Below are positions 1-56,741 of a stretch of 56,741 bases of DNA, one piece after another. Source of the stretch: Roseivivax isoporae LMG 25204. Lineage in GTDB: Bacteria; Pseudomonadota; Alphaproteobacteria; Rhodobacterales; Rhodobacteraceae. The notes beneath the pieces were generated by a model, which saw nothing but the letters and a program-made list of their open reading frames with translations, was not told the DNA's origin and made no database searches. The translations under genes were made by a program, and so were the position numbers. The stretch is taken from assembly GCF_000521865.1 (NCBI RefSeq), contig NZ_JAME01000033.1:1-56741 (forward strand). The letters are read 5' to 3'. Each line of letters starts with the position of its first letter. Position 1 is the stretch's first letter.

Positions 1-155
1 ACTCCAAAGGGAGCAGGTCAGAGATTTCGCAATTCCTCGGCCACTCCAACACCGCAATCACCGAAAGGGTCTACGCCCGTTACTCCCCGACGCACCTGCG
101 TCGGGCTGCCGACGTCCTCGACTTCTCCACGCTCAAGAAAGGGCAAACACGATGA
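1..155 (+). CDS. Tyrosine recombinase (phage-type integrase), 3' end only
   Basis: The reading frame enters at base 3 and runs 50 residues to TGA at 153-155. The fragment contains LGHSNTAITERVYARY, the C-terminal signature of tyrosine recombinases: His14 of the fragment is the conserved histidine of the LGH motif and Tyr24 is the likely nucleophile that attacks DNA. The rest of the gene, with the core-binding domain and the first catalytic Arg, lies left of the window. The stop overlaps the ATG of the next ORF (ATGA), so the two are probably co-transcribed. The gene points at a tRNA-Val whose 3' end is 457 bp away, the usual place for an integrase beside its attachment site. The family call is firm; the exact element is unknown. 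Confidence 0.85.
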   Translation, partial: SKGSRSEISQFLGHSNTAITERVYARYSPTHLRRAADVLDFSTLKKGQTR

Positions 156-535
156 CCAAGACCGGTCAGATCAGCGACCCTGGGTTTAACACAATCACCC
201 ATAAAAAGGGCAGCAAAGCTTACCACTTGTACGTCACGTACACAGACGACGGGCCACGATACGACGCAGTTTGCGTCGATGCCGAGCAGGACGAGTTCGA
301 GATCGACTTCGACGATGGCTGCGCCTCATTGAACACCGCAAAGCTCTCGTACCTGATGCTCCGTCCCGAGCAGCTCCATGCCATTGCAGAGCTCGTCGAA
401 GAGGCAGAGGCGCATTTCGAAGAGTGGTCCGAGTCCGACATGGGGCGGGACTTCAAGGCGGCAGAAGATGCCGGCGAGACCACACGATTCCACAATAAGT
501 ACAAGGATGTCATGGACATCCGGTCAGAGGTCTAG
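152..535 (+). CDS. Acidic hypothetical protein downstream of integrase
   Basis: A 127-residue protein whose ATG overlaps the integrase stop codon (ATGA), which implies translational coupling. It is rich in Asp and Glu and has no membrane segment, signal peptide or motif that I recognise. An Asp/Glu-dense stretch occupies roughly residues 43-57 and a probable helix with many Glu roughly 75-100. Base composition and codon use look less GC-extreme than the core genes to the right, which fits acquired DNA. It could be a small accessory protein of the integrated element, such as a directionality or regulatory factor, but nothing in the sequence proves that. I do not recognise the family. Confidence 0.6.
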   Translation: MTKTGQISDPGFNTITHKKGSKAYHLYVTYTDDGPRYDAVCVDAEQDEFEIDFDDGCASLNTAKLSYLMLRPEQLHAIAELVEEAEAHFEEWSESDMGRDFKAAEDAGETTRFHNKYKDVMDIRSEV

Positions 536-611
536 GTTCATTGAACCCAACGCCACTTCGTTAGGGTGGTCGTCGCGCGCCTAAAGTGAAGGTAAATCAG
601 GGGGTTAATGG

Positions 612-683
612 TGGGTGATGAGGGATTTGAACCCCCGACATCTTCGATGTGAACGAAGCGCTCTACCACTGAGCTAATCACCC
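612..683 (-). tRNA. tRNA-Val (anticodon CAC)
   Basis: The minus strand folds as a 72-nt cloverleaf: acceptor GGGTGAT pairs with ATCACCC, the D arm has GCTC/GAGC, the anticodon stem CTTCG/CGAAG encloses loop TTCACAT with anticodon CAC, and the T arm has GGGGG-TTCAAAT-CCCTC. Anticodon CAC reads GUG valine codons. CCA does not appear to be encoded. The 5' end lies 13 bp beyond the stop of the HU-like gene on the same strand, so it may be co-transcribed with it. The 3' end faces the integrase fragment and is the likely attachment site of the element to the left. Confidence 0.93.
613..650. other. Probable attachment-site region (tRNA 3' half)
   Basis: Integrases of the tyrosine family commonly recombine at the 3' half of a tRNA gene, from the T arm or anticodon stem to the acceptor end. 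Here the integrase reads toward this end of tRNA-Val, and about 75 bp without a gene separates the last island ORF from the tRNA. The other att copy would lie outside the window, so the exact core cannot be seen. This is inference from position only. Confidence 0.4.
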
Positions 684-696
684 GGTGGCGCGTCTC

Positions 697-1110
697 TTAG
701 ACTGCCTCGACCGGCTGTGCAAGGCCCTCTTCGGCATCGTCTTCGACGTCGGACGCGTCGTCATCCGGGCGGCGATGCGGGTCGTGATGCGCCCGCTTGA
801 CGCGGGTCAGCATCACCTGCCCCTTCTTCGTCTGGCGGCGGCGCTGCACCTTGACCCGGCCGAGCGGCGGCAGGTTCAGGGCGCGCCCCTCGGCGAGCGC
901 CTCGCCGAGGATCTCGAGCGTCGCCTCGACCGCTTCGCGGGCGACGCCCTGCTTGAGCTCGGCGCGGTCCATCACGCGGGCGATCAGTTCCTTCTTGCGC
1001 AGATCCTCCGCAGGCGGCGGGGCGGGCACGGCATCCGCATCCTGTGGGTCTTTCGCGGACGTACCACGCGGTGCGTCGGGGGGTTCGGCAGATTTCTTGC
1101 GGCTCGACAT
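697..1110 (-). CDS. HU-family DNA-binding protein with extended tails
   Basis: A 137-residue protein. Residues about 36-107 match an HU/IHF-type fold: an N-terminal helical part beginning LRKKELIARVMDRA, then the NLPPLGRVKVQRR region that forms the beta platform. Compared with standard HU (about 90 residues) it has a Pro/Ala-rich N-terminal extension of about 35 residues and an acidic C-terminal tail (about 114-137). It lacks the complete arm and RNP signature of classical HU, so it is a divergent member with a presumed nucleoid or architectural role. The ATG at 1110 is preceded by GAGGA at good spacing, and a -10-like TATGAT lies at 1162-1167. It follows lon on the same strand after a terminator and precedes tRNA-Val. 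Confidence 0.8.
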   Translation of the reverse strand: MSSRKKSAEPPDAPRGTSAKDPQDADAVPAPPPAEDLRKKELIARVMDRAELKQGVAREAVEATLEILGEALAEGRALNLPPLGRVKVQRRRQTKKGQVMLTRVKRAHHDPHRRPDDDASDVEDDAEEGLAQPVEAV

Positions 1111-1161
1111 GGCGGCTGTCCTCATGCGCGGCGCGGTGGCGGCGGCGCCGTCCGTGCGCCG

Positions 1162-1167
1162 ATCATA
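1162..1167 (-). promoter_or_regulatory. -10 element upstream of the HU-like gene
   Basis: Minus strand TATGAT, near consensus, about 52 bp before the HU-like start and just beyond the lon terminator. No good -35 is seen 17 bp further upstream. Confidence 0.3.
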
Positions 1168-1208
1168 CCACATCGCCGTCCTCCGGGAAGCGGCGGCCGG
1201 AGGGCAAG

Positions 1209-1243
1209 AAAAAAGGCGGCGCGGGGTCCTTCCCCGCGCCGCC
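1209..1243 (-). terminator. Rho-independent terminator of lon
   Basis: On the minus strand a perfect 12-bp GC stem (1215-1226 with 1232-1243), 5-nt loop, is followed by six U residues (A run at 1209-1214). It starts about 33 bp after the lon stop and lies upstream of the HU-like gene, so lon ends its own transcript here. Confidence 0.9.
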
Positions 1244-1276
1244 CGGTCATCGGTGCAAGCCGTCCGCGCGCCGCGC

Positions 1277-3688
1277 TCAGTGCGCGACGGCACCGCTTTC
1301 CTGGCCCTCGGACGGCGATTTCATCGCGTCCATGGCGGCTTCCTCGGCGGCCTCGTCCCAGTCGACAGGCTCGGGCTTGCGGACCAGCGCGTGCTCCAGC
1401 ACCTCGGACACGTGCTCCACCGGGATGATCTGCAGCCCCGTCTTCACGTTGTCCGGCAGCTCGGCCAGATCCTTCTCGTTCTCCTTCGGGACGAGAACGG
1501 TCTTGATCCCGCCGCGCAGCGCCGCGAGCAGCTTTTCCTTCAGCCCGCCGATGGCGGACGCGTTCCCGCGCAGCGTCACCTCGCCGGTCATGGCGATGTC
1601 CTTGCGGACCGGGATGCCGGTCAGGACCGACACGATCGCCGTAACCATGGCGAGACCCGCGGACGGGCCGTCCTTGGGCGTCGCGCCGTCGGGCACGTGG
1701 ACGTGGATGTCCCACTTCTCGAACCGGGGCGGCTTCACCCCGATCTGCGGGCTGATCGAGCGGACATAGGAGGACGCCGCGTCGATCGATTCCTTCATCA
1801 CGTCACCGAGCGTGCCGGTGGTCTTCATGCGGCCCTTGCCCGGCAGGCGCAGCGCCTCGATGTGCAGGAGGTCCCCGCCGGTCGAGGTGTACGCAAGCCC
1901 GGTCACCACGCCGATCTGGTTGTCCTCCTCGGCGAGGCCGTAGCGGAACTTCCGCACGCCGAGGAAGTCGGGCAGGTTCTCTGCCGTGATGACGACCTTC
2001 GACGTCTCCTTCTTGACGATCTGGGTCACAGCCTTCCGCGCGAGCTTGGCCAGCTCCCGCTCGAGGTTCCGCACCCCCGCCTCGCGGGTGTAGTAGCGGA
2101 TCGTGTCCACCAGCGCCTGGTCCTCGACCTCGAACTCGGTCTTCTTGAGTCCGTGGTTCTTGACCTGCTTGGGCAGGAGGTGACGGCGCGCGATCTCGGC
2201 CTTCTCGTCCTCGGTGTAGCCCGAGAGCGGGATGATCTCCATCCGGTCGAGCAGCGGCCCAGGCATGTTGTAGCTGTTGGCCGTGGTGAGGAACATCACG
2301 TCCGACAGGTCGTACTCGACCTCGAGATAGTGGTCGACGAAGGTCGAGTTCTGCTCGGGGTCGAGCACCTCGAGCATGGCCGAGGCCGGGTCACCGCGAA
2401 AGTCGTGGCCCATCTTGTCGATCTCGTCGAGCAGGATCAGCGGGTTCGTCGTCTTGGCCTTCTTCAGGGCCTGGATGATCTTGCCCGGCATTGAGCCGAT
2501 ATAGGTCCGGCGGTGGCCGCGGATCTCGCTCTCGTCACGCACGCCGCCCAGCGAGATGCGGATGAACTCGCGTCCCGTGGCCTTGGCGACCGACTGGCCG
2601 AGCGAGGTCTTGCCCACGCCCGGAGGGCCGACGAGGCACATGATCGGCCCCTTCAGCTTCTTCGAGCGCTGCTGCACCGCGAGGTATTCGACGATGCGCT
2701 CCTTGACCTTGTCGAGGCTGTAATGGTCGTCGTCGAGGATTTTCTGCGCGCGGCCGAGATCCTTCTTGACGCGGCTCTTCACGCCCCACGGGATCGACAG
2801 CATCCAGTCGAGGTAGTTGCGCACCACCGTCGCCTCTGCGGACATGGGCGACATGTTCTTGAGCTTCTTGATCTCGGCCTCGGCCTTTTCGCGGGCCTCC
2901 TTCGACAGCTTGGTCTCGGACACGCGCTTCTCGAGCTCGGCGACCTCGTTCTGGCCGTCCTCGCCGTCGCCGAGTTCCTTCTGAATGGCCTTCATCTGCT
3001 CATTCAGGTAGTACTCGCGCTGCGTGCGCTCCATCTGCGACTTGACGCGCGTCTTGATCTTCTTCTCGACCTGCAGGACCGACATCTCGCCCTGCATCAG
3101 GCCGTAGACCTTCTCCAGCCGGTCGGAGATCGCCAGCGTCTCGAGAAGCTCCTGCTTCTGCTTCACCTCGATGCCGAGATGGCCCGCCACGAGGTCGGCA
3201 AGCTTGGCCGGCTCGGTGGTCTCGCTCACCGCCGACAGCGCTTCCTCGGGGATGTTCTTCTTGATCTTGGCATAGCGTTCGAACTCGTCGGCCACCGACC
3301 GCACGAGCGCCGCGATGGCCGTGGCATCGCCCGGCATCTCGGTCAGGTATTCGGCCCGCGCCTCGAAGAACGACTCGTTCTCGAGGTACTCGGTAATGCG
3401 CACGCGCGCCTGCCCTTCCACCAGCACCTTCACGGTGCCGTCGGGAAGCTTGAGCAGTTGCAGCACGTTGGCCACCACGCCGGCCTTGTAGATGCGGTCC
3501 GCGGCCGGGTCGTCCTCGGCGGGGTCGATCTGGCTCGCAAGCAGGATCTGCTTGTCGTCCGCCATGACCTCCTCCAGCGCACGCACGGATTTCTCGCGCC
3601 CTACGAAGAGCGGCACGATCATGTGCGGGAACACGACGATGTCGCGCAGCGGAAGCACCGGATAGGACGTGTTGAGAGGCTGTTGCAT
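1277..3688 (-). CDS. lon: ATP-dependent protease Lon
   Basis: An 803-residue protein of typical Lon length. Order: N-terminal substrate-binding LAN domain beginning [15 protein letters not shown], a coiled region to about 280, the AAA+ module with Walker [13 protein letters not shown] (about residue 350) and Walker [10 protein letters not shown], then the protease domain with catalytic Ser in [11 protein letters not shown] (about 680) and catalytic Lys in [13 protein letters not shown] (about 720). Lon degrades misfolded and selected regulatory proteins in the cytosol. Transcription probably starts at a sigma-32-like promoter about 75-105 bp upstream and ends at a strong terminator. The start is ATG with AAGGAAAGC just upstream. 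Confidence 0.98.
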
Positions 3689-3763
3689 AAGCTTTCCTTA
3701 TCCTCGGCAAGACGGCTCGGCCCCTTGTCGGCAGCGCCCGCCGTCTCCTTCTTTCGGAGCTAC

Positions 3764-3793
3764 AAATTGGGGTCGTGGGATGCGCTTTTCAAC
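3764..3793 (-). promoter_or_regulatory. Heat-shock (sigma-32/RpoH-type) promoter of lon
   Basis: The minus strand reads GTTGAAA at the -35 site (TTGAAA, 3787-3792), 14 bp of spacer, then CCCCAATTT (3764-3772). This closely matches the RpoH consensus TTGAAA-N(11-16)-CCCCATnT. It lies at the expected place before lon, a classic heat-shock gene, and predicts a leader of about 70 nt. Confidence 0.75.
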
Positions 3794-3934
3794 CTGCGTG
3801 TCCGGCGGCCAAAATCAAACATGGCGTGGCGTGACGGCCTGCGCAAGCGGCCTCTTGGACGCGGATGCCGGGACGCGGCGCACCTGCCGCGAGGCCCGCG
3901 GGAGCGGCCCGGGGCCGCCTCCCGCTGGGCGGGT

Positions 3935-3957
3935 GCGGGCGGGGTCACCCCGCCCGC
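3935..3957 (-). terminator. GC hairpin downstream of the old yellow enzyme gene
   Basis: A perfect 11-bp GC stem (3935-3945 with 3947-3957) with a one-base nominal loop (in practice a 3-nt loop) lies 12 bp after the stop of the flavoenzyme gene. No U-tract follows, so it may be a weak terminator or a 3'-end stabiliser. Confidence 0.4.
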
Positions 3958-3968
3958 AGCGACGTGTC

Positions 3969-5075
3969 TCAGCCGGCCTTGCGCGCCTCGGACCCGTCGA
4001 GGAACGGGTAGTCCGTGTAGCCCTCGCGCCCGCCGCCGTAGAACGTGTCCTTGTCGGCCTCGTTCATGGGCGCGTCGAGCTTCAGGCGGCGCGGCAGGTC
4101 GGGGTTCGAGATGAACGGCACGCCGAACGCCACGAGGTCGGCATCGCCGTTGTCGACCCGCGCGATCGCGAGGTCGCGGTCATAGCCGTTGTTGCCCATC
4201 CACGCACCGTCGTAGCGGTCGCGCAGCGCCCGCAGGTCGGCTCCCTCGGGCAGCTCGCGCGAGCCGCCGGTCTGGCCTTCGATCATGTGAAGATAGGCGA
4301 GCCCGACCCCGTTCAGGCGGTCGATCAGGTATTCGGTCAGCGCCTTCGGGTCGCTGTCGCGGGCGTCGTTCGCGGCCGAGAAGGTCGACAGCCGAAGCCC
4401 GGTGCGCCCCGCGCCCCAGACGCCGATGACCGCGTCGAGCACCTCGAAAAGAAGCCGCGCGCGGTTCTCGAGGCCGCCACCATAGGCGTCCTCGCGATGG
4501 TTCGAGCCGTCCTTCAGGAACTGGTCCAGCAGGTAGCCGTTCGCGCCGTGCACCTCGACCCCGTCGAAGCCTGCCTCCTTGGCGTTCTCGGCGGCGCGGC
4601 GGTAATCCTCGACGATGCGCGGCAGCTCGTCGAGCCGGAGCGCGCGGGGTTCCGACACGTCCACCATCTTCTCGCCGTCGAAGGTCGGCGCCTTGGCGCG
4701 GACCGCGGAGGGCGCGACCGGCTGCTGGCCGCCCGGCTGCAGCGAGGTGTGCGAGATGCGCCCCACATGCCAGAGCTGCAGCACGATCTTGCCACCCGCT
4801 TCGTGCACGGCGTCGGTGACGCGGCGCCACGCGGCGACCTGGTGGGCATCGTGGATGCCGGGCGTCCAGGCATAGCCCTTGCCCTCGGGCGAGATCTGCG
4901 TGGCCTCGGTGATGATCAGGCCTGCGCCTGCGCGCTGCGTGTAGTAGTCGACGTGCATGTCCTCGGGCGCGTCGTCGGTCTTGGCGCGGTTGCGCGTCAG
5001 CGGCGCCATCACGATGCGGTTCTCGAGCTCGATGTCGCCCGCGCGGAACGGGGTGAAGAGTTTCGCCTCTGCCAT
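3969..5075 (-). CDS. Old yellow enzyme family alkene reductase (NemA-like)
   Basis: A 368-residue FMN-dependent TIM-barrel reductase of the old yellow enzyme family. The start ATG at 5075 has AGGAG seven bases upstream; an upstream in-frame extension is not needed. Visible signatures are the N-terminal LFTPFRAGDIELENRIVMAPLTRNR with conserved Thr26, the substrate-binding pair H176-x2-N179 in VEVHGANGYLLDQFL, and an FMN-phosphate region near NNGYDRD toward the C terminus. Such enzymes reduce activated C=C bonds of enones, maleimides or nitro compounds with NAD(P)H. It is transcribed alone, divergent from sqdB. The physiological substrate cannot be read from the sequence. Confidence 0.92.
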   Translation of the reverse strand: MAEAKLFTPFRAGDIELENRIVMAPLTRNRAKTDDAPEDMHVDYYTQRAGAGLIITEATQISPEGKGYAWTPGIHDAHQVAAWRRVTDAVHEAGGKIVLQLWHVGRISHTSLQPGGQQPVAPSAVRAKAPTFDGEKMVDVSEPRALRLDELPRIVEDYRRAAENAKEAGFDGVEVHGANGYLLDQFLKDGSNHREDAYGGGLENRARLLFEVLDAVIGVWGAGRTGLRLSTFSAANDARDSDPKALTEYLIDRLNGVGLAYLHMIEGQTGGSRELPEGADLRALRDRYDGAWMGNNGYDRDLAIARVDNGDADLVAFGVPFISNPDLPRRLKLDAPMNEADKDTFYGGGREGYTDYPFLDGSEARKAG

Positions 5076-5258
5076 GGAATGTCTCCTTTCCGGCACTGTA
5101 CGTCTCGATCGCGCCGATGCGGCGCGGCTGGGACGTGCAGATAGGTGCCGACCTGTGCTTTGCCATGCCGCGGGCGGGACGCCGCTTTGCGGCAGACCGC
5201 CGACCGGGGTTGCCGCGCGTCGCAAAACGGTCATTTTACAACAGGTGGAACGCCGAAT

Positions 5259-5273
5259 ATGACGCGGCGTCAT
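5259..5273. promoter_or_regulatory. Perfect palindrome upstream of sqdB (operator candidate)
   Basis: ATGACGC-G-GCGTCAT is a perfect 15-bp inverted repeat centred about 42 bp before the sqdB start, between sqdB and the divergent old yellow enzyme gene. Its position and symmetry suit a dimeric regulator. I cannot assign the regulator. Confidence 0.45.
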
Positions 5274-5307
5274 CCGCACGGACACGACACGGACAAGGAG
5301 AGCCGCC

Positions 5308-6525
5308 ATGCGTATCGCCATTCTCGGAGGAGACGGCTTCGTCGGTTGGCCGACCTGTCTGCACCTGTCGGCACAGGGGCACGAGGTTCACATCGTCGAC
5401 AACCTGTCGCGCCGCTGGATCGACACGGAGCTGGGCGTGCAGTCGCTGACCCCCATGGATTCGATCCAGGAACGCTGCCGCATCTGGAAGCAGGTCACCG
5501 GCGAGACGCTGCATTTCCACCTGCTCGACCTCGCGAAGGAATACGAGCGGCTGAAGCAGTGGCTGGCGGAATACCGGCCCGACGCCATCGTGCACTTCGC
5601 CGAGCAGCGCGCCGCGCCCTATTCGATGAAGACAGACCGCCACAAGGTCTACACCGTCACCAACAACGTGAACGCGACCCACAACCTGCTGGCGGCGCTG
5701 GTGGAAACCGACATCGACGCGCACCTCGTGCACCTCGGCACCATGGGCGTCTACGGATATTCGAGCGTCGGCGCCCCGATCCCCGAGGGGTATCTCGACA
5801 TCGAGATCGACACCCCGACCGGCAAGCGCGCGCAGGAGGTGCTCTACCCGACGAAGCCGGGCTCGGTCTATCACATGACCAAGTCGCTCGATCAGATCCT
5901 CTTCCAGTTCTACGCGCAGAACGACGGGCTCCGGATCACCGACTTGCACCAGGGGATCGTCTGGGGCACGCATACCGATCAGACCCGCCGGCACGAGCAG
6001 CTGGTGAACAGGTTCGACTATGACGGCGATTACGGCACGGTGCTGAACCGCTTCCTGATCCAGGCGGCGATCGGCTACCCGCTGACGGTGCACGGCACGG
6101 GCGGGCAGACGCGCGCCTTCATTCACATCCGCGATTCGGTGCGCTGCGTGGAGCTTGCGCTGGACGACGCGCCCGAGCGCGGAGAGCGGGTGAAGATCTT
6201 CAACCAGATGACCGAGACGCACCGCGTGCGTGACCTTGCGGAACTCGTGGCCAAGATCACCGGTGCCGAGGTCAAGTACCTGCCGAATCCGCGCAAGGAA
6301 GCGGCCGAGAACGACCTGATCGTGAAGAACGACCAGTTCCTGGCGCTGGGGCTCGAGCCCACGACGCTGGCCGAGGGGCTGCTGTCCGAGGTGGTCGAGG
6401 TGGCGAAAAAATACGCCCACCGCATCGACCGCTCGCGCGTGCCGGCAGTGTCGGCCTGGACGCGCGACATCGGCACCCGCGTCGACCGCGATCCCGAGGG
6501 CCGCGCGCTCAAATCCGTCTCGTGA
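5308..6525 (+). CDS. sqdB: UDP-sulfoquinovose synthase SqdB
   Basis: A 405-residue extended short-chain dehydrogenase. It converts UDP-glucose and sulfite to UDP-sulfoquinovose, the head-group donor for the sulfolipid SQDG, in the cytosol. Visible are the NAD-binding glycine motif GGDGFVG (residues 7-13) and a catalytic triad set matching plant SQD1 order: Thr145 in LGTMGVYGY, Tyr188 and Lys192 in SVYHMTK. Length and the distinctive NLSRRWIDTELGVQSLTP segment match SqdB rather than a generic epimerase. GGAG precedes the ATG. The stop overlaps the GTG of sqdD, so sqdB-sqdD-sqdC form one operon, as in Rhodobacter sphaeroides. Confidence 0.95.
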   Translation: MRIAILGGDGFVGWPTCLHLSAQGHEVHIVDNLSRRWIDTELGVQSLTPMDSIQERCRIWKQVTGETLHFHLLDLAKEYERLKQWLAEYRPDAIVHFAEQRAAPYSMKTDRHKVYTVTNNVNATHNLLAALVETDIDAHLVHLGTMGVYGYSSVGAPIPEGYLDIEIDTPTGKRAQEVLYPTKPGSVYHMTKSLDQILFQFYAQNDGLRITDLHQGIVWGTHTDQTRRHEQLVNRFDYDGDYGTVLNRFLIQAAIGYPLTVHGTGGQTRAFIHIRDSVRCVELALDDAPERGERVKIFNQMTETHRVRDLAELVAKITGAEVKYLPNPRKEAAENDLIVKNDQFLALGLEPTTLAEGLLSEVVEVAKKYAHRIDRSRVPAVSAWTRDIGTRVDRDPEGRALKSVS

Positions 6526-7352
6526 GCGCGCTGATCCCGGACGGCCCGGCCCGGTCCGACCGGGCCTTCGTCACGCTTGTCACGAACGCGGACTTCGCGC
6601 GCGGGGCGGCCGCGCTCCTGACGTCGCTGGCCGCCACCGGGACGCGCGCGGACCGCGTGGTGCTGCATACCGGGGGCGTGCCGTCCGAGGCGCTGGCGCC
6701 CCTGTCGGCGCGCGGCGCGCGGCTCGTCGCGACGGATCTGCTCCCGGTCTCCGACGCCTTCGCCGCCGCGCATGCCAAGGACCAGATCCACGGCCGGAAC
6801 CCCTTCACCAGGGGCGAGAAACCGCCGTTCCACACCCCGCTCGACAACTTCGCCAAGCTGCGGCTCTGGCAGCTCGACTATGACCGCGTGGTGTTCCTCG
6901 ACGCCGACACGCTGGCGCTGCGGCCGATCGACGTGCTGTTCGACTACCCGGAATTCTGCGCGGCCCCGAATGTCTACGAGGGGCTCGCGGATTTTCACCG
7001 CATGAACTCGGGCGTCTTCACCGCGCGGCCGTCGCAGGCGACGTTCGAGGCGATGCTCGCGCGGCTCGACGCGCCGGGGGCGTTCTGGAAACGCACTGAC
7101 CAGACCTTCCTGCAGGATTTCTTTCCCGACTGGCACGGCCTGCCGGTGACGTTCAACATGCTGCAATACGTCTGGTTCAACCTGCCCGCGCTCTGGGACT
7201 GGGACGCGGTGCGCGTGCTGCATTACCAGTACGAGAAGCCCTGGCAGGACCACGGCAAGCTCGACCGCCTGCGCCCCCTCGTCGACCTCTGGCGCAGCGT
7301 CGAGGCGGGCCGGATGCCGGACGTCTCGCGCCTGCCCGCGCCCCCCGCATGA
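6522..7352 (+). CDS. sqdD: Glycosyltransferase SqdD (GT8-like), sulfolipid biosynthesis
   Basis: A 276-residue glycosyltransferase of the glycogenin-like GT8 type. The nucleotide-sugar/metal motif D127-A-D129 sits in VVFLDADTLAL. Later blocks HRMNSGVF and WKRTDQTFLQDFF also match the GT8 pattern. In R. sphaeroides sqdD lies between sqdB and sqdC and is thought to transfer sulfoquinovose to diacylglycerol; the same order here supports the name. The GTG start overlaps the sqdB TGA (GTGA) and the TGA overlaps the sqdC ATG (ATGA), so translation is coupled. The acceptor assignment is inherited from the R. sphaeroides system, not proven by this sequence. Confidence 0.85.
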   Translation: MSALIPDGPARSDRAFVTLVTNADFARGAAALLTSLAATGTRADRVVLHTGGVPSEALAPLSARGARLVATDLLPVSDAFAAAHAKDQIHGRNPFTRGEKPPFHTPLDNFAKLRLWQLDYDRVVFLDADTLALRPIDVLFDYPEFCAAPNVYEGLADFHRMNSGVFTARPSQATFEAMLARLDAPGAFWKRTDQTFLQDFFPDWHGLPVTFNMLQYVWFNLPALWDWDAVRVLHYQYEKPWQDHGKLDRLRPLVDLWRSVEAGRMPDVSRLPAPPA

Positions 7353-8218
7353 GGATCGGCCTGACCGGCGCCACGGGGATCGCCGGGCGGTTCGTCGCGG
7401 ACGACCTCGGCGCCGCGGGCCTCAGCGTGGTGACGCTCGGCCGCCGGCCCCTGCGCGACCTGCCCCATCGCGACTGGCATCTCGGGGCGGCGGCGCCGGA
7501 CCTGTCGGGTCTCGACATGCTGGTGCACGCGGCCTTCGCTCACGTGCCGGGCCGCTACCGCGGCGGCGAGGGCGACGACCCCGGCGCATTCCTGCTGGCC
7601 AATCTCGACGGCACGCGGCGGCTCTTCGACGCGGCGGCGGCGCAGGGCGTGCCGGTGATCTTCCTCTCCTCGCGCGCGGTGTTCGACGCGCTGCCGGCGG
7701 GCACGGACCTGACCGAGGACATGGCCCCCGCCCCCGCGTCGCTCTATGGCCGCGTCAAGGCCGAGGCGGAGGCGCACCTCGCGGCCCTGCCCGTCCCGGG
7801 CTGGAGCCTGCGGGCGACCGGCCTCTACGGCGCGCCGCCGCTCGGCCCGGGCGATCCCGCGCCCGCATGGGAGAAGTGGCGCGCGCTCTTCGCGGATTTC
7901 CTGGCGGGCCGCGCCATCGCGCCGCGGCGGGGCACCGAGGTACACGGGAGCGACCTCGCGCAGGCGGTCCGGATCGTGATCAGCCGACGCCCCGCGGCAC
8001 GCGCGCTGCATGTCTCGGACATCCTGCTCGACCACCACGACCTGCTGGCGCGGGTCGCGCGGTTGACGGGGTCCGCGTCGCCCCTGCCCGCCCGCTCGGA
8101 CGCGCCGGTCAGCGTGCTCGACTGCGCGCGGCTCCGCGCGCTCGGCTGGTCCCCGGGCGGTGAGGCCGCGCTCGATGCGGCGTTGCCTGTCATCCTCGAC
8201 CGTTTCGGGATGGCGTGA
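7349..8218 (+). CDS. sqdC: SqdC, NAD(P)-binding epimerase/reductase-like sulfolipid protein
   Basis: A 289-residue NAD(P)-dependent epimerase/dehydratase-like protein. The Rossmann glycine motif is near the N terminus (GLTGATGIAGRF). The downstream SSRAVFDALPAG and LYGRVKAEAE blocks hold the expected Ser and Tyr-x3-Lys equivalents (Y-G-R-V-K). It is the third gene of the sqd operon, ATGA-coupled to sqdD. In R. sphaeroides sqdC loss affects sulfolipid synthesis and leads to accumulation of sulfoquinovosyl-1-O-dihydroxyacetone; the exact reaction is not settled. Its stop is only 3 bp from the stop of the convergent mrpG. Position and fold together make the name likely. Confidence 0.8.
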   Translation: MRIGLTGATGIAGRFVADDLGAAGLSVVTLGRRPLRDLPHRDWHLGAAAPDLSGLDMLVHAAFAHVPGRYRGGEGDDPGAFLLANLDGTRRLFDAAAAQGVPVIFLSSRAVFDALPAGTDLTEDMAPAPASLYGRVKAEAEAHLAALPVPGWSLRATGLYGAPPLGPGDPAPAWEKWRALFADFLAGRAIAPRRGTEVHGSDLAQAVRIVISRRPAARALHVSDILLDHHDLLARVARLTGSASPLPARSDAPVSVLDCARLRALGWSPGGEAALDAALPVILDRFGMA

Positions 8219-8221
8219 CGG

Positions 8222-8599
8222 TCAGGGCGCCTTGTCGTCGGTGCGCAGCTGCGGGACGTCGAGCGTCGCCCAGGTGCCGTCCACGGGCGGCACGGGCGGC
8301 GTGTCGCAGTGCCGGCGGTGGATGTTCACCTTGGCGATGAAGTGCGCCGAGACCGGCGCCGTCACGAAGAGGAAAGCGATGACGAGGATCTCCTGCATCG
8401 ACCCGCTGCGCTCGGCGAAGGCCTCGATCATCGAGGCCAGCAACAGCGCGCCGACGCCGAGCGTGCCGGCCTTGGTGGGCGCGTGCAGACGCTTGACCGG
8501 GTCGTCGAGCTTGAGCAGGCCATAGCTGCCCACCAGCGTGAAGAGGCCGCCCACGACCAGCGACAGGGCGATGGCGATATCGGCGAGTGCGGCGGTCAT
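8222..8599 (-). CDS. mrpG: Na+/H+ (K+/H+) antiporter subunit G, MrpG/MnhG/PhaG
   Basis: A 125-residue protein with three hydrophobic helices (about 3-25, 40-60, 65-90). The conserved segment LLKLDDPVKRLHAPTKAGTLGVG is diagnostic for MnhG. It is the last gene of the Mrp operon, which encodes a multi-subunit monovalent cation/proton antiporter in the inner membrane. The ATG overlaps the mrpF stop (ATGA). The C-terminal tail after about residue 95 (CDTPPVPPVDG) is longer than in many homologues and soluble. An upstream in-frame ATG exists, but the overlap with mrpF makes 8599 the better start. Confidence 0.95.
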   Translation of the reverse strand: MTAALADIAIALSLVVGGLFTLVGSYGLLKLDDPVKRLHAPTKAGTLGVGALLLASMIEAFAERSGSMQEILVIAFLFVTAPVSAHFIAKVNIHRRHCDTPPVPPVDGTWATLDVPQLRTDDKAP

Positions 8600-8883
8600 T
8601 CGATGATGTCTCCCCGCAGGATGAAGCGGCAATAGGCCACCGTCGACACGAAGCCGAGCATGGCGAAGATCAGCGCCGCCTCGAAGTAGAGTTCAGTGCC
8701 CTGCGCGACGCCGAGGAGCACGATCAGGCCGATGGCGTTGATCACCATGGTGTCGAGCGCGAGGACCCGGTCGCCGGGGCCCGGCCCGAGGATCAGGCGG
8801 ACCATGGCGAGCGCCTGGCTGAGCCCGACGCAGACGAAGGCGAAGATGAGCGCCCAGGCGCGCAGCGTCTCGGGATCGGTCAT
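8596..8883 (-). CDS. mrpF: Antiporter subunit F, MrpF/MnhF/PhaF
   Basis: A 95-residue protein with three transmembrane helices. The motif LILGPGPGDRVLALDTM between helices 1 and 2 is the MnhF signature; the Asp in GDR-x3-LD is conserved. It is a small membrane subunit of the Mrp complex. It overlaps mrpE upstream and mrpG downstream by ATGA junctions. Confidence 0.95.
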   Translation of the reverse strand: MTDPETLRAWALIFAFVCVGLSQALAMVRLILGPGPGDRVLALDTMVINAIGLIVLLGVAQGTELYFEAALIFAMLGFVSTVAYCRFILRGDIIE

Positions 8884-9380
8884 TCGAAGATCTCCTTCAG
8901 GCGGCGTTCGTAGCGCGACTTGATCTCCTCGCGCACCGCTTCGGGGCTCTCGGCGTCGAGCGCGTGCACGAGAAGCGCGTGCCCCTCGTCCGACAGGTCC
9001 GCCGACACCGTGCCCGGGGTCAGCGTGATGGTCCCGGCGAGGATCGTGATCGCCTCGGGCGTGCGCAGATCGAGCGGAATGGTCACCCACATGGAGCGCA
9101 TGGCGCGGTTCGATTTGGTCAGCACGATCCACGCCACGGCCACGTTGGCGATCAGGATGTCCCAGATCACCATGAGCACGTAGGGGATGAGCTTCAGCAC
9201 CCGGACGCCGCGGGGGGCGTCGGGCCAGTAGGCGTAGGTCAGCTGCGGGATCAGGATGCCGAGGACCAGCGCCAGCAGCAGGTTGCCGAGCGAGATCGAT
9301 GAGGTCAGGAGGCACCACGCGACGATCATCAGGAGCGTCAGGAACGGATGCGGCAGGATCACGCGGATGGCGCTTTTCAT
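8880..9380 (-). CDS. mrpE: Antiporter subunit E, MrpE/MnhE/PhaE
   Basis: A 166-residue protein (167 if the adjacent GTG at 9383 is used). Two N-terminal hydrophobic helices (about 8-45) and one near 60-82 precede a cytoplasmic domain with TPEAITILAGTITLTPGTVSAD, which is typical of MnhE. It stabilises the Mrp antiporter complex. The ATG overlaps the mrpD TGA by one base and a GGGGAGAG element lies about nine bases upstream, so ATG at 9380 and GTG at 9383 are both possible. Confidence 0.93.
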   Translation of the reverse strand: MKSAIRVILPHPFLTLLMIVAWCLLTSSISLGNLLLALVLGILIPQLTYAYWPDAPRGVRVLKLIPYVLMVIWDILIANVAVAWIVLTKSNRAMRSMWVTIPLDLRTPEAITILAGTITLTPGTVSADLSDEGHALLVHALDAESPEAVREEIKSRYERRLKEIFE

Positions 9381-11038
9381 CACTGGCTCTCCCCTTCCCC
9401 GGTTTCGCCCTCAGCGGCCGAGGCCGCGTCGCCGCCGTCGTCGCCCTCGTCGGAATGGCCCTTCACGATCTCCTTGCCCTCGGTCTCGAGCACGGTCGAG
9501 ATGTAGGGCTGCGGCGCGAAGAGCTGCGCCGAGGTGGCCGAGAGCGTCCGCATGACCGGCCCCGCGAACACCGTGTGCAGCGCGAGGAGCGCGATCAGTC
9601 CGCCGATCGAGACGAGCGCGAGGGCCGGCTGGCCGCGACCTCCGACGAGGTCCAGCGTGCTGTCGACGTTGTCCATCTCGGTCGCCGGATCGTCGTCCGC
9701 CGCAGCGCGCGCCTCGTGCGCCTTCCAGAAGACGACGCTGCCCGCACGGCTGAAGCCCACCACCGCGATCAGCGAGGTGCCGAGGATCACCGCCCAGGCC
9801 CAGACCGCGAGCGGCCCGTCCCATGCGGCGTCGAGGATCAGGAGCTTGCCGACGAAGCCCGAGAGCGGCGGCAGGCCGGTCATGGCGATGGCGGCGGCGA
9901 AGAACAGCGCGGCCACGATGCCGGTGGCCGGGATCGGCTGCGCGGCGCGCAGTTCGCCGCGGATGTTGCCACGATGCGTCTGCACGAGGTCCACGACGAG
10001 GAACAGCGCCGCCGTGGCGAGCGTCGAGTGCACGACGTAGTAGAGCGCGGCGGTGATCCCCTCCTCGGTGAAGAGCGACACCGCCACGGTCAGCATGCCC
10101 ATCGAACCGATGACCGAGAACGCGACCAGCCGGTCGAGCCGGCGCGCGCCGAGCACGCCCACCATGCCGACGACGAGACCCACGAGCGCCAGCGGCATCA
10201 GCCAGAGGTCGAGCAGGCCCCGCGTGATCTCGAGCTCGGGCGGAAAGATCAGCGTGTAGACCCGGATGATGGCGTAGGCGCCGACCTTGGTCATGATGGC
10301 GAACAGCGCGGCGACCGGGCCGGGCGCTTCGGAATAGGACGCGGGCAGCCAGAAATGCACCGGGGCGATTGCCGCCTTGACCGCGAACACGATCAGCAGG
10401 AGCACGGCCGCCGTGCGGATGCCGGCGCTGTTGCCCGGATCGATCTGCGCCACGCGCTCGGCCAGGTCCGCCATGTTGAGCGTGCCGGTCTCGGCGTAGA
10501 TGGCGCCCAGCGCGAACAGGAAGAGCGTGGAGCCCAGGAGGTTGAAGAGGACGTATTGCACGCCGGCCTTGGTGCGGCGGGCGCCGCCGCCGTGGATCAT
10601 CAGCCCGTAGGACGCGATGAGCAGCACCTCGAAGAAGACGAACAGGTTGAACACGTCGCCGGTGAGGAAGGCGCCCATGATGCCCATGAGCTGGAACTGG
10701 AACAGCGCGTGGAAATGCCGGCCGCGCCGGTCCCAGCCCGTCCCGATCGCGTGCATCAGCACGAAGAGCGCGAGCACGGCGGTCAGGAGCACCATCAGCG
10801 TCGACAGCCGGTCGGCGACCAGCACGATGCCGAACGGCGCCTGCCAGTCGCCCAGCTGGTAGATCGTCACTGTCCCGTCCGAGGCCCCGCGGAAGAGGCC
10901 GAGCGCCACCGCGAGAAGGGCCACGGTCCCGGCGACCGAGAAGGTGCGCTGCACGGTCTCGTCGTAGCGCGCCACGAGGATCATCGTGGCGGCGAGCATC
11001 GCCGGCAGGATGACGGGAAGGCTTACCCAATGCATCAT
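9380..11038 (-). CDS. mrpD: Antiporter subunit D, MrpD/MnhD/PhaD (NuoN-like)
   Basis: A 552-residue polytopic protein of the NuoL/M/N proton-pump family with about 14 helices. Visible signatures include the broken helix region VFVFFEVLLIASYGLMIHG with the conserved Glu and the VKAAIAPVHFWLPASYSEAPGP segment with the conserved Lys of helix 7/8. MrpD is one of the two large antiporter-like subunits thought to carry proton or cation translocation. A charged, Gly/Glu-rich C-terminal tail of about 50 residues is unusually long. The protein begins MMHW; the ATG at 11038 overlaps the mrpC stop, and the second ATG (11035) is an alternative start. Confidence 0.96.
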   Translation of the reverse strand: MMHWVSLPVILPAMLAATMILVARYDETVQRTFSVAGTVALLAVALGLFRGASDGTVTIYQLGDWQAPFGIVLVADRLSTLMVLLTAVLALFVLMHAIGTGWDRRGRHFHALFQFQLMGIMGAFLTGDVFNLFVFFEVLLIASYGLMIHGGGARRTKAGVQYVLFNLLGSTLFLFALGAIYAETGTLNMADLAERVAQIDPGNSAGIRTAAVLLLIVFAVKAAIAPVHFWLPASYSEAPGPVAALFAIMTKVGAYAIIRVYTLIFPPELEITRGLLDLWLMPLALVGLVVGMVGVLGARRLDRLVAFSVIGSMGMLTVAVSLFTEEGITAALYYVVHSTLATAALFLVVDLVQTHRGNIRGELRAAQPIPATGIVAALFFAAAIAMTGLPPLSGFVGKLLILDAAWDGPLAVWAWAVILGTSLIAVVGFSRAGSVVFWKAHEARAAADDDPATEMDNVDSTLDLVGGRGQPALALVSIGGLIALLALHTVFAGPVMRTLSATSAQLFAPQPYISTVLETEGKEIVKGHSDEGDDGGDAASAAEGETGEGESQ

Positions 11039-11397
11039 TGACGCCCCTCCCCCTTGCGGGCCGCGTCGAGCCGGCCCGCGCTGTCGTCCACGCGGTCGTC
11101 GTCGTTGCCGAGATAGGCGCCGAGCGCGATGACCACCACGACCGCGGTCATGCCGAACGAGATCACGATGGCGGTCAGCACCAGCGCCTGCGGCAGCGGA
11201 TCGGTGTAGCGCGTGGCATCGTCCGTCAGGATGGGCGGCGCGCCCACCACGAGCCGACCCGAGGTGAACAGGAACACGTTCACCGCGTAGGTCAGCATGG
11301 CCGTCCCGACGATGACCGGGAAGGTGCGCAGCCGGAGCACGAGGTAGATGCCCGCGGCGGTCAGGACGCCGATGGCGCTGGCGACGAGAAGTTCCAT
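11035..11397 (-). CDS. mrpC: Antiporter subunit C, MrpC/MnhC/PhaC (NuoK-like)
   Basis: A 120-residue NuoK-like subunit with three helices (about 2-20, 26-48, 75-97). The RLRTFPVIVGTAMLTYAVNVFLF core and DPLPQALVLTAIVISFG motif are typical of MnhC. A charged tail (GNDDDRVDDSAGR) follows the last helix. The gene starts 1 bp after the mrpA stop and its end overlaps mrpD. Confidence 0.95.
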   Translation of the reverse strand: MELLVASAIGVLTAAGIYLVLRLRTFPVIVGTAMLTYAVNVFLFTSGRLVVGAPPILTDDATRYTDPLPQALVLTAIVISFGMTAVVVVIALGAYLGNDDDRVDDSAGRLDAARKGEGRQ

Positions 11398-11398
11398 G

Positions 11399-14266
11399 TC
11401 AGGCGCCCCCTTTCAGTCCGGCATCCCCGCGTCCGCGGGACGGATCGATGTCCATGGCGTGCTCCGCCGGTGTCGACTGGGAACGTCGGGCAAGCCGCGA
11501 GAAGCTCTCGAGCGACAGCATCACCGCGCCCACCACGGTCAGGAACACGCCGAGGTCGAAGGCGGCGGCCGAGGCGACCTCGAACTCCTCGATCGGCGGC
11601 AGGTGGATGTAGGTGAAGGACGAGGTCAGGAACTCGTGCCCGGTGAACCACGCCCCGATGCCGGTGAGGCCCGCGATCAGCACGCCCGCACCGATGATGC
11701 CGTGATAGGGGAAGCGCTGGCGCTCGGACGCCCAGGCATAGCCCGAGGCCATGTACTGCATCACCACCGCCACCGCGACGATGAGGCCGGCGATGAATCC
11801 GCCGCCGGGCATGTTGTGGCCGCGCAGGAAGATGAAGACCCCGACCATCAGGATCAGCGGCATGGCCACGCGCGTCAGCACCACCATCATGAGCGGGTGA
11901 CGGTCGCCGGCCAGGGGCGCGTTCGGCACCCGGTCGAGCAGCCGCGCCCGGACCGGACCGGACAGGAGCGCCTCGGTCAGCGCGTAGATCACGAGCGCCG
12001 CGATGCCCAGCACGATGATCTCGCCGAAGGTGTCGAAGCCGCGGAAGTCCACGAGGATGACATTCACCACGTTGGTGCCGCCGCCGCCGTAATACGAGTT
12101 CTCGAGATGGTATTCGGAGATCGGCGCAGCGACGAAGTCCCGCATCATGAGGAACCAGGCCAGCGCGCCCGCGCCGACGCCGCCCGCGACCGCGACTAGG
12201 CCGTCGCGCAGGCGGCGGCCGGCGCCGCTTTCGCGCGGGGTCTCGGACGGCAGCAGGTTCAGGGCGAGAAGCAGCAGGACCGCCGTCACGACCTCGACCG
12301 AGATCTGGGTCATGGCGAGGTCGGGCGCGCTGAAGAAGGCGAAGCCGACCGACACGATGGTGCCGACGATGCCCATGAGGACGAGCGCCGCGAACCGCTT
12401 GCGGTGCGCGAAGACGAGGAAGCCCGACGCCGCCACCAGCATGGCCCAGCCGATGATCGCGACCACCGGCGCCGGCTGCATCGCCCGCGTCGCCCCGCCG
12501 ACCGTGCCGGTGGCGTAGGCGTGCCAGGCGCCGGCGAGGATGGTCACCGACAGGATCGCGGCATAGCGGGTGAAGGCGCCGTCGTGCAGCCGGCCGGTCA
12601 GGCCGCGCGCGAAGGCCGCGACGGCCTCGACGAGCCCCTCGAAGATGGGTTTTGCCTCGGGGCGCGGCGTCACGTCCCACGCCTTCTGCAGCCAGCGGTG
12701 CAGAAGCAGCATCAGGATGCCGCCCGCGACCGCGACCGCGGACATGTAGAGCGGCGGCTTGAAGCCGTGCCAGATGGCGAGGTGGTAGTCAGGCACCGGC
12801 GCCACGCCCCCGAGGACCGCGCCGGTCACGCCCTTCACCAGCGGCTCGACCAGGAACGGCGCGAGGCCGATCACGATCACCAGCGTCGCGAGGAAGGCCG
12901 GCGGCAGCCACATGCCGGTGCCCGGATCGTGCGGCTTGGACGGGTAGTCGTCGCGCGCCTTGCCGAAGAAGGTGTGCGCGATGAAGCGGAACGAATAGGC
13001 GGCCGAGAAGAGCGCGCCGAAGGTGGCGAGCGCTGGCACCAGCCACCACGGCCCGAAGAGCTCGGTGTGCAGCGCCTCCTCGAGCATCATCTCCTTCGAG
13101 ATGAAGCCGTTGAAGAGCGGGATGCCCGCCATCGACAGCCCCGCCACCAGCGCGATCGCGAAGGTCACGGGCATCAGGTGGCGCAGGCCCCCGAGCTTGC
13201 GGATGTCGCGGGTATGCGCCTCGTGGTCGACGATGCCCGCCGACATGAACAGCGCGGCCTTGAACGTGGCGTGGTTCAGGATGTGGAACACTGCCGTCAT
13301 CGCCCCGAACGCGGTTCCGGTGCCGAGAAGCATGGTGATGAGACCGAGATGCGACACCGTCGAGAACGCGAGCAGCGCCTTCAGGTCGTGCTTGAAGAGC
13401 GCGATCACCGCGCCGAGGCACATGGTCACGAGGCCCGCGGTCGTCACGGTGTAGAACCAGGCCTCGGTCCCGGACATGACCGGCCAGAGGCGCGCCATCA
13501 GGAAGATGCCCGCCTTCACCATGGTGGCCGAGTGCAGGTAGGCCGAAACCGGCGTCGGCGCGGCCATGGCGTGCGGCAGCCAGAAATGGAACGGGAACTG
13601 CGCCGACTTGGTGAAGCAGCCGAGCAGGATCAGGACGAGCGCCGGCAGGTAGAGCGGGGAATCCTGGATCATCTCGCGGTTCTCGAGGATCACGGTCAGG
13701 TCGTAGCTGCCCACGATCCGGCCGAGCAGCAGCATGCCCCCGATCATGGCGAGCCCGCCCATGCCGGTGACCGTCAGCGCCATCCGCGCGCCCTGCCGCC
13801 CCTCGGGCAGGTGTTTCCAGTACCCGATGAGCAGGAAGGACGACAGCGAGGTGAGTTCCCAGAACACCAGCAGGAGCAGGACGTTGTCGGACAGCACGAT
13901 GCCCACCATCGCGCCCTGGAACAGCAGCAGGTAGGTGAAGAACTCGCCCATGCTGTCGTCGCGGGACAGGTAGTAGCGTCCGTAGACGATGATGAGCGCC
14001 CCGATCCCGAGGATCAGCGACGCGAAGAAGAAGCCGAGCGGATCGAGGAACAGCGTCACGTTCAGCCCGAGCGCGGGCAGCCAGTCGATCCGCGCGGTCA
14101 CGACCTCGCCCGCCATCAGCGCGGGCAGGTTCGACACGAGGCCGACGAGCGCGGTCAGCGTGACCGCCAGCGTGCCACCGGCACAGACCCTTCGGCCCGC
14201 GCTGTCGAGGATACCGGGCAGGAGCGCCCCGAGGAACGGCAGCAGGACGAGGATGAAAAGCGACAC
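11399..14266 (-). CDS. mrpA: Antiporter fused subunits A+B, MrpAB/PhaAB
   Basis: A 955-residue membrane protein. Residues 1 to about 780 are MrpA, which is NuoL-like: LVFWELTSLSSFLLIGYW holds the conserved Glu and CFTKSAQFPFHFWLPHAM the conserved Lys. The last 150 residues, from about PLMMVVLTRVAMPLILMVG with GHNMPGGGFIAGL, are the MrpB domain, so A and B are one chain as in rhizobial PhaA. The complex exchanges Na+ or K+ for H+ and supports pH and salt homeostasis. I start at GTG 14266, with GGGAGA six bases upstream, because the longer in-frame version adds a non-conserved N terminus. It heads the operon A(B)-C-D-E-F-G. Confidence 0.95.
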   Translation of the reverse strand: MSLFILVLLPFLGALLPGILDSAGRRVCAGGTLAVTLTALVGLVSNLPALMAGEVVTARIDWLPALGLNVTLFLDPLGFFFASLILGIGALIIVYGRYYLSRDDSMGEFFTYLLLFQGAMVGIVLSDNVLLLLVFWELTSLSSFLLIGYWKHLPEGRQGARMALTVTGMGGLAMIGGMLLLGRIVGSYDLTVILENREMIQDSPLYLPALVLILLGCFTKSAQFPFHFWLPHAMAAPTPVSAYLHSATMVKAGIFLMARLWPVMSGTEAWFYTVTTAGLVTMCLGAVIALFKHDLKALLAFSTVSHLGLITMLLGTGTAFGAMTAVFHILNHATFKAALFMSAGIVDHEAHTRDIRKLGGLRHLMPVTFAIALVAGLSMAGIPLFNGFISKEMMLEEALHTELFGPWWLVPALATFGALFSAAYSFRFIAHTFFGKARDDYPSKPHDPGTGMWLPPAFLATLVIVIGLAPFLVEPLVKGVTGAVLGGVAPVPDYHLAIWHGFKPPLYMSAVAVAGGILMLLLHRWLQKAWDVTPRPEAKPIFEGLVEAVAAFARGLTGRLHDGAFTRYAAILSVTILAGAWHAYATGTVGGATRAMQPAPVVAIIGWAMLVAASGFLVFAHRKRFAALVLMGIVGTIVSVGFAFFSAPDLAMTQISVEVVTAVLLLLALNLLPSETPRESGAGRRLRDGLVAVAGGVGAGALAWFLMMRDFVAAPISEYHLENSYYGGGGTNVVNVILVDFRGFDTFGEIIVLGIAALVIYALTEALLSGPVRARLLDRVPNAPLAGDRHPLMMVVLTRVAMPLILMVGVFIFLRGHNMPGGGFIAGLIVAVAVVMQYMASGYAWASERQRFPYHGIIGAGVLIAGLTGIGAWFTGHEFLTSSFTYIHLPPIEEFEVASAAAFDLGVFLTVVGAVMLSLESFSRLARRSQSTPAEHAMDIDPSRGRGDAGLKGGA

Positions 14267-14438
14267 GTGATCTCCCGGGACAGCGGCGGCCTGAAGCGGA
14301 ACGTGACACACTTAGTGCGAAAGTTTCGCCCGAGCCTCAAGGGGCCGCGGGGAAATTGCACGCCCGTCGGAGCGGCTGATCGTCCTGCAGGCACGGCCAT
14401 CGGGCCTTTTGGCAACGTATCGCGCGTCCGGAATGCAT

Positions 14439-14465
14439 CGGGGCGCGTCATGACGACGCGCCCCG
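14439..14465. terminator. Perfect hairpin downstream of phoX
   Basis: CGGGGCGCGTC (14439-14449) pairs exactly with GACGCGCCCCG (14455-14465) around a 5-nt loop. It lies 44 bp beyond the phoX stop, between phoX and the mrpA start. No U-tract follows on either strand, so efficiency as a terminator is uncertain. Nothing else in 14267-14508 stands out. Confidence 0.4.
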
Positions 14466-14508
14466 GCAGGATGGGCCCGCGACGGGCCGCGATGTCAGCG
14501 GTGCCGGG

Positions 14509-16428
14509 TCAGCCGACCAGCGCGTTGTCGTCGCGCTTGACTGCGACGATGGCGGAACGCGGCAGGGCGCCCTCGCCGTCCGGGAATGGCGCGTCCGGGT
14601 GCTGGATGCCCACGAACATGGTGCGGCGGTCCGACGACCAGGTGAGGCCGGTCACTTCCGCGCCCTTGGGGCCCGTCAGGAAACGGCGGATCTCGCCGGT
14701 CACCGGGTCGCCCGCCAGCATCTGGTTGTTGCCCATGCCGGCAAAGTCGCCCTCGTTGGAATCGTCGCCGTCGGTCTGGATCCAGATGATGCCCGACGAG
14801 TCGATCTGCATGCCGTCGGGCGAGTTGAAGAGGTTGCCCTCGTTCACGTTCTCGCTGCCGGCATAGGCGTCCTCGTGCACGGTCGGGTTGCCCGCCATGA
14901 CGTAGAGGTCCCAGTCGAAGCCGTCCGAGGCGTGGTTGTCCTCGTGCGGACGCCAGCGCACGATCTGGCCGTACTCGTTCGTCGCGCGCGGGTTGGGCGC
15001 GTTGGTCGCCATCTCATCGCCGCCCGCGTTGGTGCGGATCGAGCCGTCATCGGCGGTCTCGCCGCGGCGCGAGTTGTTGGTGAGGCAGCAATAGGCCTCG
15101 ATCGCGGTCGGGTTGACGGCGATCCATTCCGGGCGGTCCATCGTCGTCGCGCCCACGGCCGAGGCCGCGGTACGGGTGAAGATGGCGATCTCGGCCGCGT
15201 CCATGCCGGTGGTTTCAGGCGTGAGCGCCAGCCATTCGCCGGTCATGTCGTCGTTGAACTTCGCGACGTAGAGCTGGCCTTCGCTCAGGAGCGTGGAGGT
15301 GTCGCCACCCGGCACGTAGACGTCGCGCGACAGCCACTTGTACATGAACTCGCCGCGCTCGTCGTCGCCCATGTAGACCACGACCCGGCCGTCAGGCGCG
15401 ACGGTCGCCGCGGCGTTCTCGTGCTTGAAGCGGCCGAGCGCGGTGTGCTTGACCGGGGTCGAGGACGCGTCGGAGGGGTCGATCTCGACGATGTAGCCCG
15501 CGCGGTGCGGCTCGTTCGGGTTCGTCGTGACGTCGAAGCGGGCGTCGAAGGCGTGGTAGTTGTAGCCCGAGCCTTCCTCGTTGATGCCGTAGCGCTCGTA
15601 GCCGGCAGCGATCTTCTCGTCCGACGGCAGGCCGCCGGTCGCACCGAAGTAGCCGTTGAAGTTCTCCTCGCAGGTCAGGTAGGTGCCCCACGGCGTCCGG
15701 CCGGAGCCGCAATTGTTGAACGTGCCGAGCGATTCCGTGCCCGTCGGGTCGGCCTCGGTCTTGAGCAGGTCGTGACCGGCGGCGGGGCCGTCGATGCGCA
15801 TCGGCGTGTTGTGGTGGATGCGGCGGTTGAACGGGCTGTCCACGACGACCGACCAGCCGTCCTCGCCCTCGGCGATCTCCATGACCGACACGCCCTGGAA
15901 GTTCTGCAGGCGCAGCACGTCCTCGGCGGAGGCGGGCGTCCCGTCCTCGGTGTTCGGCAGGTTCACGTCGTTGTTGGTGTACTCGGAGTTCACCACGAGG
16001 ATCTCGCGGCCGCCGACGTTGAAGAGCTCCATGCCGTCGGTGTTCTCGCCCATCACGCGGTCCGACCCCTCGGTCGGGATGCCGTTCGCGGCGTCGAATT
16101 CAGGCGCGTCGGAGAAGAGCGGGTCGCCCCAGCGCACGAGGGTCTTCCAGCTGTAGCCCTCGGGGACGTGCACGGTGCCGTCGGTCTGGGCGGCGATGCC
16201 CTCGAACGCGAAGCGCGAAGCCTGCTGTGCCATGGCGGTCGTGCCCTTGAGGAACGACGTGCCCATGACGGCCGCGCCCGAACCGAAGGCCAGCGCGCCG
16301 CCAAGGAAGCCGCGGCGCGAGATCGCGCGCTCGACCACGCGGTCGAATTCCTGCACCTCGGGGCGCGGGAAGTTCTTCTCGTCCCACTCGTCGGCCGACA
16401 TGCGTTCCACGGTCTTTTGAATGTTCAT
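14509..16428 (-). CDS. PhoX-family alkaline phosphatase/DUF839 protein, Tat-exported
   Basis: A 639-residue protein with an N-terminal twin-arginine signal: ISRRGFLGGALAFGSGA at about residues 36-52 and a likely cleavage after TAMAQQ near 70. The mature part matches the PhoX/DUF839 beta-propeller family (EGYSWKTLVRWGDPLF, LTCEENFNGYFGA, GRFKHENAAATVAPDGRVVVYMGDD, ESPDG-like NSPDGMQIDSSG). PhoX enzymes are periplasmic, Ca/Fe-dependent phosphomonoesterases used in phosphate scavenging. The ligand-bearing CEENF motif is present. A candidate Pho box lies upstream, which supports phosphate control. Not all DUF839 proteins are proven phosphatases, so activity is inferred. Confidence 0.88.
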   Translation of the reverse strand: MNIQKTVERMSADEWDEKNFPRPEVQEFDRVVERAISRRGFLGGALAFGSGAAVMGTSFLKGTTAMAQQASRFAFEGIAAQTDGTVHVPEGYSWKTLVRWGDPLFSDAPEFDAANGIPTEGSDRVMGENTDGMELFNVGGREILVVNSEYTNNDVNLPNTEDGTPASAEDVLRLQNFQGVSVMEIAEGEDGWSVVVDSPFNRRIHHNTPMRIDGPAAGHDLLKTEADPTGTESLGTFNNCGSGRTPWGTYLTCEENFNGYFGATGGLPSDEKIAAGYERYGINEEGSGYNYHAFDARFDVTTNPNEPHRAGYIVEIDPSDASSTPVKHTALGRFKHENAAATVAPDGRVVVYMGDDERGEFMYKWLSRDVYVPGGDTSTLLSEGQLYVAKFNDDMTGEWLALTPETTGMDAAEIAIFTRTAASAVGATTMDRPEWIAVNPTAIEAYCCLTNNSRRGETADDGSIRTNAGGDEMATNAPNPRATNEYGQIVRWRPHEDNHASDGFDWDLYVMAGNPTVHEDAYAGSENVNEGNLFNSPDGMQIDSSGIIWIQTDGDDSNEGDFAGMGNNQMLAGDPVTGEIRRFLTGPKGAEVTGLTWSSDRRTMFVGIQHPDAPFPDGEGALPRSAIVAVKRDDNALVG

Positions 16429-16482
16429 GATTCCCTCCGCTGACTGTCGGGCGCGGAATGGCGCCCGGACGTTGGCCGGATT

Positions 16483-16516
16483 GCGCTACCGCGCGACTGC
16501 AACGGTTCCGTGACGG
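16483..16516 (-). promoter_or_regulatory. Candidate Pho box and -10 of phoX
   Basis: The minus strand reads CCGTCAC-GGAA-CCGTTGC (16499-16516), two half-sites spaced 11 bp apart like the PhoB box CTGTCAT-N4-CTGTCAT; the first half matches six of seven, the second three of seven. Ten bases further comes TAGCGC (16483-16488) as a -10, the spacing used by PhoB-activated promoters that lack a good -35. It lies about 55-90 bp before phoX. The second half-site is poor, so this is a candidate only. Confidence 0.4.
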
Positions 16517-16637
16517 CCCGCCTGCCGAAATGCCGCAGGTCCGTCGCCCCGGCCCGGACCCGCGACGCTCGGGCCGGTTGACCTCTCGCGGGCAGCCGCG
16601 TCACTTGTGGCCGGACAGGACACCGGAGGACGAACCG

Positions 16638-17888
16638 ATGCAGGACGGGTTGCGCACCGAGGCGCTGCGCCTTTTCGACGCCGCCATCGCGGCCGCGGAT
16701 CCCGCGCAGGCGCTGGCCCGCGCGTTCGCGGCCCATCCGTTGCCCGCGGCGCCGGGCCGGACGATCCTAATCGCCATCGGCAAGGCCGCGCCACGCATGC
16801 TGGCCGAGGCGCGGGCGCACGTGACGGGGCCCGTCGTCGCGCTCGCGGTGACGCATCACGAGAACGACACGGAGGTTCCGGGCGCGGAGGTGCTGCGCGC
16901 GGGCCACCCGGTGCCAGACGCGGCCGGGGCCCGGGCGGCACGGCGCATCCTCGACCTCCTCGCGGGCTGCACGGAAAGGGATCGCGTGATCGCGCTGATC
17001 TCGGGGGGCGGCTCGGCGCTCGTGCCCGCGCCGGTCGCGCCGCTGACGCTTGCGGACAAGGCGGCGGTGAACGCCGCGCTTCTCGCGGGCGGGCTCGACA
17101 TCACCGAGATGAACCTCGTCCGCCAGCAGCTCTCCGAGCTCAAGGGCGGCGGGTTCCTGCGCCACGCCGCGCCCGCACCGGTGACGGCCTACATCCTGTC
17201 GGACGTGATCGGCGACGACCTGCGCGTGATCGCCTCCGGCCCGACGGTCGGCCCGGTCGGCACGGCGGCCGAGGCGATCGCGCTCCTGAAGGGGCGCGGG
17301 CTCTGGGATCGGATGCCCGAGGCGGTGCGCACGCACCTGGAGACCGCCGGCCCGCCTACGCCCCTGCCCGAGGCGCGGAACCACCTCGTCGGATCGAACC
17401 GCGTTTCGCTCGACGCCATGCGCGCGGCGGCCGAGGACGCAGACTGGCAGGCGCACATCGTCAGCGACCGCCTGACCGGCGATGTTGCGGACGCGGCGGC
17501 GCGCGTGCTGTCAGAGATGCACGTGCCCGACCGGCCGACGGCGCTCCTGTTCGGGGGCGAGACGACGGTGACGCTGCGCGGCACCGGACGCGGCGGGCGC
17601 AACCAGGAGATGGCGCTCCGCGTGGCGCTCGGCGCGCCGGACCTGGCCGGGCATTGGGTCTTCCTGTCAGGGGGGACGGACGGGCGGGACGGGCCGACGG
17701 ACGCGGCGGGCGGCGTGGTCGATGCGGGAACGCGCGCCCGAATCGAGGAAACCGGCGCGGATCCCGACGCGCTCCTCGCGAACAACGACAGCCACGCGGC
17801 GCTCGAGGCGGGCGACGCGCTGGTCAGGATCCCCGCGACCGGCACCAATGTCGCCGACGTGCAGGTCCTGCTGCTGGCGCCCACCTGA
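16638..17888 (+). CDS. Glycerate 2-kinase (MOFRL/DUF4147 family)
   Basis: A 416-residue protein of the class II glycerate kinase family, which phosphorylates D-glycerate with ATP to 2-phosphoglycerate and links glyoxylate or serine metabolism to glycolysis. The ATG at 16638 has GGAGGA seven bases upstream. Visible are the N-terminal VIALISGGGSAL loop, NLVRQQLSELKGGGFLR with the conserved Lys, YILSDVIGDDLRVIASGPT, and the C-terminal MOFRL domain with GGRNQEMALRVAL and FLSGGTDGRDGPTDAAGG. It is divergent from phoX. Its stop is 6 bp from the convergent CoA-binding protein gene, with the two stops inside a small palindrome. A hydroxypyruvate-reductase name seen in old annotations is less likely. 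Confidence 0.9.
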   Translation: MQDGLRTEALRLFDAAIAAADPAQALARAFAAHPLPAAPGRTILIAIGKAAPRMLAEARAHVTGPVVALAVTHHENDTEVPGAEVLRAGHPVPDAAGARAARRILDLLAGCTERDRVIALISGGGSALVPAPVAPLTLADKAAVNAALLAGGLDITEMNLVRQQLSELKGGGFLRHAAPAPVTAYILSDVIGDDLRVIASGPTVGPVGTAAEAIALLKGRGLWDRMPEAVRTHLETAGPPTPLPEARNHLVGSNRVSLDAMRAAAEDADWQAHIVSDRLTGDVADAAARVLSEMHVPDRPTALLFGGETTVTLRGTGRGGRNQEMALRVALGAPDLAGHWVFLSGGTDGRDGPTDAAGGVVDAGTRARIEETGADPDALLANNDSHAALEAGDALVRIPATGTNVADVQVLLLAPT

Positions 17889-17894
17889 CCGGGG

Positions 17895-18371
17895 TCAGAG
17901 CTTCGACGAGATGACGCCCGTCGCGAAGCCGCCCTTGCGCAACTCGCCGAACAGCCGCTGGTACTCGATCTTGGGACAGCGGTCCTGCACCACCTCGACG
18001 CCCGCGGCGCGCGCCGTGGCGGCGGCCTCCTCGTTGATCACGCCGATCTGCATCCAGATCGTGCGCAGCGTGTCCGGGAACGCCCCGAGCGCCTCGTCGA
18101 CGATGGGCGGCACCGCGTCGGACCTGCGGAAGATGTCGACCATGTCGACCGGAGCGTCGATGTCCGACAGCCGCGCCACGACGCGTTCGCCAAACAGCGT
18201 CTCGCCGTCATGGCCGGGATTGACCGGGATCACCCGGATCCCGCGCAGCGACAGGTAGCGCGCCACGTAGTACGAGGGCCGGACGGGGTTCGGCGACACC
18301 CCGACCACGGCGATCACCCGCGTCGCAGTCAGGATGCGGCGGAGGTCGGCATCGGACGGACCGGTGGGCAT
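17895..18371 (-). CDS. CoA-binding domain protein (YccU-like)
   Basis: A 158-residue soluble protein with a Rossmann-like CoA-binding fold: VIAVVGVSPNPVRPSYYVARYL is the N-terminal loop, followed by IRVIPVNPG and VDMVDIFRRSDAVPPIVDEAL. The conserved block TIWMQIGVINEEAA and a Cys in VVQDRCPKIEYQRL are typical of YccU homologues. The substrate and role are not known; the fold is shared with succinyl-CoA synthetase alpha subunits. The start at 18371 has AGGAG upstream. It is transcribed alone, downstream of a terminator hairpin at 18399-18429. Confidence 0.88.
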   Translation of the reverse strand: MPTGPSDADLRRILTATRVIAVVGVSPNPVRPSYYVARYLSLRGIRVIPVNPGHDGETLFGERVVARLSDIDAPVDMVDIFRRSDAVPPIVDEALGAFPDTLRTIWMQIGVINEEAAATARAAGVEVVQDRCPKIEYQRLFGELRKGGFATGVISSKL

Positions 18372-18398
18372 GTGTGCTCCTGTCAAGGACCGCTCAAG

Positions 18399-18429
18399 AA
18401 AAAAGCGCCCAAGCATGTGCTCGGGCGCT
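18399..18429 (-). terminator. Rho-independent terminator upstream of the CoA-binding gene
   Basis: An 11-bp stem with one G-U type mismatch (18404-18414 with 18419-18429) and a 4-nt loop is followed on the minus strand by six U residues (A run 18399-18404). It lies 152-182 bp beyond the stop of the CoxL-like gene, so it ends either that transcript or a separate small RNA from the interval. Confidence 0.8.
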
Positions 18430-18488
18430 AGTTACGGAACGAGGGACAGTGAAGGTCTCGCGGGGGTTCCGAGCCCGCGATCCTGAGG
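18399..18488 (-). ncRNA. Candidate small RNA with intrinsic terminator
   Basis: The minus strand between the CoxL-like gene and the CoA-binding gene holds a first hairpin (18458-18464 with 18474-18480; TCGCGGG/CCCGCGA, 9-nt loop), a single-stranded stretch, then the intrinsic terminator at 18399-18429. No ORF fits. An upstream TCTTAA-like -10 with TTAACT 17 bp before it lies near 18487-18515, but is not strong. A 3'-UTR of the coxL-like transcript is the main alternative. It resembles no RNA family that I recognise; SRP and tmRNA signatures are absent. Confidence 0.35.
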
Positions 18489-18580
18489 TTAAGATGGGCG
18501 GAAAAGCCACAAGTTAAACCCCGCTAAAGAAGTCGTGAACAAAAAACTTGACCTTCGGGCTGATTTCCGGTCGGCGACGC

Positions 18581-20875
18581 TCATTCCGCCGCCTCGGGGA
18601 GGTCGCGCAGCATCTGCCAGACCCGTGCGGGCGTGAACGGCATGTCGGCCTGGCGCACGCCGCGGTCCCAGAGCGCGTCCTGAACGGCATTCGCCACGGC
18701 GGCGAGCGCCCCGACCGTGCCGGCCTCGCCGCAGCCCTTCATCCCGAGCTGGTTCGCGGTCGACGGCACCGGTTCGGTCGAGAAGGACACCATCGGCATG
18801 TTGTCGGCGCGCGGCATCGCGTAGTCCATGAAGCTCGCGGTCAAGAGTTGGCCGGTCTCGTCGAACACGACCCGTTCGAGCAGCGCCTGCCCGACGCCCT
18901 GCGCGACACCGCCGTGCACCTGTCCCTCGACCAGCATCGGGTTCACGAGGTTGCCGAAATCGTCCACCACCGTGTAGCGGTCGAGCGTCACCTGGCCGGT
19001 CTCGGGATCGACCTCGACCTCGGCCACGTGCGCGCCGTTCGGGAAGGACCGCGCCGGCAGCTTGGCCGAGGTCTGGTGCGTCAGGAGATCCTCGCGCCCC
19101 GCCTCTCGCGCCATGCGCGCCACGTCCAGCATGCCCGGCGTCTCGTTCGACCCCTCGATCCGGAACCTCTCGTCGTCGAAGCGCACGTCGCCCTCGGACA
19201 CGCCCATGCGTTCGGCAAGGAAGGCCGAGAACGCGGTGACGATCTGCTCGACCGCGACCAGAGTCGCGTTGGCCTGCACGGTCACCGACCGCGACCCGCC
19301 GGTGCCGCCGCCCCTGGCGACGAGGTCGCTGTCGCCCTGCACCACGCGGATGCGGTCGGCGGGAATGCCTGTCTGGTCGGACAGGAACTGCGCGAACACC
19401 GTCTCGTGCCCCTGCCCGTTCGACTGGGTGCCCACGTAGATCGCGGCGCCGTCCTCCTCGAAGACGACCTTCACGTCCTCCTCGGGCGATCCGAGGATCG
19501 CCTCGATGTAGTAGCAGAGCCCCTGGCCCCGGAGCCGGCCCGCCGTCTCCGACGCGGCGCGGCGGGCGGCGAAGCCCTGCGCGTCCGCTTCCCGCGCGGC
19601 GCTGCCGAGGACGCGGGCGAACTCGCCCACGTCGTAGGTCTCGCCCGAGACGGTGGTGTAGGGAAACTTGGCCGGCGCGATGAAGTTCTTCCGCCGCAGC
19701 TCCCACGGGTCGGTGCCCAGGTCGCGCGCCGCGCGGTCCATCATCCGCTCGAGCAGGTAGTTCGCCTCGGGCCGGCCCGCGCCGCGATAGGCGTCGACCT
19801 GGGTGGTGTTGGTCAGGATGCCTTCGGACCTGAGCCACGCGGCGGGGATGTCGTAGACGCCGGTCAGCACGCGGCTGAAGAGATGCGTCTGCATGAGCGG
19901 GGCGAAGCCCGACAGGTAGGCCCCGAGGTTCGACCGCGTGTGCACCCGGTAGGCGAGGATGCGGTGGTCGGCGTCGAAGGCGAGCTCCGCGTCCGACACG
20001 AGGTCGCGGCCGGAATTGTCCGACAGCATCGCCTCGCCGCGTTCGGACATCCAGCGCACCGGGCGCCCGAGCGTGCGCGCGGCATGCGCCACGGCAAAAT
20101 ATTCGGGATACGGCATCGTCTTGGTGCCGAAGCCGCCGCCCACGTCGGGCGTGGTCACGCGCACCGCGTCCTCGTCGAGCGCGAAGGCCTTGGCCATCAG
20201 CGCCTTCAGGCCCCAGACGCCCTGCCCGTTGAAGGCGACGTGCAGCCGCGCGCCGTCCCATTCGGCGAAGGCCCCGCGCGGCTCCATCGGGTTCGAGATG
20301 ATGCGGTTGTCCTCGACCGTCAGCCGCACCACGTGCGCGGCCCTGGCGAACGCAGCCTCGGTCGCGGCCTCGTCGCCCATTCCGTAGTCGAAGACGCGGT
20401 TGTCCGGCAGCGAGTCGTGGATCGGTGTGCCGCCGGCCGCGGTTTCGAGATGCGGTGCGCGGTCCTCGAGGTCGAGCTCGATCAGCTCGGCCGCGTCCTT
20501 TGCCTGCAGGAGCGTCTCGGCGATGACCACCGCCACCGGCTCGCCCACGAAGCGCACGCGCCCCTCGGCGAGGAGCGGCCGGCGCGGCGGCTCGGTCTTG
20601 CTGCCGTCGCGGTTCGGCACCATCACGGTGGGCAGGCCCAGCGTAAGGCCCGCCGCCGCGTAGTCCTCGGCCGTCAGGACGAGGTGCACGCCCTCGGCCT
20701 CGCGCGCCGCCGAGACGTCGAGCCGCGTGATGTCCGCGTGCGCGACCGACGAGCGGAACACGTAGGCGAAGAGCGCGTCCGCAGGCGCCACGTCGTCGAT
20801 GTAGCGCCCCGCCCCGGTCAGGAAGCGCACGTCCTCGACCCGCTTGACCGGCTGGCTTTTCCCGAACTTCTCCAT
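18581..20875 (-). CDS. Molybdopterin-binding xanthine/CO dehydrogenase-family large subunit (form II CoxL-like)
   Basis: A 764-residue molybdenum hydroxylase large chain. The N-terminal part (VEDVRFLTGAGRYIDDV) and the MCD-binding segments are present: FNGQGVWG at about 215-222, GGGFGTK near 247, and the catalytic Glu in MKGCGEAGTVGAL near 705. The active-site loop at 362-368 is AYRGAGR, the form II (BMS) signature, not the AYxCSFR of true form I CO dehydrogenase with its Cys-bound Cu. A CO-oxidising role is therefore unlikely; oxidation of a purine, aldehyde or other carbonyl substrate is more likely. The usual FeS (CoxS) and FAD (CoxM) subunits are not adjacent, so partners must be elsewhere. 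Confidence 0.92.
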   Translation of the reverse strand: MEKFGKSQPVKRVEDVRFLTGAGRYIDDVAPADALFAYVFRSSVAHADITRLDVSAAREAEGVHLVLTAEDYAAAGLTLGLPTVMVPNRDGSKTEPPRRPLLAEGRVRFVGEPVAVVIAETLLQAKDAAELIELDLEDRAPHLETAAGGTPIHDSLPDNRVFDYGMGDEAATEAAFARAAHVVRLTVEDNRIISNPMEPRGAFAEWDGARLHVAFNGQGVWGLKALMAKAFALDEDAVRVTTPDVGGGFGTKTMPYPEYFAVAHAARTLGRPVRWMSERGEAMLSDNSGRDLVSDAELAFDADHRILAYRVHTRSNLGAYLSGFAPLMQTHLFSRVLTGVYDIPAAWLRSEGILTNTTQVDAYRGAGRPEANYLLERMMDRAARDLGTDPWELRRKNFIAPAKFPYTTVSGETYDVGEFARVLGSAAREADAQGFAARRAASETAGRLRGQGLCYYIEAILGSPEEDVKVVFEEDGAAIYVGTQSNGQGHETVFAQFLSDQTGIPADRIRVVQGDSDLVARGGGTGGSRSVTVQANATLVAVEQIVTAFSAFLAERMGVSEGDVRFDDERFRIEGSNETPGMLDVARMAREAGREDLLTHQTSAKLPARSFPNGAHVAEVEVDPETGQVTLDRYTVVDDFGNLVNPMLVEGQVHGGVAQGVGQALLERVVFDETGQLLTASFMDYAMPRADNMPMVSFSTEPVPSTANQLGMKGCGEAGTVGALAAVANAVQDALWDRGVRQADMPFTPARVWQMLRDLPEAAE

Positions 20876-20957
20876 GGCGGCACGTCCCCTTCCGAACCTG
20901 GTCTGTCGGGGGCGAACCTTAGGCGTGCCGCCGGGAGTGTCCAGACCGTGCGATGGC

Positions 20958-22091
20958 TCAGGCGGCGGCGGGACCGAGGGTGACCACCTCGCGGGCGCCG
21001 TAGCCGTTGAAACGCGTCACGAGCGCGCCCGAATAGGCGCCCATGGCCGGGCAGATCAGCCAGTCGCCCTCGGCGATGTCGCCGGGCAGGTCGATCGGGT
21101 CCGGCAGACGGTCAAGGCTGTCGCAGGTCGGCCCGAACGCGAGGCGCGGCCGCGGGGCGGCGGACCGCAGGTGCCCCGCGGGCGACAGGACGCGCAGGCG
21201 CCCGCCGGGGCCCATGTCGCGCCATTCGGCGAGCGCGCCGTAGATGCCGTCGTTGAGCGTGACCGCGCGGTCGTCGGAAGCCTTGACCCGCAGCGCCAGC
21301 GTCACCGCCTCGGCCACCATGGCGCGGCCGGGCTCGCAGACGAGCGCGGGCGCGTTCGCGCCGAACGCCTCCCGCGTCGCGGCCCCGATCACGGCAAAGA
21401 CCGCCTCGAGATCCGGCGCGGCGCCGGAGCGGTCCGCGGCAAACCCGCCGCCGACATTGAGCCGCGCGAGGCGGACGCCCGCCGCCGTTGCTGCCTCGGC
21501 CGAAGCCGCGATGTAGCGCGCCCAGGCGGCCGGGTCGGTGCACTGCGTGCCGGGATGGAAGGTCACGGACGGGGTAAAGCCCCGCGCCACGACCGCGCGC
21601 AGGAGCGCCGCCGCCTCCTCCGGCGCCGCGCCGAACTTCGAGCCGAAATCGTAGGCGGCGCCCGGGACCGGCAGCTTCAGCCGCACCGCGATCTCGGTGC
21701 GTGGCGCGAGGCATGCAAGCTTGTCGAGCTCGGAGAGCCGGTCGACCGACCACGAAGCCACGCCCGCCGCGCGGCCCGCCGCGATCTCGGCCGCCGAGCG
21801 CACGGGGTTGTGGTAGTGCAGGACCGCGTCCGGGGCCGCGGCGCGGGCAAGCGCCATCTCCTCGGGCGACGCCACGTCGAAGGCGCCGATCCCCGCCGCC
21901 GCGAGGTTCGCGAGCACGGCGGGGTCCGGGTTCGCCTTGACCGCGTAGGTCACGAGGCCGGGGAAGCCCGCGAGGAACCGCCGCGCCGTCGCCTGGAGGA
22001 CGTCCGGCCGGAAGAACAGCACAGGCGCATCCGGCGCCTCGCGCACGAGCCAGCTTTCGGGATCTGCGGGCAACCTCGTCTGACGGACCAT
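20958..22091 (-). CDS. Ornithine/lysine-type PLP decarboxylase (alanine-racemase fold)
   Basis: A 377-residue fold-type III PLP decarboxylase. Lys52 in VTYAVKANPDP should form the aldimine. Also visible are the VTFHPGTQC segment, the phosphate-binding NVGGGF, CEPGRAMVAE, the dimer-interface catalytic Cys in FGPTCDSLD (about residue 325) and MGAYSG near the C terminus. This matches ornithine decarboxylase, which makes putrescine from ornithine; some relatives also use lysine. Start ATG 22091 has AGGAGG seven bases upstream. It is divergent from an Lrp-type regulator with only 114 bp between them, so that regulator probably controls it. Confidence 0.92.
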   Translation of the reverse strand: MVRQTRLPADPESWLVREAPDAPVLFFRPDVLQATARRFLAGFPGLVTYAVKANPDPAVLANLAAAGIGAFDVASPEEMALARAAAPDAVLHYHNPVRSAAEIAAGRAAGVASWSVDRLSELDKLACLAPRTEIAVRLKLPVPGAAYDFGSKFGAAPEEAAALLRAVVARGFTPSVTFHPGTQCTDPAAWARYIAASAEAATAAGVRLARLNVGGGFAADRSGAAPDLEAVFAVIGAATREAFGANAPALVCEPGRAMVAEAVTLALRVKASDDRAVTLNDGIYGALAEWRDMGPGGRLRVLSPAGHLRSAAPRPRLAFGPTCDSLDRLPDPIDLPGDIAEGDWLICPAMGAYSGALVTRFNGYGAREVVTLGPAAA

Positions 22092-22108
22092 GTTCGGCCT
22101 CCTCTGCT

Positions 22109-22138
22109 CCTGTACCTCACGCTCAGGATGCGCGGCAA
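22109..22138 (-). promoter_or_regulatory. Promoter candidate of the decarboxylase gene
   Basis: Minus strand TTGCCG (22133-22138), 18-bp spacer, TACAGG (22109-22114). It predicts a very short leader just upstream of the AGGAGG ribosome binding site. Confidence 0.35.
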
Positions 22139-22168
22139 AGCTGTCGATTTCACGCGGCACATCTGCCA

Positions 22169-22192
22169 TTCTGACCCCCGTTATGGGCAGAA
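22169..22192. promoter_or_regulatory. Inverted repeat between odc and lrp (operator candidate)
   Basis: TTCTGACC at 22169-22176 and GGGCAGAA at 22185-22192 form an inverted repeat (seven of eight positions) in the divergent promoter region, just before the lrp start. Lrp/AsnC proteins often bind and autoregulate such intergenic sites. Confidence 0.4.
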
Positions 22193-22205
22193 CGCCGAGG
22201 CAGAC

Positions 22206-22637
22206 GTGCAGATCGACGAGACCGATGCGGAACTGATGCGGCTCCTGGCCGGGAACGCGCGTCTGCCGGTGGCGACGCTCGCCCGCAGGCTCGGGCTCGC
22301 GCGGACGACGGTCCAGGCCCGGATCGAGCGGCTGGAGCGCGACGGCGCGATCGCGGGCTACACGCTGCGCCGGGGCGCCGCGGCGCGCGCCGCGATCCGC
22401 GCCACGGTGCTCGTGTCCATCGAGCCGCGCGCGGCGGCGGGCGTGCTGACCCGCCTGCGCGCGCTCCGCGGCGTCGAGGCGTGCCACACGACCAGCGGGC
22501 GATTCGACATGATCCTGGAGGTGGCGGCGGACAGCACCGCGGAACTCGACCGCACGCTCGACGAGATCGGCGACGCGCAGGGGGTCCGCGGCTCGGAGAG
22601 CCTGATCCACCTGACGACCAAGATCGACCGGCGCTAG
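22206..22637 (+). CDS. Lrp/AsnC-family transcriptional regulator
   Basis: A 143-residue protein starting at GTG (22206), with GAGG about ten bases upstream. Residues 1-60 form the AsnC-type winged helix-turn-helix (DAELMRLLAGNARLPVATLARRLGLARTTVQARIERLERDGAIAGY, quoted here only in part: ARRLGLARTTVQARIERLE is the HTH). Residues 65-140 are the RAM/AsnC ligand-binding domain, which makes octamers and senses amino acids, with GVEACHTTSGRFDMIL as landmark. It is divergent from the ornithine decarboxylase gene, and so is a likely local regulator of polyamine synthesis. Its stop is 13 bp from that of the convergent CDF transporter gene. Confidence 0.92.
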   Translation: MQIDETDAELMRLLAGNARLPVATLARRLGLARTTVQARIERLERDGAIAGYTLRRGAAARAAIRATVLVSIEPRAAAGVLTRLRALRGVEACHTTSGRFDMILEVAADSTAELDRTLDEIGDAQGVRGSESLIHLTTKIDRR

Positions 22638-22650
22638 CGCGCGCCCGCCG

Positions 22651-23538
22651 TCAGAGCACGACGATTCCGGTATGCTTGGCCTTGTGCTCGGGCTCGACAT
22701 GGATGGTGACGGTGCATTCCGGCACCGCGGACTTGAGGCTCGCCTCGACCCGGTCGCAGATGCGGTGCGCGGTCTCGACGGTCATGTCCCCCGGCACGAC
22801 GAGGTGGAACTCGACGAAGGTGGCGCTGCCCGCATGGCGCGTGCGCAGGTCATGCGCCTCGACCGCGCCCTCGGCGCTCTCCGAGATGATCTCGCGCAGG
22901 CTGGCGAGATCGGGTTCGGGGATCGATTCGTCCATCAGGCCCGATACCGAGGCCGACAGGACCTTCCATCCCGACCACAGGACGTGGACGGCCACGAGCG
23001 CGGCGAGCGCCGGGTCGAGCCAGGTCCAGCCGGTCAGCACCGCCGCTGCGACCCCGATCGCCACGCCGGCCGAGGTGACGACGTCGGCCCGCAGGTGCGC
23101 GCCGTCCGCCCTGAGCGCCGGCGACCGCAGCCGCCGCCCCTGCCGGATGAGCACCGCCGCCCAGGCCGCGTTGAGGCCCGCCGCGACGAGGTTGACCGCG
23201 ATGCCGGTCCACGGGGCGTTGATCTCGGGCGGCGTGCGGAAGCCCTGCCACGCCTCCTCGAGGATGAAGAGCGCGGCGACCACGATCAGCACGCCCTCGA
23301 GCACCGCCGAGAAGAACTCGGCCTTGTGGTGGCCGTAGGGATGCGTGGCGTCGGGCGGCCGCGCGGCGATGCGCACGGCCATGAGCGCGGCGAAGGCAGT
23401 CGCGATGTTCACCACGCTCTCGAGCGCGTCCGACAGGAGCGCGACGGAGCCCGTCAGCCACCAGGCGAAGGTCTTGATCCCGAGAACGGCGACGCCCACC
23501 ACGAGCGACCATGCCGCGATCCTGCCAGTCTCACTCAT
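22651..23538 (-). CDS. CDF-family cation efflux protein
   Basis: A 295-residue cation diffusion facilitator. Six helices occupy about residues 8-210, then a cytosolic metal-binding dimer domain (about 215-295). Metal-site segments are SDALESVVN (36-44), HPYGHHKAEFF (66-76) and the helix-5 HLRADVVTS (148-156). The Asp-x3-Asp pair of Zn-type CDFs reads D37-x3-S41 here, with E40 nearby, so metal preference (Zn, Fe, Mn or other) is uncertain. It exports divalent cations from the cytosol in exchange for protons. Its own promoter lies just upstream. Confidence 0.92.
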   Translation of the reverse strand: MSETGRIAAWSLVVGVAVLGIKTFAWWLTGSVALLSDALESVVNIATAFAALMAVRIAARPPDATHPYGHHKAEFFSAVLEGVLIVVAALFILEEAWQGFRTPPEINAPWTGIAVNLVAAGLNAAWAAVLIRQGRRLRSPALRADGAHLRADVVTSAGVAIGVAAAVLTGWTWLDPALAALVAVHVLWSGWKVLSASVSGLMDESIPEPDLASLREIISESAEGAVEAHDLRTRHAGSATFVEFHLVVPGDMTVETAHRICDRVEASLKSAVPECTVTIHVEPEHKAKHTGIVVL

Positions 23539-23573
23539 CCGCCTCTCCGGCCGTCCGTGTCGCTCCGGGGGCC

Positions 23574-23602
23574 CGGATAGATCAGGCCCGCGGGACCGGC
23601 AA
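23574..23602 (-). promoter_or_regulatory. Promoter of the CDF transporter gene
   Basis: Minus strand TTGCCG (23597-23602), 17-bp spacer, TATCCG (23574-23579). It predicts a leader of about 30 nt. Confidence 0.45.
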
Positions 23603-23631
23603 CCGCTGCCGTGACCCGCGGGTCCCTCCGG

Positions 23632-24066
23632 TCAGCGGGATCTGAGCGCGTCGCGGATCTCGATCAGGATGTCGAGCTCGGACGGGCCGGTCTTGACCTC
23701 GGGCGCCACGTCGTCGGGCTTTTCCGCCGCCGAGCGGATCCGGTTCACCATCTTGACCAGCATGAACACTACGAAGGCCACGATGAAGAAGTTGATGACC
23801 GCCATCAGGAAGTTGCCGACCGCAAAGACCGCGGCGCCGGCTTCCTGCGCGGCCGCGACGCTCGCATAGCCCGCCTCGGGCTGCGCGCCCAGAACGTAGA
23901 ACCACCCCGAGAAGTCGATGCCGCCCGTGAAGATGCCGATGACGGGGTTGATGATGTCGCCCACGAGCGACGTGACGATCGCGGTGAAGGCCGCGCCCAC
24001 GATGATGCCGACGGCCATGTCCATGACATTGCCCTTGGCGATGAAGTCCCTGAATTCCTGAATCAT
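23632..24066 (-). CDS. mscL: Large-conductance mechanosensitive channel MscL
   Basis: A 144-residue protein. The amphipathic N terminus [20 protein letters not shown] and TM1 (about 17-40, [20 protein letters not shown]) are classic MscL; TM2 is about 73-100 ([21 protein letters not shown]), with a charged cytosolic helix at the C terminus. It forms a pentamer in the inner membrane that opens on hypo-osmotic shock. The periplasmic loop with [16 protein letters not shown] is slightly longer than in E. coli MscL. It is divergent from the GST gene; no strong Shine-Dalgarno site is visible. Confidence 0.96.
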
Positions 24067-24246
24067 GTCGCCGTTCCACCCATGTTGGCAGCGCCCTTTC
24101 CGGGCGCCCGCGGCCCGCCGCCGCGCGGGCGATGAAACACCGGATCGGCCCGGACCGGCAAGGTGCGGCTGTCCTTTCGCCGGCCGCGGCATAGGTGGGG
24201 AGGCGGAAGCGCCGCGCCGCGCGGCGTCGGAACGAGGCTCCAGACG

Positions 24247-24951
24247 ATGACCGACCTTTCGCAGTACCCCATCACCCGCCGCTGGCCCGCCGCGCATCCC
24301 GACCGGATCCAGCTCTATGCCTTTCCCACGCCCAACGGCGTGAAGGCGTCGATCGCGCTCGAGGAGCTCGGCCTGCCCTACGAGCCGCACGTCGTGTCGC
24401 TGTCGGACACGGACGTGCGCAGCCCCGAGTTCCTGTCGCTCTCGCCCAACAACAAGATCCCCGCGATCCTCGACCCCGACGGACCCGGCGGACAGCCCCT
24501 GGGTCTCTTCGAATCGGGCGCGATCCTGATCTACCTCGCCGAGAAGGCGGGCCGCCTTCTCGGCAGCGACGCGGTCAACCGTGCGCACGTGCTGCAATGG
24601 CTCATGTGGCAGATGGGTGGCGTCGGCCCGATGTTCGGGCAGATGGGGTTCTTCGTGAAGTTCGCGGGCAGCGAGGTCGAGGATCCGCGCCCCCGCGAGC
24701 GCTATGTTGGCGAGGCGCAGCGGCTGCTGAAGGTGCTCGACTGCGAGCTCGACGACGGGCGCCAGTGGATCGCGGGCGCCTATTCCATCGCGGACATCGC
24801 CATCTGCCCATGGCTGCGCGCGCTCGACTTCTACGGGGCGAAGGACCTCGTGCAGTGGACCGAGCTCAAGAACGTGCCGGGCTACCTCGACCGCTTTCTC
24901 GAGCGGCCGGCGGTCAGGACCGGCCTCGAGGTGCCCGCGCGCGAGGGCTGA
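24247..24951 (+). CDS. Glutathione S-transferase, YghU/YfcG-like (nu class)
   Basis: A 234-residue GST. The thioredoxin-like domain (about 20-105) has [20 protein letters not shown], the cis-Pro in NNKIPAILD and the glutathione-binding [12 protein letters not shown]. The helical domain holds the marker [15 protein letters not shown], typical of YghU/YfcG disulfide-bond oxidoreductases. The role is probably glutathione-dependent disulfide reduction or peroxide handling. Start ATG 24247, GAGG about ten bases upstream. The stop lies 3 bp from the stop of the convergent YtoQ gene. Confidence 0.92.
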
Positions 24952-24954
24952 CGC

Positions 24955-25404
24955 TCAACCCGGCAGCGTTCCCGTCAGCACGTAGCGCAGGATGTCCACG
25001 ACCTGTTCGGGCGTCCGCGCGACGGCGAGCGCCGCGGCGTCGACCTCCTTGAGCGCGTGGTCGTGTTCCTCGGGCTGGAGCACCACCAGCGACTTGCCGA
25101 GGCCCGTTGCGAGGCCCGCGTCGAAGGCGGCGTTCCACTGCTTGTACTTGTCACCGAAGCGCACGACCACGACGTCGGCATCGCCGATGCCCTTGCGGGT
25201 GCGGATCGCGTTCAGCATCGCGCCCTTGTGGTCGTGCCAGTACTTGGACTGTTCGCCCCCGAGGATGGTGACGCCGCAATCGTCCGAGGCGGCATGGTCC
25301 GTCACCGGGCCCGAGAAGGTCACGTCGAGCCCCTGCGCCCCGTCGATGATCCGGTCGCGCCAGTCGGTGTGGATCTCGCCCGAGAGATAGACGTTCAGGC
25401 CCAT
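24955..25404 (-). CDS. YtoQ-family protein
   Basis: A 149-residue soluble protein with the YtoQ pattern: LNVYLSGEIHTDWR at the N terminus, FSGPVTDHAASDDCGV, SKYWHDHKGAMLNAIRTRKGI and DVVVVRFGDKYKQWNAAFDAG. The fold is related to nucleoside 2-deoxyribosyltransferases, but the family has no proven reaction. Start ATG 25404 follows AAAGGAA; a longer in-frame version is not supported. A promoter of form TTGTTC-N16-TAGGTT may lie at 25440-25467. It is transcribed alone, before pheT on the same strand. Confidence 0.88.
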   Translation of the reverse strand: MGLNVYLSGEIHTDWRDRIIDGAQGLDVTFSGPVTDHAASDDCGVTILGGEQSKYWHDHKGAMLNAIRTRKGIGDADVVVVRFGDKYKQWNAAFDAGLATGLGKSLVVLQPEEHDHALKEVDAAALAVARTPEQVVDILRYVLTGTLPG

Positions 25405-25473
25405 TGCGCCGGTTCCTTTCGCTGATGTGATCCCTGCCCAACCTATGGCGGCCGGGCACGGGAACAACCGCCC

Positions 25474-27870
25474 TCAGCCGCGGAGCGTGCCGCCCGTGGC
25501 CTTCGCGACCTTCTCGACGATGCGCGCTGCGACCGCCTCGATGTCCTTCTCGGTCAGCGTCGCGCCCTGCGGCTGCAGGCGGACGGTGATCGCCAGCGAC
25601 TTGCGGCCCTCGCCGAGGCTGCCGCCCGAGAACTCGTCGAAGACGCGCACCTCGTCGATGAGCGCCTTGTCGGCGCCCGCGGCGGCGTTCACGAGGTCGA
25701 GCGCCGCCACCTCCGCGTCGACCACGAAGGCGAAGTCGCGCTCCACGGGCTGGAGGTCGTTCAGGACGAGTGCGGGGCGCGACGCCTTGGCCGTCTTGGG
25801 CAGCGGCAAGGCGGCGGGCCAGAGGGTGAACGCGACCGCCGGTCCCTTCACGTCGAGCGCGCGCAGGACCTTGGGGTGCAGTTCGCCGAAGATGCCGAGC
25901 ACGTTCTTGGGCCCGAGGCACACGACGCCGTGCCGCCCGGGATGCCACCAGGCGGGCCCGTCGCGGCGTATCTGGCTGCGCTGGGGCGCGCCCATGGCGA
26001 CGAGCGCGGCCTCGGCATCGGCCTTGGCATCGAAGACGCCCACGGGCCGCGCGGCACCATGCACGTCCTTCGGGCCGGTCCGGCCCACCAGCAGGCCGCA
26101 GAGCTCGAGCCGCTGCTCGCCGGGTTCGCCGCCGTCGAAGACATAGCCCAGCTCGAAGAGCGCGAGGTCCGACATGCCGCGCGCGTGGTTGCGGGCGGCT
26201 GCCTGCAGCAGGCCCGGCAGGAGCGAGGGGCGCATGTGGCTCATCTCGGTCGAGATCGGGTTCGCGAGCATCGTCGCGTCGTCGCCGCCGCCAAAGAGCG
26301 CCGCCGCGGCCCGGTCGATGAAGCTGTATGTCACGCACTCGTTGTAGCCGAGGGACGCGGTCGTGCGCCGCGCCGCCTGTTCGCGCCGCTGGAGGGGCGA
26401 CAGGACGGGTTTCGGCACCCCCGTCTGGATGCGCGGCAGGGGTTTCCCGGCAAGCTTCGTCAGCGAGGCGATGCGCGCGACCTCCTCGACGAGATCGGCC
26501 TCGCCCTGGACGTCGGGTCGCCACGACGGCACCTGCGCCATGTCGCCGTCCATCACGAAGCCCAGGGATTCGAGCGTGTTGCGCTGCGTCTCTGCCGGGA
26601 TGTCCATGCCCACGAGGCGCGCGCAGCGGTCGGTGTCGAGCCGGTAGGCGCGCGCGTGGTCCGGAACCTCGCCCGCCACGATGACGTGGCTCGGCGTACC
26701 GCCGGCGATGTCGAGGATCATGCGCGTGGCCGCCTCGATCCCGAGCGGCGTCCAGGCCGGGTCGATCCCGCGCTCGAAGCGGTAGCGCGCGTCGGAGTTG
26801 ATCTTGAGCGCGCGACCGGTCTCGGCGGTGCGGATCGGGTCGAAGAACGCGGCCTCGACGAAGACGTTGACGGTCTCGTCGGTGACGCCGGTTTCCTCGC
26901 CGCCCATGATGCCGCCGAGGCTTTCGGGACCGTTTGCGTCGGAGATCAGCACCATGCCCGGCGCGCAGGTATAGGTGCGCTCGTCGAGCGCCTCCAGGAC
27001 CTCCCCGCCCTGCGCCAGATGCACCCGCAGGTTGCCGGAAACCTTGTCCGCGTCAAAGACATGCAGCGGGCGGTTGCGATCGAAGGTGAAGAAGTTCGTG
27101 ACGTCCACGAGGAACGAGATCGGCCGCAGCCCGATCGCGCGAAGACGATCCTGCAACCACCTGGGAGACGGGCCGTTCTTCACGCCGCGGATGAGGCGGC
27201 CGTAGAAGACCGGGCAGGCCGCGCGGGCGTCGTCGTCGATGGTGACGCTCAGCGGGCTGTCGAAGGTGCCGGGCACGGCTTCGACGGTCTCTGGCTTGAG
27301 CGTGCCGAGGCCGCGGGCGGCGAGGTCGCGGGCGATTCCGCGGACGCCGAGCGCATCGGGACGGTTCGGCGTGATCGCGATCTGGATGACCGGGTCGACC
27401 TTGGCCGGGTCGTTGGCCGCGAGCCAGTCGGTGAAGCTCTGGCCCACCTCGCCCGAGGGAAGCTCGATGATGCCGTCGTGCTCTTCCGACAGCTCCATCT
27501 CGCGCTCGGAACACATCATGCCGTGGCTTTCGACGCCGCGGATGGTGCCGACCTGGATTGTCGTATCGATTCCGGGCACATAGGTGCCGGGTTTCGCCAC
27601 CACGACGGTGATGCCCGCGCGCGCGTTGGGCGCCCCGCAGACGATCTGCGCCTCGCCCTCGGCGGTGGCCACGCGGCAGACGCGCAGCTTGTCGGCGTCG
27701 GGATGCTGTTCGGCGGCGATCACCTTGCCCAGCGTGAAGGACGACAGGCGGCTCGCCGGATTCTCGATCCCCTCGACCTCGAGCCCGAGATCGGTGAGCG
27801 TCTCTGCGATCTCGTCCACGCCGGCCTGCGTGTCGAGATGTTCCTTGAGCCAGGACAGGGTGAATTTCAT
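25474..27870 (-). CDS. pheT: Phenylalanine-tRNA ligase beta subunit
   Basis: A 798-residue protein. The N-terminal tRNA-binding OB domain (about 40-150, HPDADKLRVCRVATAEGEAQIVCGA in part) is followed by B3/B4 editing (about 215-390), B5 (about 405-475, RLVGMDIPAETQRNTLESLGF in part), the catalytic-like core, and the C-terminal ferredoxin-fold anticodon-binding domain (about 705-798, VERDFAFVVDAEV). With PheS it makes the alpha2-beta2 enzyme charging tRNA-Phe. It lies 159 bp after pheS on the same strand. The gap holds a GC hairpin at 28000-28020 and a promoter-like site, so it may be only partly co-transcribed. Confidence 0.97.
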   Translation of the reverse strand: MKFTLSWLKEHLDTQAGVDEIAETLTDLGLEVEGIENPASRLSSFTLGKVIAAEQHPDADKLRVCRVATAEGEAQIVCGAPNARAGITVVVAKPGTYVPGIDTTIQVGTIRGVESHGMMCSEREMELSEEHDGIIELPSGEVGQSFTDWLAANDPAKVDPVIQIAITPNRPDALGVRGIARDLAARGLGTLKPETVEAVPGTFDSPLSVTIDDDARAACPVFYGRLIRGVKNGPSPRWLQDRLRAIGLRPISFLVDVTNFFTFDRNRPLHVFDADKVSGNLRVHLAQGGEVLEALDERTYTCAPGMVLISDANGPESLGGIMGGEETGVTDETVNVFVEAAFFDPIRTAETGRALKINSDARYRFERGIDPAWTPLGIEAATRMILDIAGGTPSHVIVAGEVPDHARAYRLDTDRCARLVGMDIPAETQRNTLESLGFVMDGDMAQVPSWRPDVQGEADLVEEVARIASLTKLAGKPLPRIQTGVPKPVLSPLQRREQAARRTTASLGYNECVTYSFIDRAAAALFGGGDDATMLANPISTEMSHMRPSLLPGLLQAAARNHARGMSDLALFELGYVFDGGEPGEQRLELCGLLVGRTGPKDVHGAARPVGVFDAKADAEAALVAMGAPQRSQIRRDGPAWWHPGRHGVVCLGPKNVLGIFGELHPKVLRALDVKGPAVAFTLWPAALPLPKTAKASRPALVLNDLQPVERDFAFVVDAEVAALDLVNAAAGADKALIDEVRVFDEFSGGSLGEGRKSLAITVRLQPQGATLTEKDIEAVAARIVEKVAKATGGTLRG

Positions 27871-27915
27871 CGCGGCACGCCTCCGGATCCGTGGGGTCGT
27901 CGTCGGGTCGCGGAC

Positions 27916-27944
27916 GTCCTAGCGGATCGGGGCGGGAGGGGGAA
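27916..27944 (-). promoter_or_regulatory. Possible pheT promoter
   Basis: Minus strand TTCCCC (27939-27944), 17-bp spacer, TAGGAC (27916-27921). The -10 resembles those before pheS and dat, but the -35 is poor. It fits the unusually large pheS-pheT gap. Confidence 0.33.
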
Positions 27945-28029
27945 GAGGCGCGCTGGCAGGCATATGGCTTGCGTATGGTCCGGGCATGGCAGCCCGGGGC
28001 GGCGGGGCAGCCCCCCGCCGCGCGGCGCC

Positions 28030-29103
28030 TCAGCGCGAGAGCCCGCCGTGCAGGGTCGGCACGTCGAGCGCGGCAAAGCCGTAATGCCGCAGCCAGCGCA
28101 GGTCGCTGTCGAAGAAGGCGCGCAGGTCGGGGATGCCGTATTTCAGCATCGCGATGCGGTCGATCCCCATGCCGAAGGCGAAGCCCTGCCATTCGGACGG
28201 ATCGACGCCGCCGGCCTGCAGCACCTTGGGGTGCACCATGCCCGAGCCCAGGACCTCGAGCCAGCCGTCGCCCTCGCCGATCCTGAGCTGGCCGCCTTCC
28301 CACGAGCACTGGATGTCGACCTCGGCGGAGGGCTCGGTGAAGGGGAAGTGCGAGGCGCGGAACCGGATCTTGAGCCCGTCCACCTCGAAGAAGGCCGAGA
28401 AGAACGCCTCGAGCACCCATTTGAGGTGCGCCATCGAGATGTCGCGGTCGATGGCGAGGCCCTCGACCTGGTGGAACATCGGCGTATGCGTCTGGTCGTA
28501 GTCGGCGCGGTAGACCCGGCCCGGCGCGATGATGCGGCAGGGCGCGCCGTGCTTTTCCATGTGCCGGATCTGCACGGGCGAGGTGTGCGTGCGCAGGACG
28601 TGCGGGGCGCGGTTGTCGCCCTCGGCACGGTGCATGTAGAAGGTGTCCATCTCGGCGCGCGCGGGATGGTGCGAGGGGATGTTCAGCGCGTCGAAATTGT
28701 ACCAGTCGGTGTCGATCTGCGGCCCCTCGGCCACCGCGAAACCCATGTCGGCGAAAATCGCGGTGACCTCCTCGGTCACCTGGCTGATCGGGTGGATGCT
28801 GCCCTGCCGGCGCGTGCGGGCGGGCAGCGTGACGTCCAGCCATTCCGCGCGCAGCCGTTCGTCGAGCGCGGCATCGGCCAGCGCCTCCTTCTTGGCGGCG
28901 AGGGCGGAGTTGATCTCGTCCTTGAGCGCGTTGAGCCGCGGCCCCTCGACCTGGCGCTCCTCGGGCGTCATCCGGCCGAGTTCGCGCATCTTGAGGCTGA
29001 TCTCGCCCTTCTTGCCGACCGCCTCGACGCGCAGGGCCTCGAGCGCGGCCTCGTCGCCGGCCCCGGCGATGCGGGCGAGATACTTGTCGCGAAGATCGTC
29101 CAT
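28030..29103 (-). CDS. pheS: Phenylalanine-tRNA ligase alpha subunit
   Basis: A 357-residue class II aminoacyl-tRNA synthetase subunit. An N-terminal coiled coil (1-100) contacts tRNA. Motif 1 is near [18 protein letters not shown], motif 2 near [25 protein letters not shown] (Phe-adenylate site) and motif 3 near [20 protein letters not shown]. It activates phenylalanine and transfers it to tRNA-Phe. The start is ATG 29103 with GGAGG upstream, about 22 nt after a predicted transcription start. It lies in the order rpmI-rplT-pheS-pheT; infC, often first in this cluster, is absent. Confidence 0.98.
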
Positions 29104-29131
29104 GAAGTTGCCTCCGGGAAACCGTCGCGCC

Positions 29132-29160
29132 CGTCTAGCCCCGCGCGGCACGGGCTGCAA
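29132..29160 (-). promoter_or_regulatory. Promoter of pheS
   Basis: Minus strand TTGCAG (29155-29160), 17-bp spacer, TAGACG (29132-29137). It sits between the rplT hairpin and pheS, giving a short leader of about 22 nt. Confidence 0.5.
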
Positions 29161-29197
29161 GCGGCAGCGCGCCGCGCCCTGCCCCCGTGGAACGACA

Positions 29198-29224
29198 AGG
29201 GGCCGCCCCGGCGGGACGGCCCCT
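29198..29224 (-). terminator. Hairpin after rplT
   Basis: An 8-bp stem AGGGGCCG/CGGCCCCT (29198-29205 with 29217-29224) around an 11-nt GC loop that can pair further. It is followed by only two U residues. It probably attenuates or ends the rpmI-rplT transcript before the pheS promoter. Confidence 0.45.
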
Positions 29225-29250
29225 GAACGTCGTCTGGTCGTGCCGGGCGA

Positions 29251-29616
29251 TCAGGCCGCGAGCGCGCCCTTCGCCTTCTCGACGATGGCGCCGAACGCCT
29301 CGGGCTCGTGCACCGCGAGATCGGCGAGGACCTTGCGGTCGACCTCGATGCCGGCCAGCGACAGGCCGTTCACGAAGCGCGAATAGGTCAGCGATTCATC
29401 GTGCGCGCGGACCGCGGCGTTGATCCGCTGGATCCACAGCGCGCGGAAGTTGCGCTTGCGGTTCTTGCGGTCGCGGGTCGCGTACTGGTTGGCCTTGTCG
29501 ACCGCCTGCGCCGCCACCTTGAAGGTGTTCTTGCGCCGGCCGTAATAGCCCTTCGCGGCCTTGGTGATCTTCTTGTGACGGGCGTGGGTGACGGTGCCGC
29601 CTTTGACTCGGGACAT
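29251..29616 (-). CDS. rplT: 50S ribosomal protein L20
   Basis: A 121-residue basic protein with the L20 pattern: N-terminal extension rich in Arg/Lys ([20 protein letters not shown]), [14 protein letters not shown] and [22 protein letters not shown]20 is an early 23S rRNA-binding assembly protein; in many bacteria it also represses its own operon. It begins 25 bp after rpmI on the same strand and ends before a hairpin and the pheS promoter. Confidence 0.98.
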
Positions 29617-29641
29617 GGATCAGCTCCTTATTCGTAAGAGT

Positions 29642-29842
29642 TCAGCGGTCGTAGGGCATGTAGCCCTTGACGATCTTCGCGTCGGGGGCGCTGAGCGTGG
29701 TCGTGCCGCGCGCGTCGCGAATGAACTTCTTGTGGCGCTTGATCATGCCGTGGCGCTTGCCCGCCTGGGCGGTGATCACCTTGCCCGTGGCAGACATCTT
29801 GAAGCGCTTCTTGGCGCTCGACTTCGTCTTCATCTTCGGCAT
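29642..29842 (-). CDS. rpmI: 50S ribosomal protein L35
   Basis: A 66-residue protein with the L35 signature [20 protein letters not shown] and the basic [18 protein letters not shown]. Start ATG 29842 follows GGAGACGG. It forms an operon with rplT, with a leader of about 75 nt from the promoter at 29926-29954, a length that leaves room for L20-type autoregulation, though I see no clear mimic of the rRNA site. Confidence 0.98.
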
Positions 29843-29925
29843 TTCCGTCTCCTGACTTCTGGGGTCGGTTGGTCCTGCGCGACTCGGCATGCCTTCGGGC
29901 CGGCCGCGCAGCATTGCGAAGTTGC

Positions 29926-29954
29926 CGCATAGCGACGTTGCTGGGACTTTGCAA
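29926..29954 (-). promoter_or_regulatory. Promoter of rpmI-rplT
   Basis: Minus strand TTGCAA (29949-29954), 17-bp spacer, TATGCG (29926-29931). Both hexamers and the spacing are identical to the promoter-like site before rpmC at 50713-50741. Confidence 0.6.
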
Positions 29955-29972
29955 GGGGTCGGGCGGAGCGGT

Positions 29973-30197
29973 TCAGCCAGTCAGAAGCGCGATGGTGCGG
30001 TAGATCGCGCGGGGCACGTCGTGCAGCGCGTAGCCCCCGGGCCGGGTCCGCACCGCATAGAGGACGAGAAGGCCCGCGGCCACGATCGCCAGCGCCGGGA
30101 TGCGCGGCGTGCGTCCGTCCGAGAAGGCGGACACCGAGGACGGGATGGCGACGGCCGCGAGAACGAGGCCGAGGGTCAGGCTGAGATCGGGGTTCAT
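29973..30197 (-). CDS. Small two-helix membrane protein of unknown function
   Basis: A 74-residue protein. Two hydrophobic segments (about 3-20, [20 protein letters not shown], and 31-47, [17 protein letters not shown]) are linked by a short polar loop (AFSDGRTPR); a short amphipathic C terminus follows. ATG 30197 is the sensible start: the longer frame uses a TTG and adds a basic non-hydrophobic leader that would overlap the region just after pyk. It lies between pyk and rpmI on the same strand. I do not recognise a characterised family; similar small proteins near pyk occur in Rhodobacteraceae, from memory. Confidence 0.65.
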
Positions 30198-30270
30198 CGG
30201 AAACCGGGCTCCACACAAGCACACGCGGCCCCCGGGGGACGCGTGCACGCCGGGCTTCCGCAGGGTCAAT

Positions 30271-31716
30271 CTACTCCGGGTCGGTGTTGTAGATCAAACG
30301 TTCGTCGCAGGGTGCCACGCGCAGGATGTTGGTGGTGCCCGTCGTGTTGAACGGCACGCCCGCGGTGACGACGATCTGGTCCTCGGGACCCGCATAGCCC
30401 AGCGCCCGCGCCGCCCGGGCGGCGTTGACCACCGCGCTCTTGAACCGGTCGAGTTCGGCGGTCTGCACGCACTTGGTGCCCCAGGACAGGGCGAGACGGC
30501 GTGCCGTGCCCTGCTGCGAGGAGAGCGCGAGGATCGGCACCGGCGGGCGTTCGCGCGCCACGAGGAGCGCGGTCGTGCCGGTCTGGGTGTAGCAGCAGAT
30601 CGCCTTGATGTCGGTGGTCTCGGTGATCTCGCGGGCGGCGGCGACGATGGCGTCGGCGACCGATTCGCGCTTGGCCGCGCGCTGCGCGTCGATGATCTGG
30701 CGGTAGAGCGGGTCGCTTTCGACCTCGATCGCCACGTTGTTCATGGTGGTGACCGCCTCGATCGGGAAGCTGCCCGCGGCGCTTTCGGCCGAGAGCATGA
30801 TCGCGTCCGCGCCCTCGTAGATGGCGGTCGCCACGTCCGAGACTTCGGCGCGGGTGGGCATCGGGCTCTCGATCATCGATTCGAGCATCTGGGTGGCGAC
30901 GATCACCGGCTTCGCGGCGGACCGGCACTTGCGCGTCAGCCGTTTCTGGATCGGCGGCACGTTCTGCACCGGCAGCTCGACGCCGAGGTCGCCGCGCGCC
31001 ACCATGATGCCGTCCGACACCGCGAGGATGGCGTCGAAGGCCTTGACCGCGGCGGGCTTCTCGATCTTCGACAGGATCGCGGCGCGGTTCCCGGCGAGCG
31101 TGCGCGCCTCCTCCACGTCCTCGGGGCGCTGCACGAAGGACAGCGCCAGCCAGTCGATGCCGAGATCGCAGACGAAGTCGAGGTCGGTGCGGTCCTTGTC
31201 CGACAACGCGGCCACCGGCAGCACGACATCCGGAACGTTCACGCCCTTGCGGTTCGAGATGGTGCCGCCCACCGTCACGGTGCAGTTGGCGAAGTCCTCG
31301 CCGCACTCGTCGACGCGCAGACGGATCTTGCCGTCGTTCACGAGCAGCGAGGCGCCCGGTTCGAGCACCGCGAAGATCTCGGGATGCGGCAGGTTCACGC
31401 GGTTGGCGTCACCCTCGGCCGGGTCGAGGTCCATGCGGAAGGACGCGCCCTCGACGAGGTCCTCGGACCCGTTGGCGAAGGCGCCGACGCGCAGCTTCGG
31501 GCCCTGCAGGTCGGCGAGGATGGCGATCGTGGAATCGAGGTCGCGTTCCACCTGCCGGATGATGCGGTGACGCTCCGCGATCTCCTCGTGGGTGCCGTGG
31601 CTCATGTTAAGGCGGAAGACGTCCGCGCCGGCCTCGTGCAGCGCGCGGATGATCTCGTAGGTCGACGACGCGGGGCCCATCGTGGCCACGATCTTGACGT
31701 TGCGGTTCCGTCTCAT
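30271..31716 (-). CDS. pyk: Pyruvate kinase
   Basis: A 481-residue glycolytic enzyme making pyruvate and ATP from phosphoenolpyruvate and ADP. Visible are the N-terminal RNVKIVATMGPASS, FRLNMSHG, the catalytic Lys in AILSKIEKPAAV, the Mg-binding Glu/Asp in DGIMVARGDLGVELP, and ATQMLESMIESPMPTRAEVSDVA with the conserved Thr. The C-terminal domain (about 350-481) would hold any effector site. The start is ATG 31716. The upstream region has a LacI-type palindrome at 31773-31786, suggesting control by a central-carbon regulator. Confidence 0.97.
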   Translation of the reverse strand: MRRNRNVKIVATMGPASSTYEIIRALHEAGADVFRLNMSHGTHEEIAERHRIIRQVERDLDSTIAILADLQGPKLRVGAFANGSEDLVEGASFRMDLDPAEGDANRVNLPHPEIFAVLEPGASLLVNDGKIRLRVDECGEDFANCTVTVGGTISNRKGVNVPDVVLPVAALSDKDRTDLDFVCDLGIDWLALSFVQRPEDVEEARTLAGNRAAILSKIEKPAAVKAFDAILAVSDGIMVARGDLGVELPVQNVPPIQKRLTRKCRSAAKPVIVATQMLESMIESPMPTRAEVSDVATAIYEGADAIMLSAESAAGSFPIEAVTTMNNVAIEVESDPLYRQIIDAQRAAKRESVADAIVAAAREITETTDIKAICCYTQTGTTALLVARERPPVPILALSSQQGTARRLALSWGTKCVQTAELDRFKSAVVNAARAARALGYAGPEDQIVVTAGVPFNTTGTTNILRVAPCDERLIYNTDPE

Positions 31717-32025
31717 GGGTGTCCCTCGTTCGATCGATCTGTCGTGGTCGCGCCGTGGTCGTGCAGCGGCGGCGTTACCGCTAACGGCATTCACGGGCCT
31801 TATCACCGATTCCGCGCCCACCCGCAACGGCCTGCCGGCCGCTCCTATGGGTGCGCGGAACGCGGCGGGCGTGCAAGCCCCGATCGGGCAGGAATCCGTC
31901 CCCGTCCGGGCGAGGCGTCCGCCCTGCCCGCGTGCGCGGCAGCGGCGGCGGGCGCGCAGGCCGAGCGGCTTGAAGCGGCGGGCGGGATGACCGACATGAC
32001 AGGGGAACAGCGAAGGAGCCCAGAC
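31717..32025. other. Intergenic region between pyk and the DUF1244 gene
   Basis: A 309-bp divergent promoter region. It contains the palindrome at 31773-31786 and, nearer the DUF1244 gene, a long GC-rich stretch without an ORF that I can support. No tRNA, repeat or clear terminator is visible. An AAGGAG ribosome binding site for the right-hand gene ends the region. Confidence 0.6.
31773..31786. promoter_or_regulatory. LacI-type palindrome upstream of pyk (CceR-like operator candidate)
   Basis: CGTTA-CCGC-TAACG has inverted CGTTA arms around a central CG, the form used by LacI-family regulators. Alphaproteobacteria such as R. sphaeroides control glycolytic genes with the LacI-type regulator CceR, which binds sites of this kind. 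It is centred about 63 bp before the pyk start. The regulator assignment is inference. Confidence 0.45.
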
Positions 32026-32340
32026 ATGGACGACCAGACCCGCATCGAGCTCGAGGCCGCGGCGTTCCGCCGGCTGCGCCAGCACCTGATTGAGGACCGG
32101 CCCGACGTCCAGAACATCGACATGATGAACCTCGCCGGGTTCTGCCGGAACTGCCTGTCGCGCTGGTACCAGGAGGCCGCGAACGCACGCGGCATCGAGA
32201 TGGGCAAGGACGAGGCGCGCGAGATCTTCTACGGCATGCCCATGGACGAGTGGAAGGCGCGCCACCAGACCGAGGCGACAGACGACCAGAAGGCGGCCTT
32301 CGACAAGAGCTTCCGCGAGAACGTGGGCCCGCGGGACTGA
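32026..32340 (+). CDS. DUF1244 family protein
   Basis: A 104-residue soluble protein. The block NLAGFCRNCLSRWYQEAA holds a Cys-x2-Cys pair, followed by the conserved EAREIFYGMPMDEWK, the DUF1244 signature. The family is widespread in proteobacteria and has no proven function; the paired Cys may bind metal or be redox active. Start ATG 32026 follows AAGGAG. The next gene starts 2 bp after its stop, so they form an operon. Confidence 0.88.
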   Translation: MDDQTRIELEAAAFRRLRQHLIEDRPDVQNIDMMNLAGFCRNCLSRWYQEAANARGIEMGKDEAREIFYGMPMDEWKARHQTEATDDQKAAFDKSFRENVGPRD

Positions 32341-32342
32341 CC

Positions 32343-32966
32343 GTGCGCGCGCAGGACCGGCTGGCCGGCTTCGTCGCCGAGGCGCTGCGGGCGGGACATT
32401 CGCGCGCCGAGGTGGCGGGGGCGCTCGTCGCCGCGGGCTGGAGCGCGGACGAGGCCGACAAGGCGCTCGAGGACTGGGCGGACGGGCCGTTCCCGATGCC
32501 GGTCCCGCGGCCGAGGCCTTCGGTCTCGGCGCGCGAGGCGTTCGTTTACGGGCTGATGTTCACCGCGCTCGCAGTGCTGGTGATCCAGGCGCTGTCGCTC
32601 GGCTTCGCTCTGACCGATCTCTGGCTCGGGCCCGAGGAGTCCGATCCCTTCGGGTTCGGATCCTGGCGGGTCCGCGGCGCGGTGGCGAGCCTCGTCGTGT
32701 TCGCGCCGCTCTTCGTGCTGCTCGACCGCCGGGTGGCGCGGGCGGCGCGGGCCGACCGCAGCATCGGCCGCTCGGCGGTGCGCGACTGGCTGAGCCACGT
32801 GGCGCTCTATGCCGCGGCGATCACGCTCCTGGCCGACCTCATCTCGGTGCTGACGGCCGTGCTCGGGGGCGGACTGACGCTGGTCTTCCTGGTGAAGTCG
32901 GCGCTGGTGGCGGCCGCCGCGGCGCTGGTCTTTGTCTATTTCCGGCGCTTCACGCGGCAGGGGTGA
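32343..32966 (+). CDS. Membrane protein, DUF5671-like
   Basis: A 207-residue protein starting at GTG just 2 bp after the DUF1244 stop. The N-terminal 50 residues form a helical, soluble domain (RLAGFVAEALRAGHSRAEVA...WSADEADKALEDW in parts) that resembles a short UBA-like helical bundle. Four hydrophobic helices follow at about 67-90, 113-132, 149-170 and 178-198. Conserved-looking DRRVARAARADR lies between helices 2 and 3. The DUF5671 assignment is from memory of the layout and is tentative. No function is known. It ends 18 bp from the convergent mcl1 gene. Confidence 0.75.
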   Translation: MRAQDRLAGFVAEALRAGHSRAEVAGALVAAGWSADEADKALEDWADGPFPMPVPRPRPSVSAREAFVYGLMFTALAVLVIQALSLGFALTDLWLGPEESDPFGFGSWRVRGAVASLVVFAPLFVLLDRRVARAARADRSIGRSAVRDWLSHVALYAAAITLLADLISVLTAVLGGGLTLVFLVKSALVAAAAALVFVYFRRFTRQG

Positions 32967-32984
32967 AGCGCCGGAGCGCGCGGT

Positions 32985-33941
32985 TCAGAGGCCGATCATC
33001 TCGGCCTGGCGCACGATCACCTCGGCCTGCTTGATCGAGGCGATGTCGACGAGGCGCCCCTTGTAGACGGTCGCGCCCTCGCCGCGCGCCTTGGCCGCGT
33101 CCATGGCGGCGAGGATCTCGCGCGCCTCGGCGACGGCGGCCTCGGTGGGCGTGAAGACCTCGTTGGCGAGCGCGACCTGGCTCGGATGGATGGCCCATTT
33201 CCCGACCATGCCGAGGGTGGCCACACGCAGCGCCTGCGCGCGGAAGCCCTCGGCGTCGGAGAAGTCGCCGAAGGGCCCGTCGACCGGCAGGACGCCGTGG
33301 GTGCGGCAGGCGGCGACGATGGCGGCGGTCGCCCAGTGCCAGGGATCGGCCCAGTAGCGCTGGCCCTCGCGGTGCATGTAGTACTGTTCCTGCGTGCCGC
33401 CGATGCCGGTCGTGGCCATGCCCATGGAAGCGGCGAAGTCCGCGGCGCCGAGGCTCATGGCCTGCAGCCGCGGCGTGGCGGCGGCGATCTCCTCCACATG
33501 CGCGATGCCTGCGGCCGATTCGATGATGACCTCGAAGCCCACGCGCTTGTCCCGGCCCTTGGCGCGCTCGACCGCGGTCACCAGCGCGTCGACCGCGTAG
33601 AGGTCGGCGGCGTTGCCGACCTTCGGGATCATGATGAGGTCGAGCCGCTCGGAGGCCAGTTCGAGCAGCTCCACCACGTCGCGGTACCAGTAGGGCGTGT
33701 CGAGCCCGTTGATGCGCACCGACAGCGTCTTCTGCCCCCAGTCGATGTCGCCGATGGCGGCGATCACGTTGGCGCGCGCGGTGTCCTTGTCGCTGGGCGC
33801 GACCGAATCCTCGAGGTCGAGGTTGATGACGTCCGCCGCCGAGGCCGCCATCTTCTCGAAGATCGCGGGCCGCGACCCCGGGCCGAAGAGCTGGCAGCGG
33901 TTCAGGCGCGCGACCGGCGCCGGCTGGATGCGGAATGACAT
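32985..33941 (-). CDS. mcl1: L-malyl-CoA/beta-methylmalyl-CoA lyase
   Basis: A 318-residue HpcH/HpaI-type TIM-barrel lyase, nearly colinear with R. sphaeroides Mcl1: NRCQLFGPGSRPAIFEKMAASAAD (in part), VINLDLEDSVAP with the metal-binding acid, LSVRINGLDTPYWYRDVVE, FEVIIESAAGIAHVEEIA with the second metal ligand, and MSLGAADFAASMGM. It cleaves L-malyl-CoA to acetyl-CoA and glyoxylate and beta-methylmalyl-CoA to propionyl-CoA and glyoxylate, in the ethylmalonyl-CoA pathway for C2 assimilation. Its own promoter lies upstream. It is divergent from dgcN. Confidence 0.94.
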   Translation of the reverse strand: MSFRIQPAPVARLNRCQLFGPGSRPAIFEKMAASAADVINLDLEDSVAPSDKDTARANVIAAIGDIDWGQKTLSVRINGLDTPYWYRDVVELLELASERLDLIMIPKVGNAADLYAVDALVTAVERAKGRDKRVGFEVIIESAAGIAHVEEIAAATPRLQAMSLGAADFAASMGMATTGIGGTQEQYYMHREGQRYWADPWHWATAAIVAACRTHGVLPVDGPFGDFSDAEGFRAQALRVATLGMVGKWAIHPSQVALANEVFTPTEAAVAEAREILAAMDAAKARGEGATVYKGRLVDIASIKQAEVIVRQAEMIGL

Positions 33942-33984
33942 GGGAAACCCCTCGCGCAAGATAGTTTCAAAGCGTCCTGCCCGA

Positions 33985-34013
33985 GGGATAGAAGCTTGCC
34001 CGGGCGGGTTCAA
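33985..34013 (-). promoter_or_regulatory. Promoter of mcl1
   Basis: Minus strand TTGAAC (34008-34013), 17-bp spacer, TATCCC (33985-33990). It gives a leader of about 37 nt. The 275-bp gap between mcl1 and dgcN holds nothing else that I can name. Confidence 0.5.
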
Positions 34014-34216
34014 GCGGGTTTCTGCACCTGCATCATGGCACGGGCCCGGCACGGCAGGCCCGCCGGGCCGCACGGGGCCGCGGCGCACAAATCTTGCGCC
34101 CGGACGCCCCGGACCGGGAGGTTTTTCCGTCACGGGCTGGAAAGTGGCGCGATTTGCGACACACTCCCGCCCGGGGCGCGGCACGGTCGCGCGAAACGAT
34201 CCTACCGGAGGGCGCC

Positions 34217-35218
34217 ATGATCGAAACACCCTACCTGCTGTTCCTGGGCGACGCGCCCGACCCGCTGGCCGCCAAGGTCGCGCAGGGCATCAAGGACTGG
34301 CGCCCGGAGAACTGCGTGGGGCAGTTCCGCATGGAGGGCTGCAAGGCCGACATGAAGCTGCCGGACATGACGCTGGCCGAGGCGAAGGCGGCCGGCGCCA
34401 AGACGCTGGTGATCGGCGTCGCGAACCGCGGCGGCAAGATCTCGGCCTCGTGGAAGGAAGTGCTGCTCGACGCGCTCGACCAGGACTTCGACCTCGCCTC
34501 GGGGCTGCACAACCTGCTGCGGAACGAGACCGACCTGAGCGAGAAGGCGGCCGCGACCGGCCGCACGCTGCATGACGTGCGCGTGCCGGCGGTGGAGTAT
34601 CCCATCGCCAACGGCGAGAAGCGGCGCGGCAAGCGGGTGCTGGCGATCGGCACCGACTGCTCGATCGGCAAGATGTACACGGCGCTGGCGCTCGACCGCG
34701 ACATGCGCGCGGCCGGCATGAAGTCGACCTTCCGCGCCACGGGCCAGACCGGCATCCTGATCACCGGCGAGGGCGTGCCGCTCGACGCGGTGATCGCGGA
34801 CTTCATGGCGGGCTCGATCGAGTGGCTGACGCCGGACAACGACGAGGACCACTGGGACGTGATCGAGGGCCAGGGCTCGCTCTACCACGTGTCGTTCTCG
34901 GGCGTGACGCTGGCGCTGATCCATGGCGGGCAGCCCGACGCGCTGATCCTGTGCCACGAGCCCACCCGCACGCACATGCGCGGGCTGCCGGGCTACGGCC
35001 TGCCGGCGCTCGAGGACCTGCGCGACCTGGGCCTGCAGATGGCGAAGATCGCCAACCCCGACTGCCAGGTGGTGGGGATCTCGGTCAACACCGCGGCACT
35101 GTCTGACGCGGAGGCCGAGGCCTATCTCGAGGAGGTGTCCGCGCGCATGGGCCTGCCGGCGGTCGACCCCTACCGGCACGGCACGCAGCCGCTGATCGCG
35201 GCGCTGCAGGCGCTCTGA
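34217..35218 (+). CDS. dgcN: DgcN-type N-acetyltransferase (DUF1611), D-glutamate catabolism
   Basis: A 333-residue DUF1611 protein. A P-loop-like GTDCSIGKMYTALAL follows an N-terminal Rossmann-like domain (residues 1-130); later landmarks are RATGQTGILITGEGVPLD and EGQGSLYHVSFSGVTLALI. DgcN, described in marine bacteria, acetylates D-glutamate to N-acetyl-D-glutamate, which DgcA then racemises. The neighbouring enolase-superfamily gene and D-amino-acid aminotransferase give strong context. ATG 34217 has GGAGG seven bases upstream. The biochemical assignment rests on family and context, not on residues that I can prove catalytic. Confidence 0.85.
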   Translation: MIETPYLLFLGDAPDPLAAKVAQGIKDWRPENCVGQFRMEGCKADMKLPDMTLAEAKAAGAKTLVIGVANRGGKISASWKEVLLDALDQDFDLASGLHNLLRNETDLSEKAAATGRTLHDVRVPAVEYPIANGEKRRGKRVLAIGTDCSIGKMYTALALDRDMRAAGMKSTFRATGQTGILITGEGVPLDAVIADFMAGSIEWLTPDNDEDHWDVIEGQGSLYHVSFSGVTLALIHGGQPDALILCHEPTRTHMRGLPGYGLPALEDLRDLGLQMAKIANPDCQVVGISVNTAALSDAEAEAYLEEVSARMGLPAVDPYRHGTQPLIAALQAL

Positions 35219-35261
35219 GGACGCCCACGGGGGCGCGCGGCCGTCCCGGCGGCGCGCCCTG

Positions 35262-35311
35262 CCCCGCGGGCGGAGCCTCCGGCGGGGATATTTGACCCAA
35301 GAAGAAGGAGG
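35262..35311 (+). repeat. Hairpin plus ATATTT element between dgcN and dgcA
   Basis: CCCCGC...GCGGGG (35262-35287) encloses GGAGCCTCC, giving a nested hairpin, followed by ATATTTGACCCAAGAAGAAGG. Elements of this kind (GGAG-CCTCC-GGCGGGG then ATATTT) recur between genes in Rhodobacteraceae, as far as I recall. It supplies the ribosome binding site AAGGAGG of dgcA at its right end. I see one copy in this window. Confidence 0.45.
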
Positions 35312-35318
35312 GACGGCC

Positions 35319-36287
35319 GTGCAGATCGACGTGCAGCGAGACGTGTTCCGGCTGGCGGAGGCGTTCACCATCAGCCGCGGGTCGCGGACCGAGGCGAAGG
35401 TCCTGACCGTGACCGTGCGGGACGGCGACGCCGCGGGACGGGGCGAATGCGTGCCCTATGCCCGCTACGACGAGACGCTCGAGAGCGTCGAGGCGCAGAT
35501 CGCGTCGCTGCCCGCGTCCTTCGACCGGGCGGCGCTGCAGGACCTGCTGCCCGCGGGCGCGGCGCGCAACGCCGTCGACTGCGCGCTCTGGGACCTGGAG
35601 GCGAAGCGGTCCGGCCGGCGGGCATGGGAACTGGCCGGGCTCGCCGCCGCGCCGGGGCCCGAGATCACCGCCTATACCCTGTCGCTGCAGGCGCCCGACC
35701 AAATGCGCGCGGCGGCGGCGAAACACGCCCACCGCCCGCTCCTGAAGGTGAAGCTCGGCACGCCCGACGACATGGCCCGGCTCGAGGCGGTCCGGGCGGG
35801 GGCGCCGGACGCGCGCATCATCGTCGACGCGAACGAGGGCTGGAGCGCGGAGATCTACGCCGATCTCGCGCCGCATCTCGAGCGGCTGGGCGTCGCGCTG
35901 GTGGAGCAGCCCCTGCCCGCCGGCGCGGACGAGGCGCTCGAGGGCATCGCGCGGCCGGTGCCGGTCTGCGCCGACGAGAGCTGCCATGACCGCGCCTCGC
36001 TGCCCTCGCTGAAGGGCCGGTACGACGTGGTGAACATCAAGCTCGACAAGACCGGCGGGCTGACCGAGGCGCTCGCGCTGCGGGCGGAGGCCGAGCGCGC
36101 GGGCTTCGGCATCTTCGTGGGCTGCATGGTGGGCTCGTCGCTGGCCATGGCGCCGGCGGTGCTGGTGGCGCAGGGCGCCATGGTGACCGACCTCGACGGG
36201 CCGCTCCTCTTGGCCGAGGACCGCGATCCGCCGCTCGTCTTCGACGCCGCGGGCGTGCACCCGCCGGAGGCCGCGCTCTGGGGCTGA
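35319..36287 (+). CDS. dgcA: N-acetyl-D-glutamate racemase DgcA (enolase superfamily)
   Basis: A 322-residue enolase-superfamily protein of the dipeptide-epimerase/muconate-lactonising type. The catalytic K-x-K is in LLKVKLGTPDD (about 146-148); metal ligands are Asp in IIVDANEGW, Glu in VEQPLPAG and Asp/Glu in CADESCHD; the second Lys is in NIKLDKTGG. In the DgcN/DgcA pathway it converts N-acetyl-D-glutamate to the L form. Start GTG 35319 has AAGGAGG at good spacing; a longer ATG frame from 35292 would overlap the hairpin element and lacks support. It lies between dgcN and dat. Confidence 0.86.
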   Translation: MQIDVQRDVFRLAEAFTISRGSRTEAKVLTVTVRDGDAAGRGECVPYARYDETLESVEAQIASLPASFDRAALQDLLPAGAARNAVDCALWDLEAKRSGRRAWELAGLAAAPGPEITAYTLSLQAPDQMRAAAAKHAHRPLLKVKLGTPDDMARLEAVRAGAPDARIIVDANEGWSAEIYADLAPHLERLGVALVEQPLPAGADEALEGIARPVPVCADESCHDRASLPSLKGRYDVVNIKLDKTGGLTEALALRAEAERAGFGIFVGCMVGSSLAMAPAVLVAQGAMVTDLDGPLLLAEDRDPPLVFDAAGVHPPEAALWG

Positions 36288-36313
36288 GGCCCCGCGCGCG
36301 GCGCCGCCGCCGC

Positions 36314-36342
36314 TTGGCGGCGGGGGCGCGAGCGGCTAGGAC
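36314..36342 (+). promoter_or_regulatory. Promoter of dat
   Basis: TTGGCG (36314-36319), 17-bp spacer, TAGGAC (36337-36342), 39 bp before the ATG. The -35 overlaps a GC hairpin (36304-36323) after dgcA. Confidence 0.4.
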
Positions 36343-36381
36343 GACCACACGAGACCGACAGGGCAAGCCGAGGAGATCCGC

Positions 36382-37245
36382 ATGAGCCGCACCGTCTACG
36401 TGAACGGAGAATACCTGCCCGAGGGCGAGGCGAAGGTGTCGATCTTCGACCGCGCCTTCCTGATGGGCGACGGCGTCTACGAGGTGACGAGCGTGCTGGG
36501 CGGCAAGCTCATCGATTTCGCGGGCCATGCGAAGCGGCTGGCGCGGTCGCTCGACGAGCTCGAGATGCCGCACCCGCTGGCGGAGGCGGAGCTTCTCGAG
36601 ATCCACCGCGAACTCGTGCGGGTGAACGGGATCGACGAGGGGCTCGTCTACCTGCAGATCACCCGCGGCGCGCCGGGCGACCGCGACTTCGTCTATCCCG
36701 ATCCCGAGACGACGACGCCCACGGTGGTCCTGTTCACGCAGGCCAAGCCCGGGCTCGCCGACAGCCCGGCGGCGCGGCGCGGCATGCGCGTGATCTCGAT
36801 CGAGGACCAGCGCTGGGGCCGGCGCGACATCAAGACGGTGCAGCTGCTCTACCCGTCCATGGGCAAGATGATGGCCAAGAAGGCCGGTGTCGACGATGCC
36901 TGGATGGTCGAGGACGGCGCGGTCACCGAGGGCACCTCGAACAACGCCTACATCGTCAAGGGCAACCGGATCGTGACGCGGGCGCTGTCGAACGACATCC
37001 TGCACGGGATCACCCGCGCGGCGGTGCTGCGCTATGCCGCCGAGGCGCAGATGGAGGTCGAGGAGCGCGATTTCACCATCGCCGAGGCGCAGGAGGCGGA
37101 CGAGGCGTTCATCACCTCGGCCTCGACCTTCGTCATGCCGGTGGTGGAGATCGACGGGGTGACGCTGGGCGACGGCACGCCCGGGCCGCGCGCGAGGCGG
37201 CTGCGCGAGATCTACCTCGACGAGAGCCTCAAGGCCGCGATCTGA
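36382..37245 (+). CDS. dat: D-amino-acid aminotransferase
   Basis: A 287-residue fold-type IV PLP transaminase. Lys151 in WGRRDIKTVQLL is the PLP lysine; the N-terminal FDRAFLMGDGVYEV, EGTSNNAYIVKGNRIVT and ITSASTFVMPVVEIDG match D-alanine/D-amino-acid aminotransferase rather than branched-chain enzymes. It interconverts D-amino acids with 2-oxo acids, typically D-alanine with 2-oxoglutarate giving pyruvate and D-glutamate. That D-glutamate is the substrate of DgcN, so the three genes make a coherent D-amino-acid route. A GAGGAG ribosome binding site precedes the ATG. It ends 17 bp from the convergent rarA stop, in a shared hairpin. Confidence 0.92.
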   Translation: MSRTVYVNGEYLPEGEAKVSIFDRAFLMGDGVYEVTSVLGGKLIDFAGHAKRLARSLDELEMPHPLAEAELLEIHRELVRVNGIDEGLVYLQITRGAPGDRDFVYPDPETTTPTVVLFTQAKPGLADSPAARRGMRVISIEDQRWGRRDIKTVQLLYPSMGKMMAKKAGVDDAWMVEDGAVTEGTSNNAYIVKGNRIVTRALSNDILHGITRAAVLRYAAEAQMEVEERDFTIAEAQEADEAFITSASTFVMPVVEIDGVTLGDGTPGPRARRLREIYLDESLKAAI

Positions 37246-37248
37246 CGC

Positions 37249-37275
37249 GGGCGGCGGGGCGGTCAGCCGCCGCCC
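37249..37275. terminator. Hairpin between convergent dat and rarA
   Basis: GGGCGGCGG (37249-37257) pairs with CCGCCGCCC (37267-37275) and spans the rarA stop codon. There is no U-tract. It may act for both strands, as it lies between two converging genes. Confidence 0.35.
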
Positions 37276-38597
37276 CGCTCCTTCCGCAGCTTCGCGAAAT
37301 AGGCGACGCGCTTGCCGAGGTCGCGCTCGAAGCCACGCTCCACGGGCGCATAGAAATCCGCCCGCTCCATGCCTTCGGGAAAGTAGTCCTGTCCAGAGAA
37401 CGCCTCGTCCGCGTCGTGGTCGTAGGCGTAGCCCGCGCCGTAGCCCTGGTCCTTCATGAGCTTCGTCGGCGCGTTCAGGATGTGCTTGGGCGGCACCAGC
37501 GAGCCGGTCGACCGGGCGGCGCGGCGGGCGGCCTTGTAGGCGGTGTAGACCGCGTTCGACTTGGGAGCGAGGGCCAGGTAGACCAGCGCCTGCGCGAGGG
37601 CGAGCTCGCCCTCGGGCGAGCCCAGGCGTTCGTAGGTCGCCCAGCCCTCGAGGCAGATGGCCTGGGCCTGCGGGTCGGCGAGGCCGATATCCTCGACCGC
37701 CATGCGGGTGATGCGCCGCGCGAGGTAGCGGGGGTCCTCGCCCGCGTCGAGCATGCGCGCGAACCAGTAGAGCGCCGCGTCGGGATCGGAGCCGCGCACC
37801 GACTTGTGCAGCGCCGAGATGAGGTTGTAGTGCGCGTCCCCCGACTTGTCGTATTGCGCGGCGCGGCGGGTCAGGCGCGTGCGCAGCGCCTCGGTGTCGA
37901 GCGGTGTGTCGGTGCGCCAGGCGAAGGCCTGTTCCACGAGGTTGAGGAGCGCGCGGCCGTCGCCGTCGGCCATGCCGAGCAGCGCGCGGCGCGCGTCCGG
38001 GTCGAGCGGCAGGGCGCGGCCGGCCTCGGCCTCGGCCCGGGCGGCGAGGCGTTCGAGCTCGTCCTCGCCGAGCCGTTCCAGCACGAGGACCTGCGCGCGC
38101 GACAGGAGCGCCGCGTTCAGCTCGAAGGACGGGTTCTCGGTGGTGGCACCGACGAGGAGGATGGTGCCGTCCTCCATGTGCGGCAGGAAGCTGTCCTGCT
38201 GCGCCTTGTTGAAGCGGTGGATCTCGTCGACGAAGAGCAGCGTGCCCTGCCCCGTGCGGCGGCGCTGGCGGGCGGCCTCGAACACCTTCTTGAGGTCGGC
38301 CACGCCCGAGAAGATGGCGCTGATCTGGTGGAAATGCAGGTCGGTCTCGTCGGCGAGGAGCCGCGCGATGGTGGTCTTGCCGACGCCGGGCGGGCCCCAG
38401 AAGATCAGGCTCGAGAGCGCGCCCGAGGCGAGCATCACGCCGAGCGGGCCGTCGGGACCGATGACCGCCTGCTGGCCGATCACCTCCGACAGCCGCGCCG
38501 GCCGGAGCCGGTCCGCGAGCGGCCGCGGCGCGCGGCGCGCGGGATCGTCGCGGCCGGGTCCGGCCTCCGGGGTGTCGCGGTCGAAGAGATCGGCCAT
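37263..38597 (-). CDS. rarA: Replication-associated recombination protein RarA (MgsA)
   Basis: A 444-residue AAA+ protein. Walker [17 protein letters not shown] (about 68-83), Walker B LLFVDEIHRFNKAQQD, sensor 1 VGATTENPSFELNAALLSR and the arginine finger region fit RarA/WRNIP1. The C-terminal part (YDKSGDAHYNLISALHKSVRGSD and the conserved PKSNAVYTAYKAA) forms the tetramerisation domain. It acts at stalled replication forks, binding single-stranded DNA ends. It begins 8 bp after the upstream protease gene, so the two are co-transcribed. Start ATG 38597. Confidence 0.96.
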   Translation of the reverse strand: MADLFDRDTPEAGPGRDDPARRAPRPLADRLRPARLSEVIGQQAVIGPDGPLGVMLASGALSSLIFWGPPGVGKTTIARLLADETDLHFHQISAIFSGVADLKKVFEAARQRRRTGQGTLLFVDEIHRFNKAQQDSFLPHMEDGTILLVGATTENPSFELNAALLSRAQVLVLERLGEDELERLAARAEAEAGRALPLDPDARRALLGMADGDGRALLNLVEQAFAWRTDTPLDTEALRTRLTRRAAQYDKSGDAHYNLISALHKSVRGSDPDAALYWFARMLDAGEDPRYLARRITRMAVEDIGLADPQAQAICLEGWATYERLGSPEGELALAQALVYLALAPKSNAVYTAYKAARRAARSTGSLVPPKHILNAPTKLMKDQGYGAGYAYDHDADEAFSGQDYFPEGMERADFYAPVERGFERDLGKRVAYFAKLRKERGGG

Positions 38598-38605
38598 GGG
38601 CGGGC

Positions 38606-39997
38606 TCAGGCGCGGAAGCGCAGGAGGACGGGGCGGCCGCCGCGCTCGACCTCTATGGCGATGCGCGGCAGCGCTGCGGCAAGCGCCGGCGCCACCTGGC
38701 GCGGATGGTCGAGCGCGCGGCCGTTCACGGCCCGGATCACGTCGCCCGCGCGCAGGCCCGCGCGCGCGCCCCAGCGGCCGGGATCGAGCACGACGAGGCC
38801 CTCGGTGCCGAGGGGCAGGTCGCGCTCGGCGATCACGGCGGGGTTCACGCGGGCGACCGTGAGCCCCGGCAGGACCGCGCGCTCGTCGAGGCTGACCGCG
38901 TCGCGCGGCGGGTCCTCGGGCGCGGGCCCGAGCGCCACCTCGAGGGTCAGCGTCTGGCCGCGTCGGCGGATCTCGATCGCGGAGGTGGCGCCGATCCCCC
39001 GCACGGAGAGGCGGTAGATCATCTCGGGCGGGGTGTTCACGGCGCGGCCGTCGACCGCGACGATGACGTCCCCCACCTCGACCCCCGCCGCCGCGAAGGG
39101 CGAGGCGGGGTGCATGTCGGAGATCAGGATGCCTTCGGGCACGGTCTGGCCGAGGCTCTCGGAGAGGTCGGAATCCACGGGCTGTCCGGTGAGGCCCGCC
39201 CACGGCCGCTGGAAGCTCTCTCGCCCGGCCTCGGCCTGCGCCACGAACTGGCGCACCAGGGCCGCGGGGATGGCGAAGCCGATGCCGTTCGAGCCGCCGG
39301 AGCGGGTCAGGATCGAGGTGTTCACCCCGATGAGCCGGCCCGAGACGTCGATCAGCGCGCCGCCGGAATTGCCCGGGTTGATGGGCGCGTCGGTCTGGAT
39401 GAAGTAGCCGCGCGCGTTGCCGGTGGCGGTGCCCGAGCGCGCGAGCCCCGACACGATGCCCGATGACACCGTCTGCCCCACGCCGAACGGGTTGCCGATG
39501 GCGAGGACGAGTTCGCCCACCGCGACGTCGTCGCTGTCGCGCAGCTCGAGATGCGGCAGATCCGGCGCGCCCTCGATCTTGAGGATGGCAAGGTCCGCCT
39601 CCTCGTCCCCGAGAAGCACGCGGGCCGAGTATTCGCGGCGGTCGTTCAGCACCACGCGGATGTCGGTCGCCTGCCCCACCACGTGGAAATTCGACACGAC
39701 GATCCCGTCGGGCGACAGGATCACGCCCGAGCCGAGCGAGTTCTGCACCCGCGGCCGGCCCGGCGCGAAGCTGCGGAAGAAGTCGCGGAAGATCGGATCG
39801 TCCTGGAAGGGGCTGCGCGCCTCGACCACGCGGCTCGCGTAGATGTTGACCACGGCGGGCGCCGCCTCGCGCACGAGGGGGGCGAAGGTCAGGGTGATCT
39901 CGGACGCGTCCTGCGGCACGCGCTCCTGGGCCGGGGCGGCGGCCGGGGCAAGCACGAGCACCAGCGGGATCAGGACGGTGATGAACGGACGCAGCAT
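38606..39997 (-). CDS. Do-family periplasmic serine protease (DegP/DegQ type)
   Basis: A 463-residue protein with an N-terminal signal peptide (LRPFITVLIPLVLVLAPAAAPAQ, cleavage near residue 24). The chymotrypsin-like domain has the triad His in VVSNFHVVG, Asp in EEADLAILKI and Ser in NPGNSGGALID. Two PDZ domains follow (about 265-355 and 375-463). It degrades or refolds damaged proteins in the periplasm. Length and single short Q-linker fit DegQ as well as DegP, so I leave the symbol blank. A promoter lies 30-60 bp upstream, and rarA follows in the same transcript. Confidence 0.93.
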   Translation of the reverse strand: MLRPFITVLIPLVLVLAPAAAPAQERVPQDASEITLTFAPLVREAAPAVVNIYASRVVEARSPFQDDPIFRDFFRSFAPGRPRVQNSLGSGVILSPDGIVVSNFHVVGQATDIRVVLNDRREYSARVLLGDEEADLAILKIEGAPDLPHLELRDSDDVAVGELVLAIGNPFGVGQTVSSGIVSGLARSGTATGNARGYFIQTDAPINPGNSGGALIDVSGRLIGVNTSILTRSGGSNGIGFAIPAALVRQFVAQAEAGRESFQRPWAGLTGQPVDSDLSESLGQTVPEGILISDMHPASPFAAAGVEVGDVIVAVDGRAVNTPPEMIYRLSVRGIGATSAIEIRRRGQTLTLEVALGPAPEDPPRDAVSLDERAVLPGLTVARVNPAVIAERDLPLGTEGLVVLDPGRWGARAGLRAGDVIRAVNGRALDHPRQVAPALAAALPRIAIEVERGGRPVLLRFRA

Positions 39998-40029
39998 GCG
40001 GGGCTCCTCCGACGGCGCATCGGGGGCAG

Positions 40030-40058
40030 GATATGTCCGCGCCGGCCCCGGATTGCAA
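40030..40058 (-). promoter_or_regulatory. Promoter of the DegP/Q-rarA operon
   Basis: Minus strand TTGCAA (40053-40058), 17-bp spacer, CATATC (40030-40035). It gives a leader of about 26 nt after the rplQ terminator. Confidence 0.45.
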
Positions 40059-40073
40059 GGCGCCGGAACGGCA

Positions 40074-40103
40074 AGGGGCCCCGCCGGTGCCGGCGGAGCC
40101 CCT
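40074..40103 (-). terminator. Terminator hairpin after rplQ
   Basis: A GC-rich stem of about 14 bp with one mismatch (40074-40087 with 40090-40103) lies 27 bp after the L17 stop, the end of the ribosomal cluster. Only two U residues follow, so it may need help from Rho. Confidence 0.6.
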
Positions 40104-40129
40104 CGTGATCGGATCGGTGCGGGCGAGGA

Positions 40130-40552
40130 TCAGTCCTCGGCCGACGCCTCCTCGGCGGCGACGCGCTCGCGGTCGGCGCGGCCCTTCGCCTCGGGGTCAC
40201 GATCGACGAATTCGATGATCGCCATGGGTGCCATGTCGCCGTAGCGGAAGCCGGCCTTCAGGACGCGGACATAGCCGCCCTGGCGCTCGGCGTAGCGGGG
40301 ACCGATGACGTCGAAGAGCTTGGCGACGTGGATGTCCTGCTTGAGCTGGGCGGCCGCCTGCCGGCGGGCATGCAGGTCGCCGCGCTTGCCGAGGGTGACG
40401 AGCTTCTCGATCACCCGGCGCAGTTCCTTGGCCTTGGGCAGCGTGGTCTTGATCTGCTCGTGCTCGATGAGCGAGCCCGCCATGTTCGCCCAGAGCGCCT
40501 TGCGGTGTTCGTGGGTGCGGTTGAGCTTGCGGTAGCCGTGCGAGTGACGCAT
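40130..40552 (-). CDS. rplQ: 50S ribosomal protein L17
   Basis: A 140-residue protein with the L17 signature [21 protein letters not shown] and [24 protein letters not shown] (in part). A 20-residue tail with [18 protein letters not shown] is acidic/charged and longer than in E. coli. Last gene of the cluster and of the rpsM-rpsK-rpoA-rplQ unit, 122 bp after rpoA. Confidence 0.98.
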
Positions 40553-40644
40553 GTGAAATCTCCTAGCGCGTGTTTTGCTTTGTCCGGCGGTCCCTCACAT
40601 TCGGGTCCGCTCTCCTTGGGGCAGTCATGCCCGGGTCGTGACGG

Positions 40645-40667
40645 TGCGGCGGGACGTGCCCGCCGCA
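40645..40667 (-). other. Intercistronic hairpin between rpoA and rplQ (repeat copy 1)
   Basis: TGCGGCGGG pairs with CCCGCCGCA around ACGTG, directly after the rpoA stop. A near-identical hairpin lies at 47175-47199 between rplR and rpsE. There is no U-tract, so it more likely protects 3' ends or modulates expression than terminates. Confidence 0.5.
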
Positions 40668-40674
40668 ACCGGGA

Positions 40675-41691
40675 TCAGAACGAGTCTTCCATCTTCTTGG
40701 ACAGGTCCTCGATGTTGTCGGGCGGCCAGTCCTCGACGTCCATGCCGAGATGCAGGCCCATGCCCGAGAGCACTTCCTTGATCTCGTTCAGCGACTTGCG
40801 GCCGAAGTTCGGGGTGCGGAGCATCTCGGCTTCGGTCTTCTGGATGAGGTCGCCGATATAGACGATGTTGTCGTTCTTGAGGCAGTTGGCCGAGCGGACC
40901 GACAGTTCGAGCTCGTCGACCTTCTTGAGCAGGAGCGGGTTGAACTCCAGCCCGTCGTCGCCGTCGTCGCGCGATGCGCTCTCGGGCTCCTCGAAGTTGA
41001 CGAAGATCGACAGCTGGTCCTGCAGGATGCGCGCCGCGTAGGCGATGGCGTCCTCGGGCGTGACCGCGCCGTTCGTCTCGACCTTCATGGTCAGCTTGTC
41101 ATAGTCGAGCACCTGGCCCTCGCGGGTCGGCTGCACGTCGTAGGCGACCTTCTTGACCGGCGAGTAGATGGCGTCGATCGGGATCATGCCGATGGGCGCG
41201 TCCTCGGGCTTGTTCTTGTCCGCGGAGACGTAGCCCTTGCCGGTGTTCACGGTCAGCTCCATGAACAGGTCGGCGCCCTCGTCGAGGTGGCAGATCACGT
41301 GGTCCTTGTTCAGGACCTCGATGCCGTTCGATTCCGAGATGTCGCCTGCGGTCACGACGCCCGGGCCCTTGGCCGAGATCGACAGCCGCTTCGGTCCCTC
41401 GACCTCCATGCGGAGCGACACGCCCTTGAGGTTCAGGACGATGTCGGTGACGTCCTCGCGGACGCCCGCGACCGAGGAGAACTCGTGCAGGACGTTGTCG
41501 ATCTGCACCGAAGTGATCGCCCCGCCCTGCAGCGAGGAAAGCAGCACGCGGCGCAGCGCGTTCCCGAGCGTCAGGCCGAAGCCCCGCTCGAGCGGTTCGG
41601 CGATGACCGTGGCCATGCGCGTCGGATCGTTGCCGGGCTTGATCTCCAGCTGTGTCGGCTTGATCAGTTCGGCCCAGTTCTTGTGGATCAT
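40675..41691 (-). CDS. rpoA: RNA polymerase alpha subunit
   Basis: A 338-residue protein. Alpha-NTD (1 to about 235): [23 protein letters not shown] and the [17 protein letters not shown] dimerisation region. A flexible acidic linker (about 236-260, [10 protein letters not shown]) joins the alpha-CTD (261-338) with [36 protein letters not shown] (in part), which contacts UP elements and activators. Start ATG 41691 follows GGAGG-like sequence. It lies in the alpha operon rpsM-rpsK-rpoA-rplQ, where rpsD (S4), a neighbour in E. coli, is missing. Confidence 0.99.
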
Positions 41692-41760
41692 GTGGTGACC
41701 TCCATTCCTGTCCCGGCTCCATGTCCGTAAGGCCGGAGACGCCCGAGGTTGTGACGGCAT

Positions 41761-41790
41761 GCCGGGGCCGCACCCGCGTGCGGCCCCGGC
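41761..41790 (-). other. Strong intercistronic hairpin between rpsK and rpoA
   Basis: A perfect 12-bp stem GCCGGGGCCGCA/TGCGGCCCCGGC (41761-41772 with 41779-41790), 6-nt loop, 17 bp after the S11 stop. No U-tract follows, and rpoA and rplQ must be expressed from upstream, so it is likely a processing or attenuation element. Confidence 0.45.
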
Positions 41791-41806
41791 ACAAAGACAT
41801 GTCCGA

Positions 41807-42199
41807 TCAGACGCGGCGACGCTTGGGCGGGCGGCAGCCGTTGTGGGCGATCGGCGTGACGTCGCGGATCGCGGTGATGTTGAAGCCCACTGCGGCCAGC
41901 GCGCGCAGCGCCGACTCGCGGCCCGAACCCGGGCCCTGGACCTCGACCTCGAGGGTCTTCACACCGTGTTCCTGCGCCTTCTTGCCGGCGTCCTCAGCGG
42001 CGAGCTGGGCGGCGTAGGGCGTCGACTTGCGCGAGCCCTTGAAGCCCATCGTGCCGGCCGACGACCACGAGATCGCGTTGCCCTGCACGTCCGAGATCAG
42101 GATCTTGGTGTTGTTGAAGCTGGAATTCACATGCGCGACGCCAGCTGCGATGTTCTTGGAGACCTTCTTCTTGCCTCCACGACGGGGATCACGTGCCAT
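41807..42199 (-). CDS. rpsK: 30S ribosomal protein S11
   Basis: A 130-residue protein: [22 protein letters not shown] (in part), the [19 protein letters not shown] block and the C-terminal [21 protein letters not shown] are diagnostic. S11 lines the mRNA exit site of the platform. It starts 15 bp after rpsM and is followed by a strong hairpin before rpoA. Confidence 0.99.
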
Positions 42200-42214
42200 T
42201 GGTCCTGCCCTCCC

Positions 42215-42583
42215 TTACTTCTTCTTGCCGGCGATCGGCTTTGCCGGGCCCTTGCGGGTGCGGGCATTGGTGTGGGTGCGCTGACCGCGCACGGGCAGGT
42301 TGCGACGATGGCGCAGGCCGCGGTAGCAGCCGAGGTCCATCAGGCGCTTGACGTTGATCTGCACTTCCCGGCGGAGGTCGCCCTCGACGGTGAAGTTCGC
42401 GTCGATATGCTCGCGCATCGCGACGAGTTCGGCATCGCTGAGTTCGTTCACGCGACGCGATTCGTCGATGTTCACCGCGGCGCAGATGTCGCGCGCGGCG
42501 GAGTGGCCGATACCGTGGATGTAGGTCAGGGCGATCGGCACCCGTTTGTTGGTCGGGATGTTGACGCCGGCAATACGTGCCAA
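42215..42583 (-). CDS. rpsM: 30S ribosomal protein S13 (TTG start)
   Basis: A 122-residue protein: [26 protein letters not shown] (in part), [30 protein letters not shown] (in part) and a Lys-rich tail. S13 contacts tRNA and the 50S subunit at the head of the 30S. The start codon is TTG at 42583: the conserved ARIAGVN follows directly, GAGGAA lies seven bases upstream, and no ATG or GTG fits in frame nearby. It heads the alpha operon behind a promoter at 42739-42767 and a leader of about 150 nt. Confidence 0.97.
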
Positions 42584-42738
42584 GTCGGTATTCCTCTTCG
42601 TTGCGGTTCCGTAGCTCCAGAACCTTTTTTCACAACATATGGCCCTTGGGCGGCGGCGCCCTCGGACCCTAGGTCGCTCAGGTGATCTGCCGGCGGGCAC
42701 GCCGCGCGGCAAACGCGATTCTCCGGTGGAGATGGCGG

Positions 42739-42767
42739 TGGTTAGTGCGATTCCATACCAGCGTCAA
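42739..42767 (-). promoter_or_regulatory. Promoter of the rpsM (alpha) operon
   Basis: Minus strand TTGACG (42762-42767), 17-bp spacer, TAACCA (42739-42744). The -35 is close to the sigma-70 consensus. The predicted leader of about 150 nt includes a run of six A before the ribosome binding site. Confidence 0.5.
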
Positions 42768-42801
42768 GCGCCGGACCGGATAAGTGTTGCGGAAGTCTGA
42801 A

Positions 42802-42825
42802 GGGGCGGCTCCAGGGGTCCGCCCC
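42802..42825 (-). terminator. Hairpin after adk
   Basis: GGGGCGG (42802-42808) pairs with CCGCCCC (42819-42825) around a 10-nt loop, 9 bp after the adk stop. Only UUC follows. It may partly end the rplO-secY-adk transcript before the rpsM promoter. Confidence 0.4.
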
Positions 42826-42833
42826 GGCCCGGC

Positions 42834-43474
42834 TCAGAGGTCGAGGGCGCCCACGATCTGGCTGCCGACCTCGTCGATCTCGGCCAGCCCGTCGACGGTC
42901 GTGTGCACGCCCTTGACGTAATAGTAGCCCACGAGCGGCGAGGTCTGCTTGTAATATGCCAGGAGCCGCGTGCGCAGGCTTTCCGCGTTGTCGTCGGAGC
43001 GCCGCTTGAACTCGGTGCCGCCGCACTTCTCGCACTTGCCGTCCGCCGGGATCGGCTTGGTGTGGTCGTTGTACACCTCGCCGCAGGAGGCGCAGGTCGA
43101 GCGCGCGGTGATGCGGGCGACGAGCGCGTCGTCGTCCACGCGCAGCTCGATCACGCGGTCGAGGTCCTGCCCCATCTCGTGCAGCAGTTCGCCGAGCGCG
43201 TCGGCCTGCTTCAGCGTGCGGGGGAACCCGTCGAAGATGAAGCCCGACGGGTTCGGGTCCTGCAGCTGCTCGCGGATCAGCCCGATGACGATGTCGTCCG
43301 TCACGAGCTCTCCGCGTGCCATCACCTCGGCCACGCGCTGGCCCATCTCGGTGCCCGAGTCCTTGGCCGCGCGGAGCATGTCGCCCGTCGAGAGCTGTTT
43401 CATGCCGCGGGTCTCTTCGAGCCGGCGGGCCTGGGTTCCCTTGCCGGCGCCGGGCGGTCCGAGAAGTATGATGT

Positions 43475-43478
<4 letters not shown>
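42834..43478 (-). CDS. adk: Adenylate kinase
   Basis: A 214-residue nucleoside monophosphate kinase, 2 ADP to ATP plus AMP. P-loop [11 protein letters not shown] (7-17), AMP-binding [16 protein letters not shown], and a long LID domain. The LID carries two Cys-x2-Cys pairs ([10 protein letters not shown] and KCEKCGGTE), which indicates a structural metal site of the type seen in Gram-positive enzymes, uncommon in E. coli-like homologues. The start overlaps the secY stop (ATGA), so it is coupled to secY, as in many bacteria. Confidence 0.98.
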
Positions 43479-44839
<1,361 letters not shown>

Positions 44840-44924
44840 GTGACGCCTCTCTCTTTCAGACGAACGCCGCCCGGAGCGTTTCCTCGCTCACGGGCGGCGC
44901 CGGAAAACCCGTGGTGACATGTAA

Positions 44925-44943
44925 TGGGCGGCGGAGCCGCCCA
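44925..44943 (-). other. Hairpin between rplO and secY
   Basis: TGGGCGGC/GCCGCCCA stem of 8 bp with a GGA loop, 7 bp after the rplO stop. UUAC follows, so any termination would be weak; it may set the ratio of secY to rplO message. Confidence 0.35.
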
Positions 44944-44950
44944 CAACACC

Positions 44951-45424
44951 TCATTCAGCCGGCTGAACCGCCGTCACCTTGAGCGCGCCGCCTGCCTTCT
45001 CGACGGCCTCGACGGCCGACTTGGAGGCACCGGTGACCTCGATGGTCAGGGCGCGGGTGAGCTCGCCCTTGGCGAGGACGCGGACGCCGTCCTTCTTGCG
45101 CCGCACGAGACCCGAGGCCACGAGCGCGTCCTCGGTGATGGTCTGGCCGGCGTCGATCTTGCCCGCCTCGACGAACTTCTCGATCAGGCCGAGGTTCACG
45201 ACGGCGTAGGACTTGCGGTTGGGCTTGTTGAAGCCGCGCTTGGGCAGCCGCTGGTAGAGCGGCATCTGGCCGCCCTCGTAGCCGTTGATGGCCACGCCCG
45301 AGCGGGATTTCTGACCCTTGATGCCCCGTCCGCCGGTCTTGCCCTTGCCGGAGCCGGCGCCGCGGCCGATGCGCTTGGCCTTCTTGGCCGCGCCGTCATT
45401 GTCGCGCAGTTCGTTCAGTTTCAT
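44951..45424 (-). CDS. rplO: 50S ribosomal protein L15
   Basis: A 157-residue protein: [22 protein letters not shown], the Gly-rich [20 protein letters not shown] and [18 protein letters not shown] are diagnostic. Start ATG 45424 follows AGGAG. In E. coli L15 follows L30 directly; here a Gfa-like gene, a terminator and a new promoter separate them. It heads the unit rplO-secY-adk. Confidence 0.99.
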
Positions 45425-45531
45425 TGTCGCTACTCCTTGCCGGATGTGGCCCCCCAGCGACGGAGCGGGCCAAACACGGCGTGTGGTGGTCGGATGGATA
45501 CGGACCCCCCGGATCGGGGCGCCACCGGGGG

Positions 45532-45561
45532 CGTATAGACGAGGGCGGCGGGCGGGATCAA
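45532..45561 (-). promoter_or_regulatory. Promoter of rplO-secY-adk
   Basis: Minus strand TTGATC (45556-45561), 18-bp spacer, TATACG (45532-45537), inside CGTCTATACG. The -35 overlaps the loop of the hairpin at 45545-45575. It gives a leader of about 100 nt. Confidence 0.5.
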
Positions 45562-45575
45562 GTCCCGCCCGCCGC
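45545..45575 (-). terminator. Perfect 13-bp hairpin after the Gfa-like gene
   Basis: GCGGCGGGCGGGA (45545-45557) pairs perfectly with TCCCGCCCGCCGC (45563-45575), 5-nt loop, 41 bp after the stop of the Gfa-like gene. No U-tract follows. The stem overlaps the -35 of the rplO promoter. Confidence 0.45.
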
Positions 45576-45615
45576 AAATTCCGCACCGCCGGTACGACGT
45601 GTCGCGCCCCGCCCC

Positions 45616-46059
45616 TCAGGCGGCCGATGCCGGCCAGGAGAAGTCGGGGCGCAGGCCCTCGTAGACGGGACGCCCGTCCGACGGCTTGTCGTAGCCCTTC
45701 GTCTCGTCCCAGAAGGCGTGGTAGCTCGCGCCCGGGAAGGCCGCGTCGTCGTAGCCCATGACGTTCGGCACGGCGACGCGGATGCGCTTCTGCTTGTCGT
45801 CGAGCATGAGCGGCGCGCCGCACTCGGTGCAGGTGCAGAGCTCGAGCGGACCGCCGGGATTGTCCGCGTTGAACGGCTGGCGCTTCATCTTCTCGGGATG
45901 GTCCACGGCGAGGTCGCCGTAGTTGAAGAACGCCACGTGGGTCGTGTGCTGCCCGGTCACGGACTTGCAGACGTTGCAGTGGCATTCGTGGTTGTCGATC
46001 GGCTCGGCCTTGGCGGTGACGTGCACGTGCTCGCACCCGCCCTTGTAGGGACTGGACAT
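45616..46059 (-). CDS. Gfa-like (glutathione-dependent formaldehyde-activating family) zinc protein
   Basis: A 147-residue protein of the GFA/CENP-V fold. Zinc-type cysteines are visible in [14 protein letters not shown] (C-x-C-x2-C) and [12 protein letters not shown] (C-x-C-x2-C). The usual first motif CxC reads GGCEHVHV here, so one Cys is replaced by His. Family members bind two zinc ions; Gfa of Paracoccus speeds formaldehyde-glutathione adduct formation, but most relatives have no proven activity. It sits inside the ribosomal cluster between rpmD and rplO, flanked by a terminator upstream and a hairpin downstream. ATG 46059 follows AGGAG. Linkage to ribosomes may be only positional. Confidence 0.88.
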
Positions 46060-46182
46060 CTCTCGCTCCTCCCGTTCGTGGCGCGCGGCATTCTCTGGTC
46101 CGCGCCCGCCCATGAGGCCAGAGCGGGGCGCGCTTGGCGAGACACACTTTCGGATGCACGCGCGCGCGTGCCGTCGGAACGC

Positions 46183-46212
46183 AAAACGCCCCGGCCGTTG
46201 CGGGCCGGGGCG
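46183..46212 (-). terminator. Rho-independent terminator after rpmD
   Basis: A perfect 10-bp stem CGCCCCGGCC/GGCCGGGGCG (46187-46196 with 46203-46212) with a 6-nt loop is followed on the minus strand by UUUU. It lies 33 bp after the L30 stop and ends the rpmC-to-rpmD unit before the Gfa-like gene. Confidence 0.8.
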
Positions 46213-46244
46213 TCCGAAATCGCTGTCCTCGCGGAGGCGCGGGC

Positions 46245-46433
46245 TCAGCCGCGCTCCTCGATGATCTGCACGAGGTGCGGGATCTTGTTGATCATGCCGC
46301 GCACCGAGGGGGTGTCCTCGAGCTCGCGCGTCTTGTGCATCTTGTTCAGCCCCAGACCGATCAGCGTGCGGCGCTGGACGTCCGGGCGGCGGATCGGCGA
46401 GCCGATCTGCTTGACGACGATGGTCTTAGCCAT
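46245..46433 (-). CDS. rpmD: 50S ribosomal protein L30
   Basis: A 62-residue protein: [29 protein letters not shown] (in part) and [15 protein letters not shown] are typical. Start 3 bp after rpsE. Followed by an intrinsic terminator, so it is the last gene of the rpmC-rpmD transcription unit. Confidence 0.98.
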
Positions 46434-46436
46434 GGA

Positions 46437-47024
46437 TCAGGCCTCCTCGGCGAGCTGGGTCTGCGGGTCGCCGTGGGTCGGCGCCTCTTCGCGCTTGGGC
46501 AGGATGTCCGACACCTTCTTGCCGCGGCGCTGGGCCACGTGGCGCGGGGACTGTTCCTTGCCGAGACCCTCGAGGGTGGCGCGGATCATGTTGTAGGGGT
46601 TCTGCGAGCCGAGCGACTTGGCGACCACGTCGTGCACGCCCAGCATCTCGAACACGGCGCGCATCGGGCCGCCCGCGATGATCCCGGTACCCTGCGGCGC
46701 CGCGCGCATCACGACCCGGCCGGCACCGTGGCGCCCCTCGATGTCGTGGTGCAGCGTCCGGCCTTCGCGCAGCGGCACGCGCATCATGCGGCGCTTCGCC
46801 TGCTCGGTCGCCTTGCGGATGGCCTCGGGGACCTCCTTGGCCTTGCCCTTGCCGAAACCGACGCGGCCCTTCTGGTCACCCACGACCACGAGCGCCGCGA
46901 AGCCGAAGCGCTTGCCGCCCTTGACCGTCTTGGAGACGCGGTTGATCGCGACCAGGCGGTCGGCGAATTCGGGGGCCTCGTCGCGGTCGCGGCGGCCGCC
47001 CCGTCTGTTGTCACGTTCTGCCAT
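46437..47024 (-). CDS. rpsE: 30S ribosomal protein S5
   Basis: A 195-residue protein. The double-stranded RNA-binding part [23 protein letters not shown] (in part), the [24 protein letters not shown] block and the C-terminal [18 protein letters not shown] are diagnostic. A 30-residue tail ([19 protein letters not shown]) is longer than in E. coli. ATG 47024 follows AAAGGAT; a TTG just before is unneeded. It is separated from rplR by 200 bp. Confidence 0.98.
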
Positions 47025-47174
47025 CAAGGCATCCTTTCCGTCATGGGCGCCAGGGCCCGTTGTCCGATCGCAGTGGGCGCACGCGCCCCCCGATCATCGA
47101 GGCAGGCCGGTGGCCCGCCTGCGCCGCAGGGAACCGGGCACGCGATGGTCCGCGTCCGCCGGTCCCGGCAACAC

Positions 47175-47199
47175 GTGCGGCGGGACGCGCCCGCCGCAC
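47175..47199 (-). other. Intercistronic hairpin between rplR and rpsE (repeat copy 2)
   Basis: GTGCGGCGGG pairs with CCCGCCGCAC around ACGCG (10-bp stem, 5-nt loop). It matches the hairpin at 40645-40667 except for one loop base and the outer pair. No U-tract follows; the surrounding 200-bp gap holds no ORF or promoter that I can support. Confidence 0.5.
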
Positions 47200-47224
47200 G
47201 AGGGATCACGGTCCGGGGACCCGA

Positions 47225-47584
47225 TCAGATCTTCAGGCCGGCCTCGCGGGCCGCGTCCGCCACGGCCTTGACCCGGCCGTGGAACAGGAAACCGCCGCGG
47301 TCGAAGTAGGCTTCCTCGATGCCCGCCTTCTTCGCCCGCTCGGCGATCGCGGCGCCGATCTTCTGCGCCGCCTCGATCGTGTTCTTGCCGACGACGCCCA
47401 GATCCTTCTCGAGGGTCGAGGCGGAAGCCAGCGTGCGGCCGGCCACGTCGTCGATCAGCTGAACGCTGATGTTCTTGTTCGAGCGGTGGACCGTGAGGCG
47501 CACGCGCCCCGCGTTGACCGCCCGCAGCTTGTTCCGGACGCGCAGACGGCGCTTCAGGAACTGCACTCTCTTGCTGTATGCCAT
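47225..47584 (-). CDS. rplR: 50S ribosomal protein L18
   Basis: A 119-residue protein: [23 protein letters not shown] (in part), [23 protein letters not shown] (in part) and [24 protein letters not shown] (in part). L18 binds 5S rRNA. Start 11 bp after rplF. It is followed by an unusual 200-bp gap with a hairpin before rpsE. Confidence 0.99.
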
Positions 47585-47595
47585 GTTCGCCGTCC

Positions 47596-48129
47596 TTACT
47601 TCTTCTTGCCTTCCTTCTGGAAGATGTACTCATCCTTGTAGCGGATTCCCTTGCCCTTGTAGGGCTCGGGGCGCCGCCAGTCGCGGATGTTCGAAGCCAC
47701 CTGGCCCACCTGCTGAAGGTCGTGACCTTCAACAGAGAGTTCGGTGGGCTTCGCCGCGGTGATGGTAATCCCTTCCGGAATGGCGAATTCGACCTCGTGG
47801 CTGTAGCCCAGGTTCAGCTTCAGGACGTTGCCCTGAACCTGACCCCGGTAACCGACGCCGCGGATTTCGAGGTCCTTCTTGAAGGTCTGCTGCACGCCGT
47901 GGACCATGTTCGCGATCATCGTCCGCGTCATGCCCCATTGCTGGCGCGCGCGCTTGGACTTGCCGCGCGGGTCAACCTTGACCGCGCCCTCGTCGATCGT
48001 GATCGTCACGTCGTCGGTGGCGGTGAAGCTCTGGGTGCCCTTCGGCCCCTTCACCTCGATGGTCTGGCCCGACACGGTGGCGCTGGTCCCCGAGGGGAGC
48101 GCGACCGGCTTCTTACCAATACGAGACAT
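47596..48129 (-). CDS. rplF: 50S ribosomal protein L6
   Basis: A 177-residue protein: [19 protein letters not shown], the [21 protein letters not shown] (in part) block and the C-terminal [26 protein letters not shown] (in part). L6 sits near the sarcin-ricin loop. ATG 48129 follows GAGGGCGAG; 10 bp after rpsH. Confidence 0.99.
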
Positions 48130-48139
48130 CTCGCCCTCC

Positions 48140-48532
48140 TCAGAATACGGTGCAGAGCACTTCGCCGCCCACGTTCTGGGCACGGGCGCTCGCATCCGAC
48201 ATCACGCCACGCGACGTGGAGACGATGGAAACGCCCAGACCCTGGCGGACCTGCGGAATGGACTCGACGCCGAGATAGACGCGGCGGCCGGGCTTCGAGA
48301 CGCGCTTGAGCTCGCGGATCACCGGCTCGCCCTCGTAGTACTTGAGGGAGATCACGAGCGTCGGGTGGCCGCGCTCGTCGGTGCCCTTCTCGTAGCCGCG
48401 GATGTAGCCCTCGTCCGCGAGGACGTCGAGCACCCAGGCGCGCAGCTTGGAGGCCGGCGTCGACACGGTGGACTTGCCACGCATGCCGGCGTTGCGGATG
48501 CGGGTCAGCATATCGCCGATAGGATCGTTCAT
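48140..48532 (-). CDS. rpsH: 30S ribosomal protein S8
   Basis: A 130-residue protein: [61 protein letters not shown] (in parts) are diagnostic. S8 binds the 16S central domain and in E. coli represses the spc operon. It is 13 bp after rpsN. Confidence 0.99.
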
Positions 48533-48545
48533 GTGCCTGCCCTCC

Positions 48546-48851
48546 TTACCAGCTCGACTTGACCATGCCGGGCAGCATGCCCTTCGAGCCGAGCTCGCGG
48601 AGCATGATCCGGCTGATCTTCAGCTTGCGGTAATAGGCGTGCGGACGCCCCGTCAGCTGGCAGCGGTTGTTCAGCCTGGTCGGCGAGGAGTTGCGCGGAA
48701 GCTGCGCGAGCTTCAGGCGTGCCTTGAAGCGCTCCTCCATCGGCTTCGATTCGTCGATTGCGATCTCTTTCAGAGAAGCGCGCTTGGCCGCGTATTTCGC
48801 CACGAGCCGCTCACGCTTTTTCTGACGTTCGACCATGGATTTCTTTGCCAT
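48546..48851 (-). CDS. rpsN: 30S ribosomal protein S14
   Basis: A 101-residue long-form S14 without the zinc-binding CxxC of the short form: [51 protein letters not shown] (in parts). It lies between rplE and rpsH with 13-bp gaps on each side. Confidence 0.99.
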
Positions 48852-48864
48852 GATATCTTTCCCT

Positions 48865-49425
48865 TCAGCCCGTGAACGGCATGTTGAAGTGCTTCAGAAG
48901 CGCCTTCGCCTCGGCATCGCTCGCGGCCGTCGTGGTCACGATGATGTCCATGCCCCAGACCTCGTCGACCTTGTCGAAGTCGATCTCGGGGAAGACGATG
49001 TGCTCCTTGAGGCCCATCGCGAAGTTGCCGCGGCCGTCGAAGCTGGGCTTCACGCCGCGGAAGTCGCGGATGCGCGGCATCGCGATGGTGATGAGCCGGT
49101 CGAGGAAGTCGTACATGCGGTCGCCGCGGAGCGTCACCTTGGCGCCGAGCGGCATTTCCTCACGCACGCGGAAACCCGCGATCGACTTCTTCGCCTTGGT
49201 CACGACCGCTTTCTGGCCGGCGATGCGGGACAGGTCTTCCTGTGCCGACTTGGCCTTCTTGCTGTCGCGGACCGCCTCGGCACCGCAGCCGATGTTCAGC
49301 ACGATCTTGTCGAGCCGGGGGATCTGCATGTCGTTCTTGTAGCCGAACTCTTCCTTCAGCTTGCCGCGGATCTCGTCGCGGAAGAGCTGGCGAAGGCGCG
49401 GGGTGTAGGTCGCGGTATCAAGCAT
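48865..49425 (-). CDS. rplE: 50S ribosomal protein L5
   Basis: A 186-residue protein: [25 protein letters not shown] (in part), [43 protein letters not shown] (in part). L5 binds 5S rRNA and the P-site tRNA. Its ATG lies inside the end of rplX, an 8-bp overlap that couples their translation. Confidence 0.99.
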
Positions 49426-49729
49426 CGATCACGTCCCCCGTGGTCTTGGCGAAACGCACCTTCTTGTCGCCGTCCATGCGGAAGCCGACGCGGGTGGCCT
49501 TGCCGTTCTTGTCGAGCAGAGCGAGGTTCGACAGGTCGATCGGCATCGCCTTCGGCTGGCGGCCGCCCTGGGCGTTCTGGGTCTGGCGCTGGTGACGGAT
49601 CGCCATGTTGATGCCGTCGACGACGGCCTTGCCGTCCTTCGGCATCACCTGCGCGATGGTCCCCTGCTTGCCCTTGTCCTTGCCGGCGAGCACGACGACC
49701 TTGTCACCCTTGCGGAGTTTCGCAGCCAT
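49418..49729 (-). CDS. rplX: 50S ribosomal protein L24
   Basis: A 103-residue protein with the KOW motif [21 protein letters not shown] (in part) and [16 protein letters not shown]24 starts 50S assembly. Its ATG overlaps the rplN stop by one base (TGATG) and its stop overlaps rplE. Confidence 0.99.
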
Positions 49730-50097
49730 CACAGCACCTCCGGAGCGAGCGAGATGATCTTCATGAAGTTCTTCGCGCGCAGCTCGCGCACCACGGGTCC
49801 GAAGATCCGGGTGCCGACGGGCTCGCCCGCGTTGTTGAGGATCACCGCGGCGTTGCGGTCGAAACGGATGGCGGTCCCGTCTTCGCGACGGACCTCCTTG
49901 GCGGTGCGCACGACGACGGCCTTGCGGACGTCGCCCTTCTTCACGCGGCCGCGCGGGATGGCTTCCTTGACCGAGACGACGATGATGTCGCCCACGGACG
50001 CATACTTGCGCTTGGAACCACCCAGAACCTTGATGCACTGAACTCTCCGGGCACCGGAGTTGTCAGCGACATCCAGATTGGTCTGCATCTGGATCAT
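49729..50097 (-). CDS. rplN: 50S ribosomal protein L14
   Basis: A 122-residue protein: [39 protein letters not shown] and the C-terminal [24 protein letters not shown] (in part) are diagnostic. It begins 74 bp after rpsQ and is coupled to rplX. Confidence 0.99.
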
Positions 50098-50171
50098 GTG
50101 GTTTCTCCCGACCTTCCGGGGCTGTTCTGGTTAAGTCCCCGGGGTTTCGATCTAACCGAAAGGTGGCTCGC

Positions 50172-50402
50172 CTACTCGGCGATCACCTCCCAGCGCTTCG
50201 TCTTGGATTTCGGCGCGCATTCGATGATGCGGACGGAATCTCCGACCTTGAAGGTCTCGGCCTCGTCGTGGGCGCGATACTTCTTGGACTTCCGGATCGT
50301 CTTTTGCAGGACCGGATGCTTGAAGCGGCGCTCGACCGAAACGGTGACGGTCTGGGCGTTCGCCGTGGAGGTCACGGTGCCTGAAAGGATACGCTTGGGC
50401 AT
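50172..50402 (-). CDS. rpsQ: 30S ribosomal protein S17
   Basis: A 76-residue protein: [33 protein letters not shown] (in parts) and [20 protein letters not shown]17 helps 16S folding. It is 14 bp after rpmC. Confidence 0.98.
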
Positions 50403-50416
50403 GTGTCCGCTCCCCC

Positions 50417-50623
50417 TTATTCAGCCGAGGCCGCGGCAGCGGCCTTCTGGTTCAGCACGGTCTTCACCCGCGCGATGTCGCGGCGCACGGTCCGCATGCG
50501 CGCGGTGTTCTCGAGCTGGCCGGTGGCCTGCTGGAAGCGCAGGTTGAAGGCCTCTTTCTTGAGCTGGACAAGGCTGTCCCGGAGTTCGTCCGGCGTCTTG
50601 TCACGGAGTTCGCTGGCGTTCAT
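50417..50623 (-). CDS. rpmC: 50S ribosomal protein L29
   Basis: A 68-residue helical protein: [56 protein letters not shown] (in parts). L29 lies at the peptide exit tunnel. In most bacteria it follows L16 directly; here an oxygenase gene, a terminator and a new promoter intervene. It heads the unit rpmC to rpmD, with a leader of about 80 nt. Confidence 0.98.
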
Positions 50624-50712
50624 GTCGCCCCTTTCTCTCAACATCACCGGAGGGCCCCCGCCCGCATGCGCAGGGTCACCCTGATTCCGGTGGAGTCCGT
50701 GGATGAGGCGCC

Positions 50713-50741
50713 CGCATAGACGGGATCCACCCGCATTGCAA
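50713..50741 (-). promoter_or_regulatory. Promoter of the rpmC-rpmD unit
   Basis: Minus strand TTGCAA (50736-50741), 17-bp spacer, TATGCG (50713-50718), identical in both hexamers and spacing to the rpmI promoter. It lies 40-70 bp beyond the stop of the oxygenase gene. Confidence 0.6.
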
Positions 50742-50781
50742 GCGCGAACCTGGGATGGTCGACGGACCGGCGGTCGCGGAC

Positions 50782-51402
50782 CTATTCCCACCTGTAGTTG
50801 AAGCTGACCGAGATGCGTTCGTCCTCGGACATGTTCATGGGGACCTCGTGGCGCAGCCAGCTTTCCCACAGCAGGACCTCGCCGGCCTCGGGGGCGAGGT
50901 ACACGAAGGTCTTGAGCTCTTCCGGGCAGTCCTTGAGGCGCGTCGGTGCGGCCATCATCATCGGCAGGCGCGGGTCCTCGAGGCGCAGCGCCGACGTCCC
51001 CTCGGGCATCTGCACGTAGGTCGTCCCCGAGATCACCGAGTGGGGATGGATGTGGCTGCCATGTGCGCCGCCCTCGGGCAGGATGTTGATCCAGATGTCC
51101 TCGAGCACGAGGCCCTTGTCACCGAGGTCGAAGGCCAGGTCCCGCGCGAAGGACGCGACATGGGCATCCAGCGCCTTGACCACGTCGGCGAAGATCGGGA
51201 AGCGCCAGGGCAGGTCCGTCAGCGAGGCATAGGAGGTGTAGCCCGGGTAGCCTTCGCGCTCGCACCAGTCCTGCCCCGCCTCGTCGTCCTCTGCGATGGA
51301 ATAGCACGATGCGGCCAGCTCGCCGGTGTCCACGGCGGGGCCGTGGTCGGAGAGGCGGGCGCGGTAGAGGCGGGTCGCGAAAAGCGAGGAGATCTTCGGC
51401 AT
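50782..51402 (-). CDS. Putative 2-oxoglutarate/Fe(II) oxygenase (TIGR02466-like) inside the ribosomal cluster
   Basis: A 206-residue protein resembling the TIGR02466 family of putative 2OG-Fe(II) oxygenases. The double-stranded beta-helix metal motif region is [18 protein letters not shown]: His117, His119 and His121 cluster where HxD is usual, so the acidic ligand is replaced or missing. The distal His185 is in [12 protein letters not shown] and Arg196 ([11 protein letters not shown]) is placed to bind 2-oxoglutarate. It lies between rplP (137-bp gap with terminator) and rpmC (158-bp gap with promoter). No Shine-Dalgarno site is visible; a TATGAC lies six bases before the ATG, so a leaderless message is possible. 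Substrate unknown; a ribosomal protein or translation factor is a reasonable guess. Confidence 0.8.
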
Positions 51403-51478
51403 GGCGCCGTCATAGCCGAGGCGCGCGGCTTAGACGAGGGGGTTCGGTGCCCCCTGCCCCGAACATCGGCCGGACGCG

Positions 51479-51510
51479 AAAAGGCCCCCGCCGGGTCGCC
51501 GGCGGGGGCC
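51479..51510 (-). terminator. Rho-independent terminator after rplP
   Basis: A perfect 12-bp stem GGCCCCCGCCGG/CCGGCGGGGGCC (51483-51494 with 51499-51510), 4-nt loop, followed on the minus strand by UUUU (51479-51482). It starts 30 bp after the L16 stop and ends the rplB-rplP part of the S10 cluster before the oxygenase gene. Confidence 0.88.
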
Positions 51511-51539
51511 TCGATGCCTTGCGCGGGGCGCGGACGGAC

Positions 51540-51953
51540 TTACCAGTCCTCGCGTACCACGATGCGGGTCTTGATCGGCAGCTTCATCGAGGCGAGACGC
51601 AGCGCTTCGGTCGCGATCTCCTCGCTGACGCCGTCGATCTCGAACATGACGCGGCCCGGCTTGACCTTGCAGGCCCAGCGGTCGACCGAACCCTTACCTT
51701 TACCCATCCGGACCTCGATCGGCTTTGCCGACACGGGCACATCCGGGAAGATGCGGATCCAGACACGGCCCTGACGCTTCATGTGGCGCGTCATGGCCCG
51801 GCGGGCAGCCTCGATCTGGCGCGCGGTGACGCGCTCGGGCTGGGTCGCCTTCAGTCCGTAGGTACCGAAGTTCAGGTCGGAGCCACCCTTGGCCTCGCCC
51901 TTGATCCGGCCCTTGAACTGCTTGCGGAACTTCGTGCGTTTGGGTTGCAGCAT
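51540..51953 (-). CDS. rplP: 50S ribosomal protein L16
   Basis: A 137-residue protein: [61 protein letters not shown] (in parts), and [24 protein letters not shown] (in part). L16 organises the A-site and peptidyl transferase region. The Arg equivalent to E. coli Arg81, hydroxylated there by YcfD/RoxA, falls in the VRMGKGKGS loop. It is 13 bp after rpsC and is followed by a strong terminator. Confidence 0.99.
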
Positions 51954-51966
51954 GTCTCAGCCCTCC

Positions 51967-52674
51967 TCAGCGACGGCCGCCGGGGCCGCGCGGCGCCGGT
52001 CCGTCCTGCAGTTCCTGCGTGCGGCGGTCGCGTGCCTGGGGATCGTGCTCGAGGATCTCGCCTTTGAAGATCCAGACCTTGATCCCGATGATGCCGTAGG
52101 GCGTGACCGCCTCCACGTTGGCGTGGTCGATGTCCGCGCGCAGCGTGTGCAGCGGAACCCGGCCCTCGCGGTACCATTCGGTCCGCGCGATCTCGGCGCC
52201 GCCGAGACGGCCCGAAACGTTCACCCGGATGCCCTGGGCGCCCATGCGCATCGCGTTCTGCACCGCGCGCTTCATGGCACGGCGGAACGACACCCGGCGC
52301 TCGAGCTGCTGGGCGATCGATTCACCCACCAGACGTGCGTCGAGCTCGGGCTTGCGCACCTCGACGATGTTGAGGTGAAGTTCGGACGCGGTCATGCGGC
52401 CGAGCTTCTTGCGCAGCGCCTCGATGTCGGCGCCCTTCTTGCCGATGATGACACCGGGACGGGCGGCGTGGATCGTCACCCGGCACTTCTTGTGCGGGCG
52501 CTCGATGATCACGCGGGACACGCCCGCCTGCTTGGCTTCCTTGTGGATGAACTCGCGGATCGCGATGTCCTCGAGCAGCAGGTTGCCGTAGTCCTTGGTG
52601 TCGGCGTACCAGCGGCTGTCCCAGGTGCGGTTCACCTGCAGACGCATGCCGATCGGATTGGTCTTGTTGCCCAT
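51967..52674 (-). CDS. rpsC: 30S ribosomal protein S3
   Basis: A 235-residue protein. The KH domain has [31 protein letters not shown] (in parts); the C-terminal part has [21 protein letters not shown] (in part), [19 protein letters not shown] and [15 protein letters not shown]3 is part of the mRNA helicase at the entry tunnel. Its ATG overlaps the rplV stop by one base. Confidence 0.99.
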
Positions 52675-53054
52675 CAGGCTTGCTCCTCGATCTGACGCAC
52701 CTTGATGGTGATTTCCGAGAACGGCTTCATGATGCGGCCGAACCGGCCACGCGCCCGCGGACGGCCGCGCTTCATCACGAGGTTCTTGCCGACCCAGGCC
52801 TCGGCCACGACCAGTTCGTCGACGTCGAGACCATGGTTGTTCTCGGCGTTGGCGATGGCGGACTGAAGGCACTTCTTCACGTCGATCGCGATGCGCTTCT
52901 TCGAGAAGGTCAGGTCGGTCAGCGCCCGGTCCACCTTCTTGCCGCGGATCATGGCAGCGACGAGGTTCAGCTTCTGCGGGCTCGTGCGCAGCATGCGCAG
53001 CTTGGCCATCGCCTCGTTGTCCGCCACGCGGCGGGGATTCTTATCCTTGCCCAT
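52674..53054 (-). CDS. rplV: 50S ribosomal protein L22
   Basis: A 126-residue protein: [25 protein letters not shown] (in part), [21 protein letters not shown] (in part) and [23 protein letters not shown] (in part) with the long hairpin loop that lines the exit tunnel. It is 3 bp after rpsS. Confidence 0.99.
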
Positions 53055-53057
53055 GGC

Positions 53058-53336
53058 TTACTTCCTCTTCGCTTTCTTGTCGGCCGCGTGACCGTAATAG
53101 GTGCGGGTCGGCGAGTATTCACCGAACTTCTGCCCGATCATGTCCTCGGAGACGTTCACCGGCACGTGCTTGTGGCCGTTGTAGACGCCGAAGGTGAGAC
53201 CCACGAACTGCGGCAGGATGGTCGAACGGCGCGACCAGATCTTGATGACTTCGTTGCGGCCCGATTCGCGCGCGGCCTCGGCCTTCTTCAGGACGTAGGC
53301 GTCGACGAAGGGGCCCTTCCAGACGGAGCGTGTCAT
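53058..53336 (-). CDS. rpsS: 30S ribosomal protein S19
   Basis: A 92-residue protein: [44 protein letters not shown] (in part), [29 protein letters not shown] (in parts). It is 3 bp after rplB and 3 bp before rplV. Confidence 0.99.
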
Positions 53337-53339
53337 GTA

Positions 53340-54182
53340 TTAGCGCCCTTTCTTACGTGCGTGACGCGAGCGGATGATGAGCTTGGACGACGCCTTGTTC
53401 GGGTCGCGCGTCTTTGCCCCCTTGGTGGGCTTGCCCCAGGGCGTGACCGGGTGACGGCCGCCCGAGGTGCGGCCCTCGCCGCCGCCATGCGGGTGATCGA
53501 TCGGGTTCATGACGACGCCGCGGACGCTCGGGCGCTTGCCCATGTGCCGCGTGCGGCCGGCCTTGCCGATGTTCTGGTTCGAGTTGTCGGGGTTCGACAC
53601 CGCGCCCACGGTGGCCATGCATTCCTGGCGCACCATGCGCAGTTCGCCCGACGACAGCCGGATCTGCGCGTAGCCACCGTCACGGCCGACGAACTGGGCG
53701 TAGGTGCCCGCCGCACGGGCGATCTGGCCGCCCTTGCCCGGCTTCAGCTCGATGTTGTGGACGATCGTGCCGATCGGCATGCCCGAGAACGGCATCGCGT
53801 TGCCCGGCTTGATGTCCGCCCGCGCGCTCGAGATCACGCGGTCGCCGATGGCGAGGCGCTGGGGCGCGAGGATGTAGGCCTGCTCGCCGTCGTCGTACTG
53901 GATCAGCGCGATGAAGGCGGTGCGGTTCGGGTCGTATTCGATCCGGGCGACGATGCCCTGGATGTCGAATTTCGTCCGCTTGAAGTCGACGATGCGGTAG
54001 AGGCGCTTCGCCCCGCCGCCGCGCCGCCGCGCGGTGATCCGTCCGGTGTTGTTGCGGCCGCCCTTCTTCGTCAGACCCTCGGTGAGTGCCTTGACGGGAC
54101 GTCCCTTCCACAGCTCCGAACGGTCGATCAGCACCAGCCCGCGCTGGCCCGGCGTCGTCGGCTTGTACGACTTGAGTGCCAT
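53340..54182 (-). CDS. rplB: 50S ribosomal protein L2
   Basis: A 280-residue protein: [45 protein letters not shown] (in part), [37 protein letters not shown] (in parts) with the conserved His near the peptidyl transferase centre. It starts 257 bp after rplW; the gap holds a terminator and a weak promoter-like site, so it may head a separate unit. Confidence 0.99.
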
Positions 54183-54356
54183 GCTTCCTGTCTTCCGTTT
54201 TCAGATGGCGGCCTGCGTGCCCTCGGGCCCGCCTGTCCGCCTGGTGTCGGCCGGAGCGATCCGGCCATCGGATGTAGGGCCCCGAAGGTCCCCGGTGGTG
54301 GGGTGCGGACCCGCGCCGAGCGCGCGTTCCGCGTCATCGCCGGGCCCCCACTCCGC

Positions 54357-54385
54357 CGGATAGCGGCAGGCAGACCCCCGATGAA
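54357..54385 (-). promoter_or_regulatory. Possible rplB promoter
   Basis: Minus strand TTCATC (54380-54385), 17-bp spacer, TATCCG (54357-54362), directly after the rplW terminator. The -10 equals that of the CDF gene, but the -35 is poor. Confidence 0.3.
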
Positions 54386-54386
54386 A

Positions 54387-54417
54387 AGACGTGGCCCCGG
54401 ATCAGCCCCGGGGCCAC
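54387..54417 (-). terminator. Terminator-like hairpin after rplW
   Basis: A perfect 10-bp stem GTGGCCCCGG/CCGGGGCCAC (54391-54400 with 54408-54417), 7-nt loop, followed on the minus strand by GUCUUUUC. It lies 22 bp after the L23 stop and splits the S10 cluster before rplB. Confidence 0.7.
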
Positions 54418-54439
54418 GCCAGTGAGTCGCGGCTCTCTA

Positions 54440-54736
54440 TCAGAGGCCGGTGGTCACGTCGATGGTGTTTCCCTCGACCAGGGTGACGTAGGCCTTCTTC
54501 GTGTCCTTGCGCCGGCCCTTGAGCCCGCGGAACCGCTTGACCTTGCCCTTGGTGATCGAGGTGTTCACCGCCTTGACCTTGACGCCGAACAGCGCCTCGA
54601 CCGCGTCGCGGATCTGCGGCTTGGTCGAGTCCATCGCCACCTCGAACACGACGGCGTTGTTCTCGGACGCCATGGTGCTCTTCTCGGTGATGATCGGCTT
54701 GCGGATCACGTCGTAATGTTCAGCCTTCGCGCTCAT
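54440..54736 (-). CDS. rplW: 50S ribosomal protein L23
   Basis: A 98-residue protein: [53 protein letters not shown] (in parts) and the C-terminal [18 protein letters not shown]23 docks trigger factor and SRP at the exit tunnel. The start overlaps rplD (ATGA). It is the last gene before a terminator and a 257-bp gap. Confidence 0.99.
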
Positions 54737-55350
54737 TTCAGCCGTGCCTCCAGAGCTTCGATCCCCGCCTTCGTGATCACCAGGGTGTCACGCTTGAGGA
54801 TGTCGTAGACGTTCGCGCCCATCGAGGGCAGGATGTCCAGGCCCTCGATGTTGGCAGCGGCGCGGAGGAAGTCCTCGTTGACGCTGGCGCCGTCGATGAT
54901 GAGCGCGCGCTTCCAGCCGAGGTTCTTCACGGCCGCCGCGAGCGACTTGGTCTTGCCGTCCGATTCCGCGGCGTCGAGGATCACGAGGTTGCCCTCGCGC
55001 GCCTTGGCGCTCAGCGCGTGCTTGAGGCCCAGCTGGCGCACCTTCTTGGGCAGTTCGTGCGCGTGGCTGCGCGGAACCGGGCCCTTGTAGATGCCGCCCT
55101 TGCGGAAGATCGGAGCCTTGCGCGAGCCGTGGCGTGCGCCGCCCGTGCCCTTCTGGCGGTAGATCTTCTTGGTCGAGTAGCTGACCTCGGACCGGCCGAG
55201 CGTCGAGTGCGTGCCGGCCATCGCCTTGTTGCGCTGCCAGCGGACGACGCGGTGCAGGATGTCGGCGCGCGGCTCGAGACCGAAGATCTCGTCGCCCAGG
55301 TCGACCGAACCCGCGGTCTCGCCGTCGAGCTTGATCACGTCGAGTTTCAT
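54733..55350 (-). CDS. rplD: 50S ribosomal protein L4
   Basis: A 205-residue protein: [41 protein letters not shown] (in parts) is the extended loop lining the exit tunnel; [16 protein letters not shown] follows. In E. coli L4 represses the S10 operon; whether that holds here cannot be seen. ATGA overlaps join it to rplC and rplW. Confidence 0.99.
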
Positions 55351-56213
55351 TCCTCACCGTCCTTCTTCTGGGCGTCGCCGCCATCCTCGGACTGGTCCGA
55401 CTTGATGTCGGCCTCGGCTTCCTTCAGCGCCTCTTCCTGCGCCGCGGCTTCCTCGGCCAGACGTGCCTCCTCGGCAGCGCGGGCCTCTTCCTCGGCAGCC
55501 TTCGCGGCTTCCTCGGCAAGACGCTTCGCCTCGTCGGCGGCGGACTTCAGCGCGGCGGGCAGGATGATGCCCTCGGGCGTCGGCTTCTTGACCGCGTCCT
55601 TCACGGTGACCCAGCCGCCCTTGGCGCCGGGAACCGCACCCTTGATCATGATCAGGCCGCGCTCGGCATCCGTGCGCACCACCTGCAGGTTCTGCGTGGT
55701 GACGCGGACGGCGCCCATGTGACCCGCCATCTTCTTGCCCTTGAACACCTTGCCGGGGTCCTGGCACTGGCCGGTCGAACCGTGCGAGCGGTGGCTGATC
55801 GACACGCCGTGCGAGGCGCGCAGGCCGCCGAAATTGTGCCGCTTCATGGCACCGGCGAAGCCCTTACCGATCGAGGTGCCCGAGACGTCGACGAACTGGC
55901 CCGCGAAGTAGTGGTCCGCGGTGATCTCCTCGCCCACGCCGATCAGGTTCTCCGGCGCGACGCGGAATTCCGCGACCTTGCGCTTCGGTTCGACCTTGGC
56001 CACGGCGAAATGGCCGCGCATCGGTTTCGAGACGTTCTTCGCCTTGATCGTGCCGGTGCCGAGCTGGACGGCCGAATAGCCGTGGCTGTCGACGGTCCGC
56101 TGGGCGACGACCTGCAGCTTGTCGAGCTGGAGGACGGTCACGGGAACCTGCTTCCCGTCCTCCATGAAGAGCCGGGTCATGCCGACCTTCTTCGCGATGA
56201 TTCCAGAGCGCAT
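55347..56213 (-). CDS. rplC: 50S ribosomal protein L3 with long acidic C-terminal tail
   Basis: A 288-residue protein. Residues 1-218 are L3: [49 protein letters not shown] (in parts), [23 protein letters not shown] (in part). Residues 219-288 are an Ala/Glu/Lys-rich tail ([20 protein letters not shown] and similar) that should form a long charged helix, ending in a polar Asp/Ser/Gly stretch. E. coli L3 has about 209 residues. The tail is presumably surface exposed; its role is unknown. It is 13 bp after rpsJ and overlaps rplD by ATGA. Confidence 0.98.
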
Positions 56214-56226
56214 GCGCTTGCCCTCC

Positions 56227-56535
56227 TTACACCTTGATCTCGACGTCGACGCCGGCAGCGAGGTCGAGCTTCATGAGCGCGTCCACGGTCTGCGGCGTCG
56301 GGTCGACGATGTCGAGCAGACGCTTGTGGGTCCGGATCTCCCACTGGTCGCGCGACTTCTTGTTCACGTGCGGGCCGCGCAGGACGGTGAACCGCTCGAT
56401 CTTGTTCGGCAGCGGGATCGGTCCGCGCACGTCGGCACCGGTCCGCTTGGCGGTGTTCACGATCTCCTGCGTGCTGGCGTCCAGCACGCGGTAGTCGAAC
56501 GCCTTGAGCCGGATGCGAATGTTCTGGCTTTGCAT
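56227..56535 (-). CDS. rpsJ: 30S ribosomal protein S10
   Basis: A 102-residue protein: [40 protein letters not shown] (in parts) and [21 protein letters not shown] (in part). S10 also acts in antitermination as NusE. Start ATG 56535. It follows tuf by 187 bp, with no promoter that I can support, and starts the S10 cluster. Confidence 0.99.
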
Positions 56536-56722
56536 GTATCTGGCCTTCAATCGGTCAGGTGAGAGTTGAGAGGAGGAAGCAGGACCACCCCGCCCCCTCG
56601 TCGAACCCGCGTCGGGCCGGCCGGACCGACGCGGCCCCGGAAACGATCCGGGGCCCGCCGGGCCATGGGCCCTCGTGTCTCGTGGTCCCGGCGGCCAGGC
56701 CGCCGGGTTCGCCCTGTGGGGC
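56536..56722 (-). other. Intergenic region between tuf and rpsJ
   Basis: It holds two GC hairpins: 56633-56655 (GGCCCCGG/CCGGGGCC) and 56687-56707 (CCCGGCGG/CCGCCGGG). Neither has a U-tract. They may partly uncouple tuf from the S10 cluster. No TTGnnn-N17-TAnnnn promoter is evident. Confidence 0.45.
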
Positions 56723-56741
56723 TTACTCGATGATCTTCGAG
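56723..56741 (-). CDS. tuf: Elongation factor Tu, last five residues
   Basis: The minus strand enters as SKIIE followed by TAA at 56723-56725. SKIIE is the C terminus of alphaproteobacterial EF-Tu, and tuf directly upstream of rpsJ is the conserved order. Only the 3' end is inside the window, so the call rests on five residues and context. Confidence 0.7.

Follow-up and report, generated by a model that had tools for sequence, protein, structure and literature searches.

Why does a gene for a putative 2-oxoglutarate (2OG)/Fe(II) oxygenase stand between rplP and rpmC, the genes for ribosomal proteins L16 and L29, in Roseivivax isoporae, and what does this address say about the enzyme? We analysed a stretch of 56,741 nucleotides (the window), in which the open reading frame fills exactly the interval given in Table 1 and is flanked, on the same strand, by rplP across a gap of 137 nt and by rpmC across a gap of 158 nt. 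An earlier note had described the gene as embedded in the ribosomal cluster and had raised a ribosome-modifying role as a possibility.

Table 1. Coordinates of the oxygenase gene and of the elements around it in the window.
Feature	Position	Strand	Details
Oxygenase gene, TIGR02466/PF13759 2OG-Fe(II) oxygenase-like	50782..51402	(-)	206 aa; H117-x-H119, H185, R196
rplP (L16), final gene of the upstream S10-type unit	51540..51953	(-)	
rpmC (L29), opening gene of the downstream unit	50417..50623	(-)	
Terminator-like hairpin after rplP	51479..51510	(-)	12-bp G+C stem (51483-51510), then TTTT
Promoter-like site upstream of rpmC	50713..50741	(-)	TTGCAA-N17-TATGCG
Conserved structured RNA leader of rpmC	50624..50712	(-)	directly before rpmC, after the promoter-like site

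The protein scores 279.1 bits against TIGR02466 (cut-off 62.5) and 119.5 bits against PF13759, 2OG-FeII_Oxy_5 (cut-off 27), and the Pfam scan returned nothing else apart from a PF13640 match under its cut-off. A profile search of the R. isoporae assembly found it to be the sole TIGR02466 match. Two PDB chains, 2rg4 (residues 3-205, E 2.6e-113) and 3bvc (residues 6-205, E 5.4e-108), are nearly full-length homologues with about 76-77% identity, including a 15-residue stretch identical in the printed alignment; their source organisms, Oceanicola granulosus and Roseovarius nubinhibens, are named in a passage of PMC3532365. Both structures were solved but deposited as uncharacterised, so that they name no function, and a literature search found no known substrate for the TIGR02466/PF13759 family. 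The nearest named relative among the best 80 of 445 is a Roseivivax protein with 85% identity. More distantly, cyanophage 2OG-Fe(II) oxygenases (phrog_81) belong to the same broad family and carry HxH...H...R in the three sequences read, at about 28-32% identity in the rows listed. These matches bear out the identification of an oxygenase-like gene between rplP and rpmC.

We surveyed 198 Rhodobacteraceae genomes, one per genus, and obtained 121 TIGR02466 rows of at least 199 bits. Three of these (G025-C19, G038-C3 and G102) share only 26-29% identity with the window protein and were excluded, leaving 118 orthologue rows; two of the three score about 255 bits, so score alone is no proof of orthology, and the orthologue status of G056, G108, G132 and the other rows that were not fetched is by score alone. 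The two high-scoring copies, which are second TIGR02466 genes in G025 and G038 (loci L179 and L180), appear by their low identity to be a separate subfamily. Among the matches listed, 107 of the 118 rows lie at most 25 kb from rplP or rpmC, and the fetched loci (115 of 150 listed regions, plus 5 others) add G034, G080, G121, G155 and G178, so that 112 of 118 adjoin one of the two genes. As for the rest, G089 and G177 carry an unlinked oxygenase with rplP and rpmC together elsewhere, and among the matches listed G056, G132 and G185 have the oxygenase on contigs other than those of the anchors and G108 has no rplP or rpmC anchor. When the three genes are found on one contig, again among the matches listed, the oxygenase lies between rplP and rpmC in 74 of 75 cases; one of the 74 is G045, with rplP about 205 kb from the oxygenase, and the exception is G128, where it is beside rplP with rpmC about 250 kb off. 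A set of named relatives (the best 80 of 445, hence close ones) places it between the two genes in 67 of 80 loci and beside one of them in 13. The earlier note had suggested surveying whether the gene is fixed here in Rhodobacteraceae, and the outcome is positive: the address is nearly fixed. Rearrangements have also broken the rplP-rpmC gap: the two genes stand about 206 kb apart in G045 and about 249 kb apart in G128, and on opposite strands in G009 (loci L139, L141 and L066, respectively).

For comparison we took a control gene that adjoins rplQ at the cluster's other end (window 38606-39997), putatively a protease. This gave 100 rows of at least 368 bits, 92 of them with an anchor among the matches listed: 60 at most 25 kb away, 4 far off on the same contig and 28 on another contig. 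Counting the same-contig cases alone, linkage of the control holds for 60 of 64. Lying about 10 kb from rpmC, the control is more exposed to contig breaks than the oxygenase. The comparison demonstrates that a non-ribosomal gene is commonly linked at this cluster, not that both rates are equal. In orientation the control is much more constant than the oxygenase, with 58 cases on the same strand and 2 on the opposite one. The oxygenase and its nearest ribosomal gene share a strand in 61 of the 107 linked rows and oppose each other in 46, among the matches listed (63 and 44 by an alternative anchor rule), and the named set, the best 80 of 445 relatives, gives 55 and 25. By the conserved-strand test for membership of the S10 operon, the oxygenase does not behave as a member. 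A tree of eight joined ribosomal proteins from 103 loci implies at least 20 strand changes, a rough number given the weak support of the tree (32 of 100 inner branches starred). Named genera that contribute several loci do not vary in strand: for example, it is that of the ribosomal genes in 7/7 Roseivivax and 6/6 Pseudooceanicola loci. Paired terminators were considered as the cause of the flips and rejected, as a terminator follows the oxygenase in 8 of 85 loci.

The contents of the gap tell of turnover around one persistent gene. Among the ten largest clusters of gap genes, the oxygenase, with 87 loci, is the only conserved one. Four further large clusters (76, 54, 39 and 23 loci) overlap the oxygenase, although the first has members that do not overlap it in 10 loci and the third in 1; the remaining clusters hold at most 7 loci each, and no gene clear of the oxygenase is seen in more than 10 loci.

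The description of the gene as embedded in the ribosomal cluster holds by position, but the junction itself looks like a boundary between transcription units. Of 76 loci that carry the oxygenase, 62 have a terminator-like hairpin behind rplP, against about 1% in base shuffles. The 28 loci from genomes scored as without the oxygenase divide by gap length: the hairpin is there in 12 of the 14 whose gap is at least 150 nt and in 1 of the 14 whose gap is shorter. The promoter-like pattern before rpmC, whose common form in relatives is TTGCCA-N17-TATACG and which lies about 105-150 nt ahead of the start codon in most loci having one, is present in 43 of 81 loci with the oxygenase. Among other loci, which take in G089 and G177 with their oxygenase elsewhere, it is found in 12 of 15 whose gap is at least 150 nt and in 0 of 15 whose gap is shorter; base shuffles give it in 56 of 2220. 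A stricter form gives 28/81, 5/15 and 0/15, respectively. Since both signals occur in long-gap loci without the oxygenase, the split between units can exist without it. Our terminator and promoter scans were set against plain base shuffles rather than dinucleotide ones, and the case rests on recurrence across loci. In the window's promoter scan the rpmC site is not the top scorer, and a stricter consensus scan of 48000-56741, with terminators defined by at least five T, found 0 promoter-like sites (0.8 expected) and 6 terminator-like ones (6.6 expected), listing neither the rplP hairpin nor the rpmC promoter-like site. Between the oxygenase and rpmC the window contains no terminator, so co-transcription with rpmC is possible, and the region upstream of the oxygenase shows no promoter enrichment (mean 11.99, against 11.76 in shuffles).

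The downstream unit also seems to open with an RNA element of its own. In an alignment of the rpmC leader from 55 loci, 97.5% of cells pair, compensatory changes occur at 7 of 11 pairs, and covariation reaches 0.279 against 0.145 in shuffles, with 0 of 500 shuffles as high. This alignment holds 55 of the 82 rows, out of 111, that pass a sequence pattern. The pattern biases the choice towards the outer helix but does not include helices 2 and 3, and the structure prediction used this very alignment. What precedes this ribosomal-protein gene is accordingly a conserved, covarying structure. The resulting model matches 99 of 112 loci, of which 55 had built it, and 44 of 57 once those are set aside. 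By set, it is found in 79 of 80 loci of one, the miss being L141, where rpmC itself was not found, and in 20 of 32 of the second, all 12 misses having an rplP-rpmC gap below 150 nt. Among 190 genomes of the class it matches 3, all of them Rhodobacteraceae, and the 167 unlisted genomes may hold more of the family. No Rfam 15 family matches the leader, and a term search of the main text of a leader survey (PMC7247131) does not bring up L29. The rpmC leader is a candidate regulator of the ribosomal operon without an Rfam 15 match. The window carries a further leader at 54185-54293 (-), the L2-Alphaproteobacteria ribosomal protein leader RF03142 (44.5 bits), which likewise precedes a ribosomal gene of this cluster but is a different RNA before a different gene.

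Outside Rhodobacteraceae the address changes. A survey of 289 genomes of the class revealed 20 outside the family with a TIGR02466 row of at least 199 bits. Around these 20 loci, in flanks of about 4 to 8 kb either side, a search for nine of the cluster's ribosomal proteins gave no match, and no neighbour is shared among the loci. In Pfam scans of 38 of 40 chosen neighbouring ORFs, one locus showed pth together with a YchF-type GTPase; apart from small methyltransferases whose target is uncertain, no other translation gene was evident. The neighbours are metabolic and varied, including a BCCT transporter, a urease accessory protein and a hydroxyacylglutathione hydrolase. The family of genome G326 appears to be Sphingomonadaceae, since the pth and ychF of G326 share 76% and 86% identity with the Sphingomonas parapaucimobilis genes. 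In that family pth adjoins the oxygenase in 3 of 17 orthologue-like loci, and does so in one Sphingomonas record; ychF also stands on the far side in 3 of these 4 pth loci, the Sphingomonas record included (L343, L223, L356 and L358 are the four). With 3 of 17 loci, over stretches of about 1.5 kb on each side, pth/ychF was rejected as a general context of the oxygenase.

Taken with these comparisons, the explanation that we find on balance probable is an autonomous gene of the non-haem iron oxygenase fold, lying in the gap between the S10-type and the rpmC-led units and mostly inherited there within Rhodobacteraceae. The comparative sequence basis is the rplP hairpin in most loci, the rpmC promoter-like site and leader, which are seen in most longer-gap loci lacking the gene as well, the free strand of the oxygenase and the turnover of the other gap genes. 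The gap would then be a transcription boundary, the oxygenase would have its own promoter, and its place would be carried along by a stable ribosomal region rather than kept for co-expression. The enzyme would bind iron with HxH...H, use 2OG held by R196 and oxidise a soluble substrate, probably not an adjacent ribosomal protein. Several observations count against this explanation. The oxygenase alone persists among gap genes, so its place could matter; the pth and ychF neighbours in G326's family are translation genes; the window has no terminator before rpmC and no promoter enrichment upstream of the oxygenase; and the stricter consensus scan passes over both named junction elements.

The predicted fold bears on the substrate. 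The best AlphaFold2 model of the oxygenase has a pLDDT of 81.8 and a pTM of 0.81 (the other four models have pLDDT 66-70), and 2rg4 and 3bvc may have been in the training data. It is predicted to be a double-stranded beta-helix, as it matches 3bvc, 2rg4, prolyl 4-hydroxylase (P4H) and PHD2: a fold search returned 3bvc (TMq 0.91) and 2rg4 (0.90), then PolD, Pseudomonas putida P4H and PHD2, with HygX, WelO5 and HalD also among the matches. P. putida P4H (4J25; 4IW3 is its complex with EF-Tu) and PHD2 have a similar fold at a TMq of about 0.5-0.6 but only 10-19% identity in the rows listed. The fold matches do not reveal whether the substrate is a protein or a small molecule. PolD, HygX, WelO5 and HalD, together with the varied metabolic neighbours outside Rhodobacteraceae, would suit a small-molecule 2OG oxygenase acting on an amino acid, osmolyte or other metabolite, with no tie to translation. 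We rate this as rather unlikely, given that the neighbours are not shared and so name no pathway, and that the fold matches do not split the two kinds of substrate. It is compatible with the preferred explanation, a gene inherited at a transcription boundary, which sets no particular substrate.

A hydroxylase of the ribosome or of a translation factor, convergent with YcfD and placed by rplP because of its substrate (L16, L29 or another translation protein), would explain the near-fixed linkage in Rhodobacteraceae; the protein hydroxylases among the nearest folds, including the P4H solved with EF-Tu, the copies that adjoin pth/ychF in another family and the absence of JmjC_2 from the R. isoporae genome fit it too. 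YcfD/RoxA (JmjC_2, PF08007) is the L16 hydroxylase and shares the 2OG oxygenase class with the window protein's family, but it carries HxD where the window oxygenase has HxH, and the window protein has no PF08007 match. Across the 198 genera JmjC_2 is above cut-off in 7, of which 6 (G011, G126, G144, G171, G186 and G190) also hold the oxygenase and G084 does not; the oxygenase as a replacement for YcfD was rejected on this lack of anti-correlation. Comparison of eight ribosomal proteins between 75 holders and 28 other loci gave a largest column difference of 0.44 in frequency, in S3, and that residue is kept in 11 of 11 nested absences, a set chosen manually on the tree; retention is lower for some of the smaller differences, down to 0.64. 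No column of the eight proteins cleanly tracks the presence of the oxygenase, and a residue doing so was dropped as a candidate. The L16 stretch RMGKGKG, which we take to be that with the Arg named for E. coli L16, is present in 105 of 106 loci when those with and without the oxygenase are pooled. With the hairpin after rplP and the free strand, the address alone does not show that the oxygenase acts on ribosomes. These two features, the 20 of 20 outside loci lacking the nine ribosomal proteins, a linked and strand-steady protease control, the absence of a presence-tracking column and the lack of any sign of YcfD replacement all weigh against such a hydroxylase, which we hold to be unlikely, and the ribosome-modifying role proposed in the earlier note gains little. 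Its most specific form seems quite doubtful: a natural three-His HxH oxygenase that would hydroxylate a protein of the ribosome or of translation in Rhodobacteraceae, which mostly lack YcfD, and whose place by rplP, or by pth and ychF in part of a second family, would be kept because of that substrate.

The metal motif noted earlier, the His-rich SHIHPH with HxH instead of HxD, proved to be a constant of the family. In an alignment of 214 of 281 protein rows, those without inner stops and mostly close orthologues, H117 and H119 are present in 214/214, H185 and R196 in 213/214 with one gap each, and the third His of SHIHPH (H121) in 194; position 143 is Asp in 212 rows and Glu in 2. All four residues of HxH...H...R are also kept in 20 of 20 more varied TIGR02466/PF13759 rows, the window protein included, and a search of these rows for HxD/E found none. 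The window protein thus appears to depart from the HxD/E...H facial triad of the 2OG/Fe(II) superfamily, with H119 presumably at the place of the carboxylate of HxD and R196 at what we take to be the place of the 2OG-binding Arg. P. putida P4H and PHD2 carry HxD. The structure prediction that had been suggested for locating the Fe ligands provides the oxygenase fold, and the AlphaFold2 model yields no ligand geometry. An engineered three-His prolyl 4-hydroxylase (D414H, His for Asp) is reported to be inactive (PMC2767507), which counts against the preferred explanation; it would instead agree, as would the invariant histidines, with a three-His centre of other chemistry or a metal-binding sensor without turnover, a reading that we judge very improbable given the equally kept R196 and an acidic residue at 143 that could be a ligand.

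The invariant HxH makes the chemistry of this oxygenase a testable question. The case shows how far a gene's address can mislead, when a near-fixed ribosomal neighbour is free in its orientation and lies behind a terminator-like hairpin.
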